Below, piece by piece: positions 1-64,000 of a stretch of DNA of 64,000 nt; position 1 is the first letter of the stretch, and the number at the start of each line of letters is the position of its first letter. The translations under genes and the position numbers were made by a program. Source of the DNA: Halocatena salina. Lineage in GTDB: Archaea > Halobacteriota > Halobacteria > Halobacteriales > Haloarculaceae. Location: contig NZ_CP096022.1 in assembly GCF_023115355.1 (NCBI RefSeq), positions 248,001 through 312,000 on the forward strand, written 5' to 3'. The notes under the pieces were generated by a model, which was given only the letters and a program-made list of their open reading frames with translations, was not told the DNA's origin and did not search any database.

Positions 1-1044
1 GTAATCTACCGGAAGGGTCAGCCCGAGCGTGAACGAGCCTGCAGTCCCAAAGCCCAGCAAGACCGCCCAGAACCACGGAGCGACGAGCGGAACGAACACA
101 ATAGCGGCTAATCCAACGGCACTCGCAGTAAGCACGACAGCCAATACCGGCCGTCGGTCCGGAAAACGGTCGATCAACCCCGTCACACACAGCGAACCAA
201 CCAGTTGTCCACCCATAGCGACAGTCAGCAAGAACCCAGCGTGTTCGGAATTCCAGCCGAGACCGACGTAGAGCGGAGCGAGCCACGTCAGCATCGAATA
301 AAAGAGGATCGTCTGACCGACAAAGAAGAGCGCGAGTGCCCACACCCACGGATGTCGCCACGGTAAGCGGCTAGAGGGGATCGTCGTGCCGGTGTCTGTG
401 GAAGACCGTGTCAGCCGCATCGCCGGGATCCAAACGAGCGCAGCAACCACTGCAAGGATGGACCAAGCGGCAAGGGCGATAGGCCACGTTCCAAGCGCGT
501 TCATAAGAGGTGCAGTCAAACTGGTAGCGATCCCCCCTCCAATAATCAAACTCGTGGTGTAGAGACCAGTAACGTAACCAGCGCGGTCGACGAAGTGTTC
601 GCTCACGAGTTCGGGAAGCAGTGTCTGCGCGATGGCGATACCGATACCAACCACAGTAGTCGTTGTGAATAGCACGGTGATGTGGGTACTCCATAGCCGT
701 GCGACTGTCGATACACCGATAAGAACGACTGCCCAAAACACGGTACGCTCGCGCCCAAGATGTCGGGCGAGCAACGGTGTTACAAACGCGAAAAGCCCCA
801 TGCAGAACGTGGGAATGGTCGTGAGAAGGCTGATGGAAGCGTAGTCTAGGTTGAGGTCGCTCCGCATCTGTTCGAGCACCGGCGAGATAGAGGCAATGGC
901 CGGCCGGAGATTCAATGCGACCAGTAAGATTCCGACGAGCACGAGGGCTTGCGTACCAGAAAAGCCGAGGACAGTTTGGTTCGGTCTGAACCGCTCCAGT
1001 CCGGAGCGAGAAGCCGTATCCTCCGATTTATCGTACGAATCCAT
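1..1044 (-). CDS. MFS transporter, CynX/NimT-like (3' end cut by window edge)
   Basis: The frame opens at an ATG at 1044 on the minus strand (MDSYDKSED) and stays open to base 1, giving about 348 residues without a stop, so the C-terminus lies outside the window. After a short acidic N-terminus comes a hydrophobic helix ending in NLRPAIA, a signature of the CynX/NimT branch of the major facilitator superfamily (cyanate, nitroimidazole and related anions), followed by repeated helices and a GFGTAGSF segment near the end. It is a 12-helix cytoplasmic-membrane transporter by family. The substrate is unknown. It is transcribed away from the peroxiredoxin gene. Confidence 0.85.
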   Translation of the reverse strand, partial: MDSYDKSEDTASRSGLERFRPNQTVLGFSGTQALVLVGILLVALNLRPAIASISPVLEQMRSDLNLDYASISLLTTIPTFCMGLFAFVTPLLARHLGRERTVFWAVVLIGVSTVARLWSTHITVLFTTTTVVGIGIAIAQTLLPELVSEHFVDRAGYVTGLYTTSLIIGGGIATSLTAPLMNALGTWPIALAAWSILAVVAALVWIPAMRLTRSSTDTGTTIPSSRLPWRHPWVWALALFFVGQTILFYSMLTWLAPLYVGLGWNSEHAGFLLTVAMGGQLVGSLCVTGLIDRFPDRRPVLAVVLTASAVGLAAIVFVPLVAPWFWAVLLGFGTAGSFTLGLTLPVDY

Positions 1045-1310
1045 CACTTTCAGTTCATTGCCACCATGTATATACGTTTGGCCGACAAGCGTACGATGAT
1101 TGATGACAAGGTGTGTCCGGGTTCGATACCTGTCCGACTCTATGCTTGCCCCACATAACTACCGGTGTCCTCCAGACACGGCCATCGCTGTTAGCTACCA
1201 CCGTCGACTTTGTCATTCGCTGGAATCTATCGACGATGCTCCCGTTCTACAGTCGTCACCGTCTGACCGTCGCAGTAAAACTACGACCGGATACGGATCT
1301 ACGTCTGGAA

Positions 1311-1318
1311 TTATAAAG
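1311..1318 (+). promoter_or_regulatory. TATA element of the bcp gene
   Basis: TTATAAAG lies 32-39 bases before the ATG at 1350, the usual archaeal TATA position for a transcript with little or no leader. Confidence 0.6.
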
Positions 1319-1349
1319 ATATTAGTAGAGCCACAAACATGTTTTCATC

Positions 1350-1805
1350 ATGCTCGATGCCGGTCAGAAGGCACCAGCGTTTACACTGCCGAACCACGAG
1401 GGTGAAACCGTGCGATTGTCAGATTACGATGGACAGCATGTCGTGCTGTACTTCTATCCGCAAGCAGACACACCCGGTTGTACCAGAGAGGCGTGTTCTT
1501 TTCGTGACGCATGGCATCGATTCGAAGAACAGGAGGTTACCGTTATCGGCGTGAGTGACGACTCCCTTGAGGACATCAAGGCGTTCAAAGAGAAGTACGA
1601 TCTTCCTTTCGAACTCCTCAGTGACGAAGACGGAGAAGTAGCAACGGCATACGAGTCGTACGGGACAACGAGCGTCGAGAGTGAGACAAGAGACATCATC
1701 CGCCGCAATACCTACGTTATCGACGAAACAGGCGTCATCAAACGCGTTTACGAGGACGTTTCTCCCAACAGCCACGCTCAGAAGATCATCGATGATCTCT
1801 CATAA
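1350..1805 (+). CDS. bcp: Peroxiredoxin, Bcp/PrxQ type
   Basis: This 151-residue thioredoxin-fold peroxidase reduces hydrogen peroxide and organic hydroperoxides in the cytoplasm using thiols. The peroxidatic cysteine is Cys44 in the TPGCT motif. Cys49, five residues later, is the resolving cysteine typical of atypical two-Cys PrxQ/Bcp proteins. The FYPQADTPGCT context and the full length match the family. The gene stands alone with its own TATA element and convergent or divergent neighbours. Confidence 0.95.
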   Translation: MLDAGQKAPAFTLPNHEGETVRLSDYDGQHVVLYFYPQADTPGCTREACSFRDAWHRFEEQEVTVIGVSDDSLEDIKAFKEKYDLPFELLSDEDGEVATAYESYGTTSVESETRDIIRRNTYVIDETGVIKRVYEDVSPNSHAQKIIDDLS

Positions 1806-1952
1806 CAGTGCGTGAACAATGCGCTTCGGTCCCGTATGGTGTCGGAGCGTTTCCTGTGTATCTACTAGCTGTCGACTACGACTTCGACCAAAACTGATCC
1901 GGTGTGTCAGAACGTACCGACCCCGGTCAGTTAGGTGAACAGCAATGGGAAA

Positions 1953-2399
1953 TTAGACAGTGATAACAGTCACCTTCCCATCAAATGTGAGAAGGATCGA
2001 CTGGGTAACGTCTCCAAAGACCGCTTTGCCAGTCGGTGAACGCTTTCGTCCGCTGATGAAAAGGTGATCACAGTCCTTCTCACGGGCGACTTCGAGAACC
2101 TGTTCTTTTTTATCGCCGAGTTCGCCGATAGCCTCATACTCGACTGCGAGTCCCTCAAAGACGTCTCGACCGATATCTTCTGCGAACCGTCGGGCTCCCT
2201 CGCGTGCTCGGTCGATGCTGTAGCCCGTATCACGGTCTGGAATGTTCGCAAGGGAGGTCGCGTACTCACTGAACGTCTCTTTCGTGGTAACATGGACTAG
2301 ATACACCTTAGCCCCGACGCCAGCGGCAAGTTCGCCAGCCTCACGAACGAGTTTCTTGGTTGATTCAGTCCCCTCAACGACCACAAGCGCACGCTGCAT
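1953..2399 (-). CDS. Universal stress protein, UspA family
   Basis: This 148-residue single-domain UspA protein starts MQRALVVVEGTEST. It has the alternating strand/helix pattern of the family and a C-terminal nucleotide-binding-like segment, FISGRKRSPTGKAVFGDVTQ, a variant of the G-x2-G-x9-G-(S/T) motif, so ATP binding is plausible. It sits downstream of the NCS2 permease on the same strand with a 345-base gap, so co-transcription is possible but not shown. In haloarchaea such proteins often accompany transporters. Its specific role is unknown. Confidence 0.88.
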   Translation of the reverse strand: MQRALVVVEGTESTKKLVREAGELAAGVGAKVYLVHVTTKETFSEYATSLANIPDRDTGYSIDRAREGARRFAEDIGRDVFEGLAVEYEAIGELGDKKEQVLEVAREKDCDHLFISGRKRSPTGKAVFGDVTQSILLTFDGKVTVITV

Positions 2400-2744
2400 A
2401 ACTGATATGCTATGTGAATTACCCTAAATCTATCGGAGATCATTATTTCGTTTTCAGGTGTGAGTGTCTATAATGATTCTTTGGCATTCGAATATAAAGC
2501 CGACACGACAGGGGGATCGTTTCCGTCAAGGTCGAGAACGCGGTCCAGAGAGCTGAAATTCCGGAGGAACGTCTTTATATATTCCAGACCCCTCAGTTCA
2601 GAAAACAGCACCACGAAAGCCTTCGCTGTCTGTTCAACTAGCCACTCTAAACGAGGGCTTCGAACGTCAGTGAAACATCCCGGAGACGTTCTCAAGAGTG
2701 ACCACACCAAATCAGTACTCAACCTTACCGCATGACATTTACTA
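2400..2744. other. Intergenic, no supported gene
   Basis: This 345-base stretch lies between the UspA gene and the end of the permease. A 113-codon minus-strand frame (2468-2809) overlaps the permease 3' end but has no recognisable domain and atypical, basic composition. I treat it as non-coding. Confidence 0.5.
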
Positions 2745-4139
2745 TCAATCATCATCTGAGACCTCTTGTACGGCTGTCTCGGTATCAGAGAGACCGTTGA
2801 TAGGGGCATCTCGAGGGACCACGAGATTCAGAACGAGCCCAGAGAGTCCTCCCAAAACGACGCCGGAACCGAACAAGGTCTGAATCGTTTCGGGAAAGTT
2901 CGCCGTCAGTTCAGGACGGAACGTGACCCCCAAGCCGAGTGCGACGGCGACAGCGATAATAGTCGTGTTGCGATTGGTGAGAACCACTTCTTTATGAATA
3001 ATGTTGAGTCCACTAGTGAAAATCATCGCAAAGAGGATGGTTGTAGCCCCACCAAGAACGGGGTCGGGTAACGTCGTCACGAGTGCACCGACCTTCGGAA
3101 CGAATCCGAAGACGATCAGGAATCCACCAGCAATTCCGACCACGTGACGGCTAGCGACGCCGGTGAAGCTAATCAATCCGACGTTCTGACCGAACGAGGT
3201 ATTCGGAAACGCCCCAAATATGGCTGCAATGCCACTCATCACGCCGTCAGCGAGTAACCCACCGCGGACCTCGCTCGTTGTAGCGTTTCGCCCCGTTTCC
3301 GAGACGATCGCTGAAATATTGCCAACAGTTTCCATGGAAACGATGAGATAGACGGCTGAGACGGCGAGGATAGCGCTCGGATCGAATGCAATACCGAACC
3401 GCAACGGGTTAGGTAGTGCTATCCAACCAGCCTGCGCGACCGGCGTGAAGTCCACCATTCCAAGGAATACAGCCGTGATATAGCCGATGAGAATACCGAA
3501 GAACACGCTTGCGATACGGAGGATCCCCCGAAAGAACTGGTTCAGCACGAGCGTCACGAGAAAGACGAGAGTAGCTAAACCGAGATTGACCAGTGAGGCG
3601 TAGTTTGCAGTCGCCTCCGGACCGCCGCTGGCACCAGCAGCGTAGTCGATCCCCGTTTGAATAAGCGTCAGTCCGATAAGCATCACTACGATACCGTTGA
3701 CCAATGGAGGAAAAAGGAATTTGAAATGTTCGTAGAAGGAGCCGATGAAGATTTGAACCATCGAGCCGACGAGTGCTGCCCCAAATACCACTGCAAGGCT
3801 CGACTGATCAGCGATAAGGAGTAGTGTTCCGAGAAACGCAAAGCTCGTTCCCATCATGACAGGCACCTGGCCACCGATCGGACCGAGAGGGTATGCCTGA
3901 ATGAGACTTGCTACTCCCGCAACGATGAAAGCCATCTGAACGAGAAAAATCGTATTTCCAGTTGCAAGGCCGACTGTGGAAGCGATGATCAGCGGCACAG
4001 CAACGTTTCCAAGAACCATCGCAAGTACGTGTTGCAAGCCGAGTGGGACTGCTTCGCCCAGTGGCGGTTTATCCTCTATATCATAGATAACATTCGATTG
4101 CCTCGGTTTGTTTGATTGTGTCATACAATCACGAATCAT
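2745..4139 (-). CDS. NCS2 nucleobase permease, xanthine/urate type
   Basis: This integral membrane protein of 464 residues belongs to the nucleobase-cation symporter 2 family. Near residue 35 it has the QHVLAM segment, and in the second half SMETVGNISA, then NTSFGQNVG and LTGV-like SFTGVASR. The QN (rather than EN) in that motif and the SMET signature point to xanthine/urate transporters (XanQ/UacT/PucJ type) rather than uracil. ATG 4139 is used; an ATG at 4124 (MTQSNKPRQ) is an equally reasonable start. A TATA-like element lies at 4155-4167. Substrate assignment to oxidised purines is inferred and fits the nearby hydantoinase and amidohydrolase genes. Confidence 0.9.
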   Translation of the reverse strand: MIRDCMTQSNKPRQSNVIYDIEDKPPLGEAVPLGLQHVLAMVLGNVAVPLIIASTVGLATGNTIFLVQMAFIVAGVASLIQAYPLGPIGGQVPVMMGTSFAFLGTLLLIADQSSLAVVFGAALVGSMVQIFIGSFYEHFKFLFPPLVNGIVVMLIGLTLIQTGIDYAAGASGGPEATANYASLVNLGLATLVFLVTLVLNQFFRGILRIASVFFGILIGYITAVFLGMVDFTPVAQAGWIALPNPLRFGIAFDPSAILAVSAVYLIVSMETVGNISAIVSETGRNATTSEVRGGLLADGVMSGIAAIFGAFPNTSFGQNVGLISFTGVASRHVVGIAGGFLIVFGFVPKVGALVTTLPDPVLGGATTILFAMIFTSGLNIIHKEVVLTNRNTTIIAVAVALGLGVTFRPELTANFPETIQTLFGSGVVLGGLSGLVLNLVVPRDAPINGLSDTETAVQEVSDDD

Positions 4140-4154
4140 GAAACTTGTTTACAG

Positions 4155-4167
4155 ATACTTAATAATT
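4155..4167 (-). promoter_or_regulatory. TATA-like element of the NCS2 permease
   Basis: Read on the minus strand this is ATTATTAAGTATC. It lies 16-28 bases before ATG 4139 and 31-43 before ATG 4124; the spacing slightly favours the inner start. Confidence 0.4.
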
Positions 4168-4314
4168 TCGATACCAACAATAAAATTGACAATAATTAAT
4201 CTATATGTTGAAAATGCATTTAGAAGGGTGTCAGATTCTCAGTGGTTGCGCGTGAAATACTGCTCGGCTCAAGACGTGTTTCTGAGGTATTTCTACATTC
4301 GTGCTTGCTTTCGC

Positions 4315-5370
4315 TTAGATACGTTGTCGGAGATCGTCAACAACGTTCGCTGTTGTACTTCCTCCTCCCAAATCAGGCGTTCGTGGAGCACCGGGAGTAG
4401 ATAGCTGTTCAGTAACGGCATTCCAGAGCGCAGCGGCAGCGTCATTCTCTCCGAGATGGTCGAACAACATCGATCCTGAGAGTACGGTTCCGAGAGGATT
4501 CGCAATACCCTGATCGACGATGTCGGGAGCACTTCCATGAACCGGTTCAAACATTGACGGATAGTCGCCGGACGGATTGATGTTCGCTGACGGTGCGAGA
4601 CCCATGCTTCCGGTGATAATCGCGCCAATGTCTGTAAGAATATCTCCGAACAGGTTTGAGGCAACGATGACATCGAAATCCTCTGGACGACGGATGAGAT
4701 CCATACTCGCGGCGTCAACCAGCAGCCGTTCGACCTTGACATCAGGATAATCGACCGCTATTTCTTCAACTATTTCGTCCCAAAAGACCATACTATACGC
4801 TTGTGCGTTCGACTTCGTAATACTGGTCAGCATTCCGTCCCTCCGACTCGCGGCGTCGAACGCAGCTCGAAGGATTCGTTCAGTCCCTTCTCGCGTGAAT
4901 GCAGCACTCTGTACAGCGATCTCGTTGTCGAAACCGGAGTGTTCGCGTCCACCGAGATCCGAATACTCACCTTCCGTATTTTCTCGATAGACGACAAAGT
5001 CGATATCGCCTCCAGTGTAGCCCGCGAGTGGACTTTCAATCCCATCGAACAGGACTGATGGCCGCTTGCAGATTCCTTGATCGAACCCTTTGCGGATCGG
5101 AAGGAGCAGACCATGAAGAGTGACGTGGTCCGGAACATCCGGATGTCCAACCGCGCCGAGGAGAATCGCATCGTATCCGCGCAGTGTATCGAGTGCGTTA
5201 TCCGGCATCATAGACCCCGTTTCAAGATACCGCTCGGTCCCCCAATCGTATCGCGTCGACTCGAACGAGAAATCAAACGACGCCGAGACATCCTCGAACA
5301 GGGGTTGCACCGCATCGACAACTTCCGGACCGATACCGTCACCTGGAATGGTGGCTAACTCATACGCCAT
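4315..5370 (-). CDS. Isocitrate/isopropylmalate dehydrogenase family, tartrate/D-malate dehydrogenase-like
   Basis: With start ATG 5370 (MAYELATIPGDGIGPEV) the protein has 351 residues. An upstream in-frame start at 5424 would add 18 residues that overlap the promoter, so I reject it. The IPGDGIGPEV N-terminus, the YRENTEGEYS segment, the metal-site region SNLFGDILTD and the adenine-site region PVHGSAPDI are those of NAD-dependent beta-decarboxylating dehydrogenases. The LLPIRKGFDQ segment with the following RP resembles tartrate dehydrogenase/D-malate dehydrogenase rather than LeuB. The likely reaction is oxidative decarboxylation of D-malate or tartrate to pyruvate-level products. A TATA element lies at 5391-5400. 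Confidence 0.85.
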   Translation of the reverse strand: MAYELATIPGDGIGPEVVDAVQPLFEDVSASFDFSFESTRYDWGTERYLETGSMMPDNALDTLRGYDAILLGAVGHPDVPDHVTLHGLLLPIRKGFDQGICKRPSVLFDGIESPLAGYTGGDIDFVVYRENTEGEYSDLGGREHSGFDNEIAVQSAAFTREGTERILRAAFDAASRRDGMLTSITKSNAQAYSMVFWDEIVEEIAVDYPDVKVERLLVDAASMDLIRRPEDFDVIVASNLFGDILTDIGAIITGSMGLAPSANINPSGDYPSMFEPVHGSAPDIVDQGIANPLGTVLSGSMLFDHLGENDAAAALWNAVTEQLSTPGAPRTPDLGGGSTTANVVDDLRQRI

Positions 5371-5390
5371 ACTACACCGATTTCGGTCAT

Positions 5391-5400
5391 AGGATAAAAA
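5391..5400 (-). promoter_or_regulatory. TATA element of the tartrate/malate dehydrogenase gene
   Basis: On the minus strand this reads TTTTTATCCT, 21-30 bases upstream of ATG 5370, supporting a [23 protein letters not shown] the inner start. Confidence 0.55.
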
Positions 5401-5510
5401 CGCTACGGCAATAACAGTTGTCACCCCATCCTCCGACTAGCACAGCGAACGATTACGGTGACAGTAGTCCGATCGTCGCTGGACTGTGGATCTGCGTCGT
5501 TTCCGTCGGC

Positions 5511-6455
5511 TCACGCTACCCGATTTTTGAGATCCTCTTCCGACTGGAAGCGCTGTACGTTCTCTTTCACGACGGCAGCAATATCACGGTGGTAGCGGTT
5601 CGTGGCAGAACCTTTGTGGGGGGAAATGATGACCTCATCCATGTCCCATAGGGACGACTTCTCGGGCAAGGGTTCGGTCTCGAAGACGTCCAACGCTGCG
5701 CCCGCAATGGTTCCCGATTTGAGGGCAGTAACGAGGGCGTCCTCGTCAACAATAGGACCACGAGCAACGTTGATGAGATAGGCGTCATCGCGCATCGTCT
5801 CAAGTTCGGCAGTGCTTATCAGATTCTCCGTCGCTGGCGTATGCGGAATAGCGAGGGCGACAAAGCGTGCATCTACAATGGCCTCATGGAGGTTTGCAGG
5901 ATCATAGATGGCAGAAACGCTGGGGACAGGCTCGTCGGACCGTCGGACGCCGACGACGTCCATTCCGAGCGCATCGGCGCGACGAGCGATACCTTCACCC
6001 AACGTCCCAAGCCCGACGACACAGAGGCGCTCCCCTGCAATCGTGAATGGACGGTCGTACGTAGGCGTATACCAGTCGTGAGTGTTCTGGTAGTCCCGGT
6101 AGAGATGCAGCAACCGGGACAGTGAGAGCATATAGCCGACGGAGATCTCTCCGACAGTAGCGCCGTGGATGCCTGTACTGTTAGTGAGTGGAACGTCAGC
6201 GGCCTCATAGGCATCAGTATCAAACTCGTCATAGCCAGCTCGAATAACATGAACCCATGCGGCATCCAGAAATTCTGAGCGCGGAGTGAAGGAAGCAACT
6301 GCGTCGGTCTCGTCATACGTCTCATCATCACCGACGAGCTCTGTTGGAATATCGAGATCGTCGAACGCCTCAATGAAGGCTTCTACGGGGATTTTTTCAT
6401 CGACTGAGTTATGGATGCAGAGCCGTTCAAGTCCATGTATCTCGGTCATACGCAT
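5511..6455 (-). CDS. D-2-hydroxyacid dehydrogenase
   Basis: This 314-residue NAD(P)-dependent reductase acts on 2-keto/D-2-hydroxy acids. The dinucleotide fold carries GLGTLGEG near residue 148. Catalytic elements are the Arg in NVARGPIVDE, the acidic residue in the FETEPLPE region and the His in SPHKGS near residue 277. It is full length for the family. ATG 6455 (MRMTEIHG) is taken because an AT-rich TATA candidate lies about 25-30 bases upstream; the Met at 6449 is an alternative. Context (tartrate/malate dehydrogenase, malate synthase) makes glyoxylate, hydroxypyruvate or tartronate-type substrates possible, but the substrate is inferred. Confidence 0.9.
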   Translation of the reverse strand: MRMTEIHGLERLCIHNSVDEKIPVEAFIEAFDDLDIPTELVGDDETYDETDAVASFTPRSEFLDAAWVHVIRAGYDEFDTDAYEAADVPLTNSTGIHGATVGEISVGYMLSLSRLLHLYRDYQNTHDWYTPTYDRPFTIAGERLCVVGLGTLGEGIARRADALGMDVVGVRRSDEPVPSVSAIYDPANLHEAIVDARFVALAIPHTPATENLISTAELETMRDDAYLINVARGPIVDEDALVTALKSGTIAGAALDVFETEPLPEKSSLWDMDEVIISPHKGSATNRYHRDIAAVVKENVQRFQSEEDLKNRVA

Positions 6456-7079
6456 CTGAGTACGAGAAACGAGACTGAATATTTTTTGGAATTGGCAGAA
6501 TGTTCATCTATTGTTTTATAGTAGCTGCAGATACTGGTTACACCGGATCATATGGTTCAACAGGTACGTCTCGCCCGCTATACGATCGGTCGACGGGTCC
6601 ACTCTCCCTTGTTTTGTTCCTCCGAGATCAGACCGTCTTCGGCCAGCTCGAGCCGTATAACGATAGTACTGTGGTGTCCATTTCAACCACGACGGGCACT
6701 CACGATCGTTTGAATCACTGCTAACCCCTAATGATCAAACTGACAGGCCATTATCGAGTGCACGAACTGTATCTGCTACGAATCTCATACCAACTAACGG
6801 TGTCTATAAGAACTAGTGGCACATATCGCATCAAGACTAAACAGATACGGCATATCTGTTTCGTATTGTAACAATTGCGTTCACAGATGGGGCTGAAGGA
6901 GGGACTGCCTTGTAAGTTACAGTTGTACATGTGTAACGGCGCACCATCCGTACGCTATCCAGTGTTGTCCCGATCTCCACGGAGGTTCACTTACGCAAAA
7001 CTCCGAGTCTGCCTGCGTATATATTGACAATAGCGAAAGTCCTATTTTACATTTTGAAACCGTACTTAACCGTTACAAC
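6456..7079. other. Gene-free stretch with one copy of the dispersed palindrome
   Basis: This 624-base gap lies between an IclR gene and the 2-hydroxyacid dehydrogenase, both on the minus strand. It contains the palindrome at 6917-6936. A short minus-strand reading (about 6580-6690) gives protein-like text (RLELAEDGLISEEQNKGEW) but no start or known domain, perhaps a relic. Nothing else is supported. Confidence 0.5.
6917..6936. repeat. Dispersed palindrome, copy 1
   Basis: The sequence is TTACA-GTT-GTAC-ATG-TGTAA, an exact match to TTACA-N3-GTAC-N3-TGTAA, flanked by G before and C after. It lies 144 bases past the stop end of the IclR gene at 7080-7844. Confidence 0.8.
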
Positions 7080-7844
7080 CTAGTAATACTCGACGTTGAG
7101 TTCAATTATGTTCTTTGCATTAGATAATTTTTCTGGAATATCTTTCGTGAATCGTTTTTCTCCCATTCGACTCGTTGGGCCGGAGACGCTGATTGCGCCG
7201 AGGACCTCATCGTCTGTCGTGGTAATAGGCATCGCAACGCATCGTAGTCCGTTCAACCGTTCCTCATCATCAAAGGCATAACCTCGTTCACGAATTTCGG
7301 TGAGTTTGGCAGTTAACTCCGCACGATCTGTTACCGTCTTCTCGGCCGCTTTAGGCAACCCATGATGGTCAACTATCTCTTCGACCCGTTTGTGAGGCAA
7401 GTGTGCGAGAATCGCCTTTCCAAGAGCAGTTGTATGAAGGTAGACGCGCATGCCCGCGTGGGTATCGAGATTTACCGCCTGCTCACTGTTGGCTTTTAAC
7501 AAGAAAACACCCATTCCGTGCTCTTCGATCAGTAGATTCGCCATCTCGTTAGTTTCGTCCGCCAGTTTGTGTACCTCCGGTGCGGCGATTTCGTACAACT
7601 TCTTCCTGTTTCGTGCGTGTTCACCATAATTCAGAAATCGTACCCCAATCTGATATGTACTGCCGTTTTTGATTAGGTATCCTTCGCTTTCGAGTGTGTT
7701 GAGGTATTTGTAGACGTTGCTTTTCGACATGCCAAGATGATCAGCTGCTTCGCTGACACCTGCTCCATCCAATTCTTTGATCGCTTCAACGACTCTCAGA
7801 GTGGTCCGGGCAGTTTTCACCTGGCTTTTCTGCTTTTCCGCCAT
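7080..7844 (-). CDS. IclR-family transcription regulator 1
   Basis: This 254-residue cytoplasmic regulator has an N-terminal winged helix-turn-helix (about residues 10-70; the recognition region MSKSNVYKYLNTLESEGYL) and a C-terminal IclR effector domain (about 85-250, including TALGKAILAHLP and GAISVSGPTSRM). It is closely similar to the regulator at 19845-20612, including the RRKLYE/RRRLYE linker region and the common C-terminal NIIELNVEYY/NVSYE, so the two are paralogues. IclR proteins of this kind sense small carboxylates such as glyoxylate and pyruvate. It lies between the amidohydrolase and the dehydrogenase genes, which are likely targets. An imperfect AT-rich inverted repeat just upstream (about 7875-7915) could be an autoregulatory site. 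Confidence 0.93.
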   Translation of the reverse strand: MAEKQKSQVKTARTTLRVVEAIKELDGAGVSEAADHLGMSKSNVYKYLNTLESEGYLIKNGSTYQIGVRFLNYGEHARNRKKLYEIAAPEVHKLADETNEMANLLIEEHGMGVFLLKANSEQAVNLDTHAGMRVYLHTTALGKAILAHLPHKRVEEIVDHHGLPKAAEKTVTDRAELTAKLTEIRERGYAFDDEERLNGLRCVAMPITTTDDEVLGAISVSGPTSRMGEKRFTKDIPEKLSNAKNIIELNVEYY

Positions 7845-8072
7845 GATGTACTATTTCAAAAAACCTGTTTCTCATTAATATAGGTGTCTATTTATAACCT
7901 ATTAATATAATAAGAAATTTTATAGAATCCGAACGTACGAATAGGACGATCGGCTCAAGGATTCTCCGTTGGATGGGCACGGTTTCAATGGCCTATCCAG
8001 GAACAATAAGAAACTCGTAAGTTTGTACCTTCAGGAGGTTTGGATGCAGAGAGCAGTCCCATTCCGCCTGTC

Positions 8073-9341
8073 TCATTCAGTTGCCAGTTCAGCAAGTCCT
8101 TCAGCTATTATTTTCGTTGCCGCTGTACAGCTCGTCCAGTCGGTCCACTCTAACGGACTGTGAGATATCCCCTCATAAGAGGGGGCGAACACCATCCCCA
8201 CATCAGTGCTATTCGCGATATGCATCGTATCGTGTCCTGCTCCTGAATGAAGTTCGAGGGCTGAGAGTCCAACCCGAGACGCTGCATCGTGAAGCGTAGT
8301 TATACAGTGGTTGTCCATGACGACCGGTTCGATATCGTATGGACGCTCGAACGTAGTAGTGACACCGCGTTCAGTCTCAAGTCGATAGAGACAGCTCCGG
8401 ACATCGTCGACGATAGACTCCATCAGATCATACGTAACATCTCGGATGTCGATCCCGAGTTCGACCGTACCTGGAACCACATTGATAGCGTTTGGGCCCA
8501 CGTCAAGCGTACCAACAGTTCCGACAGCAGTCTCCCCATTGGCATCTACGATGTCTTGTGTTGCCGATTCGACTTCGAGAACCAGCTCGCTCGCTGCCGC
8601 GAGCGCATCGTTTCGATCCGCCATCGCTGTACACCCCGAATGGTTGGCCTCTCCATTGATTTCGACTCGACAACGAATCGTTCCCGTGATCGATGTTACT
8701 ATTCCCACATGAACGCCCGCATCTTCGAGACGTTGACTCTGTTCGACGTGGAGTTCCAGCCACGAATCCCATCTGCTCGCGTCTAATCGACCGTCGCCTC
8801 GAAATCCGATATCGGTCAACGCCTCATCAAGCGTCACACCGTCGCAGTCCTCAAGTGAGAGTGCATCCTCAACCGCATATTGACCACTAGCGACAGAAGA
8901 GCCGAGTACACCATCTGAGAACCGTGCCCCCTCCTCTTCGGTGAAACACACCACGTTGATGGGTCGCTGTAAATCAATGTCGGTTTGTTGTATCGCACGG
9001 ACCGCCTCGAGAGCACCATAAACACCCAATACACCATCGAAGATACCACCTTTCGGAACCGAATCAAGGTGGCTACCAGTAGCGACTGCTGGTGTGGTTG
9101 GGTCGACACCGTCAGGCACCCATCGTCCGACGATGTTACCGACCGCATCAACCCGAACATCGAGACCAGCCCGTTTCAATCGATCGACGAAGTACTCCCG
9201 AGCGTCTCCATTGGCTTCTGATCCAGTCAACACCGTTCGACAATGGCCCTGCTCGACTGGAACTTTGCCGTATTCCGCGTTCGTCGTGATATCACTCCGT
9301 AGCCGATCTTCGCTAACATACTGGTGAACTTCTTTGTTCAT
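8073..9341 (-). CDS. M20-family carbamoyl-amino-acid/allantoate amidohydrolase
   Basis: The 422-residue protein belongs to the hydantoinase/carbamoylase branch of M20 metallopeptidases (AmaB, AllC, beta-ureidopropionase relatives). Metal ligands are visible: His91 and Asp102 in GSHLDSVPKGGIFDG, Glu136/137 in CFTEEEG, and His198-Glu200 in LELHVEQ. It would hydrolyse the N-carbamoyl group of an opened hydantoin, allantoate or ureido-acid, releasing ammonia and carbon dioxide. It pairs functionally with the hydantoinase at 14202-15584 and follows the DUF3830 gene on the same strand. A TATA-like element lies at about 9360-9367. Which ureido compound is used cannot be told from sequence. Confidence 0.92.
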   Translation of the reverse strand: MNKEVHQYVSEDRLRSDITTNAEYGKVPVEQGHCRTVLTGSEANGDAREYFVDRLKRAGLDVRVDAVGNIVGRWVPDGVDPTTPAVATGSHLDSVPKGGIFDGVLGVYGALEAVRAIQQTDIDLQRPINVVCFTEEEGARFSDGVLGSSVASGQYAVEDALSLEDCDGVTLDEALTDIGFRGDGRLDASRWDSWLELHVEQSQRLEDAGVHVGIVTSITGTIRCRVEINGEANHSGCTAMADRNDALAAASELVLEVESATQDIVDANGETAVGTVGTLDVGPNAINVVPGTVELGIDIRDVTYDLMESIVDDVRSCLYRLETERGVTTTFERPYDIEPVVMDNHCITTLHDAASRVGLSALELHSGAGHDTMHIANSTDVGMVFAPSYEGISHSPLEWTDWTSCTAATKIIAEGLAELATE

Positions 9342-9501
9342 ACCTTATACCATGTGTGATTATAGACTGATGCAGCTTGAAACTATCGAAACTAACGATC
9401 TTTCTGATTTTCGGTAGCCGCCGTGAATAATCCCTCCGTTCGGCGTCAAGCATCGCTTCGACGGTACTACAGAGAAGGGTTTAAGCGCCGAGAGGGAACC
9501 G

Positions 9502-9918
9502 CTATACCTCTCTGACGACGATTTCCTTCATTCCGTTTTCGAGTGTGTCCTGTTCCAGTGCCACGAGGTCTTCCCTGGACGCATTGAGTGTTGCGACGTG
9601 ATTCCCTGCAAGCTCTCCTGCTGGACTCTTAAAACACGTCGGTCCACATGGAACGAGGATTTCCTGTTCGTTGCGATACCCTGGATAGAACAGGATGTCG
9701 CCGCGTGAAGGATAGACGGTGTGATTCTCACGAGGAATCTCCGGAAGGTCGATTTCATCGATGTTGATCCAGGTCGCGTGACCACTCCAGCGGACATGCA
9801 TGAGGTATGACTTGAGTGGAAGGAACTCCCGGAGTACTTCGATCGAACGCGGCGCATCGTCTTCGAGCAAATCTGCCGTAAATACGGTTCCCTCGATATC
9901 GAATTCGAGTTGACCCAT
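9502..9918 (-). CDS. DUF3830 (cyclophilin-like) protein
   Basis: This small cytoplasmic protein of 138 residues has the DUF3830 pattern: RWSGHATWI near residue 43, ENHTVYPSRGDILFYPG in the middle, and GELAGNHVATLN toward the end. The family adopts a cyclophilin-like fold and is found beside hydantoin, pyrimidine and amide catabolism genes, but its activity is not established. It is followed 160 bases later by the M20 amidohydrolase on the same strand, so a shared transcript is likely. A TATA element (ACATTTATTACC) lies about 25-30 bases upstream. Confidence 0.85.
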   Translation of the reverse strand: MGQLEFDIEGTVFTADLLEDDAPRSIEVLREFLPLKSYLMHVRWSGHATWINIDEIDLPEIPRENHTVYPSRGDILFYPGYRNEQEILVPCGPTCFKSPAGELAGNHVATLNASREDLVALEQDTLENGMKEIVVREV

Positions 9919-10072
9919 ATCTCCAGAGGCATTCCCTCAGGTAATAAATGTTTCGGTCATGGTTTTTCATAACAACTGAACACCTGCCAGTACTGTGTCC
10001 CTCGTCGCGTTCCCACCAGAACCGACCCGTCACTATCGATATTATCGGAAGAATTTGTCTCAATCAACAACA

Positions 10073-10080
10073 CTTTATGA
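10073..10080 (+). promoter_or_regulatory. TATA element of the malic enzyme gene
   Basis: CTTTATGA lies 22-29 bases before ATG 10102. Confidence 0.55.
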
Positions 10081-10101
10081 TTCCAAAGAACCCTACGTAG
10101 T

Positions 10102-12351
10102 ATGGGCATAGAAGAAGATTCACTTGAGTATCACCAGCAGGACCCCCCCGGAAAGATCGAGATGTCAACTACCAAATCGACGAGTACCCAGCACGATCTC
10201 TCACTCGCATATTCGCCAGGGGTCGCAGCGCCGTGTGAAGCGATCGCTGCTGCGACCGACGAGAGTTATTCATACACCGCCAAGGGGAACTTGGTTGGTG
10301 TAGTTTCGAACGGGTCAGCCGTACTCGGACTTGGCGACATCGGTGCACAAGCCTCAAAGCCAGTTATGGAAGGGAAAGGTGTTCTTTTCAAGCGCTTTGC
10401 TGATATCGATGTCTTCGATATTGAATTAGATCAGACCAAATCAGAGGATATTATCAAATCAGTACAAGCGATGGAACCCACGTTCGGGGGAATCAATCTC
10501 GAAGATATCTCATCTCCGAAGTGTTTCGAGATTGAGGAGCGACTGAGAGAATCGATGGACATCCCAGTGTTTCACGATGACCAACATGGAACAGCCATTA
10601 TCTCGGGGGCAGCGTTGCTCAATGCGGCAGCACTCGTTGAGAAGGACATTAGCGATATGCGGATCGTCTTCTCTGGAGCAGGCGCGAGTGCGATCGCAAC
10701 AGCCAGATTTTATATTTCTCTCGGGGCAAAAAAGGAGAACATCGTTATGTGTGATTCCTCTGGAATCATCACCCGAGCTCGGGTCGACCACGACGATTCC
10801 CTGAACGAATTCAAAGAGGAGTTCGCGCGTGATGTGCCCGACGGCGAGTTGGCAGATGCCATGAAGGGAACCGATGTGTTCGTCGGCCTTTCAGTTGGGG
10901 GGATCGTCTCCCAAGCGATGGTCCGGTCGATGGCTGACGATCCGATCATCTTTGCTATGGCCAACCCTGATCCGGAGATCGGCTATGAGGAGGCCAAAGC
11001 GGCCCGAGACGATACGGTCATCATGGCGACGGGACGGTCGGACGATCCCAACCAAGTCAATAACGTCCTCGGGTTCCCATTCATTTTCCGGGGAGCGTTA
11101 GACGTGCGTGCAACCGAGATTAATGAGGAAATGAAGGTGGCTGCAGCAGAATCACTCGCAAAATTAGCGCGTCGAGACGTTCCCGATGCAGTGGTGAAAG
11201 CATACGGTGATCGGCCACTTCAGTTCGGTCCCGAATACCTGATTCCGAAACCCGTAGATCCCCGCGTGCTCTTCGAAGTCGCTCCCGCTGTCGCCAGAGC
11301 TGCCGAAACAAGTGGGGTAGCCCGCAGACATCTCGACAGCAACACGTATGTCGAGGAACTCGAAGCTCGCCTCGGTAAATCCAGAGAGATGATGCGGGTG
11401 GTTCTGAACAAAGCGAAAACAGATCCCAAGCGTGTCGTACTAGTAGAAGGCGATGACGAGAAGATCATTCGGGCCGCCTACCAGATGGCTGATCAAGGAA
11501 TCGCGGAACCGATTCTTATCGGCAACTCCGGATCGATTTGGAACACCATGGAAACCCTGTCGCTGGATTTCGAACCTGAAATCGTCGATCCTGCCGAAGA
11601 TCAAGTTGGACCCTACGCAGAGAGGCTCTATGACCTTCGCAAACGCAAGGGTGTTACTCATCGTAAAGCGACCGAGCTGATCCAAAACAGGGACTTCTTG
11701 GGAAGCGTCATGCTCGAAATGGGAGATGTCGACGCTATGTTGACGGGTTTGACTCACGACTATCCGTCTGCTCTTAAACCCCCGCTCGAAATTATTGGTA
11801 CCGCTGCTGATGCGGAGTACGCGGCCGGTGTCTACATGCTAACGTTCAAAAATAAGGTCGTTTTCTGTGCTGATGCCACAGTTAATCGGGATCCGGACGG
11901 GAAAGCCCTCGCAGAGATCACGAAACACACCGCGACCCTCGCTCGGCGATTCAACGTCGACCCACGCGCTGCACTGCTGTCATACTCGAATTTCGGCTCT
12001 GTCGTCGACGAAAAGACCCGAACTGTACGAGACGCAGTCGAAATTCTCTCGAACGACCCGAGCGCGGATTTTACTATCGATGGAGAGATTCAGGCTGATG
12101 CGGCTGTCGTCAAAGAGATGCTGACTGATGAATACGAGTTCTCAGAACTCGACCGTCCGGCGAATGTGCTTATATTCCCGAATCTGGAATCCGGGAATAT
12201 CTCCTATAAGCTTCTCCAGCAACTCGGGGACGCAAAAGCCATTGGGCCGATACTAGTTGGCATGGACAAACCCGTTCACATTCTCCAGCGCGGTGATGAA
12301 GTCAAGGATATCGTCCATCTCGCAGGCATTGCGGTCGTTGATTCGCAGTAA
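10102..12351 (+). CDS. maeB: NADP-malic enzyme with C-terminal phosphotransacetylase domain
   Basis: This 749-residue hybrid enzyme decarboxylates malate oxidatively to pyruvate. Residues 1-410 are malic enzyme, with [28 protein letters not shown], the metal-site segment [12 protein letters not shown] and the dinucleotide motif [14 protein letters not shown]. From about residue 430 a phosphotransacetylase-like domain follows ([24 protein letters not shown] onward). In known hybrids this second domain is not catalytic but senses acetyl-CoA. With malate synthase 9 kb away it would drain malate made from glyoxylate to pyruvate. It is divergent from the DUF3830 gene. Confidence 0.95.
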
Positions 12352-12443
12352 AGACGGATCCAAAAATTGATTTCTATTTCTTGAATTTATATCTGTATGT
12401 GATCATTTGAATAGATATACATAATATATTATTTCCCTAGAAA

Positions 12444-12452
12444 CATTTATAG
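12444..12452 (+). promoter_or_regulatory. TATA element of the ThDP enzyme gene
   Basis: CATTTATAG lies 30-38 bases upstream of ATG 12482. Confidence 0.5.
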
Positions 12453-12481
12453 ATATTGAATTCCAAGGAATCGTTCATAGC

Positions 12482-14092
12482 ATGAATGTAACAGACAGTA
12501 TTGCCCATATCTTAGCAGAAGAGGGCGTCGAACACCTGATCGGTTTCCCAAGTAATCCTCTTTTCGACGATAACGCTGCTGAGAAGGCAGGTATTCGGCC
12601 AATAGTCGTTCGACAGGAACGGACCGGTGCGCACATGCTCGACGGGATCGCCCGCGTCACATCGGGAGACCAAGTCGAGGCATTTGCCTGTCAACACGGT
12701 CCCGGGACCGAGAATTCGATTGGAGGACTTGCGCAAGCGTACGTCGAATCAGCACCGATGGTTGCGTTCCCAGCAGGTTACTCCCGTGCGAAGACCAACA
12801 CCGATCCGAAATTCAGTTCGCTCATAAACTACCAGCACGTTACTAAAACGACCGAGCAGCTGACCGATCCCGATGCGGTCGACGAAACAGTACGGCGAGC
12901 GTTTCAGGCAGCACGCAATGGGCGACAACGCCCCGGGCTCGTTGAGATACCGAAAGACGTTTTCGACGAAGAAATCGGTGAAATCGAGTACTCGCCCACA
13001 ACTTCGACGCGAACTGCTCCCGATCCGGATGGTGTCCCTGAGATCGCCGAAGTGCTTCTCGAGGCCGAACGACCGGTCATCAACGCTGGTCAGGGGGTTC
13101 ATTACGCGAAAGGCTGGGAGCCGCTGAAGGAAGTCGCGGAGCTCTTGGAAGCACCGGTAGCTACCACCCTCAACGGCAAAAGCGCGTTCCCAGAGGACCA
13201 TCCGCTCTCCCTAGGGGCTGGAAGCAAGAGCGAACCCCGCGAACTTAACCACTTTCTCGAACAGTCGGACGTGATCTTCGGTATCGGTTGTAGCTTCACC
13301 AAGACAGCCTACGGTATCACTGTGCCGGAGGGGAAGACAGTTATCCATTCGACGCTGGACGCAGGTGATATCGACAAGGACGTCAAATCTGATTACGCTC
13401 TGGTTGGGGACGCCAAGCTGACCCTCGAAGCACTCAGAGACGAAATCGCCGATCAGCTCGATGGCGAACCACGGGGTCGCCTAGCTGAGGTAGAAGCGGA
13501 AATCTCATCGATTCACGAAGAATGGGTCGAGGACTGGCGACCGAAACTCACCTCAGATGAGACACCCATCAACCCCTACCGGGTCGTCCACGAACTTGAC
13601 CGGACCATCGAGAAGGAGAGTATCATCGCGACCGCCGACGCCGGTAATGCGCGTGACTTCATGGCCCCGTTCTTCGAAGTGACCGAGCCACTCTCTTACG
13701 TCGGCTGGGGAAAGACCACGCAGCTCGGCTACGGACTCGGACTCATGATGGGTGCGAAGCTCGCCCATCCCGAGAAAGTCTGCGTCCATGTCATGGGCGA
13801 CGGTGCGATCGGCATGACAGGGATGGACTTCGAAACAGCTGTCCGCGAGGACATCCCTGTCCTGGAAATAGTGCTGAATAACTTCGAGATGGCGAGTTAT
13901 GACACGCCGTTCTCCGGGCATTACGCCGATTTCGCCGAGTCGATGGGTGGCTACGGCGAACGGATCGAAGATCCCAACGAGGTTGCCCCAGCTATCCAAC
14001 GCGGCGTCACGGAAACTGAGGAAGGGACGCCGGTCTTATTGGAGTTTCTCACAGCCAAAGAAACGTCCCTCTCCCGGCCCGATCTCGCGTGA
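12482..14092 (+). CDS. Thiamine-diphosphate enzyme, acetolactate synthase-like large chain
   Basis: This protein of 536 residues has the three-domain ThDP layout: an N-terminal pyrimidine-binding domain with the catalytic Glu46 in VVRQERTGAHMLDG, a central domain, and a C-terminal cofactor domain with MGDGAIGMTGMD near residue 440 and the paired Asn of VLNN about 25 residues later. Glyoxylate carboligase has Val in place of the Glu, so this is probably not Gcl despite the glyoxylate context. It could be a decarboxylase or a carboligase of 2-keto acids. It follows the malic enzyme, which makes pyruvate, 130 bases downstream with its own TATA. The substrate is unassigned. Confidence 0.82.
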   Translation: MNVTDSIAHILAEEGVEHLIGFPSNPLFDDNAAEKAGIRPIVVRQERTGAHMLDGIARVTSGDQVEAFACQHGPGTENSIGGLAQAYVESAPMVAFPAGYSRAKTNTDPKFSSLINYQHVTKTTEQLTDPDAVDETVRRAFQAARNGRQRPGLVEIPKDVFDEEIGEIEYSPTTSTRTAPDPDGVPEIAEVLLEAERPVINAGQGVHYAKGWEPLKEVAELLEAPVATTLNGKSAFPEDHPLSLGAGSKSEPRELNHFLEQSDVIFGIGCSFTKTAYGITVPEGKTVIHSTLDAGDIDKDVKSDYALVGDAKLTLEALRDEIADQLDGEPRGRLAEVEAEISSIHEEWVEDWRPKLTSDETPINPYRVVHELDRTIEKESIIATADAGNARDFMAPFFEVTEPLSYVGWGKTTQLGYGLGLMMGAKLAHPEKVCVHVMGDGAIGMTGMDFETAVREDIPVLEIVLNNFEMASYDTPFSGHYADFAESMGGYGERIEDPNEVAPAIQRGVTETEEGTPVLLEFLTAKETSLSRPDLA

Positions 14093-14201
14093 TGGGTGGA
14101 CGACCTACAGTATAATATAAACCCATCTCTCCTTCGTGTGCTGTGAACTATCGAGGTCGTGGACAAGCACATAGAACAGCTGTACTCGCTAGCGAGACGC
14201 G

Positions 14202-15584
14202 TTACACACTCCAATCGGGGATATCACGCTCAATGAATCGTCCGTGGCCACGTTCTCCCACGACTTCGTCATCTACTGCTACGATTTTACCCCGAACCAA
14301 TGTTGTCGTCACGGTGCCTGTCACCTCACGGTTTTCGTAGATCGAATAATCCGCCTTCGAAACGTTGTCTGCAGAAGTTATGGTGTGCGTCTTTTCGGGG
14401 TCGAACAGCACGATATCCGCATCCGTACCGGGATCGAGTGTTCCTTTGTTCGAAAGACCGAACGTCTTCGCAGGATTTGTAGACATGACGCGAACCAAGA
14501 ACGGATAAGAATACCCACGATTGTTCACTGCTTCATCGTGGAAAACGGGCAAACTGACCTGTAACCCATTCGACCCAAACGGATCCTCCCACCACGGCCG
14601 ATCTTGTTTGATAGCTGCTTTCTGTGCAACGTGATCGGTCGAGACAACACTCAATACGTCCTCTTTCAGGTATTCGAACATCGCATCATTGTCGTCATTC
14701 GAACGAAGAGGGGGTGCTATCTTCGGAAGGTTTCCTTGGGTTTCGTGAGCTGACTCGGTCAGCACAGTGTAATGGGTACACGTTTCACCTCGGACCCGGC
14801 TTCCATCGTTTCGATGGTGGTCAATCGCTGCTGCAGCCCTTCGGCAACTGGTGTGAAGCCCGTAGTACTTTGCCCCGGATTCGTTTGCGATTCGTAGTGC
14901 ATCGTCTGCCGCCATCGCTTCGGCACATTCCGGTCGTGACCCGGGATACTGCACGGGATCGTCCTCGCCAGCAGTTCGTAGTTCCGACGTCAGCGCACTA
15001 CAGACCGAATCATCCTCGGTGTGCATCACGCCAACAGCACCGAGGTCACTAAGACGATCGAAGATCTTGTACAGAAACCCATTCGAGAGACCGAAATCGT
15101 ACGTTGTATACATCTTAAACGACGTGATCCCCGCATCAACGAGTTCTTCTAACTCTTCGAACAGGCCATCGTCCTCTCTGAGAATCCCCCCGTGCAAAGA
15201 ATAGTCGATGAGTGCCTCGCGTTCATTTTCTCGTTTGCGGGCAAGTCCATCAAGGAGTGAGCCGTCTTTATTCCACGGGCTTCCCTCGCTGACGTACGGT
15301 TGCCACGCGAAATCGATAACAGTCGTCACCCCTCCGAGTGCAGCTGCACTCGTTGCCGTCGCGTAGGAGTCGATGGAGACGTGATCATCGATGTGTACGT
15401 GCGGATCAACGATGCCGGGCATCACCAACTGCCCGGAAGCATCGATAGTCCGATCGGCATCTGGAAGTGACCGTTCTGTTCCTACACCAATAATTGTGCC
15501 TTCGTCGATCGCAATGCTGGCATCAAACATGGTTGTTGCTGTGACGACAGTCCCACCAGTGATGATCGTATCGACAGCCATCAT
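14202..15584 (-). CDS. D-hydantoinase/dihydropyrimidinase-type amidohydrolase
   Basis: This cyclic amidohydrolase of 460 residues has a complete binuclear metal site: His62 and His64 in DPHVHID, the carboxylated Lys157 in SFKMYT, His188 in VMHTED, His243 in GLHTSC and Asp316 in STDHVAQ. The GGVTTVIDF segment is typical of hydantoinase/dihydropyrimidinase rather than classic allantoinase. It would open a five- or six-membered cyclic amide to an N-carbamoyl acid, the substrate of the M20 enzyme at 8073-9341. ATG 15584 and 15581 are adjacent alternatives, with a TATA at 15601-15614. An IclR gene lies directly upstream on the same strand. Confidence 0.92.
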   Translation of the reverse strand: MMAVDTIITGGTVVTATTMFDASIAIDEGTIIGVGTERSLPDADRTIDASGQLVMPGIVDPHVHIDDHVSIDSYATATSAAALGGVTTVIDFAWQPYVSEGSPWNKDGSLLDGLARKRENEREALIDYSLHGGILREDDGLFEELEELVDAGITSFKMYTTYDFGLSNGFLYKIFDRLSDLGAVGVMHTEDDSVCSALTSELRTAGEDDPVQYPGSRPECAEAMAADDALRIANESGAKYYGLHTSCRRAAAAIDHHRNDGSRVRGETCTHYTVLTESAHETQGNLPKIAPPLRSNDDNDAMFEYLKEDVLSVVSTDHVAQKAAIKQDRPWWEDPFGSNGLQVSLPVFHDEAVNNRGYSYPFLVRVMSTNPAKTFGLSNKGTLDPGTDADIVLFDPEKTHTITSADNVSKADYSIYENREVTGTVTTTLVRGKIVAVDDEVVGERGHGRFIERDIPDWSV

Positions 15585-15600
15585 ACGACAATCTTTATCG

Positions 15601-15614
15601 GCAGTATTATATGT
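15601..15614 (-). promoter_or_regulatory. TATA element of the hydantoinase gene
   Basis: On the minus strand this is ACATATAATACTGC, 17-33 bases upstream of the two possible ATG codons. It lies between the hydantoinase and the IclR gene, so the hydantoinase probably has its own promoter. Confidence 0.55.
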
Positions 15615-15693
15615 TATGGTCGAGGTGGATTCTGAACGATTACATATTGACCCATCCAGTCGGTTCAGGGGATTCGGAACTTACATCGAACGT

Positions 15694-16500
15694 CTATGAC
15701 CCGTTCAAACCGTTCCTACCGTTCAGTACAGATTCTACAGATTCGATCGCGTCCACCAACGTCGATACCGATGTATTTAGTTCAGAACCTGATAGTTCGA
15801 ATCTATACGCTGGCCCTCCGATCGAAAGGGCACCGACGACAGTGTTTTGTGGTCCGTTGACCGAAGCTGCAATCGCATGGTAGCCCCGCTCTAGCTCCTC
15901 ATCGTTCGTCGCATATCCTTGTTCCCGGATTCGCTCTAGTTCATCGAATAGCTCTTCTGGGTCGGTTATCGTGTTTTCCGTCGTCGCAGAAAGACCATAG
16001 CGATCGATGATCCGCTCGACTAGCTCGTCATCGTATTCAGCAAGAATTGCTTTGCCAGGTGCTGAGTTGTGCATGTCGTATTTGCTTCCGACGGTGAGGA
16101 ACTGACTACCGGCCTCCGGATTGGATGGGTTTGCATCACCCATGACGTATTCGATCGTGTACATCTGTCCATTCTCCTCGACAGCGAAGTACACTTCTTC
16201 GTTCGTCGACTCTGCGAGACGGTAGACTTGAATCTTGATAGGCTTGTACAACTGCTTCCTGTTTCGTGCATGCTCTCCGAACTCCAAACACCGCAACCCG
16301 ATGTGATATCGTCGCTGTTCTCGGACAAGGAGTCCTTCCTCTACTAGCGTTGCCAGATGGTTGTGGACGGTACTTTTAGCCCGGCCGAGTTCCTCCGCGA
16401 GGTCGGAGAGTGTCGCGCCCTCCATCTCTCGAACGTGTTCAAGGATTCGAATCGACGTCTGAGTCGTTGTAACCGTTCTAGCCTTGTTCGTATCCATCAT
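15694..16500 (-). CDS. IclR-family transcription regulator 2
   Basis: The 268-residue regulator has an N-terminal winged helix-turn-helix (GATLSDLAEELGRAKSTVHN) and a C-terminal IclR effector domain containing APGKAILAEYDDE and ALSIGGPAYRFE. It differs more from the other two IclR proteins here than they do from each other. Two adjacent ATG codons (16500, 16497) are possible. A clear TATA (ATATTTAAATAG, 16521-16532) precedes them. It lies 110 bases upstream of the hydantoinase on the same strand, its most likely target. E. coli AllR, an allantoin-pathway repressor, belongs to the same family; a like role here is inference. Confidence 0.93.
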   Translation of the reverse strand: MMDTNKARTVTTTQTSIRILEHVREMEGATLSDLAEELGRAKSTVHNHLATLVEEGLLVREQRRYHIGLRCLEFGEHARNRKQLYKPIKIQVYRLAESTNEEVYFAVEENGQMYTIEYVMGDANPSNPEAGSQFLTVGSKYDMHNSAPGKAILAEYDDELVERIIDRYGLSATTENTITDPEELFDELERIREQGYATNDEELERGYHAIAASVNGPQNTVVGALSIGGPAYRFELSGSELNTSVSTLVDAIESVESVLNGRNGLNGS

Positions 16501-17077
16501 TGGCGTAATGAGAACTGATACTATTTAAATATTCGGTATATGTGAACAGCCACCTGGTACTGACTGATCACACGATGGGGATACCGGATAGTTACCCATC
16601 TCTTCGGCCAGAGACGAATCCGAAACACTGGATGAAGCGTGTGAATCCCTGAGCAAACAGGGCTGGACAGGAAAGTCAGATCTACATATATTGCGTGTTA
16701 CAGCGTCAGAGATGACTCCGTGCGACCATTATAACACATTCACGTCCGAAGATCATTCACATATCGTGAATTCATTCTCTTTACTACATATCCATATCCA
16801 TCATAACATTTTATTTCACTAACTTGCAGAAAAATATTAGATATATTATCAAGATATTGGATATGGATACCCAGTCGTTCTATATGACTTGAACGATTGG
16901 TTTGTCGGCCGGCCCTGAGTTCGGAATATGCGAACAACCATCATTATATTATAATTATATCTACTCTGTCTTGATCTACGATGCAGTCGATGAGAAGTAC
17001 GAACAGGATGCTAGACGGCATCATCTTATCTCTACTTGATACCACTGAGCTATATCGTACAGCGGCTCGCAGATGCA

Positions 17078-17097
17078 TTACATACGTACTTTTGTAA
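17078..17097. repeat. Dispersed palindrome, copy 2
   Basis: TTACA-TAC-GTAC-TTT-TGTAA, an exact match to the consensus, flanked by A before and C after. Its centre is 51 bases from that of copy 3. Confidence 0.8.
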
Positions 17098-17128
17098 CCC
17101 GCACAGCGGGTAGCGAGTCGAAGATGTA

Positions 17129-17148
17129 TTACACACGTACTCTTGTAA
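17129..17148. repeat. Dispersed palindrome, copy 3
   Basis: TTACA-CAC-GTAC-TCT-TGTAA, an exact match, flanked by A and C. It shares flanking AGATG(C/T)A text with copy 2, so the pair arose by local duplication. Confidence 0.8.
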
Positions 17149-17360
17149 CGGGAACACTCGATGACCGAGTGAACAAGTACGATTTACGGCCGACTAATTA
17201 GATTCACTGGATCACATTAGACTAGCAGAATATAATTTAGTATAATAATTATATATCTATTATATGTTATATAAGATTAGAGAGATAATAGATCAAAGTG
17301 TATACAGCATTTTGGGAACCACGATATCTCTTGAGACAGCTCTATGAAACATAATCTATA

Positions 17361-17399
17361 TGGTATCAGGACTGTCCTCTCGTTGACGAGAGGATACCA
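17361..17399. repeat. Inverted repeat with 13-base arms and an 8-base bulge
   Basis: The right arm CGAGAGGATACCA is complementary to TGGTAT plus CCTCTCG on the left, around a TTGA loop. The left arm is interrupted by eight extra bases (CAGGACTG or an equivalent register). It could be an RNA hairpin, a terminator-like structure or a protein site. Confidence 0.55.
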
Positions 17400-17637
17400 A
17401 ATACCCTCATTTCCTACTTCCCCACTACAGAAATAGAGGTGATTAGAATTATAATAATATTATATAATGAATAAACTACATTCTATCTGGGCCAGATAGA
17501 TGCTACAATAGATTGAGATAATGGTTAATGAAGAAACGTCGTATTTTGTCACGTTTTCATGAAAAGTCAGGTGCACTGATGGCGGAGGATTGATCATATA
17601 GAATATATGAATTCAAGGCAAAGGCTAATACGTATTA

Positions 17638-19023
17638 ATGACCTATCATTCACTGATGACTGTCTCGTCAGACGATAGCGTATCTCAGGGCTTTTTCGCC
17701 TATTACCGAGCGTATGCTCGTTCTGGGATACACGCAGCAAGCGCAGCAGCACTGACTGCACTGATCGGGCTTGCCAGTTACACCGACAACAACGGATACA
17801 TTCTGCTGGCGATCACAGTCTACGTGGTCCCGCCAATATTTCTGTACCTCACTGCGGAGGGGGAGAACGTGCCCTCTGTTGTGGGCGACGAAACCGCCGA
17901 TAGCGACAAACTCAAACACAGTGATAGAGATGGAATGGAGATCGATCGCTACGACGACTCTGCTGTGAGTGGTAAATCAGCGACCCGAGCAATCAACGCG
18001 ACAGATGCTGACGATACCACCACGAGAGTGGGGGAACGCTCGCGAAACGATACGGGTGAAGATACGGTAGTAGCCGATTTCGTCACCTCAAAAACAGTTG
18101 GTAGCGAACACGACGCTAGCAGTCAGCGCAACATCGACTCCGAGATCGAACACGACTGGATCGAGGCCGAGACGCCAACTGAAGAGACGCTCCTTGATGT
18201 CGTTTCCACCAACAACGGCGCGTATGCAGTTGGCGAGGGCGGTGTCGTCCTCACCACTGCGGGCGAGGAGTGGTCGATCGCGCTCGAACGCGGTCCCACA
18301 GCGAATTCGAACACCCTTCGTGGTATCGACGCCACTACGGATGGCAAAACAGTGTGGTTCACTGGTGACAGCGGCGTACTCGGACGTTATGAAGACGGAC
18401 GACTTACCGACCACTCCGCGCCCCGAGATCAGACGAGCACGTGGGAAGACATCGCCGTCACTGGTGCGACTGGTAACGAGCGGATTCACCTCGTCAACGG
18501 CTCTGGCGAACTCCTCAGTGGTTCATTCGAAAGCGGGAACGTCTCGTGGGGTAACATCAAACAACCGGGCAGCGGGTCAAGCATTTCGAACATCACGTTT
18601 GTTGATAGCGACCACGGGCATATTTGTGACACCAACCAATGCGTCTACGAGACGACCGATAGCGGCGAGAGCTACAAAAGGATCGGTATCGAAGACGCAA
18701 ACGCCACATTCACCGGCGTCGGAGCCACTGGTTCGATGGTAGCCGTTGCTAGCGACGATGGTTCGGTGTTCCGCTACGACGATGCTGTCTGGACGCGGCT
18801 TCACGTCGGTAACGCGCTTTTTGCTATCGATCTTATCGAAGAAACAGGCCTCACGACGGGAGACGGTGGGACAGTTTACGAGCTCACTGAGGATGGTTGG
18901 AAGACAGTCGAAACACCGACCGATGCCGACTTATACGGGATCGATATCGGGGCTGACGACAGCACACCGTCCCTTGATGTCGCAGCCGGAACCGATGGGA
19001 CGGTTATCGAACGCCATCGATAG
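17638..19023 (+). CDS. Membrane-anchored beta-propeller (BNR/Ycf48-like) protein
   Basis: This 461-residue protein starts with two hydrophobic helices (about residues 30-50 and 55-73), then a polar, acidic linker to about residue 175. From there it has repeated WD/BNR-like blades (for example VVSTNNGAYAVGEGGVVLTT, TTDGKTVWFTGDSGVLGRY, TTDSGESYKRIGIED). The blade pattern matches the Ycf48-like/photosynthesis-assembly-factor fold seen in haloarchaeal proteins of unknown role. ATG 17638 is chosen from the TATA at about 17596-17610; ATG 17656 is possible. It stands alone on the plus strand. Whether the propeller faces outward is not decided by sequence. Confidence 0.75.
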   Translation: MTYHSLMTVSSDDSVSQGFFAYYRAYARSGIHAASAAALTALIGLASYTDNNGYILLAITVYVVPPIFLYLTAEGENVPSVVGDETADSDKLKHSDRDGMEIDRYDDSAVSGKSATRAINATDADDTTTRVGERSRNDTGEDTVVADFVTSKTVGSEHDASSQRNIDSEIEHDWIEAETPTEETLLDVVSTNNGAYAVGEGGVVLTTAGEEWSIALERGPTANSNTLRGIDATTDGKTVWFTGDSGVLGRYEDGRLTDHSAPRDQTSTWEDIAVTGATGNERIHLVNGSGELLSGSFESGNVSWGNIKQPGSGSSISNITFVDSDHGHICDTNQCVYETTDSGESYKRIGIEDANATFTGVGATGSMVAVASDDGSVFRYDDAVWTRLHVGNALFAIDLIEETGLTTGDGGTVYELTEDGWKTVETPTDADLYGIDIGADDSTPSLDVAAGTDGTVIERHR

Positions 19024-19844
19024 ATCGGTTTTTACCGCGTCTAAAAGCCACGGTCATCGCTTTGCTCCGCTCCGGAGCGAATAGAGGTGTTAGTGATGTT
19101 AGATGTCGGCGCTCAGGGTGGTCATCTCAATTCGAGTCAGACGGATGATCTTCGACGCAATCAAGCCCTCTACCCCGTGTGATTCACTGGCCAACGGTCC
19201 GTTCGGTATGTACGAACGCGTGTTTTTAGTGGATATCTTTCATGTCTTCGAAGGCCGATCGTGCAATAAGACCCAGATTTATCCTAAGAGATGTATCCTC
19301 ATATAAATAATATTATTTAATATTTATGAGGTGGATGATTTCCTAATGAGACCGTAATAATGAATCTGCTCGGTAGCGAACAGGGGGATTTCTCTGTTCT
19401 TTCCCAGCCGTCTACCCAACGGAATTTCCTAGAGACGGTCCCTGAGGGACCCTATGCGATTGCTGATTACAGTGACACAGTGTATTCAACCACTGCTGTC
19501 GGATAGTTCGATCCGAAGGTCCGTTACAACAGTACGTATGTAATGAAATTCACGATCTAACGCAGGATATTTACGAATACGAAACTCCTGTTCGTGACAA
19601 AGCTCGATCCCAGTAACGTGAATCCTGTCGATTATCTCCAGTTCAAAGGCAACAGCCAGTACGCAGCTGCCTATCGTCCTTGATCACCTGAACTCTCCCG
19701 CATAAATATCATATTTATATCATTTTTCGAGATGTTCTGATAAGTTATCTGAGTCACCGACGTGATCGGTGCGTTACATCACAAATAACTTCCATAGATG
19801 ACGGAGCCCTCCACGCCTTCGATATGGTATCTATCATCTATACC
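19024..19844. other. Gene-free 0.8-kb region with palindrome copy 4 and possible gene relics
   Basis: There is no convincing gene. Short protein-like pieces without starts occur (around 19560-19620), suggesting decayed sequence, but none can be matched to a family. The palindrome at 19524-19543 lies 300 bases past the end of the third IclR gene. Confidence 0.45.
19524..19543. repeat. Dispersed palindrome, copy 4
   Basis: TTACA-ACA-GTAC-GTA-TGTAA, an exact match, flanked by G before and T after. Confidence 0.8.
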
Positions 19845-20612
19845 CTATTCATATGATACATTAAGTTCTATGATGTTTTGAGCATCTAAGACCAACTGCG
19901 GAAGTTCTTTCTCGAATCGTTCACCGTTTAATCTACTCCGTGGACCCGATACACTGATTGCTCCGAGTACTTCTCCGTCTGAATCTGTTATCGGGGCAGA
20001 GATGCAACAGAGCCCGTATAACCGTTCTTCCTTGTCGTACGCCCATCCTCGATCTCGAATCGAACGTAACTCCTCAAACAGTTCGGACTCCTCAGTAATC
20101 GTGTGCTCAGTCATCCGAGCAAGCCCATGCTGGTCGATGATCTCAATCACACGTTCTTCAGGTAAATATGCGAGGATAGCTTTACCCATGGCTGTCGTAT
20201 GTAAATACACATCTCTTCCTGCGTGCGTGTCGAGGTTGACTGCTTGATTGCTATCAGACCTATAGAGGAAGATGCCACGGCCGTGCTCTTCAACGAGGAG
20301 GTTCGCCATCTCATTCGACGCTTGGGCCAACTCCTGTATCTGTGGCTTTGCCGTCTCATACAACCTCCGACGCCGACGTGCTTGTACTCCAAGACTCAAA
20401 AATGGAAGCCCTACGTAGTACGTGTCATCATCCTCTTTGACCACGTATCGCTCTGCTTCAAGAGTTTTGAGGTGTTTGTACACTGTACTTTTCGATAAGC
20501 CAAGTTCTTTTGATATTTCTGTGACTGTGCTCCCGTTCTGTTCGTGGAGCACTTCGACGACGCGTAGTGTCGTTGTTGCAGTCTTGACTTTGGTTCCGTT
20601 TTTTGTAGTCAT
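19845..20612 (-). CDS. IclR-family transcription regulator 3
   Basis: With the start at ATG 20612 (MTTKNGTKVKTATTTLRVVE) the protein has 255 residues, matching its paralogue at 7080-7844. An upstream in-frame Met at 20669 adds 19 residues unlike the family and is rejected. It has an N-terminal winged helix-turn-helix (LSKSTVYKHLKTLEAERYV) and an effector domain with TAMGKAILAYLPEER and GAISVSGPRSRL. It is divergent from malate synthase, whose start is 419 bases away. IclR proteins control the glyoxylate shunt in enterobacteria, so control of aceB here is a reasonable inference. Confidence 0.93.
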   Translation of the reverse strand: MTTKNGTKVKTATTTLRVVEVLHEQNGSTVTEISKELGLSKSTVYKHLKTLEAERYVVKEDDDTYYVGLPFLSLGVQARRRRRLYETAKPQIQELAQASNEMANLLVEEHGRGIFLYRSDSNQAVNLDTHAGRDVYLHTTAMGKAILAYLPEERVIEIIDQHGLARMTEHTITEESELFEELRSIRDRGWAYDKEERLYGLCCISAPITDSDGEVLGAISVSGPRSRLNGERFEKELPQLVLDAQNIIELNVSYE

Positions 20613-21030
20613 GTATTCTTCATCTTGGATACACCATCCGAAGTTAAAACGGTTGTTCTTCATGCACAAATTGGTTTTTACTATACATGGATTACCGTTC
20701 GTATCATTTATATTACTTCATCATATACGAGGTCGAAGGCAGCACGAATACGCTCGAAATACCCAACGGGCACAAAACCGCTCGATATATTCATATTTTT
20801 ACTCAATCAGCACGACGTGTATATCAGATCCAACTACATTGGACCATAGGATTCCGCTGGGCGAAGAGACAACTTCGTCGATCCTGCAATATTATCTACT
20901 TTTATTATTAATGATTAATAATTCTATACTACAATCCAACGATGTAATGCGATCGTCCTGTGAAGTGGTGCTCCCGGATCTTAATTCACCACATTTAATA
21001 ATGTTCGAGTTGCCACTCCGAGTGACTAGG
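20613..21030. other. Divergent promoter region between iclR-3 and aceB
   Basis: The 418-base AT-rich region holds the aceB TATA element near its right end (20992-21003). The forward reading frame that extends aceB upstream through here encodes non-conserved, cysteine- and serine-rich text antisense to the iclR gene and is not believed to be translated. Confidence 0.55.
20992..21003 (+). promoter_or_regulatory. TATA element of malate synthase
   Basis: CATTTAATAATG lies 28-39 bases upstream of ATG 21031. It also contains a non-used ATG at 21001. Confidence 0.5.
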
Positions 21031-22341
21031 ATGACTGCAATCGACGAGCGGATACACGATCGGAAATTCGTGCGGACGTTCTTCACGACCCCGACGGCGG
21101 TCGAAGAAGACGATACTGCCAAGATGTTGCGCAGCGCGTCCCAGCTTCGCGGGATGCAAGCACCCGACGTTTGGGTGCCGGACAACGAAGACGCTACGGC
21201 GCCAAATATGCGCGACGAAGGCGCCAGAAACATCACTGAGGTCGTCGCCGAGGCGGGCGAAGACGTCCCCGGCGAAATCCACCCCCGCGTCGTCTGGCAC
21301 CGGGACAGTCCCGAGACGCGCTACCGCGGCTTTCAGCATATGCTGGAGATCGCCGACCCAGAAAAGGGCGCTGTTGAGCACATCGACGGGTTCGTCATCC
21401 CCGAAGTCGGGGGTATCGACGACTGGAAAAAAGCCGACGAATTCATCACCATCGTCGAAAACGAGTACGGTCTCAAGGAAGGAAGTCTCGCGATGTCGGT
21501 CATTATCGAGTCTGGGGCAGCCGAACTCGCCATGGAGAAACTACGTGGTGAGATGGGCAAGCCCACGAACAACCTTGAACGGTTATTCCTGCTGGTCGAC
21601 GGCGAGGTCGACTACACGAAGGACATGCGCGCCATCACCCCGACGGGTGAACTCCCATCGTGGGACGAACTGCGCCACAATACCTCACGAGCTGCCAGTG
21701 CAGCCGGTCTTATCGCGATCGATGGGCCGTACGACGATATCCGTGATGTCGAAGGCTACCACGAGCGCATGCAGAACAATCAGGCTAAAGGACAGCTAGG
21801 CATCTGGTCGCTAACGCCAGGGCAAGTCGTCGAGGCGAACAAGAATCCCCTCCCACCCACAGAGGGCTACTGGCTCATCGATGAGGATGGCCGTGAGGTC
21901 GAACTCAAGGAGCAGGATGATATCCAGGTTTACAACGGCAGCCGCATCGCACTTGAAGAAACAGGAGAAGGCTACATCCTCACGATCGGTAGTGATCAGC
22001 TTGAGCTCGAAGACGAGGATGCACTCCAAGAGGAACTGCTGGGGTTACTGTCCTACGTGCCGAGCCTAGACGACATTGTCGACTCCATGGAAGAATTCGA
22101 GGCTGCTAAGGAGGCAGGCCAAGGAGCCATTGCTATGACTCAGTCGGCCACCGTCAGTATCGACGGCGTCGAGACCGACATCAGTCGAGACCGAATGTGG
22201 GACGAGGCGACCTATCAGGCCCTCCAGACGCCAATCACCTACTTCCAGGATATCTACGAGAGCCGACCAGACCAGCACGACGATCTCGCCGAGCTCTACA
22301 GCGAGGACATCGTTAACCGCGCGATGGACGTCGGAAACTAA
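21031..22341 (+). CDS. aceB: Malate synthase, haloarchaeal type
   Basis: This enzyme of 436 residues condenses glyoxylate with acetyl-CoA to malate. It matches the compact haloarchaeal malate synthase (isoform H, HpcH/HpaI aldolase-like), as known from Haloferax volcanii: FVRTFFT(S/T)PTAVE near the N-terminus, QAPDVWVPDNEDATAP, RYRGFQHMLEIADP, HIDGFVIPEVG, LLVDGEVDYTKDMRAITPTG and DRMWDEATYQA near the end. The start MTAIDERIHD is chosen by homology and TATA placement. In Haloferax the gene neighbours isocitrate lyase. No isocitrate lyase is visible here, so glyoxylate may come from another source such as ureide breakdown. Confidence 0.96.
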   Translation: MTAIDERIHDRKFVRTFFTTPTAVEEDDTAKMLRSASQLRGMQAPDVWVPDNEDATAPNMRDEGARNITEVVAEAGEDVPGEIHPRVVWHRDSPETRYRGFQHMLEIADPEKGAVEHIDGFVIPEVGGIDDWKKADEFITIVENEYGLKEGSLAMSVIIESGAAELAMEKLRGEMGKPTNNLERLFLLVDGEVDYTKDMRAITPTGELPSWDELRHNTSRAASAAGLIAIDGPYDDIRDVEGYHERMQNNQAKGQLGIWSLTPGQVVEANKNPLPPTEGYWLIDEDGREVELKEQDDIQVYNGSRIALEETGEGYILTIGSDQLELEDEDALQEELLGLLSYVPSLDDIVDSMEEFEAAKEAGQGAIAMTQSATVSIDGVETDISRDRMWDEATYQALQTPITYFQDIYESRPDQHDDLAELYSEDIVNRAMDVGN

Positions 22342-22689
22342 AGCCGACCACGTTACTGCTGTTTTCCAATAACTGGTTTCCGAACACGACATCTCGGTGG
22401 TGGCCAAACGATAGATCCCCAGTGTCCACATCCTCACTATCATAATCACCACTTCAACGAAGCTACTCAAACGGTGTGGCCATCCACGACACACCGAAGT
22501 ACCGTTTTCATACGACTGTGGCCTGCGAGCCGCCTGCTTCGAGAAGTGCACATACCGACTAATAACGATCGAAAACTGGCTAGAAAACCTCGATCGCCTG
22601 AGCATTCCGGGACTTGAAATGACCGATGGATCCGTGGCGTACGTCATCCCATTCTCGTTAACCTTTTCGATATACGAAATTTGGCGGCC
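22342..22689. other. Degenerate sequence upstream of the GH3 relic
   Basis: No intact gene is seen. A short plus-strand reading around 22575-22620 (NLDRLSIPGLEMTDG) may be an earlier piece of the glycosidase remnant, which would imply a large internal deletion. A long minus-strand frame overlapping the aceB end is a shadow. Confidence 0.35.
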
Positions 22690-23310
22690 AAGGCTGAAAG
22701 ACGGCCACGCGACTGCCGATCGATTGTTCGGCGATGTGAATCCCATCGGAAAACCCTGATCACCTTCGGACAGGAGCGTGGGAACTACCCGACAGCGACC
22801 GAAGAACGCTATTCCGGCGTCGATCGTGGCAACGGCTTTCCGGTAGCCGAGTACTCAGAGAGAGTGGTCGTGGGCTACCGCCACTTCGATGAACAGGACA
22901 TCGAACCGTTGTTCGCGTTCGGCATGGGCTACGTACACGTCATTCGCACATCACGATCTGCAAGTGACCTCAAATAACCGATTAATTGACTAATCCCGAG
23001 TGGCGGTGAAACAGTTGTCGAGAACATTGGCGAACGGACAGGTACAGAGATCATTCAGCTCTATGTTGCTGAGGAGCATGCCAACGTCCACGACCACCGC
23101 GGGAACTCAAGATGTTTACAAAAGTAACTGTAGAGCCTGATGAGCGAACAACCATCAAATTCGAGTTCGACGAAAACGCGTTCTCTTTTTTATGACACTG
23201 ATACCGATGGGGGAGTGGCCGATCCCGGTCGATTCGACGTACTAGTGGGCCGGTTATCACGGGATATTCGATCCACGGAACAGACCCTCATCCATGAGTC
23301 GGGGTCGTAA
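22690..23310 (+). pseudogene. Decayed GH3 beta-glucosidase, C-terminal part
   Basis: Pieces of a glycoside hydrolase family 3 protein can be read in order across shifting frames. They are GHATADRLFGDVNPIGK (from about 22703), then in another frame KTLITFGQERGNYP and VVVGYRHFDEQDIEPLFAFG (to 22977), then VVENIGERTGTEIIQLYVAE of the fibronectin-like domain (23002 on), then RELKMFTKVTVEPDER (23100 on) and the last part to a stop at 23310. At least three frameshifts and two stops interrupt it. It once hydrolysed beta-glucosides; it cannot make a functional enzyme now. Confidence 0.85.
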
Positions 23311-23504
23311 CGTCATTTCGAACAGGATGGGACACACCACTGGGATACGAATAGAAATGTGGATTGTTCGCTCAACGGTCGACCCATACCTCCCTACTAC
23401 CAATAGTCCTATATTTAAATTAATACATTATAGATATTCATATTATGAAATATAGAACTGCGTATGATTATCCTTGATGCTACAGCATCACCGGCCAATG
23501 GGTA

Positions 23505-25028
23505 TCATTTGAGATCGAAGTTGATGGTTTTCGTCTGAGTGTAGTGCTCAAGAGTTTCAGCGGCGGTTTCACGTCCGATACCGGACTGTTTATAGCCACC
23601 AAACGGTTGGCCAGCTGGAAACTCGTTGTACGTGTTTACCCAGATGTTCCCAGCCTCTATGTCTCGTGCGGTCTTGTGGGCTTGCTGGAGATCCGATGTG
23701 ATGACACCAGCAGCGAGACCGTAATCGACGTCATTTGCCTGGTCGATCATCTCATCGTACTCCGACCACTCGAAGACTGTCTCAACCGGACCGAATATCT
23801 CTTCCTGAACCGCCCGACTTTCGTGGTCGATGTCAGTGATGACCGTTGGAGTGACGAAACAGCCATCGGAGAGTGCTTTTTCGTCCGGTTCGCCTCCACC
23901 AGTTACAATGTCTGCACCGGAGTTTCGCGCCTGTTCGATGTATTCAAGGGTACGCTGAACCTGTTCGTCAGTAACCTTTGGTCCAAGAGTCGTCTCCTCA
24001 CGAAGTGGATCTCCCACTGTAAGAGACGTGACTTCGTCGATAAACGCGTTGAGGAATTCATCTCTAATATTCTCGTGAACGAAGAGACGCGTTCCTGCAC
24101 AACAACACTCTCCCGTGTTGTGGAACATGCCGACGCGTGCAACCTCAGCAGCCGTTTCGATATCAGCGTCCGGATAGACGATCAGTGGACTTTTACCGCC
24201 GAGTTCGAGAGTAATATCGGTAATCGAGTCCGCAGCGTTTTTCATCACAGTACGACCCACCTCAGTCGAGCCCGTAAAGGCTATCTTCCTGATATCATCG
24301 TGATGGGAAAGTGGTGCACCCGCATCTGGACCGTATCCTGTGACGACGTTAATGACGCCAGCAGGGAGGATCTCGTCGATCTCACGCATCAACTCAAGGA
24401 TTGACAGCGGGGTCTCCTCAGCGGGTTTCAGAACGATCGTGTTACCGGCTGCAAGCGCTGGGGCGAGCTTCCAAGCAGCCATCAACAGCGGAAAGTTCCA
24501 CGGAATGATCTGTCCAACAACACCATACGGCTCTCGGAGCGTTTCGATATGGTGATCGGGACCGCTCGGAAGCGTCCTTCCTTCTTCAACACGGCATGCA
24601 CCGGCGAAATATCGGAAATGATCGATTACGAGGTCAATATCGATACGTGCTTCCGAGATTGGTTTCCCATTGTCGAGGGTTTCGATCGTCGCGAAGTCGT
24701 CCGCACGAGCTTCGATTCGGTCCGCGATCGCGTGAAGCGTCGCTTGTCTATCAGTCACCGAATAGTCCGACCACGTCTCGTGATAGGCTACCCAGGCGGC
24801 ATCGACTGCCCGGTCGATATCTACAGGTCCTCCGGCTTGGACTTCTGCAAGAACGCTGCCCGTCGTGGGATCGCGCGTATCCAGGGTATCACCGGAGTCA
24901 CTGTCCCTCCATTCACCACCGATGTAGAGTTGGCCGGGATCGGAAGGAACGAGTTCGTCAGCTACTTCGAGGTGACGTTGTTTGATCGCGCTTTTTGACT
25001 CGGTCGATCGCTGCGAATCGGTAGACAT
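23505..25028 (-). CDS. Aldehyde dehydrogenase, betaine-aldehyde-dehydrogenase-like
   Basis: This NAD(P)-dependent enzyme of 507 residues oxidises an aldehyde to its acid. It has the full ALDH pattern: GVVGQIIPWNFPLLMAAWK with the substrate-site Asn, AFTGSTEVGR, the general base Glu in LELGGKSPLIVY, the nucleophilic Cys cluster in GECCCAGTR (usually GQ at the first two positions) and EEIFGPV toward the end. An extended 30-residue N-terminus is present. The specific aldehyde is unknown; betaine, phenylacetaldehyde and related types share this architecture. It stands alone, convergent with the glycosidase relic. Confidence 0.93.
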   Translation of the reverse strand: MSTDSQRSTESKSAIKQRHLEVADELVPSDPGQLYIGGEWRDSDSGDTLDTRDPTTGSVLAEVQAGGPVDIDRAVDAAWVAYHETWSDYSVTDRQATLHAIADRIEARADDFATIETLDNGKPISEARIDIDLVIDHFRYFAGACRVEEGRTLPSGPDHHIETLREPYGVVGQIIPWNFPLLMAAWKLAPALAAGNTIVLKPAEETPLSILELMREIDEILPAGVINVVTGYGPDAGAPLSHHDDIRKIAFTGSTEVGRTVMKNAADSITDITLELGGKSPLIVYPDADIETAAEVARVGMFHNTGECCCAGTRLFVHENIRDEFLNAFIDEVTSLTVGDPLREETTLGPKVTDEQVQRTLEYIEQARNSGADIVTGGGEPDEKALSDGCFVTPTVITDIDHESRAVQEEIFGPVETVFEWSEYDEMIDQANDVDYGLAAGVITSDLQQAHKTARDIEAGNIWVNTYNEFPAGQPFGGYKQSGIGRETAAETLEHYTQTKTINFDLK

Positions 25029-25863
25029 CGCAATATGGTATATTATACAATGCGTATTAATTGTTTTTCTTATATGGTTATTAATAACTATAATGAGATA
25101 TAGTAGAGATATAAACTATTTTGGTTATTGGGTTTTTATGAATATCAAATGTAACATCAAGCGTAGTAGTTGAGTTTGAGGCTCAGCAATCATTCGATAT
25201 CCAAGAAGGTGAGCGTGCCACTGGAATCATATGATGTCGCCGAAGTCACTGGGTGGAACATCACCGAATCGACTGGCACCGCTGGATCGATTAGTTATAA
25301 CGATATCAATTCTTGAACCTTGGTTAACGTCTACTCTCGAACACCCGTCTCAAGTGCAGAACATCGATCAATAGGGGGAACAAAGTAGTGAAACAGCAAT
25401 TTAGTTCGGGACAAGTGTCCAAGAACATGTAAGATCACGAGAAACCTACGTTGACTACTATCGTCAGATATAGCAACGCATACATAACTATTGATCACAC
25501 TAACAATTATTTTTAATATGATTTATACGTAGCGTCATAGGGACGTCTCAGCTACTCACCCCGCCACTAGAACACGAGAGGTTTGAACTCTGATCAACAA
25601 TTTCTACCTGCGAAATGCCACTACGTAACTGTACGATGGCGTTACAGTCGGCAGGTCCTTCTCGCCGGTCTTATTTATTCACACGTCCATGATGAACGAT
25701 ACTTCCCAAGTAGGGGAGTGACAAAGGACCATTAATTATAGATAAATAATTATACCAACATCATTACCGCATCCCCTCCATTTAATTATAAATTATTATA
25801 TAGAAACTAATTTTCTAAGGAGGGAGATTAAAATATCTAAAGCGAGAAGCGAATAAGTGGTTA
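25029..25863. other. 835-base AT-rich gene-free region
   Basis: No gene is supported. A short open piece at about 25213-25310 reads like protein (SYDVAEVTGWNITESTGTAG) but has no start, family or continuation. A separate imperfect repeat pair around 25625-25655 (GTAAC ... GTTAC) points outward and does not fit the dispersed palindrome. Confidence 0.45.
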
Positions 25864-26922
25864 ATGATGTCCAGCGACCCACCACATAACCGATGCGGAT
25901 ACAACCCTGACGTTACATTAATACACGAAAACATACCTCAAATAACTTGTTATAGACCTGTTTGGAACGACCGAGATCGCTGTGTCTGGCATGCGAGGGA
26001 GGCAGGAAAATCGATCACTGACCTCAAAGAATTGAAACCGAATCCCGGAGAGCATCTCGATGGAGCCTACCTCGAGGGGGCAAAACTCAGAGATGTTGAC
26101 TGGTTCAGTGATGTATCATTGGTTAACGTCGATTTCACTCGTGCAGATGTCCGAGCGACGGACTTCTCAGGGGCACAGCTACGATTCTCGAGGTTCGAAT
26201 ATACAAACGCAATATATGCTGATTTCAGTGGTAGCGACCTCGAAGGAACGATTATGTCAGATACGGATCTCCGAAGTGCCACACTCGTCGAAACCCGTCT
26301 GAATGGAGCAATATTTTCAGATGTGTATATGAATAGAGACACCGATTTCGGTGAGTATTCAGTGTACGAAACGGAGGCGACACCAGAAACACTGTACGAA
26401 ACCCACCCACTCCAAGCTGCTGCATGGGTGTATCGTGAACTTCAGGAGATATATCATGATAACTCACTTCCAACGTTAAATCGGCACAGCTATCAACGAG
26501 AGAAGGACGCTCGTCGCCGACTGGCATGGAAAAAAGGAGAGTATGGTAATGCGATCAAATATGAGCTTTCACGGTGGATAATGTTGTATGGAACGAGTCC
26601 ATACCGAATTCTTACAGCATCAATAATATTAATGCTGTTATGCGGTGTTTTATATCCATTGGCTGGAGGGGTTCGGATAACAGGAGATGGGGGATCGACC
26701 ACGTATACATTCGACCATGTACAAACTGCCCCTTTATCATGGATTGTAGAGGTTTTACTTCAAAGCATCTACTTCAGTGTAGTTACCTTTTCTACGCTTG
26801 GCTATGGAGATATCAAACCAGTCGGCTATTGGGCACAGCTCTTGTCTGGGATTGAAGCGATTCTCGGAACACTGTTTGCGGCGTTACTAGTGTTCGTCTT
26901 AGCACGCAGCGCCACGTGGTAA
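25864..26922 (+). CDS. Pentapeptide-repeat protein fused to a two-helix ion channel
   Basis: This 352-residue two-part protein has a short Cys-containing N-terminal region (CGYNPD, CVWHAREAG), then pentapeptide repeats (about residues 65-150: LDGAYLEGAKL, FTRADVRATDFSGAQL, DFSGSDLEGTIMSDTDL). An alpha-helical linker follows to about 240. A channel unit comes next: a first helix (about 245-268), a pore loop with the filter STLGYGDI (canonical is TVGYGD), and a second helix to the end. The repeats should form a right-handed beta-helix in the cytoplasm, possibly gating the pore. Selectivity for potassium is expected from GYGD. Two adjacent ATG codons (25864, 25867) are possible. Confidence 0.85.
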   Translation: MMSSDPPHNRCGYNPDVTLIHENIPQITCYRPVWNDRDRCVWHAREAGKSITDLKELKPNPGEHLDGAYLEGAKLRDVDWFSDVSLVNVDFTRADVRATDFSGAQLRFSRFEYTNAIYADFSGSDLEGTIMSDTDLRSATLVETRLNGAIFSDVYMNRDTDFGEYSVYETEATPETLYETHPLQAAAWVYRELQEIYHDNSLPTLNRHSYQREKDARRRLAWKKGEYGNAIKYELSRWIMLYGTSPYRILTASIILMLLCGVLYPLAGGVRITGDGGSTTYTFDHVQTAPLSWIVEVLLQSIYFSVVTFSTLGYGDIKPVGYWAQLLSGIEAILGTLFAALLVFVLARSATW

Positions 26923-27040
26923 TACATGTCCCAAATCACTCAGTGCACGACATCTCCATGACGGACAAACGGATCGTTGTCGAAACAGAACTGACCGACA
27001 AACCCTAGTGATAATATTTCTATCTTTCGTGGTACGGGGA

Positions 27041-27733
27041 CTATCGCCGAGCCAGTGCTCGCATAACTAGCTGGAGGACATGCACGAACACGCCAGCAAC
27101 TGCGATGTAGACGCCGATCGTCTGTAGAGCGATGGAGGCGTTTCGCTCGTCACGTACCTGCCAGACCTCCCAACCAAGTCGGAGTACGAATCCCAGGAAA
27201 ATCAGAATGAAGCCGACGAGCAGGACGGGCTGGATGAACGTTCCGATCGCGATCGCCACGATGCCACCGATAAACGAGTAGTTAGCGACAGTCCCCCAGG
27301 TCTCGAATGTCTTCGATCGGGCGTAGACGTAGCCCGAAATCACTGCAGTGAGTACCGCAACGACGATCGCAGTCACACCGAGGATCATCGGTTGGCTCCC
27401 CCGGGGTGCAAACGAGAGTATTCCCGCACCGAAGATTCCAAAGGCGAATTGTAGGATCAACAGTCCAACGACAGCGAGACCCATGTTATCGCCATGGATA
27501 CCTCGCTCTGCGAGGATCTCGCCGCCCATGATCGCTGCGCCGTACACCAGAACACCGATGATCGGAACTGCGAACAGGTAGTTGTTGATGGCCGCGAGTG
27601 GCGTCACGACGAAGACGTACATCAACAGGACGTTGATCACCATCAGGGCACTTGCGCCGCCAATAATTCGTGCTTCACGACTTGAGAGCCCAAACCATCC
27701 CCCAGTCTCTTGTGGAGTCTCAAAGGTGCTCAT
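27041..27733 (-). CDS. Polytopic membrane protein of unknown function
   Basis: The protein of 230 residues has about seven hydrophobic helices and no soluble domain. The N-terminal cytoplasmic stretch (MSTFETPQETGGWFGLSSRE) precedes the first helix. Small conserved-looking features include GGEILAERGIHGDNMG between helices 2 and 3 and a positively charged end (RALARR). I do not recognise the family. ATG 27733 is preferred to the upstream Met at 27748. It is divergent from the acyltransferase at 28005. Confidence 0.65.
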   Translation of the reverse strand: MSTFETPQETGGWFGLSSREARIIGGASALMVINVLLMYVFVVTPLAAINNYLFAVPIIGVLVYGAAIMGGEILAERGIHGDNMGLAVVGLLILQFAFGIFGAGILSFAPRGSQPMILGVTAIVVAVLTAVISGYVYARSKTFETWGTVANYSFIGGIVAIAIGTFIQPVLLVGFILIFLGFVLRLGWEVWQVRDERNASIALQTIGVYIAVAGVFVHVLQLVMRALARR

Positions 27734-28004
27734 AATCTTTCTATACACTGCTGAGTCGGAAAAGCATGCCCCCTATTCACGGATCGTTCCCGGTACTATT
27801 GGAGATCGTGGTAGACTCGATACAGAACTGAGAACCGACTGTCAACTACAGTCGACAACTGCTACCGCAGAACTCATGCTACGTCTGCTCCATTCTATTC
27901 GAAGAAAGCCAGCAAGACCGTATTTGTAGCTTAGCTAACTGATGCTGAAACGAATCCGGAGTATATTGATAACAGTAATAAATGCCTACGGACAAGGGGC
28001 AACT

Positions 28005-29138
28005 ATGTCGAACCGTATCTATAGTATCGATAGTTTACGTGCTATTGCTATCTTTTTTGTCGTCATAGCACATGTCTCACCGTTCTTAGGATTTGACACG
28101 TATGGAACGTACGTCTTCTTTGTACTGGATACGATTGGACAGTTCGATGTGCCGATCTTCTTCGTGACTTCCGGTTATTTTTTCGCGAAGAAAGTTGATC
28201 ACTCCAATGTCAGTGCATACACGAGATACTCCGTTCAGAAACTGAGCTCGCTCTATCTGTTCGGGATACTCATCGCATTAGCAGCAACTGTTGGTGTTGC
28301 ACTGATCCACGACCAGAACGTAATAGACGCATTACTCACCCATCTATTCGAAGATAACTCATTGATTCAACTGCTGTACTACGGTGATGCGATCTCGATT
28401 CACCTCTGGTTTCTAACTGGATTGATCTTCTCTATCTGCTTCGTGTCGCTGTTCGTCGCTGTCGAGAAGAGTCACTATGTTCTACCCGTCGCCACGGTTA
28501 CACACGTTCTCGGCATTCTCAGTCAGAACTATCCGATGATCGTTGATTTTTCATATCAAACTCAAGATGCTCTTTTCTTCGGATTCTTCTATGTCGCCCT
28601 CGGATTCCACATTCGGTCATCCGACTGGACGATCTCCGAGAACCGTAGTCGACTCTATCTCGGAGCATTCTGTATCCTCCTGATGATTCAACTACTCGAA
28701 CAGTATATCATCGTCTACCACATCCACGGACTCACGTTCGGGCAGGATATCTACTGGACGGAGTTCACCGTTTCGACGGTCCCCCTCGTTTTCGTACTCT
28801 TTGCCTACGCTCTCTCGAATCCGGATCTGGGCAAAGGAACCATTCTCCCGGATTTGGGAGAATACGCTGTCGGAGTTTATCTCGTTCATCTTCCGGTGTT
28901 TAACGTACTGTTGGCTCTGAACGACATCATAGTACCGATCATCGGTATTGATCTCAGGACGACCGTTCTGTGGCATCTGTTCATAACGCCATTCGTCTAT
29001 GTACTCTCGTTGGCCCTCTACATCCTCATAGCAAAGATGGGTATCATCGAAATCGGGGGGAGTCACATTCCGTGGTTTAGTTATGTGCGCACTCGATTAC
29101 GAACGTTGAGATCAGACCGGGAGGTCACAGCGGACTGA
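28005..29138 (+). CDS. Acyltransferase 3 family membrane protein
   Basis: The 377-residue integral membrane protein belongs to the acyltransferase 3 (OafA/NodX-like) family. It begins MSNRIYSIDSLRAIAIFFVVIAHVSPF, including the family's conserved LRAIAIFFVV-x-AH motif whose His is essential, and continues with about ten helices. These enzymes transfer acetyl or other acyl groups to sugars of surface glycans. The inner ATG at 28005 is preferred over a start at 27942 because the family motif normally begins within a few residues and an AT-rich promoter element lies at about 27961-27970. The substrate is unknown. Confidence 0.9.
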   Translation: MSNRIYSIDSLRAIAIFFVVIAHVSPFLGFDTYGTYVFFVLDTIGQFDVPIFFVTSGYFFAKKVDHSNVSAYTRYSVQKLSSLYLFGILIALAATVGVALIHDQNVIDALLTHLFEDNSLIQLLYYGDAISIHLWFLTGLIFSICFVSLFVAVEKSHYVLPVATVTHVLGILSQNYPMIVDFSYQTQDALFFGFFYVALGFHIRSSDWTISENRSRLYLGAFCILLMIQLLEQYIIVYHIHGLTFGQDIYWTEFTVSTVPLVFVLFAYALSNPDLGKGTILPDLGEYAVGVYLVHLPVFNVLLALNDIIVPIIGIDLRTTVLWHLFITPFVYVLSLALYILIAKMGIIEIGGSHIPWFSYVRTRLRTLRSDREVTAD

Positions 29139-29538
29139 TTGTCCACTACCGTGAGAACGAGTTCAATGATGAGGGGTTGGATACGTTTGTCGAGCTGATC
29201 GATACACTAAGCATGATGGACGGTGACCGACGAATCCGACGGTGTCGTAGACCACACCAGTGAGGGTTGGTGACGATACCAAACGAAAATAGGCTGAATG
29301 ATCACGAAGACAGTAACAGCCCTCGAAGGTGAGCCGATCAGTGGAAATGAATTGGATCCTATCACAGTGCATGTAGTGAGATATCTATCACAGTTTCGCT
29401 TAATCAACCACAATAAAGTGGCAGTGTTTATGATAGTTGTAGCTAATAATATATTACCTAGTTTTCAGTTCTAGCATTGAACAGTAACGATATCATAGGA
29501 CAGATTTATGCCGTGCTGGGGCAATTAATTCGACAGTT
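29139..29538. other. Gene-free stretch with a likely gene fragment
   Basis: Directly after the acyltransferase stop, a plus-strand frame from about 29142 to 29243 reads VHYRENEFNDEGLDTFVELI, good protein-like text without a start, possibly the end of a lost gene. The rest is AT-rich, with the trpB TATA at 29503-29510. Confidence 0.4.
29503..29510 (+). promoter_or_regulatory. TATA element of trpB
   Basis: GATTTATG lies 29-36 bases before ATG 29539. Confidence 0.5.
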
Positions 29539-30696
29539 ATGACAGGTTCTTCCGGTGAGTTCGACGGGTATGGTGGGCGTCACGTTCCTGAGGCTCTGAA
29601 GGGCGCACTCGAGCAATTAGCGAACGACTACGACGAGATCAGTCAGACGAGCGAGTTTAGGGATGAATATCGAACCCTCCTCGAAGAATACGCAGGTCGA
29701 CCGACACCGCTGTACTTCGCTGAGAATCTCAGTGATCGGTATGGTGCGGACATCTACCTCAAGCACGAAGACCTGCTCCATGGTGGCGCTCACAAGATCA
29801 ACAATACGCTCGGTCAAGGGTTACTCGCAAAGAAAGCGGGCAAAGAGCGGCTTATTGCCGAAACCGGTGCTGGCCAGCACGGGACGGCGACAGCGATGGT
29901 CGGAGCCTTACTTAACATAGACACGGAGATATACATGGGAAAGAAAGACGTCGAGCGCCAGAAGATGAACGTCTTCCGGATGCGTCTCATGGGCGCGACG
30001 GTCAACGAGGTCACCCGAGGTGGGGAAGGTCTCGCTGACGCCGTTGATGCTGCGCTTGAGGATCTGGCCCAGAACATCGATACGACCCACTATCTCGTAG
30101 GATCAGTTGTTGGTCCCGATCCATTCCCTCGGATGGTCCGGGACTTTCAGTCCGTCATCGGCCGGGAGGCTCGTGAACAAATCCTCACGAAGACGGGCGA
30201 TCTCCCGGACGCGACAGTTGCTTGCGTCGGTGGCGGATCGAACGCCATCGGGCTGTTCGACGCTTTCCGTGACGACGATGTCGATCTCTACGGCGCCGAA
30301 GGCGGTGGTGAAGGCTCTTCATCAAAGCGCCACGCGGCTCCCCTCGCGAACGGGAAAGACGACGTGATTCACGGGATGAAAACCCGAACTATCGACGACG
30401 ATGTCGAGGTTCACTCCGTTTCTGCAGGACTTGACTACCCCGGGGTCGGTCCCGAACACGCCATGTTCCACTCGATGGGGCGGGCTGATTACACGGCAAT
30501 CACCGACGAGGAAGCTCTCGCAGCATTTAAGGAACTCAGCGAGACTGAAGGAATCATTCCAGCTCTCGAATCGAGTCACGCTATTGCGCGGGCACGCCAG
30601 ATCGCAAAAACGGACGAGTACGAAACGATCATCGTGAACCTCTCCGGACGAGGAGACAAAGATATGGAGACTGCAGCAGAGAGATTCGATCTATAA
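29539..30696 (+). CDS. trpB: Tryptophan synthase beta chain, stand-alone copy
   Basis: This 385-residue PLP enzyme joins indole with serine to give tryptophan. It shows [17 protein letters not shown], the PLP-lysine motif HGGAHKINN, the catalytic Glu in [13 protein letters not shown], and the phosphate-binding [18 protein letters not shown] and [11 protein letters not shown] follow in the C-terminal half. [11 protein letters not shown] differs from the usual EDLNHTGAHK, and the gene lacks the trpA or trpC partners normal for haloarchaeal trp operons. It may be a second, orphan TrpB acting alone on indole, or a serine deaminase-like relative. It has its own TATA. Confidence 0.88.
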
Positions 30697-31012
30697 CAGA
30701 AGATTATGGCTAATATCTGATAATTATCTGTAATCAATCAGAAAACACAACGTTCACGAAGGGGGAGAATGCGACACGTAGCCGTCTATTCAACTACTGC
30801 ATTCCGTCGGTGTCGAGACACTTCGCTCTTCCAACAGCAACCCCCTCCATGATGATTGCGGAGCACCCGAGCTACCACTGGTTGTACTACCGAATCTCGG
30901 AGATCGAGTACTCGCTGCCGGTCTCAACGGACTTGAATACGATATCTATCGTCTCATTCTCTCAATACAGATATCAGAAGAATCATCAGATAGAGAGATA
31001 ACTGATCAATCT
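30697..31012. other. Short gene-free stretch
   Basis: 316 bases between trpB and the phosphatase. A plus-strand piece at about 30850-30940 (AEHPSYHWLYYRISEIEYSL) looks protein-like but has no context. Confidence 0.4.
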
Positions 31013-32380
31013 GTGTCGCTGCGTCTATTACAGTACTCGGACATCGAGAACGCCTACGACGATCCCGAGCGCATCGGACGCCTTGCCGGGCTCATCGAGG
31101 AATTGCGCGATGAAACGGCGTTGGTTGTCGGTACCGGTGATAATACTGCACCGGGTGTACTCGCTATGGTGACAGAAGCCGAGCAGGCGCTTACGTTCTT
31201 TCAGGCTGTGGAGCCGGATGCAGAGACGTTCGGCAATCATGACTTCGACTTCGGGCCCAAGCGCACGCGTGAACTGGTCCAGGCCTCCCCACAACCGTGG
31301 CTGTGTGCGAACGTTTATGATGAGGATGACCGTTTTGGAGCGGCCGAGGGAGTCGTTCCATGGACGATTCTCGAAGCTGGTACCGATCGTGTTGGGCTGT
31401 TCGGTGTCATCGATCCAAAGACTCCGTCGATGGCCCCTGCTGTTGACAATCTCACCTTCACCGATCCCGTTGCTGAAGCTCGAACGGCTGTCGCCGAACT
31501 TCGCAATCGACAGGTCGACCATATCGTGGCACTTTCACACGTAGGATCCAGCGATGATGACCTCGCTGCCGCACTCGATGTTGATGCTATTCTCGGCGGG
31601 CACATCCACAACGAACGACTCGAGCACAGACACGGGACGCTGCTCACGCGACCAGGTGCTGGTGGACAGATCCTCTTTGAAATCACGCTTGACGAGAATG
31701 TGAGTGCAACGCGGTATGATGTCACGGATGCGCCGATCGATCACCCGGTACAGGCCGCACTTCACGAACAGTGGGAGCAAGCGGGCTTGACCGAGGTCGT
31801 CGCCCATACCAACGCCTCGATCGAGTGGACCGGGGCCTCGGTGTACGAGGGGGAGTGTCAGATCGGTAACTTCGTCGCAGACGCGTATCGCTGGGCCGCG
31901 GATTCGGATGTCGGCCTCCAGAATAGCGGTGCGATTCGCGTGGGCCCGCCCCTTACCGACGACGTAACCGTGGGTAATCTCGCAAGCATCGTTCCATTCG
32001 GCGCACCAGTCGTCGTTGCGGCGGTCTCTGGCGTCGAACTCTGCGAGCTATTCCGTCAGGGTGATAGCGCGTTGGTGGAGCTCGGTGATGCAACGCGGTG
32101 GTATGCCCACATCAGCGGTGCCGAAATCGTCTATGACCATGCCGAGAGGTCGCTTGCCGAAGCGACTGTCGATGGCAAACCGATCGACCCAGAGCGAACC
32201 TACAGCGTCGCGACATCGGAGTATCTCCTGCAAACTGATCTCGAATTTCCAATACTGACACCAGCCCATCGAACCCAGACGCTCGACACCCAGTACGAGA
32301 TTCTCGCTGCATACGCTCGTGAGCACGGTATCAACCCACAACTCGAGGGAAGAATCACACGGCACGGGCGCTCTTGGTAG
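31013..32380 (+). CDS. 5'-nucleotidase/UshA-like metallophosphatase
   Basis: The 455-residue enzyme has an N-terminal calcineurin-like metallophosphatase domain (about 1-250) and a C-terminal 5'-nucleotidase domain (about 270-450, with GECQIGNFVADAYRWAAD and NSGAIR). Metal-site elements are TGDNTAP, FGNHDFDFG, ALSHVG and GGHIHN. The first motif reads YSDIENAYD where bacterial UshA has ND-x-H, so one ligand His appears to be Glu, a variant also known from haloarchaeal relatives. There is no signal peptide, so it probably acts in the cytoplasm on nucleotides or other phosphoesters. The start codon is GTG. Confidence 0.88.
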   Translation: MSLRLLQYSDIENAYDDPERIGRLAGLIEELRDETALVVGTGDNTAPGVLAMVTEAEQALTFFQAVEPDAETFGNHDFDFGPKRTRELVQASPQPWLCANVYDEDDRFGAAEGVVPWTILEAGTDRVGLFGVIDPKTPSMAPAVDNLTFTDPVAEARTAVAELRNRQVDHIVALSHVGSSDDDLAAALDVDAILGGHIHNERLEHRHGTLLTRPGAGGQILFEITLDENVSATRYDVTDAPIDHPVQAALHEQWEQAGLTEVVAHTNASIEWTGASVYEGECQIGNFVADAYRWAADSDVGLQNSGAIRVGPPLTDDVTVGNLASIVPFGAPVVVAAVSGVELCELFRQGDSALVELGDATRWYAHISGAEIVYDHAERSLAEATVDGKPIDPERTYSVATSEYLLQTDLEFPILTPAHRTQTLDTQYEILAAYAREHGINPQLEGRITRHGRSW

Positions 32381-32756
32381 TATATCACGATACCAGTCGA
32401 ACGGTTCGATTCATGCCTCGCGCGTTGAGAGTTCTGTCACCTGACATCGGCTCGGTAGATTTCGAGATAAAACCGTGCAGTAGGGGTCTTACCTAGCCAA
32501 CTTCAGATACGTATAGAAGCGTGTACTCAGAACGGGTCGAAGAAGGTCACTCGCTGTCTGTAGGATGGATAGATGCGTTCGATGATTGGTAGATAAAGCG
32601 AGATAGTCGGTGTACTTGGGATTCAGATTGCTCGATTGTTTCCTCCAGCACCTACGAACACAACTGCTAAGATGGATCTATACCCATTCCCCTGAAATCT
32701 ATACTTCCGTTATAACCATCATAGCAAATGGTTGATATGCCCGTACGGAGGATCCT
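32381..32756. other. Gene-free stretch before the HTH-PIN pair
   Basis: 376 bases with no coding signal. A TATA-like GTTATAACC lies at about 32708 and a Shine-Dalgarno-like GGAGG at 32747-32751, both serving the downstream gene. Confidence 0.45.
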
Positions 32757-33512
32757 TTGGATAGTACCACCGATAGTCTGAAGTTCATGGATCTCGAACA
32801 CCTAGTTATGACTTCAAATCGTGATGGTGTCCGCTCGGACGGAGGAATCGGTGCATTGGATCCTCCACCGATCGACAGCATTGACAATACAACGCTCGAT
32901 CCAGCAACGTTGGCGCGGAACGCTCCACGGCTTGAAACGGTCATCCACCTTCTCAATCAACCAGCACTGGCTCGTGTCTACGTGTTCGTGTGCTACTGGG
33001 GCCCTGTGTCTCCACGGACGGTCATGGAGACACTTGATCTCTCGAAATCAACCACCTACGAGTACATCGATCGGTTGGTCGACTACGGCTTGCTTGAGCG
33101 CGATGACTCGACGCGCCCTCAGCAGTTGACCGCCGAGCCGATTATCATCGTTGAGCAGGCCGTCCCGATCGTTATCACGCCAACCGTTCTCCACGCGTTT
33201 GCCCGCCAAGAGATCGACAAGGATGTTGCCTACTTCGTCGACCACCATGGTATCGGAACCCTCGTGGCGGCTGTCCGTGGGGCGGGTTTACACGCTGCCG
33301 GGAGAACGACTCAACGGATGGTCGCCAGCGACATCGATGTCCGAGACACGGAGGCGATGATGATCATCTATGCGCTTGAACCGGTGCTCACACTCGGCCG
33401 CGCCCAGGATCCGTACTTCGAGTATCTCTTTCCCGATGTCGACGATGCAATGGACCTTCCGGAGCTCACCGACAGTGACCTGCCAGCAGACCTCCCTGAT
33501 GTTGACGAGTGA
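32757..33512 (+). CDS. Haloarchaeal HTH regulator, putative antitoxin of a PIN pair
   Basis: The 251-residue protein has a winged helix-turn-helix in the middle (about residues 65-125: LARVYVFVCYWGPVSPRTVMETLDLSKSTTYEYIDRL is the DNA-reading part, here described by its first and last residues Leu-Ala-Arg and Arg-Leu), then a C-terminal region with no named domain and an acidic tail. A TTG start at 32757 is preceded by GGAGG five bases earlier; ATG codons at 32787 and 32808 are alternatives. Its stop overlaps the start of the PIN gene, so the pair is translationally coupled. The arrangement matches haloarchaeal HTH-PIN toxin-antitoxin-like modules, where the HTH protein would repress the pair. 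Confidence 0.75.
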   Translation: MDSTTDSLKFMDLEHLVMTSNRDGVRSDGGIGALDPPPIDSIDNTTLDPATLARNAPRLETVIHLLNQPALARVYVFVCYWGPVSPRTVMETLDLSKSTTYEYIDRLVDYGLLERDDSTRPQQLTAEPIIIVEQAVPIVITPTVLHAFARQEIDKDVAYFVDHHGIGTLVAAVRGAGLHAAGRTTQRMVASDIDVRDTEAMMIIYALEPVLTLGRAQDPYFEYLFPDVDDAMDLPELTDSDLPADLPDVDE

Positions 33513-34042
33513 CACGAATGGGCCACGATACGCCGTTGTCCGCTGGAACGGACGTCATCGTCGATACGAACGTATTCTTTGCGATCGGCCAACCAGACAA
33601 TCCACGGTATCGGAAGTTTCGACAGGCTATCCAGACTGCTGGTGTCATCTGTAAGCTCCCGAAGCGAGTGATCAGCGAGTTGGGCGGCTCGGAGACCGAT
33701 CGAGTCCAGACAGCACTGACAGAAGGGTGGGCCGAAATGATTGATCCCCCATCCCTAACCGATGGAGATGCTGTAGCGGCGAGTGATATTGCTCGGCGCA
33801 CCATTGCAAGCGAAACTGGTCGCCCCGAGCACGAGATCGAAAAAGCTGACGTGCTACTCGCCGGGATTGCCGTTCAATACGCCAGAGATCGCTCGAGGGT
33901 GGCTGTGCTTACTGATGATAAACCGGCGAGAGCAGGCATCAAGAGCGCTGTCAGCGCCCTGGGACATGAGGAAAAGATTACCGTCTACGGAGTGACGGAC
34001 ATTATCGGCAATGATTCTGGCGACTCAGTGAAACTGATTTGA
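33509..34042 (+). CDS. PIN-domain protein, putative RNase toxin
   Basis: This protein of 177 residues (168 plus a short head if ATG 33518 is used) has the PIN nuclease acidic residues in VIVDTNVFF, the Glu of VISELGG, the Asp of EKADVLLAG and the Asp pair in VLTDDKPA. Such proteins cleave RNA with Mg or Mn, often specific tRNAs or mRNAs. GTG 33509 overlaps the TGA stop of the HTH gene, giving coupled translation. A decayed second copy of its C-terminal part lies at 36693-36758. Toxicity is inferred from family and arrangement. Confidence 0.82.
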   Translation: MTRMGHDTPLSAGTDVIVDTNVFFAIGQPDNPRYRKFRQAIQTAGVICKLPKRVISELGGSETDRVQTALTEGWAEMIDPPSLTDGDAVAASDIARRTIASETGRPEHEIEKADVLLAGIAVQYARDRSRVAVLTDDKPARAGIKSAVSALGHEEKITVYGVTDIIGNDSGDSVKLI

Positions 34043-34289
34043 TCGCTCGAAGTGCTCAACTGGGGCGTGTTGCGATTACCATCGGCTTTCACGGTTACGA
34101 TTAATACACTCTACTACAACAATAACTTAGGGTACCATCACTATAGTGAATCGGTCAAATCTCGGTCTGAACGTCGGAGGATAGTTTGCTACAAACCACA
34201 TGTTCTTTTATAAGTCTGTTTTTTTGATCGACCTGTGTATCAGCAGTCAAACTCACAGAGAACGTAACCAAAGATGATCACTTGATCAG

Positions 34290-34930
34290 CTACTCTGAGG
34301 TGAGGAATTCGGGCCTGTGATCTGAATCACCGCTCTCCGGGTTCATGCCCTGGCGGAAGAGGCTAGCTCCAAGGATGGTGATGACACCTAGTGAGACGAA
34401 CAGGACAACATACCCACCTGTCACGCGATGGAACGCACTTGCCGGAAGCAGTGCGAGGAAGCGGAGCTAGCCGTGACAACAGTGAGCACGCCAACCGTCG
34501 CAGATGCGTTCTCGGATCCGAATCGTGTGGGGACGATGGGGGACCCGAGCAAGGTGAGTGACCGAGAACGATCCCAAAGCCGACGAGACCAATGTAGACT
34601 AGAGGGTCGAGTGAGCAAATGGGAAGGCGAAGGCACGCCCTGGCGAGGGCTACTCTTATCACGAAGGTTTTACGATGATCAACACGGCCGCCAGTGATCA
34701 CCCATCGACGCGCGAGTGAAGACACTTGCAGTCTGCAAGCCCTTGGTGGCCGGCAGTAGACAAGGCTCGACACGAACACGACGACGGCAGCCACACCGAT
34801 GACGACGGCGAAGGTGGTTCGGAGGCCGGTCCGATCCAAGAGCCAGAGCCACGCGAACGGCAACACTAACGAGCCGAGACCGACCCCGACCGTTGCGAGG
34901 GTGAGCGCCTCGTATTGTCGGTCAGTCCGT
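34290..34930 (-). pseudogene. Decayed MFS transporter (3' part)
   Basis: On the minus strand, fragments of a major facilitator protein can be read in changing frames. They are LTLATVGVGLGSLVLPFAW (about 34910-34855), WLLDRTGLRTTFAVVIGVAA, then DPLVYIGLVGFGIVLGH (about 34600), and at the end TGGYVVLFVSLGVITILG running to a stop at 34290. Frameshifts separate them and the first half of the protein is lost. The pattern resembles the oxalate/formate or monocarboxylate antiporter-like branch, which I cannot confirm. Confidence 0.75.
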
Positions 34931-35297
34931 ACTGAGACGGCTCATCATCCTCGGGAGGGTTCTGAGAGATGGAGAGCAGTCCGTTCCCGACGAGTTACTC
35001 TATGCGCCGAGTACGAGCGACAATATCGAGGGAGGTTGGTAGTGGTCGTGACGAATCAGGCCCGCGTCGAACCCGAGTAAAGCATTTCTCATTCTGGATT
35101 GAGAATTTGGTGGATATAGCTCTGTAAACCCTCGTTTCTCTCATGAATTATCAATAAATATATCATTCTTGATCTGCGGTCGGTGGCTGCGTGTCGATGT
35201 ATTTTGGCAGCAAAGTTATCGACAACACTGCTGAGTCAGGCAAGATTGGATGATTGAATGACGGAGACGTGCACCCACCATCAGAAATAAAACGTAT
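34931..35297. other. Non-coding or degenerate
   Basis: This stretch lies between the transporter relic and the nuclease gene. It may include further unrecognisable parts of the relic near 34931-35090; the rest is AT-rich with no gene. Confidence 0.4.
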
Positions 35298-36266
35298 TTA
35301 ATTCGACGGCGGCTGATCAGCGATCTGGTCGATCGACGTCACCACAATCTCCGGGTCACCGTCAGGCTCTGGATAGCGTGTAACTGTGCCAGAGACGTAG
35401 GCGTAGCTCCGACGAGGTCGCCCGATCGTCTGACCGTCGTATTCGCCTGCGATGTACCGTTCGGTGAGCAACGAGAGAATGCGCTCTCCATCCAACGTCT
35501 CGAACGCATCAGGGATGAACAGCTTAAACGGCTGGCTCTGTGACCCAATCGTAACAATAGCGTGGTCACCACCGAGAGTCCGCCGGTAGTTTCTTAGTTC
35601 AGTGAAGATGATGACTTCATCGCCAATTCGATCGGACAGTTCAGCGTAGTCGAGGCGACTGTCGTAGAGGTTTTCGACACCTGATGCTTTCGCCTGCCTG
35701 AAAGACTCAACTATCTCCGCCCGCAGTGTCCACCAAGCATTCAGGGTATCGTAGTTGCGCATCTCCTGACCGTTGGCTTCTATCTGGTCCCACACGCCAA
35801 TGTGGTCGGCCTGGGCCTGACGTTCGGCTTCGATGTAGCGGTCGTGGTACGACTCGAAGTGGGCGTACCCGTACTTCGTGAAGTACGGGCTGTATCCGCG
35901 TTGGATCATCCGCTCCTGGAAGTCTTCACCATCCTTGTGGATGTAGACGAGGGGTCTACCGTAATTGTCCCGGTATCGACGCAGGCAGGTATCGACCGGT
36001 TCGTCACCCGGGAACTCGACAGTAATCGTCGAACCCTCCGGAAAGAACGATGTGGCTTCCTCCTTGGCGGCTGCCCCCCAAGGCGTGTACGGCTTCCCCG
36101 GAACCGGACGAGATTCTTCGGTATCGAGAGTGAGTATGCGAAGGTTCTCAGGCTCACCCTCTAGGTCGATTTTCACGGTGTCTCCGTCCACGACGGCGAT
36201 CACTTCGACATCTATGGTCGTTCCAAAATAACTAGCATTTGCCATATACACATTCCTCGTTTTCAT
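35298..36266 (-). CDS. Thermonuclease-like (SNase) protein with C-terminal extension
   Basis: The 322-residue protein has a staphylococcal-nuclease-like OB-fold at residues 15-165: VIAVVDGDTVKI, LRILTLDTEES (the usual RLxGIDTPE region), GSTITVEF, and RDNYGRPLVYI with the Arg that lines the active site. About 155 further residues have no domain I recognise (WTLRAEIVESFRQAKAS onward, with an OB-like AIVTIG segment). No export signal is seen, so it may act in the cytoplasm. The Met at 36266 and that at 36245 (MANASYFG) are both possible starts. Confidence 0.8.
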   Translation of the reverse strand: MKTRNVYMANASYFGTTIDVEVIAVVDGDTVKIDLEGEPENLRILTLDTEESRPVPGKPYTPWGAAAKEEATSFFPEGSTITVEFPGDEPVDTCLRRYRDNYGRPLVYIHKDGEDFQERMIQRGYSPYFTKYGYAHFESYHDRYIEAERQAQADHIGVWDQIEANGQEMRNYDTLNAWWTLRAEIVESFRQAKASGVENLYDSRLDYAELSDRIGDEVIIFTELRNYRRTLGGDHAIVTIGSQSQPFKLFIPDAFETLDGERILSLLTERYIAGEYDGQTIGRPRRSYAYVSGTVTRYPEPDGDPEIVVTSIDQIADQPPSN

Positions 36267-37156
36267 TGGGGCGTCGAACCGTTCTCTGAATTTTCAGTCC
36301 ATTCCCCAAGTGGCACAATTAATCCGCACAGTTTTAGTATTTTCTTAGGACAGAGATATAAATAGGATTTTTGCTTAGAATAATTTTAGAACGTGTTGTG
36401 CTTCAACCCTCTCGACATAGACGCGTGCCATCATCAACGTCGAGAACTCGACACCGAACATAGTTGATCCCTGACTGATGTGGTTGTTGATGTTGGGTTC
36501 AAGAGGCAAAAGAAGCGCACCCATCGACATGATTCGTATTTGAGTCGGCGAAACCATGCGAAACCGATATATGATGTACGGCGAGCGCTCTCTGTTATGC
36601 GTCCGTGCTCATAGCTGGAACTACAGTGGCACGTGAGCCGCTCCAACCGGTAGAAGCGATGTAGTGACTCATGCTATTGCTCTACGACAGTAGTAGCTGT
36701 ACTCGTCGGTGACAAACCGGCAAGAGTAGATATTGAAATCTCCGTCAGCGCACTGGGCAACAATGGAACGACCATTGACATACAAGGTATCTAACATTAT
36801 CGGTGCTCTAGCCAGTGTTAGAACCCCCACAAGCTGAGTCGAGGCCCGTTTGTCACGCTGTAATTGAGTGGCGAGTTTCAGTCCCACAGTCGGAACACTG
36901 AATGATGATCACATCCTGTTCGTCAGCGGGATCTCGACATCTTTAATTCTCATACGTTTCATTTTCAAAAACAGTACGGACAGAAACGTTTAAACTCCTT
37001 TGCAAGATTACTGATTGGAAATCACAGTCCTAGACGGTATCGATTATCGGTGGGGGCCGTTTACCGTTCGGAGTAGCGTTGGATTTCGAGGGAGCTGGTT
37101 ATATCGGCTGATACGGTGGCTCACGTGTTTGGTTTCGGCGAGAGCCGAAACTCTTG
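36267..37156. other. 890-base region of degenerate sequence, includes a PIN-gene relic
   Basis: No intact gene is present. A short relic of a PIN gene lies at 36693-36758. Other short frames have basic, non-haloarchaeal composition and no family. The segment 36960-37020 is AT-rich. Confidence 0.5.
36693..36758 (+). pseudogene. Fragment of a second PIN-domain gene
   Basis: The plus-strand reading VAVLVGDKPARVDIEISVSA aligns without gaps to VAVLTDDKPARAGIKSAVSA of the PIN protein at 33509-34042, and the DNA itself is clearly alike over these 66 bases. Stops and frameshifts surround it. It is a remnant of a duplicated or independently acquired HTH-PIN module. Confidence 0.7.
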
Positions 37157-38455
37157 CTACGTCCAGAATTTTGGTACTGTCGCATTGACCTGATAGCCCT
37201 CGCTTTGGGTGCTATCAGACACGACCGTTCGTCGGGGACCATCCATCGACAGTGGTCCCAAGACGGTGGTGAGCAGGATCTTTCGGGTCTGGGTCCGGTA
37301 GAGTTCATACCACTCGGCTCCGTTGACGCTGGCGAGCACGACCGAATCCGTTCCCGTGTCCATTGGGGAGTAGCCGAACGCCATAAGACAGAGTTCGCGC
37401 CCATCGTCTTCCCGAATGTGCCAGCGCCCACGGGCGTACATCTCCATCGTGTCGTCGGTTGGATCGGTCTCTATCTTAATGTATGGACGAACGAGATCAT
37501 CCACTCCGTCCGGTTTGTCGTTAGCCCCCTTACGCTCCCAGCGGATGATCCCCTCCGGAGTGCCATCAGTGCCGAACGCGACGCAGTCTTTGAAGGCAGC
37601 AATCTGGGTCAACATGGTGACCTCACCTTGTTCTGCGATCGCCTCCCACGAGCTGCCACGGTCGTCGCTCCAATACAGCTGTGTGTTGCCATTGTCACCG
37701 ACCACCACCCAGATCCGATCGGCGTACGGATCGTATTCGACGTCATGGACATGGAGGTTTGCCGCGTCTGTGGTCTTGAGAGGAGCTTCGAGGATGCGAT
37801 TGAACGATCGACCGCCGTCAGTCGAGAGGATCACCTCGTTGGCGTGCTGGTTCGCCTCAAAATCCGAGAGAGCATAACACGAGAGAACGATAATGTCGTC
37901 GTAGACGGCGTGGCCCATGCCGGGCAGGGCGCGGCCGTACTCGAACTGGTACAGCTTTTCTGCACCGCTGAGATCGTCATGGAGGCGGTAGATCCGTCCT
38001 CCGGTGTCGCCCCGGCCTCCCACCGCCGCAATGATGTTCCCACCCTCTGGAACAATGACCATTTGGACGTGATCGTCATCTATTTCCTCGAATGAAAATA
38101 ATACCTCGGTCGTATGATACCAGTCGTCGCTGACCGTCACGTCGGTGCCGGAGCGTCCGTATATTCGGCCGTTCTGATCGATCCAGAGAGGATACGTGTT
38201 CCAGCGCTTGTCGTGAACGTCCAACTGGTAGTTCGTCCGTGGATGACTTCCAGGTTCCACGTCCACTTCGTGCTCTTCCCTGGTAGTCTGTGCCCGTCGG
38301 TGAGTCGAGGACGTTTCTGTATCCGTTTCTGTCTGGTCCTCATCCGTCTCCGCGGGCAGTTGGTCAGCGCCACACCCTGCTAGCGCCAGACTCGTACCTG
38401 TCGTTGCCGTAAGCGTTACAAATCTCCGTCTTGTCAATGATTTATTAGGTGCCAT
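37157..38455 (-). CDS. Tat-exported lipoprotein with BNR-repeat propeller
   Basis: This secreted protein of 432 residues has the N-terminus MAPNKSLTRRRFVTLTATTG, a twin-arginine signal (RRRF) followed by a lipobox LALAGC, so it should be exported folded and lipid-anchored at the cell surface. A Thr/Glu-rich linker follows (about 33-65), then a beta-propeller domain with Asp-box/BNR motifs, STDGGRSFN and SDDRGSSWEA, as in sialidase-like or sortilin-like folds. No catalytic residues of sialidase can be picked out, so a binding role is as likely as an enzyme. It is a single gene. Confidence 0.82.
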   Translation of the reverse strand: MAPNKSLTRRRFVTLTATTGTSLALAGCGADQLPAETDEDQTETDTETSSTHRRAQTTREEHEVDVEPGSHPRTNYQLDVHDKRWNTYPLWIDQNGRIYGRSGTDVTVSDDWYHTTEVLFSFEEIDDDHVQMVIVPEGGNIIAAVGGRGDTGGRIYRLHDDLSGAEKLYQFEYGRALPGMGHAVYDDIIVLSCYALSDFEANQHANEVILSTDGGRSFNRILEAPLKTTDAANLHVHDVEYDPYADRIWVVVGDNGNTQLYWSDDRGSSWEAIAEQGEVTMLTQIAAFKDCVAFGTDGTPEGIIRWERKGANDKPDGVDDLVRPYIKIETDPTDDTMEMYARGRWHIREDDGRELCLMAFGYSPMDTGTDSVVLASVNGAEWYELYRTQTRKILLTTVLGPLSMDGPRRTVVSDSTQSEGYQVNATVPKFWT

Positions 38456-39025
38456 TGATCGTTCGCTCGTGCGTGTATTTCGTACTACGTTCGACTGTGA
38501 GCGCCAGCTCGTAGTAGTATGACAACACTCATGATAGATATCAGATCGTCAGAACCGATCGTAATTATACACCCTATATATGGATTGATTCACTATATAT
38601 CTATCTATTAAAATAATAACAAGCCAACCTACCTGGATACTTCTGAACCGTTATTCTTCGTTTTGTTCACCCTCGTCATTGAGGAGATGTCGTTTTTCAA
38701 TGAATCCAAGGGTATCGAACGTGCTGGACAACTTCTCGAAGGGACAGTGCTGACGCGGTGAAAATCGAACTCGGAGACGACTAGTCGGATATCAATAAAG
38801 TTTTAGGAAGATAGTCAGTGGCGAATTTCACGTTCTGCAGAGACACACCTCGCGATGATCGACTTCGACATCCGGTGTATGACACACAGTGAACGGGTTT
38901 TCAATCCGTGTTCCGGTATGTGGTCGTGCTGGCGAGGTCCATCGGTCTCCTTGCGGAGAAGTGGTGCGATAGTCCAGCGACGTGTTCAGAACCGAAACGT
39001 AGGAGATCATCCCAACAGCGATCTA
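38456..39025. other. 570-base gene-free region
   Basis: AT-rich promoter-like DNA lies next to the lipoprotein gene (38560-38620), then sequence with no recognisable frame. A minus-strand 60-codon frame near 38828-39010 is not protein-like. Confidence 0.4.
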
Positions 39026-39907
39026 TCAGCCGGTGCGGCGAAGTAGCGCGGTCGCTGTGAGAGCCACGACGGCAAGGATCACCAGACCCACATCGAACCT
39101 CGGGACGGATACTCCGAACCCGTCACTACTACCGGCCTGTGTAGTGGTCGCTGGCGTCCCGGTACTCGAAGTCGGGGTGACTGTTCCACCGGTCTCTGTG
39201 AGTGTACTCGGGGCACCACTGGTCCCGGAACTGATTTCGATCGGGTCGTTCATATCGAGTGCGATCATCTCACCGGTACCCGAGCGAACAACCCAGCGTT
39301 CGATCTCGTTCTGGTCGGGCGGGCCCTCCCACTCCTCGAACGGATAGTTCGCGGATCGCTCATTGAACTTCATATCGACGGTAATAGTGGTGTCGGACGA
39401 GCGTCCAAGACCTCGAAACGCGGCCCCATCCGTTCGGTTTCCTCTCAAAAGCCACTCGATGTGGCTCGATCCATCATTATGTTGGAACACGTCGTCTCGG
39501 TTGTTGTAGGTATCGTCTTCGACGACCCAGTCACCGTTTGCTGGCAGGCCGGAGATATCACCCGTGATAACCGCTCCGCCCTCGTCGCCAGACTTGTCGT
39601 GAAGAAAGACGAGGCTCAGGCCGCTGCTCCCACGATAGATGAAGAGTTGGCTGACCTGATTGATCTGAATGTTCGATGTGCCGTAGGAGCCGTACTGACC
39701 CTCTGGTTCCGTTGCTGGCGACCGGTAATCGTAGAACTCCTCGACCGACCGAGAGCCGTCACCGAGCGGTGTGACACGGATGGATCTGTCGCCCTGCTCG
39801 ATGACGAACGTCTGAGGGGACTTTTGAGCCATCGTTGACGTAAGCGGTGTCGACGCGACCACGACTACCACCGTAAGTGACACGACCGCAAGTAACAATC
39901 GGTTCAT
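39026..39907 (-). CDS. Surface protein with signal peptide and C-terminal anchor
   Basis: The 293-residue protein has a Sec signal peptide (MNRLLLAVVSLTVVVVVAST), an extracellular domain of about 200 residues with no family I recognise, a Ser/Thr-rich stretch near 235-260 that is probably glycosylated, and a C-terminal helix (VGLVILAVVALTATALL) followed by RRTG. The GFGVSVPRFD-helix-RR end resembles the PGF-CTERM type of archaeosortase-processed tail but without the exact PGF, so processing is uncertain. It lies alone on the minus strand. Confidence 0.72.
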   Translation of the reverse strand: MNRLLLAVVSLTVVVVVASTPLTSTMAQKSPQTFVIEQGDRSIRVTPLGDGSRSVEEFYDYRSPATEPEGQYGSYGTSNIQINQVSQLFIYRGSSGLSLVFLHDKSGDEGGAVITGDISGLPANGDWVVEDDTYNNRDDVFQHNDGSSHIEWLLRGNRTDGAAFRGLGRSSDTTITVDMKFNERSANYPFEEWEGPPDQNEIERWVVRSGTGEMIALDMNDPIEISSGTSGAPSTLTETGGTVTPTSSTGTPATTTQAGSSDGFGVSVPRFDVGLVILAVVALTATALLRRTG

Positions 39908-40453
39908 CTATTCTCCAGCACCGTTTGTTACAGTCGAGATTAGGTGTTCAGGTGTGAATACGAACCCACACATAATATAATCCACTCCCCCATATATAAA
40001 TTTAGATCTGCTTGCCAACAGCAAGCAGTGGTAGCTGGCGTTATTGGCTACACGAGTACTGAACGACGACGATACGATAGCGTCGTATCGATGGGGACCC
40101 GCCTCATCAAACCGCCCCAAACTAGTCCACAACCCATCTACTTTTTTAAGTCGAGACCCCGCAGTTTTCGAACGACTCCGCCGTGTGCAGTCCGTCTCCT
40201 CGGGAGTGTACTGGCTTCCGGTAGAGCTATGATTTTTCTTTTCGTTGTCCTCATGAATTGGCTGTACTTCGCAAGTAGTCGTGATCTATCGTTTCGTAGT
40301 AGGTTCTGCAAATGTGGAACCTCGCTACTGTCCCCACTTCACTGTTTTTCTCAGCTGACTTAGATATAAATACCGCTCTCAGTTACTTTCGACTGTCACG
40401 GCCAAACTTCCGCAACCACTAGAGTCTTCCATCTGCCCGGAGTGTTCATAAAT
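39908..40453. other. Gene-free region with two small hairpins
   Basis: It contains a perfect 8-base stem with a 5-base loop at 40008-40028 (CTGCTTGC ... GCAAGCAG) and another 7-base stem near 40070-40090 (GATACGA ... TCGTATC). A long forward frame crossing the region lacks protein-like composition. TATA-like text at about 39990 probably serves the minus-strand surface protein. Confidence 0.4.
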
Positions 40454-41275
40454 ATGCCAACAGACGACTTCCCACGATTTGGACTCGGGACATACTCAGA
40501 CGATAACAGAAACCAGTGGGCTGAAATCGTCGAATCAGCACTCACGATCGGCTACCGTCATATCGATACAGCACAGGTCTACGGCAATGAGGAATACGTC
40601 GGCGAAGGACTCGAAAAGGCGTCCGTCCCCCGCGAAGACGTCTTCGTCTCCACCAAGACGGTCCACGTCGACGTTCCGGGCCCTTCCCCCGATACAGAGG
40701 ATATACTCGAGGCCGCCAAAGGATGTCTCAACCGGCTCGGTGTTAACTACGTTGATATGCTATACGTTCACTGGCCTGTCGGCATCTATGATCACGAAAC
40801 CGTTCTTCCAGCGTATGACAGTCTCTACGAGGAAGGGAAGATCCGTCACGTGGGAATGAGCAATTTCACGCCGGATCTACTCGACGAAGCACGAGAAATT
40901 CTCAACGCACCTGTCTTTGCCCACCAAGTCGAAATGCATCCTCTACTCCAACAGGAGGAACTACACCAGTACGCTTACGAACACGATCACTGGCTTGTCG
41001 CCTACTCTCCACTCGCACAAGGAGAAGTCTTTACCGTTCCAGAACTACAGGAGATCGCAGATAAACATGATGTGAGTCCGGCACAGGTGAGCCTCGCGTG
41101 GTTACTCTCGAAAGAAAACGTCGCTGTCATCCCGCGTACGATGAACGAAGACCACCTTCAGAGTAACTTCGAGGCTCAAAATCTCGAACTCGATGAGGAT
41201 GACATCAGGACGATCGACGCGATCGAGCGTGAAAAGCGGTGTATCGATCCCGACCACGGCCCCTGGAACGCGTAG
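40454..41275 (+). CDS. Aldo/keto reductase
   Basis: This NADPH-dependent reductase has 273 residues and a TIM-barrel fold. The catalytic tetrad is present: Asp38 and Tyr43 in DTAQVYGNE, Lys68 in VSTKTV and His106 in VHWPVG. The C-terminal cofactor-phosphate segment VIPRTMNEDHLQSN is typical. ATG 40454 (MPTDDFPRFGLGTY) is used rather than an upstream GTG at 40442. It reduces carbonyl compounds such as 2-keto aldehydes or sugar carbonyls; the specific substrate is unknown. Standing alone, it is probably a single-gene transcript. Confidence 0.93.
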   Translation: MPTDDFPRFGLGTYSDDNRNQWAEIVESALTIGYRHIDTAQVYGNEEYVGEGLEKASVPREDVFVSTKTVHVDVPGPSPDTEDILEAAKGCLNRLGVNYVDMLYVHWPVGIYDHETVLPAYDSLYEEGKIRHVGMSNFTPDLLDEAREILNAPVFAHQVEMHPLLQQEELHQYAYEHDHWLVAYSPLAQGEVFTVPELQEIADKHDVSPAQVSLAWLLSKENVAVIPRTMNEDHLQSNFEAQNLELDEDDIRTIDAIEREKRCIDPDHGPWNA

Positions 41276-41691
41276 CCACGAAAGCAACATCTCCAGACGT
41301 TCTGAAAGATGAAATCACCGATTCGATGCGGTTGGGTCTGATGAGACACCGAAACACGTACGAGTGGAAACACGCGCCGAAGAACAATATCAACGAGCGT
41401 TGATTACTGTGTAAGTATCTGATAGCCATCTTCATATTTTACAGCAAAGGACAGCCCTGAAACGGCGGAAGATGTCTTCTATGTCCCATCTATACGCTTT
41501 TGAAAGTTTTATCCTTATACACCATTCATAATCTTTTGTATTAATTATAAATGATGTATAATTTCTTCAGAATTCAAAATTTTTCTGGGTAAGGAGACAA
41601 CATGGCATCATCCAGCACCTGTTTACGTGACTCAGAACACATCAGAAGTAGTATACGGCTGCTTGTCCCCAGTAGGACAAGCACGTGCGAA
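41276..41691. other. Gene-free stretch
   Basis: 416 bases between convergent genes. AT-rich around 41510-41590; no coding or RNA signal recognised. Confidence 0.4.
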
Positions 41692-42126
41692 CTATCGATC
41701 GTTGATGAGGGGGAAAAGAGCACCGAGGATCACTCCGTATACGAGGTGTCCAACCAGACTCATCAGATCAAAGTTTGGGAGTGGGGGAGCCATCGGAAAT
41801 CCAACCACACCTAACCAGATCGGCATGACGATTCCTGCGGCGACGATCCACACGATGACGCCGTAAGCGAGCCCGAGTCCTGCGCTGGTCGGAACCGTAC
41901 TCGCGTATTCTCGGAGTGATAGGCTAGATATCACAACTGCGGCGAAAATCAGGCCGAATACGAGGCTATGGAAGAGATGCACGATCCAGCCAGCAGTCAG
42001 ACCGTTTGCTCCATACAGCGCCGGAACTGCCATCGTGATGACCGGCGTCATCATCATCTGTAACATGATTCCCATCACTATTGCGTAACCCCGTTCTCTA
42101 CTTCTCGAAACAAGTCCAGATAGCAA
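41692..42126 (-). CDS. Small four-helix membrane protein
   Basis: The protein of 144 residues has about four transmembrane helices (AIVMGIMLQMMMTPVITMAVP, then GWIVHLFHSLVFGLIFAAVV, GLGLAYGVIVWIVAAGIVMP and SLVGHLVYGVILGALFP). The His-bearing helices (HLFHS, GHLVYG) recur in a haloarchaeal family of unknown function often found with other membrane or redox genes. It begins at ATG 42126 and is tandem with the decayed DsbA gene on the same strand. A transport or redox role cannot be assigned. Confidence 0.65.
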   Translation of the reverse strand: MLSGLVSRSRERGYAIVMGIMLQMMMTPVITMAVPALYGANGLTAGWIVHLFHSLVFGLIFAAVVISSLSLREYASTVPTSAGLGLAYGVIVWIVAAGIVMPIWLGVVGFPMAPPLPNFDLMSLVGHLVYGVILGALFPLINDR

Positions 42127-42449
42127 TAGTATTATCTAGCGGATCTCGACTCGTTCAACCGTATTTGGGGTGTGCGACCGGTAATCCGGTTAGTATTACG
42201 TACGTACAGATGTAATGCTCGCCGTTCGGAACGTCTCTCGATCGCTTGATCAGGACGTAAGTCACTGATAGCAGTCGTTACTCCTTCCACGCCGTGAGGA
42301 AAGCTGTTAGCTCAATTCGGAGGCAGTTATCGAAGATCATACACTGGCCAAAATGAAATACGCATGAAAAACTGTCCGCCATACACCAATAGATCGGCTA
42401 GAGACGGGGTGTTTCGAGTTACCGACGGAGATGGCGACACCGAAAGCGG
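42127..42449. other. Gene-free stretch with palindrome copy 5
   Basis: It holds the palindrome at 42196-42215 and no gene. Confidence 0.45.
42196..42215. repeat. Dispersed palindrome, copy 5 (one mismatch)
   Basis: TTACG-TAC-GTAC-AGA-TGTAA, flanked by A and T. Only the fifth base departs from the consensus TTACA-N3-GTAC-N3-TGTAA. Confidence 0.7.
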
Positions 42450-42720
42450 TTGGGTTCCTTCGACAGGTCGTTTCAAGTGTTCGGGTGGAACCGCTTCACA
42501 AACGGTAGGGTCACTGTATACGAACGTCGGAACACCAGTCACACCACGACGCTGTACCTCGATGAACTGTTCACGTAGACGGTTCCGAGATTCTTTGTCC
42601 GTGACACATTAAAATTTCCTCACCCACCAGCCCGACATCCTCGGCAATCTCGTCACGGACACCGATATCGCCGATGCCACGTCCATAACTGGATGAACTA
42701 CGCTTTTCCGGAATACAGTG
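42450..42720 (-). pseudogene. Decayed DsbA/FrnE-family oxidoreductase, C-terminal part
   Basis: The minus strand first reads GIGDIGVRDEIAEDVGLVGE (from about 42690) and then, after a frameshift near 42605, DKESRNRLREQFIEVQRRGV, TGVPTFVYSD and PPEHLKRPVEGT. This order and the VTGVPTFV cis-Pro motif are those of 2-hydroxychromene isomerase/DsbA-like disulfide oxidoreductases. The N-terminal CxxC half is missing, so it is non-functional. It lies directly downstream of the ferredoxin gene on the same strand. Confidence 0.78.
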
Positions 42721-42797
42721 TCGTAACCGAAGAAACAGGAAGGCGAAAAGGCCGCAGCTGAGCTGGGAACAGAAATTAGATAGATCACGTCTAGCTA

Positions 42798-43118
42798 TCA
42801 TTTCCATGGGGTCACTATCATTTCCGCCTGTATTCGCGCACCGACTTCGATGTGACAGTCCGATCGGGGCTCAGCGATACAGAGGAGAGCGTAGCCCTGT
42901 TGCTGCTGATAGTCTTTGAGTGCCCGTGGCGGTCGCTGGTGGGTGAGATCACCCACTGTAAGTCGGCCAGCACACGTAGCACACGCCCCGGTAAGGCAAC
43001 CAAAGGGCAGCCCCAGATCGTTCGCTCTAGTTGCCTCCAGCACGGTCTCGTCCTCGTCGACGGAAATGTGCTCGGTCTGTCCATCCTGCCATTCGAGTAC
43101 GATGTCGTGGGTAGTCAT
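42798..43118 (-). CDS. [2Fe-2S] ferredoxin, plant/halobacterial type
   Basis: The 106-residue cytoplasmic electron carrier binds a [2Fe-2S] cluster through the motif C-x4-C-x2-C in GCLTGACATC and a distant Cys in ALLCIAEP. ATG 43118 (MTTHDIVLEW) is used; a GTG at 43127 would overlap the stop of the selenium-binding protein gene by the sequence GTGA. Either way the two genes are tightly coupled, suggesting the ferredoxin serves that oxidase or its maturation. This arrangement is not one I know as characterised. Confidence 0.9.
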   Translation of the reverse strand: MTTHDIVLEWQDGQTEHISVDEDETVLEATRANDLGLPFGCLTGACATCAGRLTVGDLTHQRPPRALKDYQQQQGYALLCIAEPRSDCHIEVGARIQAEMIVTPWK

Positions 43119-43123
43119 GCCTT

Positions 43124-44518
43124 TCACTGCCAGACGTCACTGGTACAGTCGCCGTCGGGCCAGCGAATTTCGTGAGCACGGGCCGGACCATGCGGTGAAT
43201 CGCCGAAATCGACGAGGAAATCTTCATCCAGTTCCATGGTTCCGTTTCGAGGGTTGACGTCGGCCTTGAGCATCACCGATCCCTTCTCGGCCTCCTTCGG
43301 ATAGAATTGATTATCCCACGAAGAAAAGAGGGACGTTGTCCAATAGAGACGTTCCCCATCAAGCGACAGTTGCAGCATCTGGGGCCCGCCAACGACTTCA
43401 CGGTCGTCTGCACCGGTGGGGTGTGAATCACCGAAATAACCACCAGCCCAGATACGGTCAGCCAGCCGTGGATTGGCGGGATCACTGATATCATACATCC
43501 GAACATCTCCATGGAGCCAGTTTCCAAAGAACAGATAGCGATCGTCCATTGATATGAGAAGGTCGGTTACGAGACCGGGCACGTCCATTTCCCAGTCCTC
43601 GTGTTCGCGCGATTCGACATCGATAACGTTCTCGGCGTGCCACTCGCCGTCCGCCTCGAAGAAGTGGAAGATATTCGAAGAGAGTGCTGCGCCGACGTAC
43701 CCATGCGTGGCCTCGGGACTGTGGAGAAACCGAACTTCGAGCGGAATCAGACCATCTTCACCGAGATCGATGGTCTGCTCGACGTTTCCTTCGGCCCAGT
43801 CCCAGACGTGGAGCCGCTGCCCGTACATCCCGTTCTCGACGTCCTCGAGGTCGAATCCCGGATAGTAGGTCGTCGGTGCCGCCCACTCCGAAGAAACCAT
43901 CACATTGTGGCGCGGTTGGTACCAGAAGTCGTAGTTCATCTCGATCTCGCCGGGCGGATCCCACCGACCTTCGATCTCGAAATCGTCGTTGAGTTCGAGA
44001 AAACCTCCGGGTAGCTCCCCGTTGGCGTCGCCGAGCATGCTAATGAGGATTTCCCCATCCGGAATACAATGGACGGTGTGCGGAGCCGAGAGATCGTACT
44101 CGAAGAGTTCCTCCGGTTCGATGACCGTCTCGATCTGGGGATCACGACGATTTTTCGTGTCGACGACGTGAATGCGTGAGGAGCGTTGTCCGGGAATGAT
44201 GAGATGTCGACGCTCCAACTCATCGATGTGACATGATGACGAACAGGCGTTCCAGCCGAAGTGGTGGAGTTCATCGCCTCGATTGGGCATTTCGACGCGA
44301 TCGATGACCTCCGTATACGTTTCGGACTCTGGATCGACATCGACGACCGATAGGAAGTCGGGCGCGTCGACATCCGTTCCGACGTACAATCCCATCACGT
44401 ACGCAAGCCTCTCCGGATCTGACTCCTCGATAGCTGCCTGCGGGGTCGCGTAACCCGGACCCTCCGTCTGAGCGTGATGGTGTACCTCAGTATCAGCTGT
44501 TGGCTCAATATCGCTCAT
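43124..44518 (-). CDS. Selenium-binding protein 56 family/methanethiol oxidase
   Basis: This protein of 464 residues from ATG 44518 (MSDIEPTADTEVHHHAQ) belongs to the SBP56 family. The bacterial member is a copper methanethiol oxidase that turns methanethiol and oxygen into formaldehyde, hydrogen sulfide and hydrogen peroxide. The conserved Cys motif ACSSSCH, with following RRHLIIPGQRS, is present. A beta-propeller with blades such as ISMLGDANGELPGGF and the C-terminal GGPQMLQLSLDG and HGPARAHEIRWPDGDC fit the family. A start at 44548 is less likely. The downstream ferredoxin gene overlaps or abuts. Confidence 0.9.
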   Translation of the reverse strand: MSDIEPTADTEVHHHAQTEGPGYATPQAAIEESDPERLAYVMGLYVGTDVDAPDFLSVVDVDPESETYTEVIDRVEMPNRGDELHHFGWNACSSSCHIDELERRHLIIPGQRSSRIHVVDTKNRRDPQIETVIEPEELFEYDLSAPHTVHCIPDGEILISMLGDANGELPGGFLELNDDFEIEGRWDPPGEIEMNYDFWYQPRHNVMVSSEWAAPTTYYPGFDLEDVENGMYGQRLHVWDWAEGNVEQTIDLGEDGLIPLEVRFLHSPEATHGYVGAALSSNIFHFFEADGEWHAENVIDVESREHEDWEMDVPGLVTDLLISMDDRYLFFGNWLHGDVRMYDISDPANPRLADRIWAGGYFGDSHPTGADDREVVGGPQMLQLSLDGERLYWTTSLFSSWDNQFYPKEAEKGSVMLKADVNPRNGTMELDEDFLVDFGDSPHGPARAHEIRWPDGDCTSDVWQ

Positions 44519-44901
44519 GGACGTATGATTCGTGGTATCTATTAACAATAGTTGTTGTTCAGGACAGAATCGCCGATATATGTGACGCTACCGATCGTCG
44601 ATTACGGTCATAGGACTCAGAAACGGCAAGTTCAGTAGCTGTCTGTTTGCGTTCTTCTCGACTCGCCGCTGGATGCACGACAGTACCACAGGCCGCGTTC
44701 AGTTGCCTGATCGGCCGATTCGGCAGTATAAACCATTCGGCCGAGGGAATTGGCTGTCGTATACGCACGCATATCGTGTCGGTGAGATTGTAGTTAAATG
44801 CTGTCGCTCATTCGTCGCCGCTAAGCTTGTATTTGAGATAGAATACTGAATCTGCGCACCCACCAGCTGTTTTTATAATCCATCGCGGTTAATAACATGA
44901 T
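44519..44901. other. Divergent promoter region
   Basis: 383 bases between the divergent SBP56 and small-membrane-protein genes. The TATA at 44871-44880 serves the right-hand operon, and a TGTTAATAGA element near 44544-44553 probably serves SBP56. Confidence 0.45.
44871..44880 (+). promoter_or_regulatory. TATA element of the small protein-permease operon
   Basis: TTTTATAATC lies 22-31 bases upstream of ATG 44902 and supports that small gene being the first of the transcript. Confidence 0.6.
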
Positions 44902-45051
44902 ATGGTATCCGAGCTGACGATCGGTGCTATCCTTGCTCTACTCGCGTGGCTTGGGTTACAAGCCGCGGTGTTCCACGGCAAATACGTCGTCGACAAGATT
45001 GCTGCTGGGGAGTACGCTAAAGGTCCCTTTAGTCGCTCAGAGGACGGCTAG
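44902..45051 (+). CDS. 49-residue single-helix membrane protein
   Basis: ATG 44902 opens a 49-codon gene: MVSELTIGAILALLAWLG, then a helix end LQAAVFHGKYVVDKIAAGEY and a charged tail ending SRSEDG, with stop TAG at 45051. One transmembrane helix (about residues 6-23) precedes an amphipathic stretch. A good TATA lies 22-31 bases upstream. The APC-UspA permease starts four bases after the stop, so it is in the same operon. I infer an accessory subunit of that permease; no family is recognised. Confidence 0.72.
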   Translation: MVSELTIGAILALLAWLGLQAAVFHGKYVVDKIAAGEYAKGPFSRSEDG

Positions 45052-45055
45052 TCAC

Positions 45056-47494
45056 ATGAGTAACGACGACGGACTCCCGGGTCACAGTCACGATGAAGAG
45101 CTCGCTCGGGATCTCTCGTTGTTCGACATCACGATGATCGGCTTGGGAGCGATGATCGGCGCTGGGATCTTCGTCCTCACCGGCCTCGCTGCTGGACAAG
45201 CTGGGCCAGCACTGGTCATGGCGTTTGCGTTCAACGGCTTCATCACCATTTTTACGGGGATGGTTTATGCTGAACTCGGGTCTGCGATTCCCGAAGCAGG
45301 TGGGGGGTATCTGTGGGTTCGAGAGGCGCTTGGTCGTTCCCAAGCGTTTCTAGCTGGCTGGATGTCATGGTTTGCGCACGCCGTCGCAGGATCGTTGTAC
45401 ACTCTTGGATTCGGTGCGTTCGTCCACCTCCTTCTTACTGAGTACTTCGGCATTGCTCTTTTCCAACCACTCACGATTGGATTGCAAGGAGTTACGCTCT
45501 TATCACTCGGGCCAGACAAGCTCTTTGCTGTGTTTGCGGGGGGTCTCTTCACATACATCAACTATCGCGGCGCGAAAGAAACTGGACTCGCTGGCAATAT
45601 TATTACGATCGTCAAGGTAGCCGTCATTCTCGTTCTCATCGTCTTTGGGTTTGGCTACATCTTCGATAATCCAACCCAAGCGACCGGCCGGTTCAGACCG
45701 TTTCTGCCGAGAGAGCTTAGTGGCGTCTTCATCGCGATGGGGCTGACATTCATCGCCTTCGAAGGGTATGAGATCATCGTCCAATCCGGCGAAGAGGTCA
45801 TGAATCCGAAAAAATCCGTACCAAAGGCGGTCTTCTACTCGATGTCGATCGTCGTCACCATCTACATGCTCGTCGCCATCGTCCTCATCGGCTCAGTGAC
45901 AGTCACACCCGAGCTCTTTGGACTTGCCCAGGAAGGTGCTGCTGAGGGTGTCCATGGTGGAGGGCACCTCCCACCGGTTCCATCGAACATCGAGGATGCT
46001 GCCGTCTGGGAGATCCTCGGCCATCTCGGGGAACTAGGTCTGGCCCGCGCTGCTGCCCAGATCATGCCATACGGAACCGTTATCATCCTCGTTGCAGGAG
46101 TCTTCTCGACGCTCTCAGCACTCAACGCGACGACCTACTCCTCAACGCGCGTCTCCTTCGCGATGGGCCGAGACCACGTCCTCCCAGACATGTTTAGCGA
46201 AGTGCATCCTGAGCAGCGAACCCCCTATCTCGCGACCGCGCTCTCAGGGGCGCTCATCATCTTCATGGCAGTGGCCTTGCCAATTGAGGCCGTCGCGGCG
46301 GCGACTGACGTGATGTTCCTACTATTATTCTTGCAGGTAAATTACGCGGCAATCGTTATTCGTCGAGAGTGGGGCGATGAGATCGATTATGGGTATATCA
46401 TGCCGTGGTTCCCGTACGTTCCAATTGTTGGGATTGTAACCAAATTGTTTCTCGCAGTGTATCTGTTCAACTACAGTCCGCTTGCATGGTACGGCGCGAT
46501 CGCGTGGATTCTAGTTGGATTCGGCATCTACTTCCTGTATTCTCGTAGGCGTGTTCGAGAGACTGCAATTGCGGAAGAGACGCGGCTCATTACCGAAGAG
46601 CGCGCAGGAGAAGGGCGCGGCTACCAGGTACTCATCCCACTTTCCGATCCAGAGAACACAGCGCAGCTCATCCGTACTGGCAGCGCAGTTGCCCGCCACA
46701 TGGACGGCGAGATTCTCTTAACGAGCGTGGCGACAGTGCCAGACCAAACGCCCCTGTCCGAAGGCCGTCACTACGCTGATGAACAGCAAGAAATATTGGA
46801 TGATGCCATGCGATACGTTCCAGAGGACGTTCCCGCTCATCAAACGGTCACCATCGGCCACGACGTTGCCAAGAGCATCAACAACGTTGCCTATCAACGC
46901 GATAGTGACCTTGTCTTGCTCGGTTGGCGAGGCGAACGGAAGCGATTCTCCGATTACGTCCTCGGTTCAACGATCGATACCGTCGTCGAGAACGCCGAAT
47001 GTGACGTCTCGGTCGTAAAGACCGATGGAGCACCAGAATCGAGTCGAGTGCTCGTCCCGCTGGCTGATGGACCAAATACCCAGTTAGCAGAAACCTTCGC
47101 CGCCGCGTACGCGAGAGCCGGTGCTGATGTGATGTTCTTCCACGTGGTGACCGACGACACTGGTGACGATGCCGAATCATTTCTCACGGAAAAGCAGACG
47201 ACACTGGCCGAGGAGGATCTGAACAGTTCCATCACTGTACAGGAGGGTGAAGACATCACTCAGACGATTCTTGATTACGCACGTGAGGAAGGCTTTGACT
47301 CCATCCTCATCGGGGCAGCCGGTGAAGGAATTCTCCGCCGGGTGTTGTTCGGTGAAATTCCCGAAACGGTTGGCATGCGTTTCGACGGCGAAGTCGTGAT
47401 GGTGCGCAAACATCGACCAGTACGATCGGCAGTGAAGCAGGTCATCGGCAAGTGGCTCGGAAAAGGTGCAAAGACAACTGTCCCCGATGAGTGA
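45056..47494 (+). CDS. APC-superfamily amino acid permease with two UspA domains
   Basis: This protein of 812 residues has an N-terminal transporter unit (about 1-500; 12-14 helices, LFDITMIGLGAMIGAGIFVLTG being the first APC motif, in pieces Leu-Phe-Asp to Leu-Thr-Gly) and two cytoplasmic universal-stress-protein domains (about 520-660 and 665-800). The first UspA domain shows LVLLGWRGERKRFSDYVLGS. The second shows ILIGAAGEGILRRVLFGEIPE. APC permeases carry amino acids or amines by cation symport, and the UspA parts probably sense nucleotide. The start is ATG 45056 (MSNDDGLPGHSHDEEL), since the longer frame upstream covers the small gene. Confidence 0.93.
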   Translation: MSNDDGLPGHSHDEELARDLSLFDITMIGLGAMIGAGIFVLTGLAAGQAGPALVMAFAFNGFITIFTGMVYAELGSAIPEAGGGYLWVREALGRSQAFLAGWMSWFAHAVAGSLYTLGFGAFVHLLLTEYFGIALFQPLTIGLQGVTLLSLGPDKLFAVFAGGLFTYINYRGAKETGLAGNIITIVKVAVILVLIVFGFGYIFDNPTQATGRFRPFLPRELSGVFIAMGLTFIAFEGYEIIVQSGEEVMNPKKSVPKAVFYSMSIVVTIYMLVAIVLIGSVTVTPELFGLAQEGAAEGVHGGGHLPPVPSNIEDAAVWEILGHLGELGLARAAAQIMPYGTVIILVAGVFSTLSALNATTYSSTRVSFAMGRDHVLPDMFSEVHPEQRTPYLATALSGALIIFMAVALPIEAVAAATDVMFLLLFLQVNYAAIVIRREWGDEIDYGYIMPWFPYVPIVGIVTKLFLAVYLFNYSPLAWYGAIAWILVGFGIYFLYSRRRVRETAIAEETRLITEERAGEGRGYQVLIPLSDPENTAQLIRTGSAVARHMDGEILLTSVATVPDQTPLSEGRHYADEQQEILDDAMRYVPEDVPAHQTVTIGHDVAKSINNVAYQRDSDLVLLGWRGERKRFSDYVLGSTIDTVVENAECDVSVVKTDGAPESSRVLVPLADGPNTQLAETFAAAYARAGADVMFFHVVTDDTGDDAESFLTEKQTTLAEEDLNSSITVQEGEDITQTILDYAREEGFDSILIGAAGEGILRRVLFGEIPETVGMRFDGEVVMVRKHRPVRSAVKQVIGKWLGKGAKTTVPDE

Positions 47495-47654
47495 TCATTC
47501 TGGCGAAACTGCCGGACCGCTCGATGTTCGATTCGAACGCAATAACGTCATCCGCTCCAGCGCATCGATCTCTGTACGTCAAGATACTGACAAAAACCAC
47601 TCGTTGTCTGAGTTGGTATTTTATCATTACCCTAATTTCCAATAACTCAATAAC

Positions 47655-47665
47655 GATATAAAAAT
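47655..47665 (+). promoter_or_regulatory. TATA element of the VanZ-like gene
   Basis: GATATAAAAAT overlaps the region just before the first in-frame ATG at 47666, which would then lie upstream of transcription start. This is the argument for the inner start at 47735. Confidence 0.55.
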
Positions 47666-47734
47666 ATGAGAAGCAGCTACGAAAGGGTTGATAATGATCC
47701 ACAACACCAAGAAACTGCCCTCCGTAAATATCCT

Positions 47735-48139
47735 ATGAAAGAACTACAGTGCTGTTCATCGAGATCTCGTTGGACTGTAGTCGTGACCGTTGCAGTTTTC
47801 CTGTTAGTCGGATCGGTAATCCCATCACCGTTCCCCCGTTATTCGGAGTTCGAACGATTGGGACCGGACAAGTTTCTTCACTTCGTGGGCCACGCAGGTC
47901 TTGCAACGGCACTCGTGAACGCGCTTGAAACCGAACGACAAAGTGAGCGTACCGCAGTGCTTCTCGCAATCAGTGGCTCAACTACTTACGGTATTATTAC
48001 TAACTCAATTCAACGATGGATTCCGACACGAGATTCCGAACGCACCGACATGGTTGCTGGTTTCCTTGGATCGGTTGTCGGAGCTGTTGCTGGCACTACA
48101 CGGGCAACTCGTGAAATCCATAATGTTGGAAGTAACTAG
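47735..48139 (+). CDS. VanZ-like membrane protein
   Basis: From the inner ATG 47735 the protein has 134 residues and about three or four helices. The DKFLHFVGHAGLATAL segment and the later IQRWIPTRDSERTDMVAGFLG match the VanZ-like pattern (D-K-x2-H-F and Q-x3-P-x-R-x5-D). VanZ proteins are small integral membrane proteins of uncertain biochemical role, first linked to teicoplanin resistance. In archaea the function is unknown. It is a single gene on the plus strand with its own TATA. Confidence 0.75.
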   Translation: MKELQCCSSRSRWTVVVTVAVFLLVGSVIPSPFPRYSEFERLGPDKFLHFVGHAGLATALVNALETERQSERTAVLLAISGSTTYGIITNSIQRWIPTRDSERTDMVAGFLGSVVGAVAGTTRATREIHNVGSN

Positions 48140-48262
48140 GAGAGGCGAGAATACCCACGCCAGCGCTGGAGATCCATATTCACTACGATCCAAACCCCGT
48201 TTGACTGGCTCGCGGTAGCAACGTGAAAACCACATAAAACAGGCGGGCGTAGTCGTATTTGT

Positions 48263-48460
48263 ATGCCAACTACGATTCACGTTGGAGGAATGATGTGTGA
48301 TCATTGTGAACAGACCGTCGAGGAAGCTCTCCGTAATATCGCTGCTGTTTCTGACGCTCACGCAGACAACGAAACGGACACAGTCACAGTCGAGGGTGAT
48401 CCCGACACCACTACCCTCGTTCAAGCGGTCGAGGACGCAGGCTACACCGCTCACGCATAA
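48263..48460 (+). CDS. Heavy-metal-associated domain protein, CopZ-like
   Basis: The 65-residue single ferredoxin-like domain has the metal-binding motif M-x-C-x2-C in GMMCDHCEQ and the closing DAGYTAHA of the HMA family. Such small proteins bind copper(I) and deliver it to P-type ATPases or repressors. No copper ATPase is in the window, so it acts with partners elsewhere. A TATA-like CATAAAAC precedes the ATG by about 30 bases. Confidence 0.93.
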   Translation: MPTTIHVGGMMCDHCEQTVEEALRNIAAVSDAHADNETDTVTVEGDPDTTTLVQAVEDAGYTAHA

Positions 48461-48791
48461 GTAGACTAGCGAGCAGTGATACGTAACGATCCCTAAGAAG
48501 GGAAGAAAGACAGGACGTCGTTTCTTCGTTGAACGTTCGACTGCCCTCCTGATGTTACGATCGAAACGTTCGACGAGTTTGAGGTTTGAATCCTTCGATA
48601 TGGATCGTGTAGAGACTGAAAGGGAGTGAATGATATTTTCATCCTGAGCGGCAGATGCAGTCGTCGATGATCCAGACCACGTGACATCACCGCTGGATCT
48701 AGAGATATCGTCGTCGCTCATTGCACACCACCGACACCTGAATACCGTGGGTTATATTATGACCAATAACTATTACTCATACGAGTATCCA
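48461..48791. other. Gene-free stretch
   Basis: 331 bases. A minus-strand reading (VERFDRNIRRAVERSTK, about 48590-48530) looks protein-like but has no family and no start. The right end holds the TATA for the MetE-like gene. Confidence 0.4.
48751..48760 (+). promoter_or_regulatory. TATA element of the MetE-like gene
   Basis: GTTATATTAT lies 32-41 bases before ATG 48792, favouring that start over the in-frame ATG at 48759. Confidence 0.5.
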
Positions 48792-49940
48792 ATGACAGAC
48801 GAAGAGCGAATTCGAACGACACACATCGGAAGTCTGCCGCGATCCCCGAGGCTCCTCGAACTCCTTCAGAAGCGTCAAAACGGGGTCGACGTCGACGAAG
48901 ACGAGTGGAACGTTGCCGTTGCAGACGCAACGCGGAACGTCATCAAACGCCAACACGAGATCGGTCTGGACATCGTCAACAACGGCGAACAGCCTCGTGT
49001 TTCGTTCAACTGGTACGTCGCAGATCGATTGAGCGGTATTGATGGTGAACGCGAGCAGTCCCTTTGGGCCGATCTGGCGGAGTACCCTGACTACGCCGAG
49101 GAGACGTTTTCGACTGATGTCATTGACCTTTCGACCCAACCAGTCGTCACTGGACCCGTCAAATACACTGGACACGAAGCAGCCGAGCAAGAGAGCGCGG
49201 CGTTCTTCGACGCGCTCGACGCCGTTGACACCGACTTCGAGGAGACGTTCATGACATCGGCGTCACCAAGTGTCGTGGCGACCACACACGTCAACGAGTA
49301 CTACGACTCCCACGAGGAGTTCCTCTTTGCCGTCGCAGACGCGATGAGCGACGAGTACGAACTGATCGCCGAGACAGGTGCAACCCTGCAAATCGACGCT
49401 CCGGAATTGCTTGCGGCTGGCCACGCGGACTACGCAGACCACACGACCGAGGAATTCAAGGGCGTGACCGCTCTTCACGTCGAGGCGCTCAACAGTGCGC
49501 TGGAGAACGTTCCAGCCGAGCAGGTCCGACTTCACACCTGCTGGGGAAGCTACGAGGGACCACATCATCTCGACACCGACCTCGTCGAACTCTTACCGGA
49601 ACTGTACGAGGCTGACATTTCGGGACTCAGCATCGAACAGGCCAACCCCCGTCACCAGCACGAGTACCACGCATTTACGGAACAGCCAGTACCGGACGGA
49701 TGGACACTGATCCCGGGCGTTGTCGACGTGAAAACGAACATCATCGATCACCCCGAAACGATCGCCGACCGACTAAAGCGCGTCGCGAATTCGGTCGACG
49801 ACTCGACGCCACTCGTCGCCGCGCCCGACTGCGGTTTCGGCACACAGGCCGGTCTAGGCATGGTTGCTCCCGAGATAGCGTGGGCGAAACTCGACGCGCT
49901 CGTTGAGGGGGCCGAAATCGCGGTCGAATACATCCACTAA
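48792..49940 (+). CDS. MetE-like single-domain methyltransferase
   Basis: This protein of 382 residues belongs to the cobalamin-independent methionine synthase/epoxyalkane:CoM transferase superfamily and corresponds to the catalytic C-terminal half only. It has RTTHIGSLPRSPRLLELL at the start and the zinc ligands His-x-Cys in LHTCWGSYEGPHH, with PDCGFGTQ near the end bearing the third Cys ligand. The real substrate thiol is unclear, because this short form (as opposed to full MetE) includes enzymes acting on thiols other than homocysteine. The start at 48792 (MTDEERIRTTHIGS) is set by TATA spacing. Confidence 0.85.
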   Translation: MTDEERIRTTHIGSLPRSPRLLELLQKRQNGVDVDEDEWNVAVADATRNVIKRQHEIGLDIVNNGEQPRVSFNWYVADRLSGIDGEREQSLWADLAEYPDYAEETFSTDVIDLSTQPVVTGPVKYTGHEAAEQESAAFFDALDAVDTDFEETFMTSASPSVVATTHVNEYYDSHEEFLFAVADAMSDEYELIAETGATLQIDAPELLAAGHADYADHTTEEFKGVTALHVEALNSALENVPAEQVRLHTCWGSYEGPHHLDTDLVELLPELYEADISGLSIEQANPRHQHEYHAFTEQPVPDGWTLIPGVVDVKTNIIDHPETIADRLKRVANSVDDSTPLVAAPDCGFGTQAGLGMVAPEIAWAKLDALVEGAEIAVEYIH

Positions 49941-50236
49941 CGGCACTGGCAAGGTTGTTCTCCCTTCGATGCCGCACTCGGTCTCGAACGGCCATCGGTC
50001 GTAGCATCGTTTCGAGATCTGTGTGTATCGAGACCACATAGACCGTCACCAACGCTACGGTTGAACTTGATCTGTGGGGCAGGTTAGAGCTTCATCGATG
50101 TCTACGTGTTAGAGATGTGGCCATCGCCCCCCCGATTTCTGAAGATGCGTAGTAGCGATCACGATTTACCCATCTAGCTCTGATCCGAACTCTGTCGTCG
50201 TTAACTGAACGGGCCGAAGCGTTCGTGATAGCACCA

Positions 50237-51154
50237 TCACCCAGTCGAGAGCGCCTTCTCAAGGCGTCGTTCGAGATCGGTGAGATCCTCGTGAAGATCT
50301 TCTCCTCCTTCGATCTCGTCGAGCCGAGCCGCCAGACCCCGGAGTCGTGTAAACTTCGCGCTCTCATCGACACCCGTCTTCTGGACGTATACCTGCTCGT
50401 CAGCATTATAAACCTCCGATTCAGTCAGTTCTGTGACCGCAAGCACAACGTCCAGCTTATCGGAATCGACACCGAGCACCCACTCGTGGGGGATACCATG
50501 CTCATCGAGCGCGTCCAGCACCGTCTCGTCGTTTTTCGGTCGGCGTCGTTCGCGTGTCGTCCGGCGGACCGTTCCGAACCGACCATGTAACTGCTGGTCG
50601 GCTCCAAGTCGGTCGAGTAGGTGATCTTTGACGGTTTTCCGAACGCGGTCGGCACCGCGTTGAACGTCCGACAGCAGGACGTACAGATCAGTGAGTTCTT
50701 CAGTGTCGAGCGATGCCGGATCGTTTGCGTCCAGTCGGTCGAGCAGATCAGCGAACAGTACAGCGTCATCGTGTACGCGCTCAGCACGGGTTCGTGTTTC
50801 TTCAGGTGGTATGAGATAAGAAGACTCGCCCCCGACAGCGGTGTCGGGTGACCGCGAGAGCATTCCGTTCTTGGAGGCGTGCTCGGGAGAGAGGCTTAGA
50901 ATGGTCATATACGGCTCGACTCCGGGAGGAACGTTCTCAAGCGGAATCGAACCTTCCGTGAGACGATCGGCAAGCACGACGAACTGCTCGCGGCGAAGTG
51001 AGCGTTCTTCACCACTGTCTCGATACCGAATGACGATTCGATCGTCGAACGTGGTCACGACCGAGAACGGTCGTTCCGAGACTGGTGTGATCAGCTCCGC
51101 CCTCTGATCAAGGCGGTCGCACTCCTCTCGCAAGTGGTGCCAAACGTCACCCAT
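50237..51154 (-). CDS. Conserved haloarchaeal-type protein of unknown function
   Basis: The 305-residue soluble acidic protein has no domain I can name with confidence. The middle shows a helical segment (TDLYVLLSDVQRGADRVRKT), a basic patch GTVRRTTRERRRPKND, then DETVLDALDEHGIPHEWVLG, and a coiled-coil-like C-terminus (LRGLAARLDEIEGGEDLHED). The basic patch may contact nucleic acid. No catalytic motif is visible. It lies divergent from the catalase gene and convergent with the MetE-like gene. Confidence 0.7.
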   Translation of the reverse strand: MGDVWHHLREECDRLDQRAELITPVSERPFSVVTTFDDRIVIRYRDSGEERSLRREQFVVLADRLTEGSIPLENVPPGVEPYMTILSLSPEHASKNGMLSRSPDTAVGGESSYLIPPEETRTRAERVHDDAVLFADLLDRLDANDPASLDTEELTDLYVLLSDVQRGADRVRKTVKDHLLDRLGADQQLHGRFGTVRRTTRERRRPKNDETVLDALDEHGIPHEWVLGVDSDKLDVVLAVTELTESEVYNADEQVYVQKTGVDESAKFTRLRGLAARLDEIEGGEDLHEDLTDLERRLEKALSTG

Positions 51155-51374
51155 GAACGATCATACACCGGGGAGCACGAAAAACATCGTCCCCAGATCA
51201 CGGCTCTAAGCTACTCAATGCGTAACTTCAGAAAGATACACATCCGCCTTGGATCCACGGTCGAATTTGTTGCCAGTGAAGCACCTTTCATTCGAGGGAT
51301 TTATTATTCTATACAGAGATATTTATTTTAGTTACAAGTTATCTTTAATAATAGCCATATTAAATACAAAGTCG

Positions 51375-53645
51375 ATGGCTGACGATCAAACCGATAACGA
51401 TGGTGAGGAGATCGGCGAGAAGACCACTAAGCACAGAGTGACCACCGAAGAAGCGGGAGAAATCGAAGAGAGTGAAGCGTTACATGGAACAGGGGATGAA
51501 GCTCGCGAACACCTCAGCGAGGATAGCAAACAAGAGCAACTCGATGAGGTTCGCGAGGATCACATGGATGAATATCTGACGACGGACCAAGGAGTACGCG
51601 TCAACCATACCGACGACTCGCTCAAAGTCGGCGAACGGGGACCAACCCTGATGGAAGATTTCCACTTCAGGGAAAAGATGACGCAGTTCGACCACGAATC
51701 CATTCCTGAGCGTGTAGTCCATGCCCGCGGAACCGGCGCTCACGGGTATTACCAACCCTACGAGGACCCAGATCTCGGGGAGTACGACGACATCTCGGAG
51801 CTGACCAAGGCGAAGTTTCTCACGAATTCGGACCAGAAGACCCCCGTTTTCACGCGGTTTTCGACAGTCGTGGGATCGAGAGGATCGAGCGACACTGTTC
51901 GGGATGTCCGTGGGTTTGCCACGAAGTTTTACACTGAGGACGGTAACTACGACCTCGTTGGGAACAATATACCGATCTTTTTCATTCACGATGCGATCAA
52001 GTTCCCTGATCTGATCCATGCGGTCAAGCCCGAACCGGACAGTTCAACCCCACAAGCCGCAACAGCCCACGATACGTTCTGGGATTTCGCCTCTCTCACC
52101 CCCGAGATAACCCATATGCTGATGTGGGTGCTTTCCGATCGCGCACTGCCGCGCGCCTACCGTATGATGCAGGGCTTTGGCGTCCACACGTTCCGGTTCG
52201 TGAACGCAGAGGGTGAAACCCGGTTCGTGAAATTCCACTGGCTCCCCAAATACGGCACCCACTCACTGTTGTGGGATGAGACGACGAAATTGTGGGGAAA
52301 AGCATCCGATTTCAACCGTGGGGGACTGTACAACGCGATCGAGAGCGGTACTTATCCGGAGTGGGAACTTGGCATCCAGATCGTCGAGGAGGATGACGCC
52401 GACCAGTTCGACTTCGATCTGCTCGATCCGACGAAGATTATCCCAGAAGAGGACGTTCCCGTCCGGCGAATCGGCAAACTCGTCCTCAACGAAACCGTCG
52501 ACAATTTCTTCGCCGAAACCGAACAGGTGGCGTTCCACCCCGGCAACGTCGTACCGGGGATCGACTTCACGAACGATCCCCTCTTGCAGGGTCGACTGTT
52601 TTCCTATCAGGATACACAGTTAAATCGCTTTGGCGGCGCAAACTGGGATGAGATTCCGATCAACCGGCCGCTCGCAAAACGCCACAACAACCAGCGTGCC
52701 GGGTTCATGCGTCAAACCATCAATAAAGGAAAAACATCCTACTCACCCAACTCCTTAGAAGACGATTATCCCAGAGAAGCAACCGAAGAAGAGGGTGGCT
52801 ACGTCCATCACACAGAAAAGATCGAGGGCAAGAAGATCCGCGATCGAAGCGAGAGCTTCCGAAACCATTTCAGTCAGGCAAAGTTGTTCTGGAACAGCAT
52901 GTCTGAGCCGGAGAAACAACACATCGTGGATGCGACGCATTTCGAGCTGGGAAACGTCGAGAGCAAAGAGGTCCGCGAGCGTGTCGTCTATGAAATCTTC
53001 AACAACGTCGATCACGAGTTCGCCGTCCGAGCCGCCGAAGGGATCGGCGTCGAACCGCCCGACGAACCCGGACCACACCACCCGGATCACGACAAGAGTT
53101 CGCCCGCGTTGAGTCAGAAAAACACAGTGATGGACACGATCGAGTCGCGTCAGATCGCGGTCCTCGCGAATGACGGATTCGACGACGATCACGTAGACGA
53201 AGTCACATCAGTGCTCGAAGAGCAGGGCGCACAAACAGCGATCGTCTCGAAGATGCTCGGCGAGAAAACAGGCATGAACGGCGATGTACTGAAGGCCGAC
53301 CAGAGCCACGTCATGGCCGACTCGGTCGTGTACGACGCGGTCTTCGTCCCCGGTGGCAACGATAGCGTCGAGATGATGAAAGAACAGAGCAATGCTAGAC
53401 ATTTTATCGCTGAGGCATTTAAACACAAAAAGCCGATTGGCGCGCTTGGCAACGGGATCGATCTGCTCGAAACAGTAAACTTGTCGGACACGGATGTTTC
53501 GGCAGATGGAGACGGTCTGGTCGTGGAACAGGGCGTCGTAACGAGTCGATCGGGAGACGACATGGACGAGTTCCTCGATGCCTTCAGTGATGCGATCGCA
53601 GAACACCGCCACTGGGAGCGAAACGCATCGGACGTACGCGCGTAG
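51375..53645 (+). CDS. Large-subunit catalase (clade 2, HPII-like)
   Basis: This protein of 756 residues splits hydrogen peroxide. The heme catalase core has the distal His116 in [11 protein letters not shown], the Asn of [11 protein letters not shown] near 197, and the heme-ligand Tyr in [13 protein letters not shown]. After it comes a flavodoxin/DJ-1-like C-terminal domain (from about residue 590: [44 protein letters not shown]), as in E. coli HPII. The start is ATG 51375 ([11 protein letters not shown]), since the longer upstream frame is not conserved. Protection from peroxide made by the SBP56 enzyme or by respiration is likely. Confidence 0.95.
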
Positions 53646-53848
53646 TTCAAAGACGATCGATCGTTCTACCCGTCAAATTTTCATTTATGAGATTACAATC
53701 ACCAGTGCCGACGTTACGTTCGGATAACACCCATCCGAACCACCTACGGATGAAAAATCCGTTCGGAGCGATGGAGGAAAGTATCCGTCCATCAATTATC
53801 GGTGTCCCCGACCATTAGCACGCATCTTTCCATACTATTGATATTAAT

Positions 53849-54050
53849 ATGAGCGTTATTTCTGACTTCACGATTCCAGCCGAATCCTCCATCCTCGGTC
53901 AGACGCTGACAGCTGCAGCCGATATGACCGTTGAGGCTGAACGGCTGGCAATCCACAGCAGTGAATAGGTGCTTCCGTTTCTCTGAGCCTCCGGAGAAGA
54001 AATAAACTCTATCATCCGACAACCACTCGATAACAAGAGCATGGGTTGAC
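53849..54050 (+). pseudogene. Broken Bat-like HTH-10 regulator, N-terminal part
   Basis: ATG 53849 begins MSVISDFTIPAESSILGQTL, then TAAADMTVEAERLAIHSSE and a TAG stop at 53966. Text after the stop still resembles the family (VLPFL, then another stop, then ASGEE). This is the start of bacterio-opsin-activator-like regulators, in which DFTIPAESFxLGxTL and MTVEAERLVxHS are hallmarks. The C-terminal HTH-10 domain is absent. It is a truncated, non-functional gene. Confidence 0.8.
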
Positions 54051-54372
54051 AACAGCACGATGTGATGCGTTAGTGACTGTAGTCATAGGGGATATTTGAT
54101 ATTAAACAATATTATAATTAATAGGTTAAGAGATATTCCCGATATCTCCTCGAACGCTATTTCCCGCAAATGCGGCGTGCTTCTGCTGCTCTGATTCGAG
54201 ATACGTTGGCGACAGATATTAATTAGAATTATGATAAATAATCAATCCGGCCACAGTAATATCAGGTCTATTAATCGTGATAATCTCTAGATTGTATAAA
54301 GACTTATTATAGATTATTAATTAATATATCATAATTTATAATGACGAAGACATGGGTGATCTCGCCCTAAAC

Positions 54373-54382
54373 TTTATATAAT
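54373..54382 (+). promoter_or_regulatory. TATA element of the polysaccharide deacetylase
   Basis: TTTATATAAT lies 29-38 bases upstream of ATG 54411. Confidence 0.6.
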
Positions 54383-54410
54383 TTAAAATATTCTTAATGG
54401 TGTGGATAAA

Positions 54411-55559
54411 ATGAATACAGGGACAGATAGGAGAATTAACCGTCGAGACGTACTCACCCTCATCGGCATCACCGGGGTGGCAGCACTGACGGGTCGTGGG
54501 AGTGCTCAACAAGGTTCCAGTATCAATAGCCGACGAACAATCAGTTCTCGATCGACAAAGAGTCCATCGTCGCAGTTGCCAACGCCAGAAACAGATCCTG
54601 TCCCCAAGCCCTCTGGTCGTCCCGAAAACCTTGTCGTACTCGACTGGGCTGGGTTTGAGAGTGCTGTTTCATACACCTTCGATGATGGCCAGCCCTCTCA
54701 GCTCGACCATTACGACGAATTGCAAAGAACAGGAGTCAAATCAACGTTTTACATATCGAGCAACGTTGATTTCTCTGGCTACGAGGAAGGATGGCGACAG
54801 GTCGCAGAAGACGGGCACGAAATCGGGAATCACACAGTTAGCCATCCGCATTCTGATCTTACCGGAAGTAGTTTTGGAGAGCCCCTAGAAAGCACGGCAG
54901 CAGAAATCAAGCAGTGTACAGAGTACATTATGGAAACGTTCAATCAACGGGATGTATGGACGATGGCGGCTCCCTTTGGTGACACTGGATGGATTGAACC
55001 GGCCAAGCAGGCCGATGTCTTTTTGAACCGTGGTGTCGGTGGAGGGACTATCGCACCGAACGATGCCACGAACCCCTTCGACTTACCGTGCTATACCGCA
55101 AGCGACGGTGATACTGCGGAAATATTCAATGATCTGGTTGATTCGATCCATTCGGACGGAGAATGGCTCATTTACCTCTTCCACTCGATTACACCGACCA
55201 ATGATCGGTGGTACGCACCAGTCAACATATCTGAAATTATAAAAAATATTAATTATGTTAAATCGGTAAATAACGTCTGGATCGATACTATCACCACCAT
55301 CGGAGCCTACTGGTTGGGACAGAAGATCTTCAATTCTATCACGCCTACTACAGTTGGAAATGATAAAGTTTGGACGTGGTCATTGCCTGATGGCTTTCCT
55401 CGGGGGCAGTATCTTCGGGTGAGGACGGACGGAGGAACGCTCAGGCAGGGAGGAGACGTTTTAGAATGGGATCCGCACGGATACTATGAGGTTTCGTTGG
55501 ATGAGGGTTGCTTGACACTGTCGCCGTCGTCCCCAGGGAGGGAAACGACTAATCCCTAG
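54411..55559 (+). CDS. Tat-exported polysaccharide deacetylase (NodB-like)
   Basis: This protein of 382 residues begins MNTGTDRRINRRDVLTLIGI, with a twin-arginine signal, so it is exported folded. The NodB-type carbohydrate esterase domain (about residues 80-300) has the catalytic Asp pair in YTFDDGQPS and the metal His pair in GNHTVSHPHSD. Later conserved text includes WTMAAPFGD and LIYLFHSI. It removes N-acetyl groups from an extracellular polysaccharide, or acts as a related esterase. A C-terminal stretch of about 70 residues forms a small extra domain of unknown kind. The ATG at 54411 is favoured over GTG 54402 by TATA spacing. Confidence 0.88.
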   Translation: MNTGTDRRINRRDVLTLIGITGVAALTGRGSAQQGSSINSRRTISSRSTKSPSSQLPTPETDPVPKPSGRPENLVVLDWAGFESAVSYTFDDGQPSQLDHYDELQRTGVKSTFYISSNVDFSGYEEGWRQVAEDGHEIGNHTVSHPHSDLTGSSFGEPLESTAAEIKQCTEYIMETFNQRDVWTMAAPFGDTGWIEPAKQADVFLNRGVGGGTIAPNDATNPFDLPCYTASDGDTAEIFNDLVDSIHSDGEWLIYLFHSITPTNDRWYAPVNISEIIKNINYVKSVNNVWIDTITTIGAYWLGQKIFNSITPTTVGNDKVWTWSLPDGFPRGQYLRVRTDGGTLRQGGDVLEWDPHGYYEVSLDEGCLTLSPSSPGRETTNP

Positions 55560-56133
55560 TAAAACCACCCCGAGAACGGGTGCGAACATCAAGACTACTG
55601 ACAACGACAGCGGTAGGTGAAAACAGAATCGATGAATGGCTGTCAGTCACAAAACCATTTTGAAACACTCGGCATAACTATCATTGTGTGAGATTCTACT
55701 CGATCGAACTTACAAGCACAGCTACGCGTCAAATCGCTCGCCTCGAAGTCACGAACTGATTGGAGGAGGTCAAAATACGCGTATACCTCACACCACACAA
55801 ATGACATTTATCTGTGAATAACGGCTGTCGACACTAACAAAATCGGACCAAATAAGATTCTGCTAGTCCACGTTGGAACGCCGTTCTCCTCGGACAATCG
55901 ATGTCACTTTCTGAAGATCGAACAGCAAGATAGCGATCACGGCCGCTCACTGATCCTATTCGTTCTGAAAGTAAAACGGGAAACATTTTCACTGCACAAC
56001 TTAGGGAATGGTGACAAGTCCAATTATTCTGAGAATGTTGTTAGTAAATTCATATGAGTTGTAATTATATAATGTCCAAAATCATCGATTATTCAATATG
56101 TGATTTTCCCGTCCCGTCTCCAAACTATCGAAT
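55560..56133. other. Gene-free region
   Basis: 574 bases without a supported gene. A short forward reading near 55725-55795 (QIARLEVTN, stop, LEEVKIRVY) suggests a relic but cannot be identified. Confidence 0.4.
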
Positions 56134-57567
56134 ATGCCCAAAACAGGACCATCTCCGACAGACGAAACAGTCGCGGTAATTCCGGACGAAGCGAGTCAGA
56201 CGTTCATCGACCGATTCCGGGGTGAAGTGATCCATCCCGACGATCAGGGGTACGACAACGCCCGGCAGATCTGGAACGGAATGATCGACAAGCACCCAGC
56301 GATAATCGCTCGGTGTACCGGCGTCGCTGATGTCGTTGAAGCGGTGAATTTTGCTCGAGACAACGAACTGCTCGTTGCAGTCCGTGGTGGCGGACACAAC
56401 GTCGCAGGGACAGCTCTCTGTGATGGAGGCATCGTCATCGATCTCTCCGAGATGAACGGTATCCACGTCGATCCAGAAGACAAGACAGTTCGTGCTGGCG
56501 GTGGAGCAACGCTAGGAGATGTCGATCGAGAGACGCAGGTCTTCGGATTGGCAACGCCGTTGGGCGTCGTATCAAAAACTGGAATCGCAGGATTGACCCT
56601 CAACGGCGGGGTTGGTCACCTCCGACGAAAGCACGGATTGGCGTGTGACAACCTCGAATCCGTTGAAATCGTCACGGCCGACGGAGACGTTCTGAGAGCC
56701 GATCACGAGCAACACGAGGACCTGTTCTGGGCACTGCGCGGTGGTGGAGGGAACCTCGGTATCGTCACATCGTTCGAATATCGACTCCATGAGGTCGGCC
56801 CCGACGTGTTCGGTCTCTTCGTCGTTTACCACGGGGACAACGCTGTCGAAGTCCTCGAACGGTTCCGCGAGTACGCTGAATCGGCCTCCGAGAACGCGAG
56901 CGTCATCCCCTTCTATCTGTTCGTACCCGATATCGAGGAGTTTCCGGAAGAGGCATGGGGCGAACCGGCAGTCGGGATCATCGGCTGTTACGCCGGAGCG
57001 ATCGACGACGCCGAAGCGGAGTTCCGCTCGCTTCGATCGGTCACCGAGCCGATCATCGACTTCAGTGGACGAATGCCGTATACGGAGTTACAGATGCTAC
57101 TCGATGCCGACTATCCGGACGGTCGTCGGTACTACTGGAAAGCGACGTACGTGGACGAACTCACGGACGACCTACTCGATTTCATCGTTCGTCATGGAGA
57201 GGCAAGTCCATCGACACTGTCGACCGTCGATCTCTGGAACCTCGATGGTGCAATCAGTACCCGTTCCCGAGACGCGACAGCCTTCTGGCACCGAGACAAG
57301 AGTTTTATGCTTACTTTCGAAGCCAACTGGGATGATCCAACCATGGACGATGAAAACGTCGCGTGGGTGCGTGAGGGTATCGACGAAGTTCGGAGACTGA
57401 AGGTCGCCTCGGGTGGATATGGCAATTTCCCCGGGTTCAACGAGGATCCCGGACGAGCTATCTTCGGCGAAAACTACGACCGGCTGGTGGAGGTGAAGAA
57501 CGAATACGATCCCGAGAACCTGTTCCACTCGAATCGATACGTTGCTCCCGACACCGGTGATGACTAA
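56134..57567 (+). CDS. FAD-linked oxidoreductase, berberine-bridge (BBE) type
   Basis: This 477-residue flavoprotein has an N-terminal PCMH/FAD_binding_4 domain (about 40-210) with the FAD-linking His in RGGGHNVAGTA, GGATLGDVDRETQ and the NGGVGHLRRKHGL segment. The substrate domain follows, and the C-terminal BBE motif YDPENLFHSNRYV is at the end. Such enzymes oxidise sugars, alcohols or natural products with oxygen, making peroxide. The substrate is unknown. It stands alone, convergent with the SGNH hydrolase gene. Confidence 0.92.
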   Translation: MPKTGPSPTDETVAVIPDEASQTFIDRFRGEVIHPDDQGYDNARQIWNGMIDKHPAIIARCTGVADVVEAVNFARDNELLVAVRGGGHNVAGTALCDGGIVIDLSEMNGIHVDPEDKTVRAGGGATLGDVDRETQVFGLATPLGVVSKTGIAGLTLNGGVGHLRRKHGLACDNLESVEIVTADGDVLRADHEQHEDLFWALRGGGGNLGIVTSFEYRLHEVGPDVFGLFVVYHGDNAVEVLERFREYAESASENASVIPFYLFVPDIEEFPEEAWGEPAVGIIGCYAGAIDDAEAEFRSLRSVTEPIIDFSGRMPYTELQMLLDADYPDGRRYYWKATYVDELTDDLLDFIVRHGEASPSTLSTVDLWNLDGAISTRSRDATAFWHRDKSFMLTFEANWDDPTMDDENVAWVREGIDEVRRLKVASGGYGNFPGFNEDPGRAIFGENYDRLVEVKNEYDPENLFHSNRYVAPDTGDD

Positions 57568-57840
57568 CGAGATGGAGAGTATCGACACACCGATCGTACA
57601 CGCCGAATTGGCGCGCTTCGTCGCCGAAAGTCGAGACTTCTCTGTCCCACAAAGAAGGCGTTAACGAACGAATACACGGGTGTACTCGATTCGTACTCAT
57701 CGTATTCAGACACCACTTGTCAGACATAAAATTAGACCCCGATTTATATTTTAAAATATATAAGATGGTTTATATGATTATCTATCGTCATCAAGACGAT
57801 ACGTCTGCGTCTGAGAAGAACGTTGATCTATATTTTATCG

Positions 57841-58854
57841 TTAAATATTACACAATTTTTTTGACAGTCGTCTTCCGATGATTTCCATTCCATCGTCCCC
57901 TGGATGGAGTAGATCAGCTGTCAACCCGGAGAATGACAGCAGCTGAGATCCATCGATGAGGGTGAGATTATCGTGAGGAGAATCATCGACGATGGAGCGT
58001 AGTGCTTCTCGATACGCTCTGGCGTGTGCGGGATCGCCCGATTCGATCACGTCATCGAAGTACGGAAAAAGGGTTATACACGCGATCGGTTTCTCGGGGT
58101 GTGCCGTCGCAATCGTATCGACGAACGCTTCGGCGCGTCCCTCGAACTCGTCGGGGGAGAACCCACCTGTATTCGCCATATTCACGGACAGCGCGAGAGT
58201 CGCCACGTCCCAATCCTCTCGGGTTGCGATGTAATCCGCCATTGCGGATTCACAGTAGGCTGATCCGGAACATCCAAAGTTCAACGCGTCGAACCCGCAG
58301 TTTCGGGCAACGTGGGAAACATAGTTCATATGGGTCGCTGAGGAGGCAGCCCCCTCGGTGATCGACGTCCCATACGCGAGATATCTCTGATCGGGGAGTT
58401 CGTCAGCAGTGGGTGGACGACAGTTACCGGAGACAGCATGGACGGCGACCGCTTGGAATCGTTCGAACGCTATCCGGCAGACGTGAGGATCGAATCGCCC
58501 CGTGTCCCCCCTAGTGGGTAGCTCTTGGAGGCGGTCTGGGAGGGTAAGTTCGAGTGTTTTCGGTTCCGGACCGATCTCGATCGGCTCCCATGGCTGGAAC
58601 GAACCCCAAAACGTTCGAACCTGCGTTCGTTCGATCGCGGAGAGCGTGATTTCGATTTCGTCTGTCTCAGAACGAGGAACGAATCTGATCTCACTTCCGG
58701 TCGGATGCCGAACCCGCTCACGGGCCGTCTCGTTCAGAGCTGCTCCCACCGTGGCGGGAACGCGGCACAGTCGATCAGCGTCGGCGGCCCATTCTGCAGA
58801 TACCGTTTCTGCGACGTTGTGTAGAGAAATGGACAAATATTTCTCGGTCATCAT
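57841..58854 (-). CDS. SGNH/GDSL-family hydrolase
   Basis: This protein of 337 residues has an N-terminal beta-rich domain (about 1-150) and a C-terminal SGNH esterase domain. The catalytic blocks are visible: Ser in YGTSITEGA, Gly in FGCSGSAYCE, Asn in LSVNMANTGG, and the Asp-x2-His pair in ADLLHPGDDG. It would deacetylate or de-esterify a glycan or lipid. No signal peptide is seen. ATG 58854 or the adjacent ATG 58851 is the start, since the longer frame to 58878 adds an unlikely Cys-rich end. The neighbouring sodium:solute symporter on the same strand may import its product. Confidence 0.85.
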   Translation of the reverse strand: MMTEKYLSISLHNVAETVSAEWAADADRLCRVPATVGAALNETARERVRHPTGSEIRFVPRSETDEIEITLSAIERTQVRTFWGSFQPWEPIEIGPEPKTLELTLPDRLQELPTRGDTGRFDPHVCRIAFERFQAVAVHAVSGNCRPPTADELPDQRYLAYGTSITEGAASSATHMNYVSHVARNCGFDALNFGCSGSAYCESAMADYIATREDWDVATLALSVNMANTGGFSPDEFEGRAEAFVDTIATAHPEKPIACITLFPYFDDVIESGDPAHARAYREALRSIVDDSPHDNLTLIDGSQLLSFSGLTADLLHPGDDGMEIIGRRLSKKLCNI

Positions 58855-59520
58855 GTGACCACATCGAACAGAGCTCACGTGACTCTATCGGATTGCTGTC
58901 CCATCGTCATGGGATAGATATTCACGTCGACGAAGTAATTCATAATCTTGTCAGCAATGGTCTGTGGTCGTCGAGATATCCCCTATAGGCAAGCACAGCC
59001 ATACCGGCCCGTGGCCACTAGCATCCCCCGCCAACGGATAGTATCCTAACAGCTGTTTTGAACTTCACCTGATAACGTGTCGTTGACCAACACCAAATAG
59101 ATGAAATATAATGGAAAATTTATTATGATATATGCATTCGGGGCAGTGGACGATCACAACTGTGATCTGCCGGTTCGGACCTCTAGAGACGACGTTCTCC
59201 CTAGCGGATGCTCTCGTGAGCCACCAGAAGAGATCACGAGAGATACAGCACAGTCGAATAGAAACCAGTAAACGGACCATTGTTCTTACTATGATGATCA
59301 ATCCTGTGTGCGGATGTTAACCGTACAGTGCCGGTTTACCGTCGAGACCTGCCGCTCAACAGCATTATAATCGACGAAGAGGTGCCCGTGTTTTCTTCGC
59401 AGTTTCGATAAAGATGGAGCGTCCCGTTACACAGATACTGTGGCAACGATGGCCGATATCGACTATTTCGAGTTGAGAGCGTCCGGATCAATCGATATAA
59501 ACTCCGAGTGTGAGGGATGA
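58855..59520. other. Gene-free region
   Basis: 666 bases between two minus-strand genes with no coding frame of haloarchaeal character and no repeat that stands out. Confidence 0.4.
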
Positions 59521-59778
59521 TCACGCCGCTCGATGGACCAGATACATCCCACAAAGGACGTATATAGCTCCACTGGTGACGTTAACGAAAACCGGATCCC
59601 AAGGTACGTCACTCGGCATTGTCGTGATCAGTGGTGTTACCAGAACGAGCACCCCCATCGTGAGGATAACCGATCCGGCAAACAGTTCGACCGGCAGTTC
59701 GTATTCGTTTGTATCGGACGCAGCGTCCGATTCGTCAGTCGTTGCATCTGTGGTCGTCGTCTCGGATGTATTGGTCAT
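59521..59778 (-). CDS. Small two-helix membrane protein coupled to the symporter
   Basis: The protein of 85 residues has an acidic Thr/Asp-rich N-terminus (MTNTSETTTTDATTDESD), then two transmembrane helices (about 35-55 and 63-82). ATG 59778 is preceded by AGGTGAT, a strong Shine-Dalgarno sequence overlapping the stop codon of the symporter gene. This is unusual here, because most genes in the window are leaderless. Translation coupling marks it as a likely accessory subunit of the sodium:solute symporter. I do not recognise a family. Confidence 0.78.
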   Translation of the reverse strand: MTNTSETTTTDATTDESDAASDTNEYELPVELFAGSVILTMGVLVLVTPLITTMPSDVPWDPVFVNVTSGAIYVLCGMYLVHRAA

Positions 59779-59787
59779 AATTATCAC

Positions 59788-61380
59788 CTAAAATATGATG
59801 GTTGCACCGACGAACGTCAGTGCTGCAAGCGCTGTCGTGACGACAGCGGCGTGTTTCACCGTTGATGAAACAGTCGTCACGGTTTCGTCCTGAACGGACG
59901 AGAGAAATGCCGTCGGCGTCTCTCCGCTCCGCGGAGTCGTGAACACGCTCACGACGCATATCACCGCCACGATCGCAATAAGGGAGTACAGCGATCTGAT
60001 GTAAGTAGCGTCATGACCGAGTTGGAAGCCGAGAAACACACTGAAGACGATCCCAAACACGATGCCTCCCAACGCGCCAGCGGTCGTTGCTCTATCCCAG
60101 ATGCCACCGACGATAGCGATCGCGGCGAACGTGGGCATGATCGTCACTAACAGAGACTGCGCGACTAAGTACATCGAATCCTGTAACGAGAAATAATACG
60201 CCATGCTGACGGCGATTGCCATGAACAGAACTCCAGCGATTCGACTCACCGTGACGTAATGCTCCGCCGATCGGTCCGGGGCTACGTGCCGACGATAAAT
60301 ACGCTCGGTCAGTAACGTCTGGAAGTTGTTGAGTTGTGAGTCGACACTAGAAAGTACGCCGGCGAGTAGTCCGACGATCACCACCCCATAAAGGCCGGGG
60401 GGCATGATGTCACGGATCAACATTGGCATCGCCTCGTCGGACACCGCAAGATCGGGGTAAAGGGCAGCGGCCGCAACACCCGGAAGGAGGATGAACAAAG
60501 GCACGAGAACCGCATACCAGATGCCGGTGTACAGAAATCCTAGTTGAGCGGATTCAGAACTCTCAGCCGCCAACGGTCGCTGGAGGATCTGTGATTCAGC
60601 CCCCCAGTAGGCGATCGATTGGGCGAGGAACCCCAGATACAGGAGCACCACGGCGACCGGTCCACCGAACGGAAAGTCAGCGATCAACGGGTGGTCGGAG
60701 GGAGTCATCGTTCCCTGGTACGATTCGATCCCGTCCACGAGTCCCGATACGCCACCCACCATATCTAGGGTCATCGGCAGGACGAGCGCAAGCGGGACGA
60801 ACATGAGTACGAACTGAATCGTATCGGAGCCAGCAACGGCTCCAAAGCCACCGAGCAACGTGTACGTGGTTCCGATGAGCACCACGATACCGATCGAGAG
60901 CCACAGATCCCATCCTAACAGCGTGTTCAGAACGAGGGATCCTGCGTAGATGTACAACCCCATATTGATGAACATCCAAACGAACGTCCAGATGAAGTCG
61001 TACGCCTCTCCGACAGGACTCACAAACCGTTCGTTGAGCCACTCACCGAGCGAGAAGGCTCGGATTTCACGGATGAACGGGATGACCGCGATCGTCACGA
61101 TAACGATACCGATCGCGGTCGAAATCGGTGTCATGAGCGCGATGACACCGAACGCATAGGCGAAGCCGGCCAAGCCGATGAAATCGTTGGCGTTCAAGTT
61201 CGTTGCCACGGTGGAAAACGCCTGAATCCACGGGGGAAGTGATCGATCTGCGAGAAACGTACTCGCGGAATCAATCGTGTTCTCTCGCATATAGATCCCA
61301 AAACCGAGGAGCGAAAGTGCAAACGTTACGATTGCTATCCATTCCGTTATGACGAGCGTCGGCGAACCTGCTGTCTGCAT
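59788..61380 (-). CDS. Sodium:solute symporter (SSS family)
   Basis: This integral membrane protein of 530 residues has 13-14 helices and the LeuT-fold pattern of the SSS family. Features are FSTVATNLNANDFIGLAGFAYAFG-like helix 2 (from Phe-Ser-Thr to Ala-Phe-Gly, near 55-78), YTLLGGFGAVAGSDTIQF near the middle with the family's GG-x-A-V motif, and LAGVLSSVDSQLNNFQTLLT in helix 9. It couples sodium to uptake of a sugar, amino acid or carboxylate; the cargo is unknown. ATG 61380 (MQTAGSPTLVI) is preferred by TATA spacing over 61401. The small membrane protein at 59521-59778 follows directly. Confidence 0.92.
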   Translation of the reverse strand: MQTAGSPTLVITEWIAIVTFALSLLGFGIYMRENTIDSASTFLADRSLPPWIQAFSTVATNLNANDFIGLAGFAYAFGVIALMTPISTAIGIVIVTIAVIPFIREIRAFSLGEWLNERFVSPVGEAYDFIWTFVWMFINMGLYIYAGSLVLNTLLGWDLWLSIGIVVLIGTTYTLLGGFGAVAGSDTIQFVLMFVPLALVLPMTLDMVGGVSGLVDGIESYQGTMTPSDHPLIADFPFGGPVAVVLLYLGFLAQSIAYWGAESQILQRPLAAESSESAQLGFLYTGIWYAVLVPLFILLPGVAAAALYPDLAVSDEAMPMLIRDIMPPGLYGVVIVGLLAGVLSSVDSQLNNFQTLLTERIYRRHVAPDRSAEHYVTVSRIAGVLFMAIAVSMAYYFSLQDSMYLVAQSLLVTIMPTFAAIAIVGGIWDRATTAGALGGIVFGIVFSVFLGFQLGHDATYIRSLYSLIAIVAVICVVSVFTTPRSGETPTAFLSSVQDETVTTVSSTVKHAAVVTTALAALTFVGATIIF

Positions 61381-61406
61381 GGTACAGCAAAACAATACCA
61401 CAGTGT

Positions 61407-61416
61407 TACTTATATC
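61407..61416 (-). promoter_or_regulatory. TATA element of the sodium:solute symporter
   Basis: On the minus strand GATATAAGTA, 27-36 bases upstream of ATG 61380. Confidence 0.55.
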
Positions 61417-61697
61417 TTCCCATCATATCTAAATGTATGCTAGATAGTATTCGAATATACTGGATACAAATGAGGATGGTCAACGACGCTCAAAACAGCG
61501 AATCCGATGTGTGGGAACATCTTTCTATCCGATACCACCGGATTCGCTGTTTGAGTTTTTCGTCGGGAAACAGACGATTTCCTCAGAAGACGATGCGATC
61601 GAACAGAACGATAGCGCGGCAACCGTTCGACGATATCGGACGATAGCCAGAAATTCCCGGCAGACGGCTCATAAAGACGATTCGTGTACACTGGTGA

Positions 61698-61717
61698 TTA
61701 CAAGGGTACAGCTGTAA
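61698..61717. repeat. Dispersed palindrome, copy 6
   Basis: TTACA-AGG-GTAC-AGC-TGTAA, an exact match, flanked by A before and T after. It lies about 320 bases upstream of the symporter start. Confidence 0.8.
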
Positions 61718-62148
61718 TTGGACAGCGTTTCTCTTGGAAGGGGATGAAGAGGCGAGATCTATCGAATGAAGAATAGTTTATTGATGTTCTAAAGTATATT
61801 ATTGCAATATATTATAAATATTAAATTAGTCTTATCGTATGGTTATTGTGGGATTCATGAGTTCACCACTCCATATCTATTTAATATTTATATAAATATT
61901 AATTGGTAGTGTATAGATAGACATTTCAAACCAATATTGCGTATTCGGTTTACAACCAGTGAGATCGATAGAAAGGATGGTATGGAATAATGGCCTATAT
62001 GTCGCTATATCACGATAAGGGCGTACAAATAGAATATTGTGGGTGTAATATCTCCCATCTCGGGTATCACTGGATGCTCACATTCGGCATTGACAGTATC
62101 CCATCCGTGCACTTCGAACTGATACTCCGACAGTCGGAAAACCCCTCT

Positions 62149-62619
62149 TCACTCCAAGAGCTGCCCGTGTTCGTCGATCTCTCCGTTGACGATCCGCGTC
62201 GACGAAATAGGGGTGCCGTCATCGGCGTATTCATACGGAACGACGATCGATTCAAGCGGATCAAATCCGCGCTCCGTCCGTCGACGGTTGAGTTCGGTCA
62301 CCGCATCATCGGTTTCAGGTGAGACGACGACTGCATCCAACAAGGGATCACGGCTTGCAAATCCGTACGTATCGGTGAACTTTCGAATCTCGATCGAACG
62401 GTTCCATTCATCGACCGTGTTGAGCATCGCTTTGACCTGCCGTTTGCGCTGTTCATACGAGGGAATCGGTCGAGGATCGGGCTGACGTGTCTCCGTCGCG
62501 AACTCGTTGCTACTGATGCCGACGACGACACCCTCATCACCGTGCTCCAAAGCTGTTTTAAACAGTTCTCGGTGCCCGTCGTGGAGTGGGCCAAACGTTC
62601 CGGCAACAACGACTCGCAT
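62149..62619 (-). CDS. coaD: Phosphopantetheine adenylyltransferase, archaeal type
   Basis: The 156-residue nucleotidyltransferase adenylates 4'-phosphopantetheine in coenzyme A synthesis. It has the HxGH motif in FGPLHDGHRELF and the ISSTRI motif at the end (GTPISSTRIVNGE) in place of bacterial ISST. The start is ATG 62619 (MRVVVAGTFGPLHDGH), since the longer frame to 62643 adds eight residues before the first strand. It is typical of haloarchaeal CoaD. The macro-domain gene lies 62 bases upstream on the same strand. Confidence 0.93.
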   Translation of the reverse strand: MRVVVAGTFGPLHDGHRELFKTALEHGDEGVVVGISSNEFATETRQPDPRPIPSYEQRKRQVKAMLNTVDEWNRSIEIRKFTDTYGFASRDPLLDAVVVSPETDDAVTELNRRRTERGFDPLESIVVPYEYADDGTPISSTRIVNGEIDEHGQLLE

Positions 62620-62681
62620 ATCGGATGATCGATAGCGATCCATTTATGCTTGAACCAGGCAAGTCCCGACGATGTCGAAGG

Positions 62682-63188
62682 TTAGGTACGATGCTCGTCG
62701 GCAATACGTTCGAGCGCTTCGTACTCCTGCTGTGAGTATGCGATGACCCGGGCATCGGAGAGAGTGACTGGCTCGTGTGCCCGGATCGCCTCACAGACGC
62801 GCTCAGCACCCTCTTCAAAGGAAAATGCAGCCGCACCTGTTCCGAGAACCGGGAGTACGATCGACTCACAGCCCAACGCATCGGCCTGTTTGAGCGAATT
62901 CTGCGTGGCGTCACGAATGCTTTCGGCTGACGCTCGACCATCTCCGTAGTGGGGCATGGCTGCCGCATGGATGACGTACTCGGCCGCGAGTTCGTACGCA
63001 TCCGTAACGGCAACCGTACCGAGATCGATCGGTCCCTTCGAGACGGCGTCCTCGTTGATCGGTCCATTCGCGCCACGTCTGAGCGCATCGGCAACACCGC
63101 TACCCATTCGCAGGCTCGTTCCGGCAGCGTTCACCAACGCATCGGCGCACTGGTCAGCGATATCTCCTTGTACGACGGTGAACTTCAT
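62682..63188 (-). CDS. Macro-domain (ADP-ribose-binding) protein
   Basis: The 168-residue single macro domain has GDIADQCADALVNAAGTSL at the start (Asp of strand 1 and Asn of the ADP-ribose site), the GSGVADALRR loop, HAAAMPHYGDG, and GTGAAAFSFEEGAERV in the second phosphate loop. Such proteins bind or hydrolyse ADP-ribose derivatives, deacetylate O-acetyl-ADP-ribose or remove ADP-ribose from targets. It is likely co-transcribed with coaD. A TATA-like CTTTTACC lies about 25-30 bases upstream. Confidence 0.93.
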   Translation of the reverse strand: MKFTVVQGDIADQCADALVNAAGTSLRMGSGVADALRRGANGPINEDAVSKGPIDLGTVAVTDAYELAAEYVIHAAAMPHYGDGRASAESIRDATQNSLKQADALGCESIVLPVLGTGAAAFSFEEGAERVCEAIRAHEPVTLSDARVIAYSQQEYEALERIADEHRT

Positions 63189-63569
63189 ACCAGTGGTCGG
63201 GCAGACACGGTAAAAGTACCATCGGTGAAAATAAGCTCGGTATCAAATTAATGTTAAATAGTAATATATTATATGTGTCAATACTTATAATATCAGAATG
63301 AATAATATATTGTTATATGATAATACACCACTACCCGTCAGTTTATCACTACCCGTGATGATCTAAGAATACAGAATTGGGGTTACAGTAAATTGATATC
63401 CTTGAAACAATTCGACAGAGACAAGGGGCAGTCACTCCGATACGGATCGTACGAAGATGACTATGATAGATTGTCAAAGCACGGATCGAAGCGGACACGA
63501 CGTGTTCAGAGGGATCGGTAGCGATCGAGCCGTCGGTTATCGACGGCAGAACACTCTCACCGTCGAACG
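63189..63569. other. Divergent AT-rich spacer
   Basis: 381 bases between divergent genes, very AT-rich at 63240-63330; no gene or repeat recognised. Confidence 0.4.
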
Positions 63570-64000
63570 ATGAGCGAACGAGCAGCAGACGCCCCCAACG
63601 TTACAGGCTCCCCGAAGCGGGGGTTGATCACGGCTACCTTCGGGTTTTTCGCTGGACTCACGACCATCGTTTTTTACGGCGCGGCAGGTCCCATATTCGA
63701 AGAGCACTTAACGTTGACCGGTATTTTCCACGGACTGTTATTAGCATCGCCTCACCTCAGTAAAGCGGTGCTCAGGATCCCGTTCGGTGCGTGGGTGGAT
63801 GAAGTCGGCGGGCGAAAGCCGATGCTCATCCTGTTAGCATCAACGATTGTTGGGATCGCTGGACTGGTTGTGACGCTGTTTCTAACGTATCCCGAAAACT
63901 TCGATATGAGTCTGTATCCACTACTAGTCCTCTTCGGTCTCTTGGCAGGCGCAGGCGGTGCCACGTTCTCTGTCGGAATCTCTCAGACCTCCTACTGGTA
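63570..64000 (+). CDS. MFS transporter, NarK-like nitrate/nitrite type (cut by window edge)
   Basis: ATG 63570 opens a frame that runs to the window end (143 codons). It starts MSERAADAPNVTGSPKRGLI, with the first helix ATFGFFAGLTTIVFYGAAGP. The segment LLLASPHLSKAVLRIPFGAW, then DEVGGRKPM, is the second-helix and loop motif of the NarK branch, and FSVGISQTSYWY follows in helix 4-5. The NarK branch carries nitrate and nitrite, so that role is likely. The rest of the gene is outside the window. Confidence 0.85.
   Translation, partial: MSERAADAPNVTGSPKRGLITATFGFFAGLTTIVFYGAAGPIFEEHLTLTGIFHGLLLASPHLSKAVLRIPFGAWVDEVGGRKPMLILLASTIVGIAGLVVTLFLTYPENFDMSLYPLLVLFGLLAGAGGATFSVGISQTSYW

Follow-up and report, generated by a model that had tools for sequence, protein, structure and literature searches.

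Four nucleotides upstream of an amino-acid permease gene of Halocatena salina lies an open reading frame of only 49 codons, which raises the question of whether the frame encodes a protein and, if so, what that protein does for the permease. In the window, the whole stretch of 64,000 nt that was analysed, the frame runs from an ATG to a TAG (translation MVSELTIGAILALLAWLGLQAAVFHGKYVVDKIAAGEYAKGPFSRSEDG) and is preceded by the TATA-box-like element TTTTTATAAT (Table 1). The first-pass annotation, made from the sequence alone, had pointed to a clear start, a well-placed TATA element, one helix, a charged tail and the four-base distance to an APC-UspA permease, and all of these are borne out by the sequence and by structure prediction.

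Table 1. Features of the small gene and its partner permease (positions in the window).
Feature	Position	Strand	Basis or remark
TATA-box-like element TTTTTATAAT	44870..44879	+	starts at -32 from small-gene ATG
Small gene, 49-aa single-span membrane protein	44902..45051	+	ORF, conservation and homologues
Membrane helix, residues 4-26, with face G8/L11/T12/A15/W16/L19/V23/G26	44911..44979	+	conservation, structure prediction
Basic tail: KYVVDKI helix extension, then YxKGP motif of close homologues	44980..45048	+	sequence alignment
Gap from small-gene stop to permease ATG, 4 nt	45052..45055	+	sequence
APC-superfamily amino-acid permease with two C-terminal UspA domains, 812 aa	45056..47494	+	PF00324/PF13520, PF00582
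First UspA domain of permease, residues 525-655	46628..47020	+	PF00582 best stretch

The size of the frame is not significant by itself, as 70 open reading frames of at least 30 aa overlap the 5.5-kb stretch around it; it is conservation that makes this one significant. Over codons 1-44 of ten sequences, the window included, pN/pS was 0.22 (pS 0.67, pN 0.146), and variable columns at codon positions 1, 2 and 3 numbered 22, 12 and 41 of 44. In each of the other five frames, between 6 and all 10 of the sequences carried stops. The small frame is a gene under purifying selection.

We then asked how widely the gene occurs. The H. salina genome holds one significant copy. A single-sequence search detected the gene in 6 of 146 genomes of the same family and in 9 of 391 genomes of the class, and a profile search at E <= 1e-5 detected it in 11 of the 391 (all three counts include the window's genome). 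One carrier is the culturable Haloferax prahovense (locus L009). All class matches at E <= 1e-5 adjoin such a permease, one of them a remnant; matches between E 0.004 and 0.1, almost all of them in longer frames, were left out of the counts. Most of the small-gene sequences belong to one close group, and one of them, from Haladaptatus caseinilyticus, keeps the conserved frame without an ATG, GTG or TTG start (it counts among the 17 permease-linked cases below). A search of the phylum (294 genomes, E <= 0.001) gave matches only in the window's own genome and in G469, a methanogen of another class (mcrA found) that has the gene twice, both times immediately ahead of an APC permease. At both methanogen loci (L109:4249-6593 and L110:3544-5893, minus strand) the permease reads in two pieces, with break sites that differ, and the small frame is open; the split may reflect sequencing error, decay or something else.

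The downstream gene encodes a transporter of the APC superfamily. Pfam matches confirmed both its transport domain (PF00324, 1.6e-43; PF13520, 1.1e-42) and the C-terminal UspA part (PF00582, 2e-29, in two stretches). By sequence, the nearest solved structure is GkApcT (5oqt, E 1e-56), and the SLC7 light chains are distant relatives.

To see whether the small gene goes with this permease, we compared its distribution with that of the permease, starting from the permease. The class search scored the two best candidates per genome, and in the plasmid collection we took the best place in each of the 18 records that hold most of the permease. In the class, 13 of 391 genomes gave a permease match at E <= 1e-200, and the 11 of these at 56% identity or more (window included) were exactly the 11 genomes with the small gene; the chance of such an overlap is about 1e-19 if relatedness is ignored. 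G180 and G403, whose permeases are 50% identical and fall outside the clade, have no small gene by a genome-wide profile search and inspection of the upstream DNA. The plasmid records divided in the same manner: all seven that are 53.8-74.9% identical to the permease have the small gene, as against none of the 11 at or below 46.3%. Plasmid H10 represents the same replicon position as genome G384, and after the two were merged the distinct counts were 17/17 for permeases of about 54% identity and above, the window's among them, and 0/13 for those of about 50% and below. The first-pass annotation had named the absence of a conserved small frame upstream of orthologous permeases as the observation that would count against it. 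Its claim survived this search, in which the frame lay upstream on the same strand in 16 of the clade's 17 permeases, was divergent in one, and was missing from all 13 distant ones. Genomic linkage to, and co-occurrence with, one transporter clade are thus confirmed.

The same association is seen in a tree of 34 permeases, 19 with and 15 without the small gene, which adds two cases found via the small gene (G054 and G050) and two negatives from the loci. The small-gene state changes once on this tree (SH-aLRT 99), and still once, with a support of 100, when the single long-branch negative is removed. The negatives include two near-identical pairs (L094/L104 and L098/L105); H23, which has a partial UspA match only, the other places in H9, H11 and H20, and the G469 copies, with their permease in two pieces, were left out. 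Presence was scored first by motif; a profile was then run over both strands of the region that reaches from 700 nt before each permease to 250 nt into it. The scan was positive around 19/19 permeases of the clade (E 5e-17 or better) and around 0/15 outside it (best E 0.49); 18 of the 19 positives had fed the scanning profile, and the independent one, L090, scored 3e-21. Two hydrophobic frames near permeases outside the clade, one of 47 aa lying 540-680 nt upstream in G403 and one of 74 aa at -381 to -156 on the Haloferax plasmid L094, largely within the upstream secY, gave no profile match. Since 15 related permeases (14 of them close) lack the small gene, the small protein is not needed for the permease fold.

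The small gene lies upstream of the permease and on the same strand in 18 of 19 cases, with stop-to-start distances of -8 nt in 11 pairs, -4 in three, -11 in three and +4 in the window. The genes therefore overlap in 17 of 18 same-strand pairs (G054 and G050 included). Ambiguous permease starts were placed where they fit the relatives, and one distance was taken from annotation; for the Natrinema pair, where we chose -11, the annotated start gives +13 and lowers the count of overlaps to 16 of 18. According to excerpts of Huber et al. 2023 (PMC10666635), genes of Haloferax volcanii must overlap or be separated by a very short gap to be translationally coupled, and the final 15 nt of the upstream gene are enough for the coupling. 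In the same source, heteromeric-complex subunits make up 45.2% of the pairs spaced by -8 to +10 nt, against 5.6% of those beyond 20 nt. The one exception to the same-strand arrangement is in G319, whose contig C13 carries the small gene and an intact permease in divergent orientation, with about 130 nt between them (to the first possible permease start). Contig C15 of this genome (L026:7317-7907) carries an open small gene divergent from a 98-residue permease remnant, in a place where a stretch of 284 nt matches the intact C13 copy at 81% identity. The G319 pair is adjacent even though coupling between divergent genes is impossible, which favours a role for the protein and argues against a mere leader peptide.

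A TATA-like motif at -29 to -34 was present in 10 of the 19 sequences, that is in 10 of the 12 close ones and 0 of the 7 deeper ones, as a plain tally without a background rate. Its position suggests a leaderless or nearly leaderless message that would begin at the small gene. The earlier wording of a small gene "leading the permease operon" fits the recurring unit, the small gene and permease pair, and is slightly strong for any longer gene order. The description of the gene as unannotated held for part of the homologues: among six annotated plasmid loci, two have no entry for it and four list a "hypothetical protein" (this status comes from the PLSDB gene table, which is incomplete, and refers to the plasmid loci, not to the window copy).

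The surroundings of the pair showed several other features. In the window, an SBP56 selenium-binding/methanethiol-oxidase-like gene (PF05694, 3e-205; 43124-44515, minus strand) lies upstream of the pair and divergent from it, and genes for HMA metal-binding, catalase and methionine-synthase-like proteins are nearby. On haloarchaeal plasmids, APC-UspA permeases of both kinds occur near Lrp/AsnC regulators and the potassium transporters TrkH/TrkA (L088:8885-13790, L089:9586-14095 and L101:1-5367, with UspA genes in L088 and L101); ion or osmotic stress may be the common setting of these three loci. A second small membrane protein, of 67-69 aa, is encoded directly after TrkH potassium transporters (L088:12469-12678 and L089:12789-12998, plus strand; L095:6551-6754, minus strand), with a 0-nt gap in two Haladaptatus plasmids and a 4-nt overlap in Halorussus limi. 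It probably has two helices and shares the pattern FD-LLL-GPLLI ... GR ... GY; the two copies scanned (L088 and L095) gave no Pfam match above the cut-off, and the protein may be another unnamed transporter partner. Proteins annotated as "bacteriophage holin" lie among APC/SulP permease genes on two plasmids (L092:5420-5686 and L090:3225-3482, plus strand). The name looks doubtful, and the L092 protein had no Pfam match above the cut-off.

We next examined the small protein itself. Its hydrophobic stretch comprises residues 5-24, and AlphaFold, with an alignment of three sequences, placed the main helix at residues 4-34 (mean pLDDT 90, 96 and 90 for residues 1-30), confirming a single membrane helix; confidence was high to about residue 30 and lower for a short helix at 37-40, and the tail was loose. 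In 20 sequences, including the window, G8, L11, W16 and L19 are invariant and T12, A15, V23, H25 and G26 nearly so. The window copy has A12 in place of the T12 found in the other 19, and this together with the +4 gap marks it as slightly derived; the two methanogen copies lie outside the set of 20, and one of them has I in place of L11. Conservation over residues 6-26 is periodic (p = 1e-4 for the moment at 100 degrees and p = 3e-4 for 90-110 degrees, with the best period at 98 degrees), indicating a single conserved face, as expected of a helix that packs on a partner. Beyond the close group the tail shows little conservation. As there are basic residues after the helix but none before it, the positive-inside rule implies that the tail is probably cytoplasmic and the N-terminus out.

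In an alignment of 33 permeases, 8 of 18 positions of TM11 were conserved only in the small-gene clade, against 52 of 321 over all helix segments; the p of 0.003 is uncorrected and belongs to the best of 12 segments, whose limits are approximate and were set by hand from hydropathy and a poor model (AlphaFold of the permease, three sequences only, mean pLDDT 40). TM5, the helix used in the MgtS precedent described below, had 1 of 25 such positions. The first UspA domain is relatively more conserved in the small-gene clade (50 versus 28 of 138 positions; Fisher p 0.013 against the helices). We treat the TM11 and UspA contrasts as leads to a possible docking site only, not as results.

The small protein had no significant relative in Pfam, NCBIfam, PHROGs or a PDB sequence search. 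Seven of 19 members matched phrog_21770 (best E 0.021) and one matched Holin_9 (E 0.055), at strengths that do not allow an identity to be assigned. Its profile A1 matched no PDB chain at E <= 10, in a set where the MgtS chain of 5oqt is perhaps not separate. Small one-helix partners are known for other transporters. MetS, or MaAIMP_sms (PF16951), is a one-helix small subunit of the NSS transporter MetP, which has the LeuT fold, and is encoded beside it; the W-x-G-L pattern of the small protein may roughly resemble that of MetS. The two share one helix and a gene beside a transporter, the partner being NSS for MetS and APC (PF00324/PF13520) here. By profile the small protein falls outside PF16951, with no match at E <= 10 in 12 members and three further sequences, one a hand-made consensus; PF16951 was also absent from the window's genome and matched 1 of 14 control genomes, Corynebacterium glutamicum. 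AcrZ, KdpF and similar proteins are one-helix partners of bacterial transporters, likewise tiny membrane proteins that modulate a large transporter, although their transporter families differ and the library searches gave no match to them. In the heteromeric amino-acid transporters with 4F2hc/rBAT heavy chains, an APC-family (SLC7) light chain has a one-helix partner, as here, with no homology implied. Those heavy chains carry a large ectodomain, unlike the small protein, which is almost without an extracellular part.

The nearest likeness is to a complex of GkApcT, a Geobacillus transporter whose structure is, by sequence, the closest solved one to the window permease. In excerpts from its structural report (PDB 5oqt; PMC5803215), the 31-aa, one-helix E. 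coli protein MgtS packs on TM5 of this APC/CAT transporter, a cholesterol site lies between the two, and cholesterol hemisuccinate stabilizes the transporter only with MgtS. In the same excerpts, transporter made without MgtS takes up less alanine overall, its initial rate being similar. MgtS, however, is a protein of the E. coli expression host and not a genomic partner of GkApcT, in contrast to the small protein, which is genomically dedicated; MgtS also lies N-terminus in, whereas the small protein is predicted to be N-out. We found no published description of the small gene-permease pair in titles and abstract openings of the open-licence literature.

Taken together, purifying selection, co-occurrence with the permease, the single change on the tree, the short distances, the adjacency kept in G319, the one-sided helix, the MgtS precedent and the methanogen pairs argue that the 49-residue protein, with its one helix, probably serves a single clade of haloarchaeal APC-UspA amino-acid permeases as a dedicated accessory subunit. 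The first-pass annotation had likened it to small accessory subunits of transporters, a suggestion that the 17/17 versus 0/13 linkage and the overlaps support; that it is physically a subunit is what we infer from them. Judging from the TATA spacing, the transcript would start at or just before the small gene. The arrangement of the genes suggests that the small protein would be made first and the permease then started at the overlapping or nearly touching stop/start, so that the two would be co-produced in proportion. The helix would insert with its very short N-terminus outside and the basic tail in the cytoplasm, and the conserved face (G8-L11-T12-A15-W16-L19-V23-G26) would pack against the permease, the presumed partner. 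The tail would then be placed towards the UspA domains on the cytoplasmic side, and the protein might stabilize or modulate the transporter.

Other explanations account for parts of these data. The small frame could be a leader peptide that mainly delivers ribosomes to the permease start by termination-reinitiation, its product doing little. Overlaps of 4, 8 or 11 nt in nearly all same-strand pairs, in or near the H. volcanii coupling range, agree with this, as does a transcript that seems from the TATA spacing to begin at the small gene in the close group. However, the low pN/pS and the invariance of G8, L11, W16 and L19 concern the protein, a conserved helix would be superfluous if, as excerpted from PMC10666635, the last 15 nt are enough for coupling, and the divergent G319 gene cannot couple and yet is kept, so that we consider a leader peptide very unlikely. 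An assembly factor, whose helix would help the permease to enter the membrane or to fold and would then leave, agrees with the conserved face of the single helix, synthesis just before the permease and strict partner specificity; near-stoichiometric coupling is more typical of stable subunits, and we regard such a transient role as quite unlikely.

Small hydrophobic toxin-like and holin-like proteins of such a size exist, and the weak holin-type profile matches (Holin_9, below the cut-off; PHROG holins, best E 0.24) could indicate an independent membrane protein of the type-I-toxin or holin kind that adjoins the permease by chance. This is highly improbable, given the single change on the tree, the complete co-occurrence and the position of every class match at E <= 1e-5 beside such a permease (one a remnant). 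As for a chance open frame, for which the many frames of similar size nearby might speak, homologues across several families and another class, the codon-position bias and the pN/pS ratio already refute it, and we give it practically no weight.

The dedicated accessory subunit thus remains the explanation we prefer. A bolder form of it, which we put forward tentatively and think rather unlikely, makes the protein a native regulatory subunit with one helix that is encoded together with its archaeal APC permease, perhaps the first such, and a minimal counterpart of the heavy-chain helix in the heteromeric amino-acid transporters of animals. It would dock at the TM11-TM12 edge, where the clade-specific conserved residues are densest, and relay signals between the UspA domains and the gate.

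The small-protein family is not covered by the copies of Pfam and NCBIfam that we searched, is called "hypothetical" or omitted in plasmid annotation, and is tied to one clade of haloarchaeal APC-UspA permeases. If the subunit reading is true, the pair would provide a natural archaeal system of an APC transporter and a one-helix protein that have evolved with each other, replacing the chance MgtS-GkApcT complex. It would then become possible to ask how an amino-acid transporter is tuned by a single helix, and whether the UspA domains and the small subunit act jointly.
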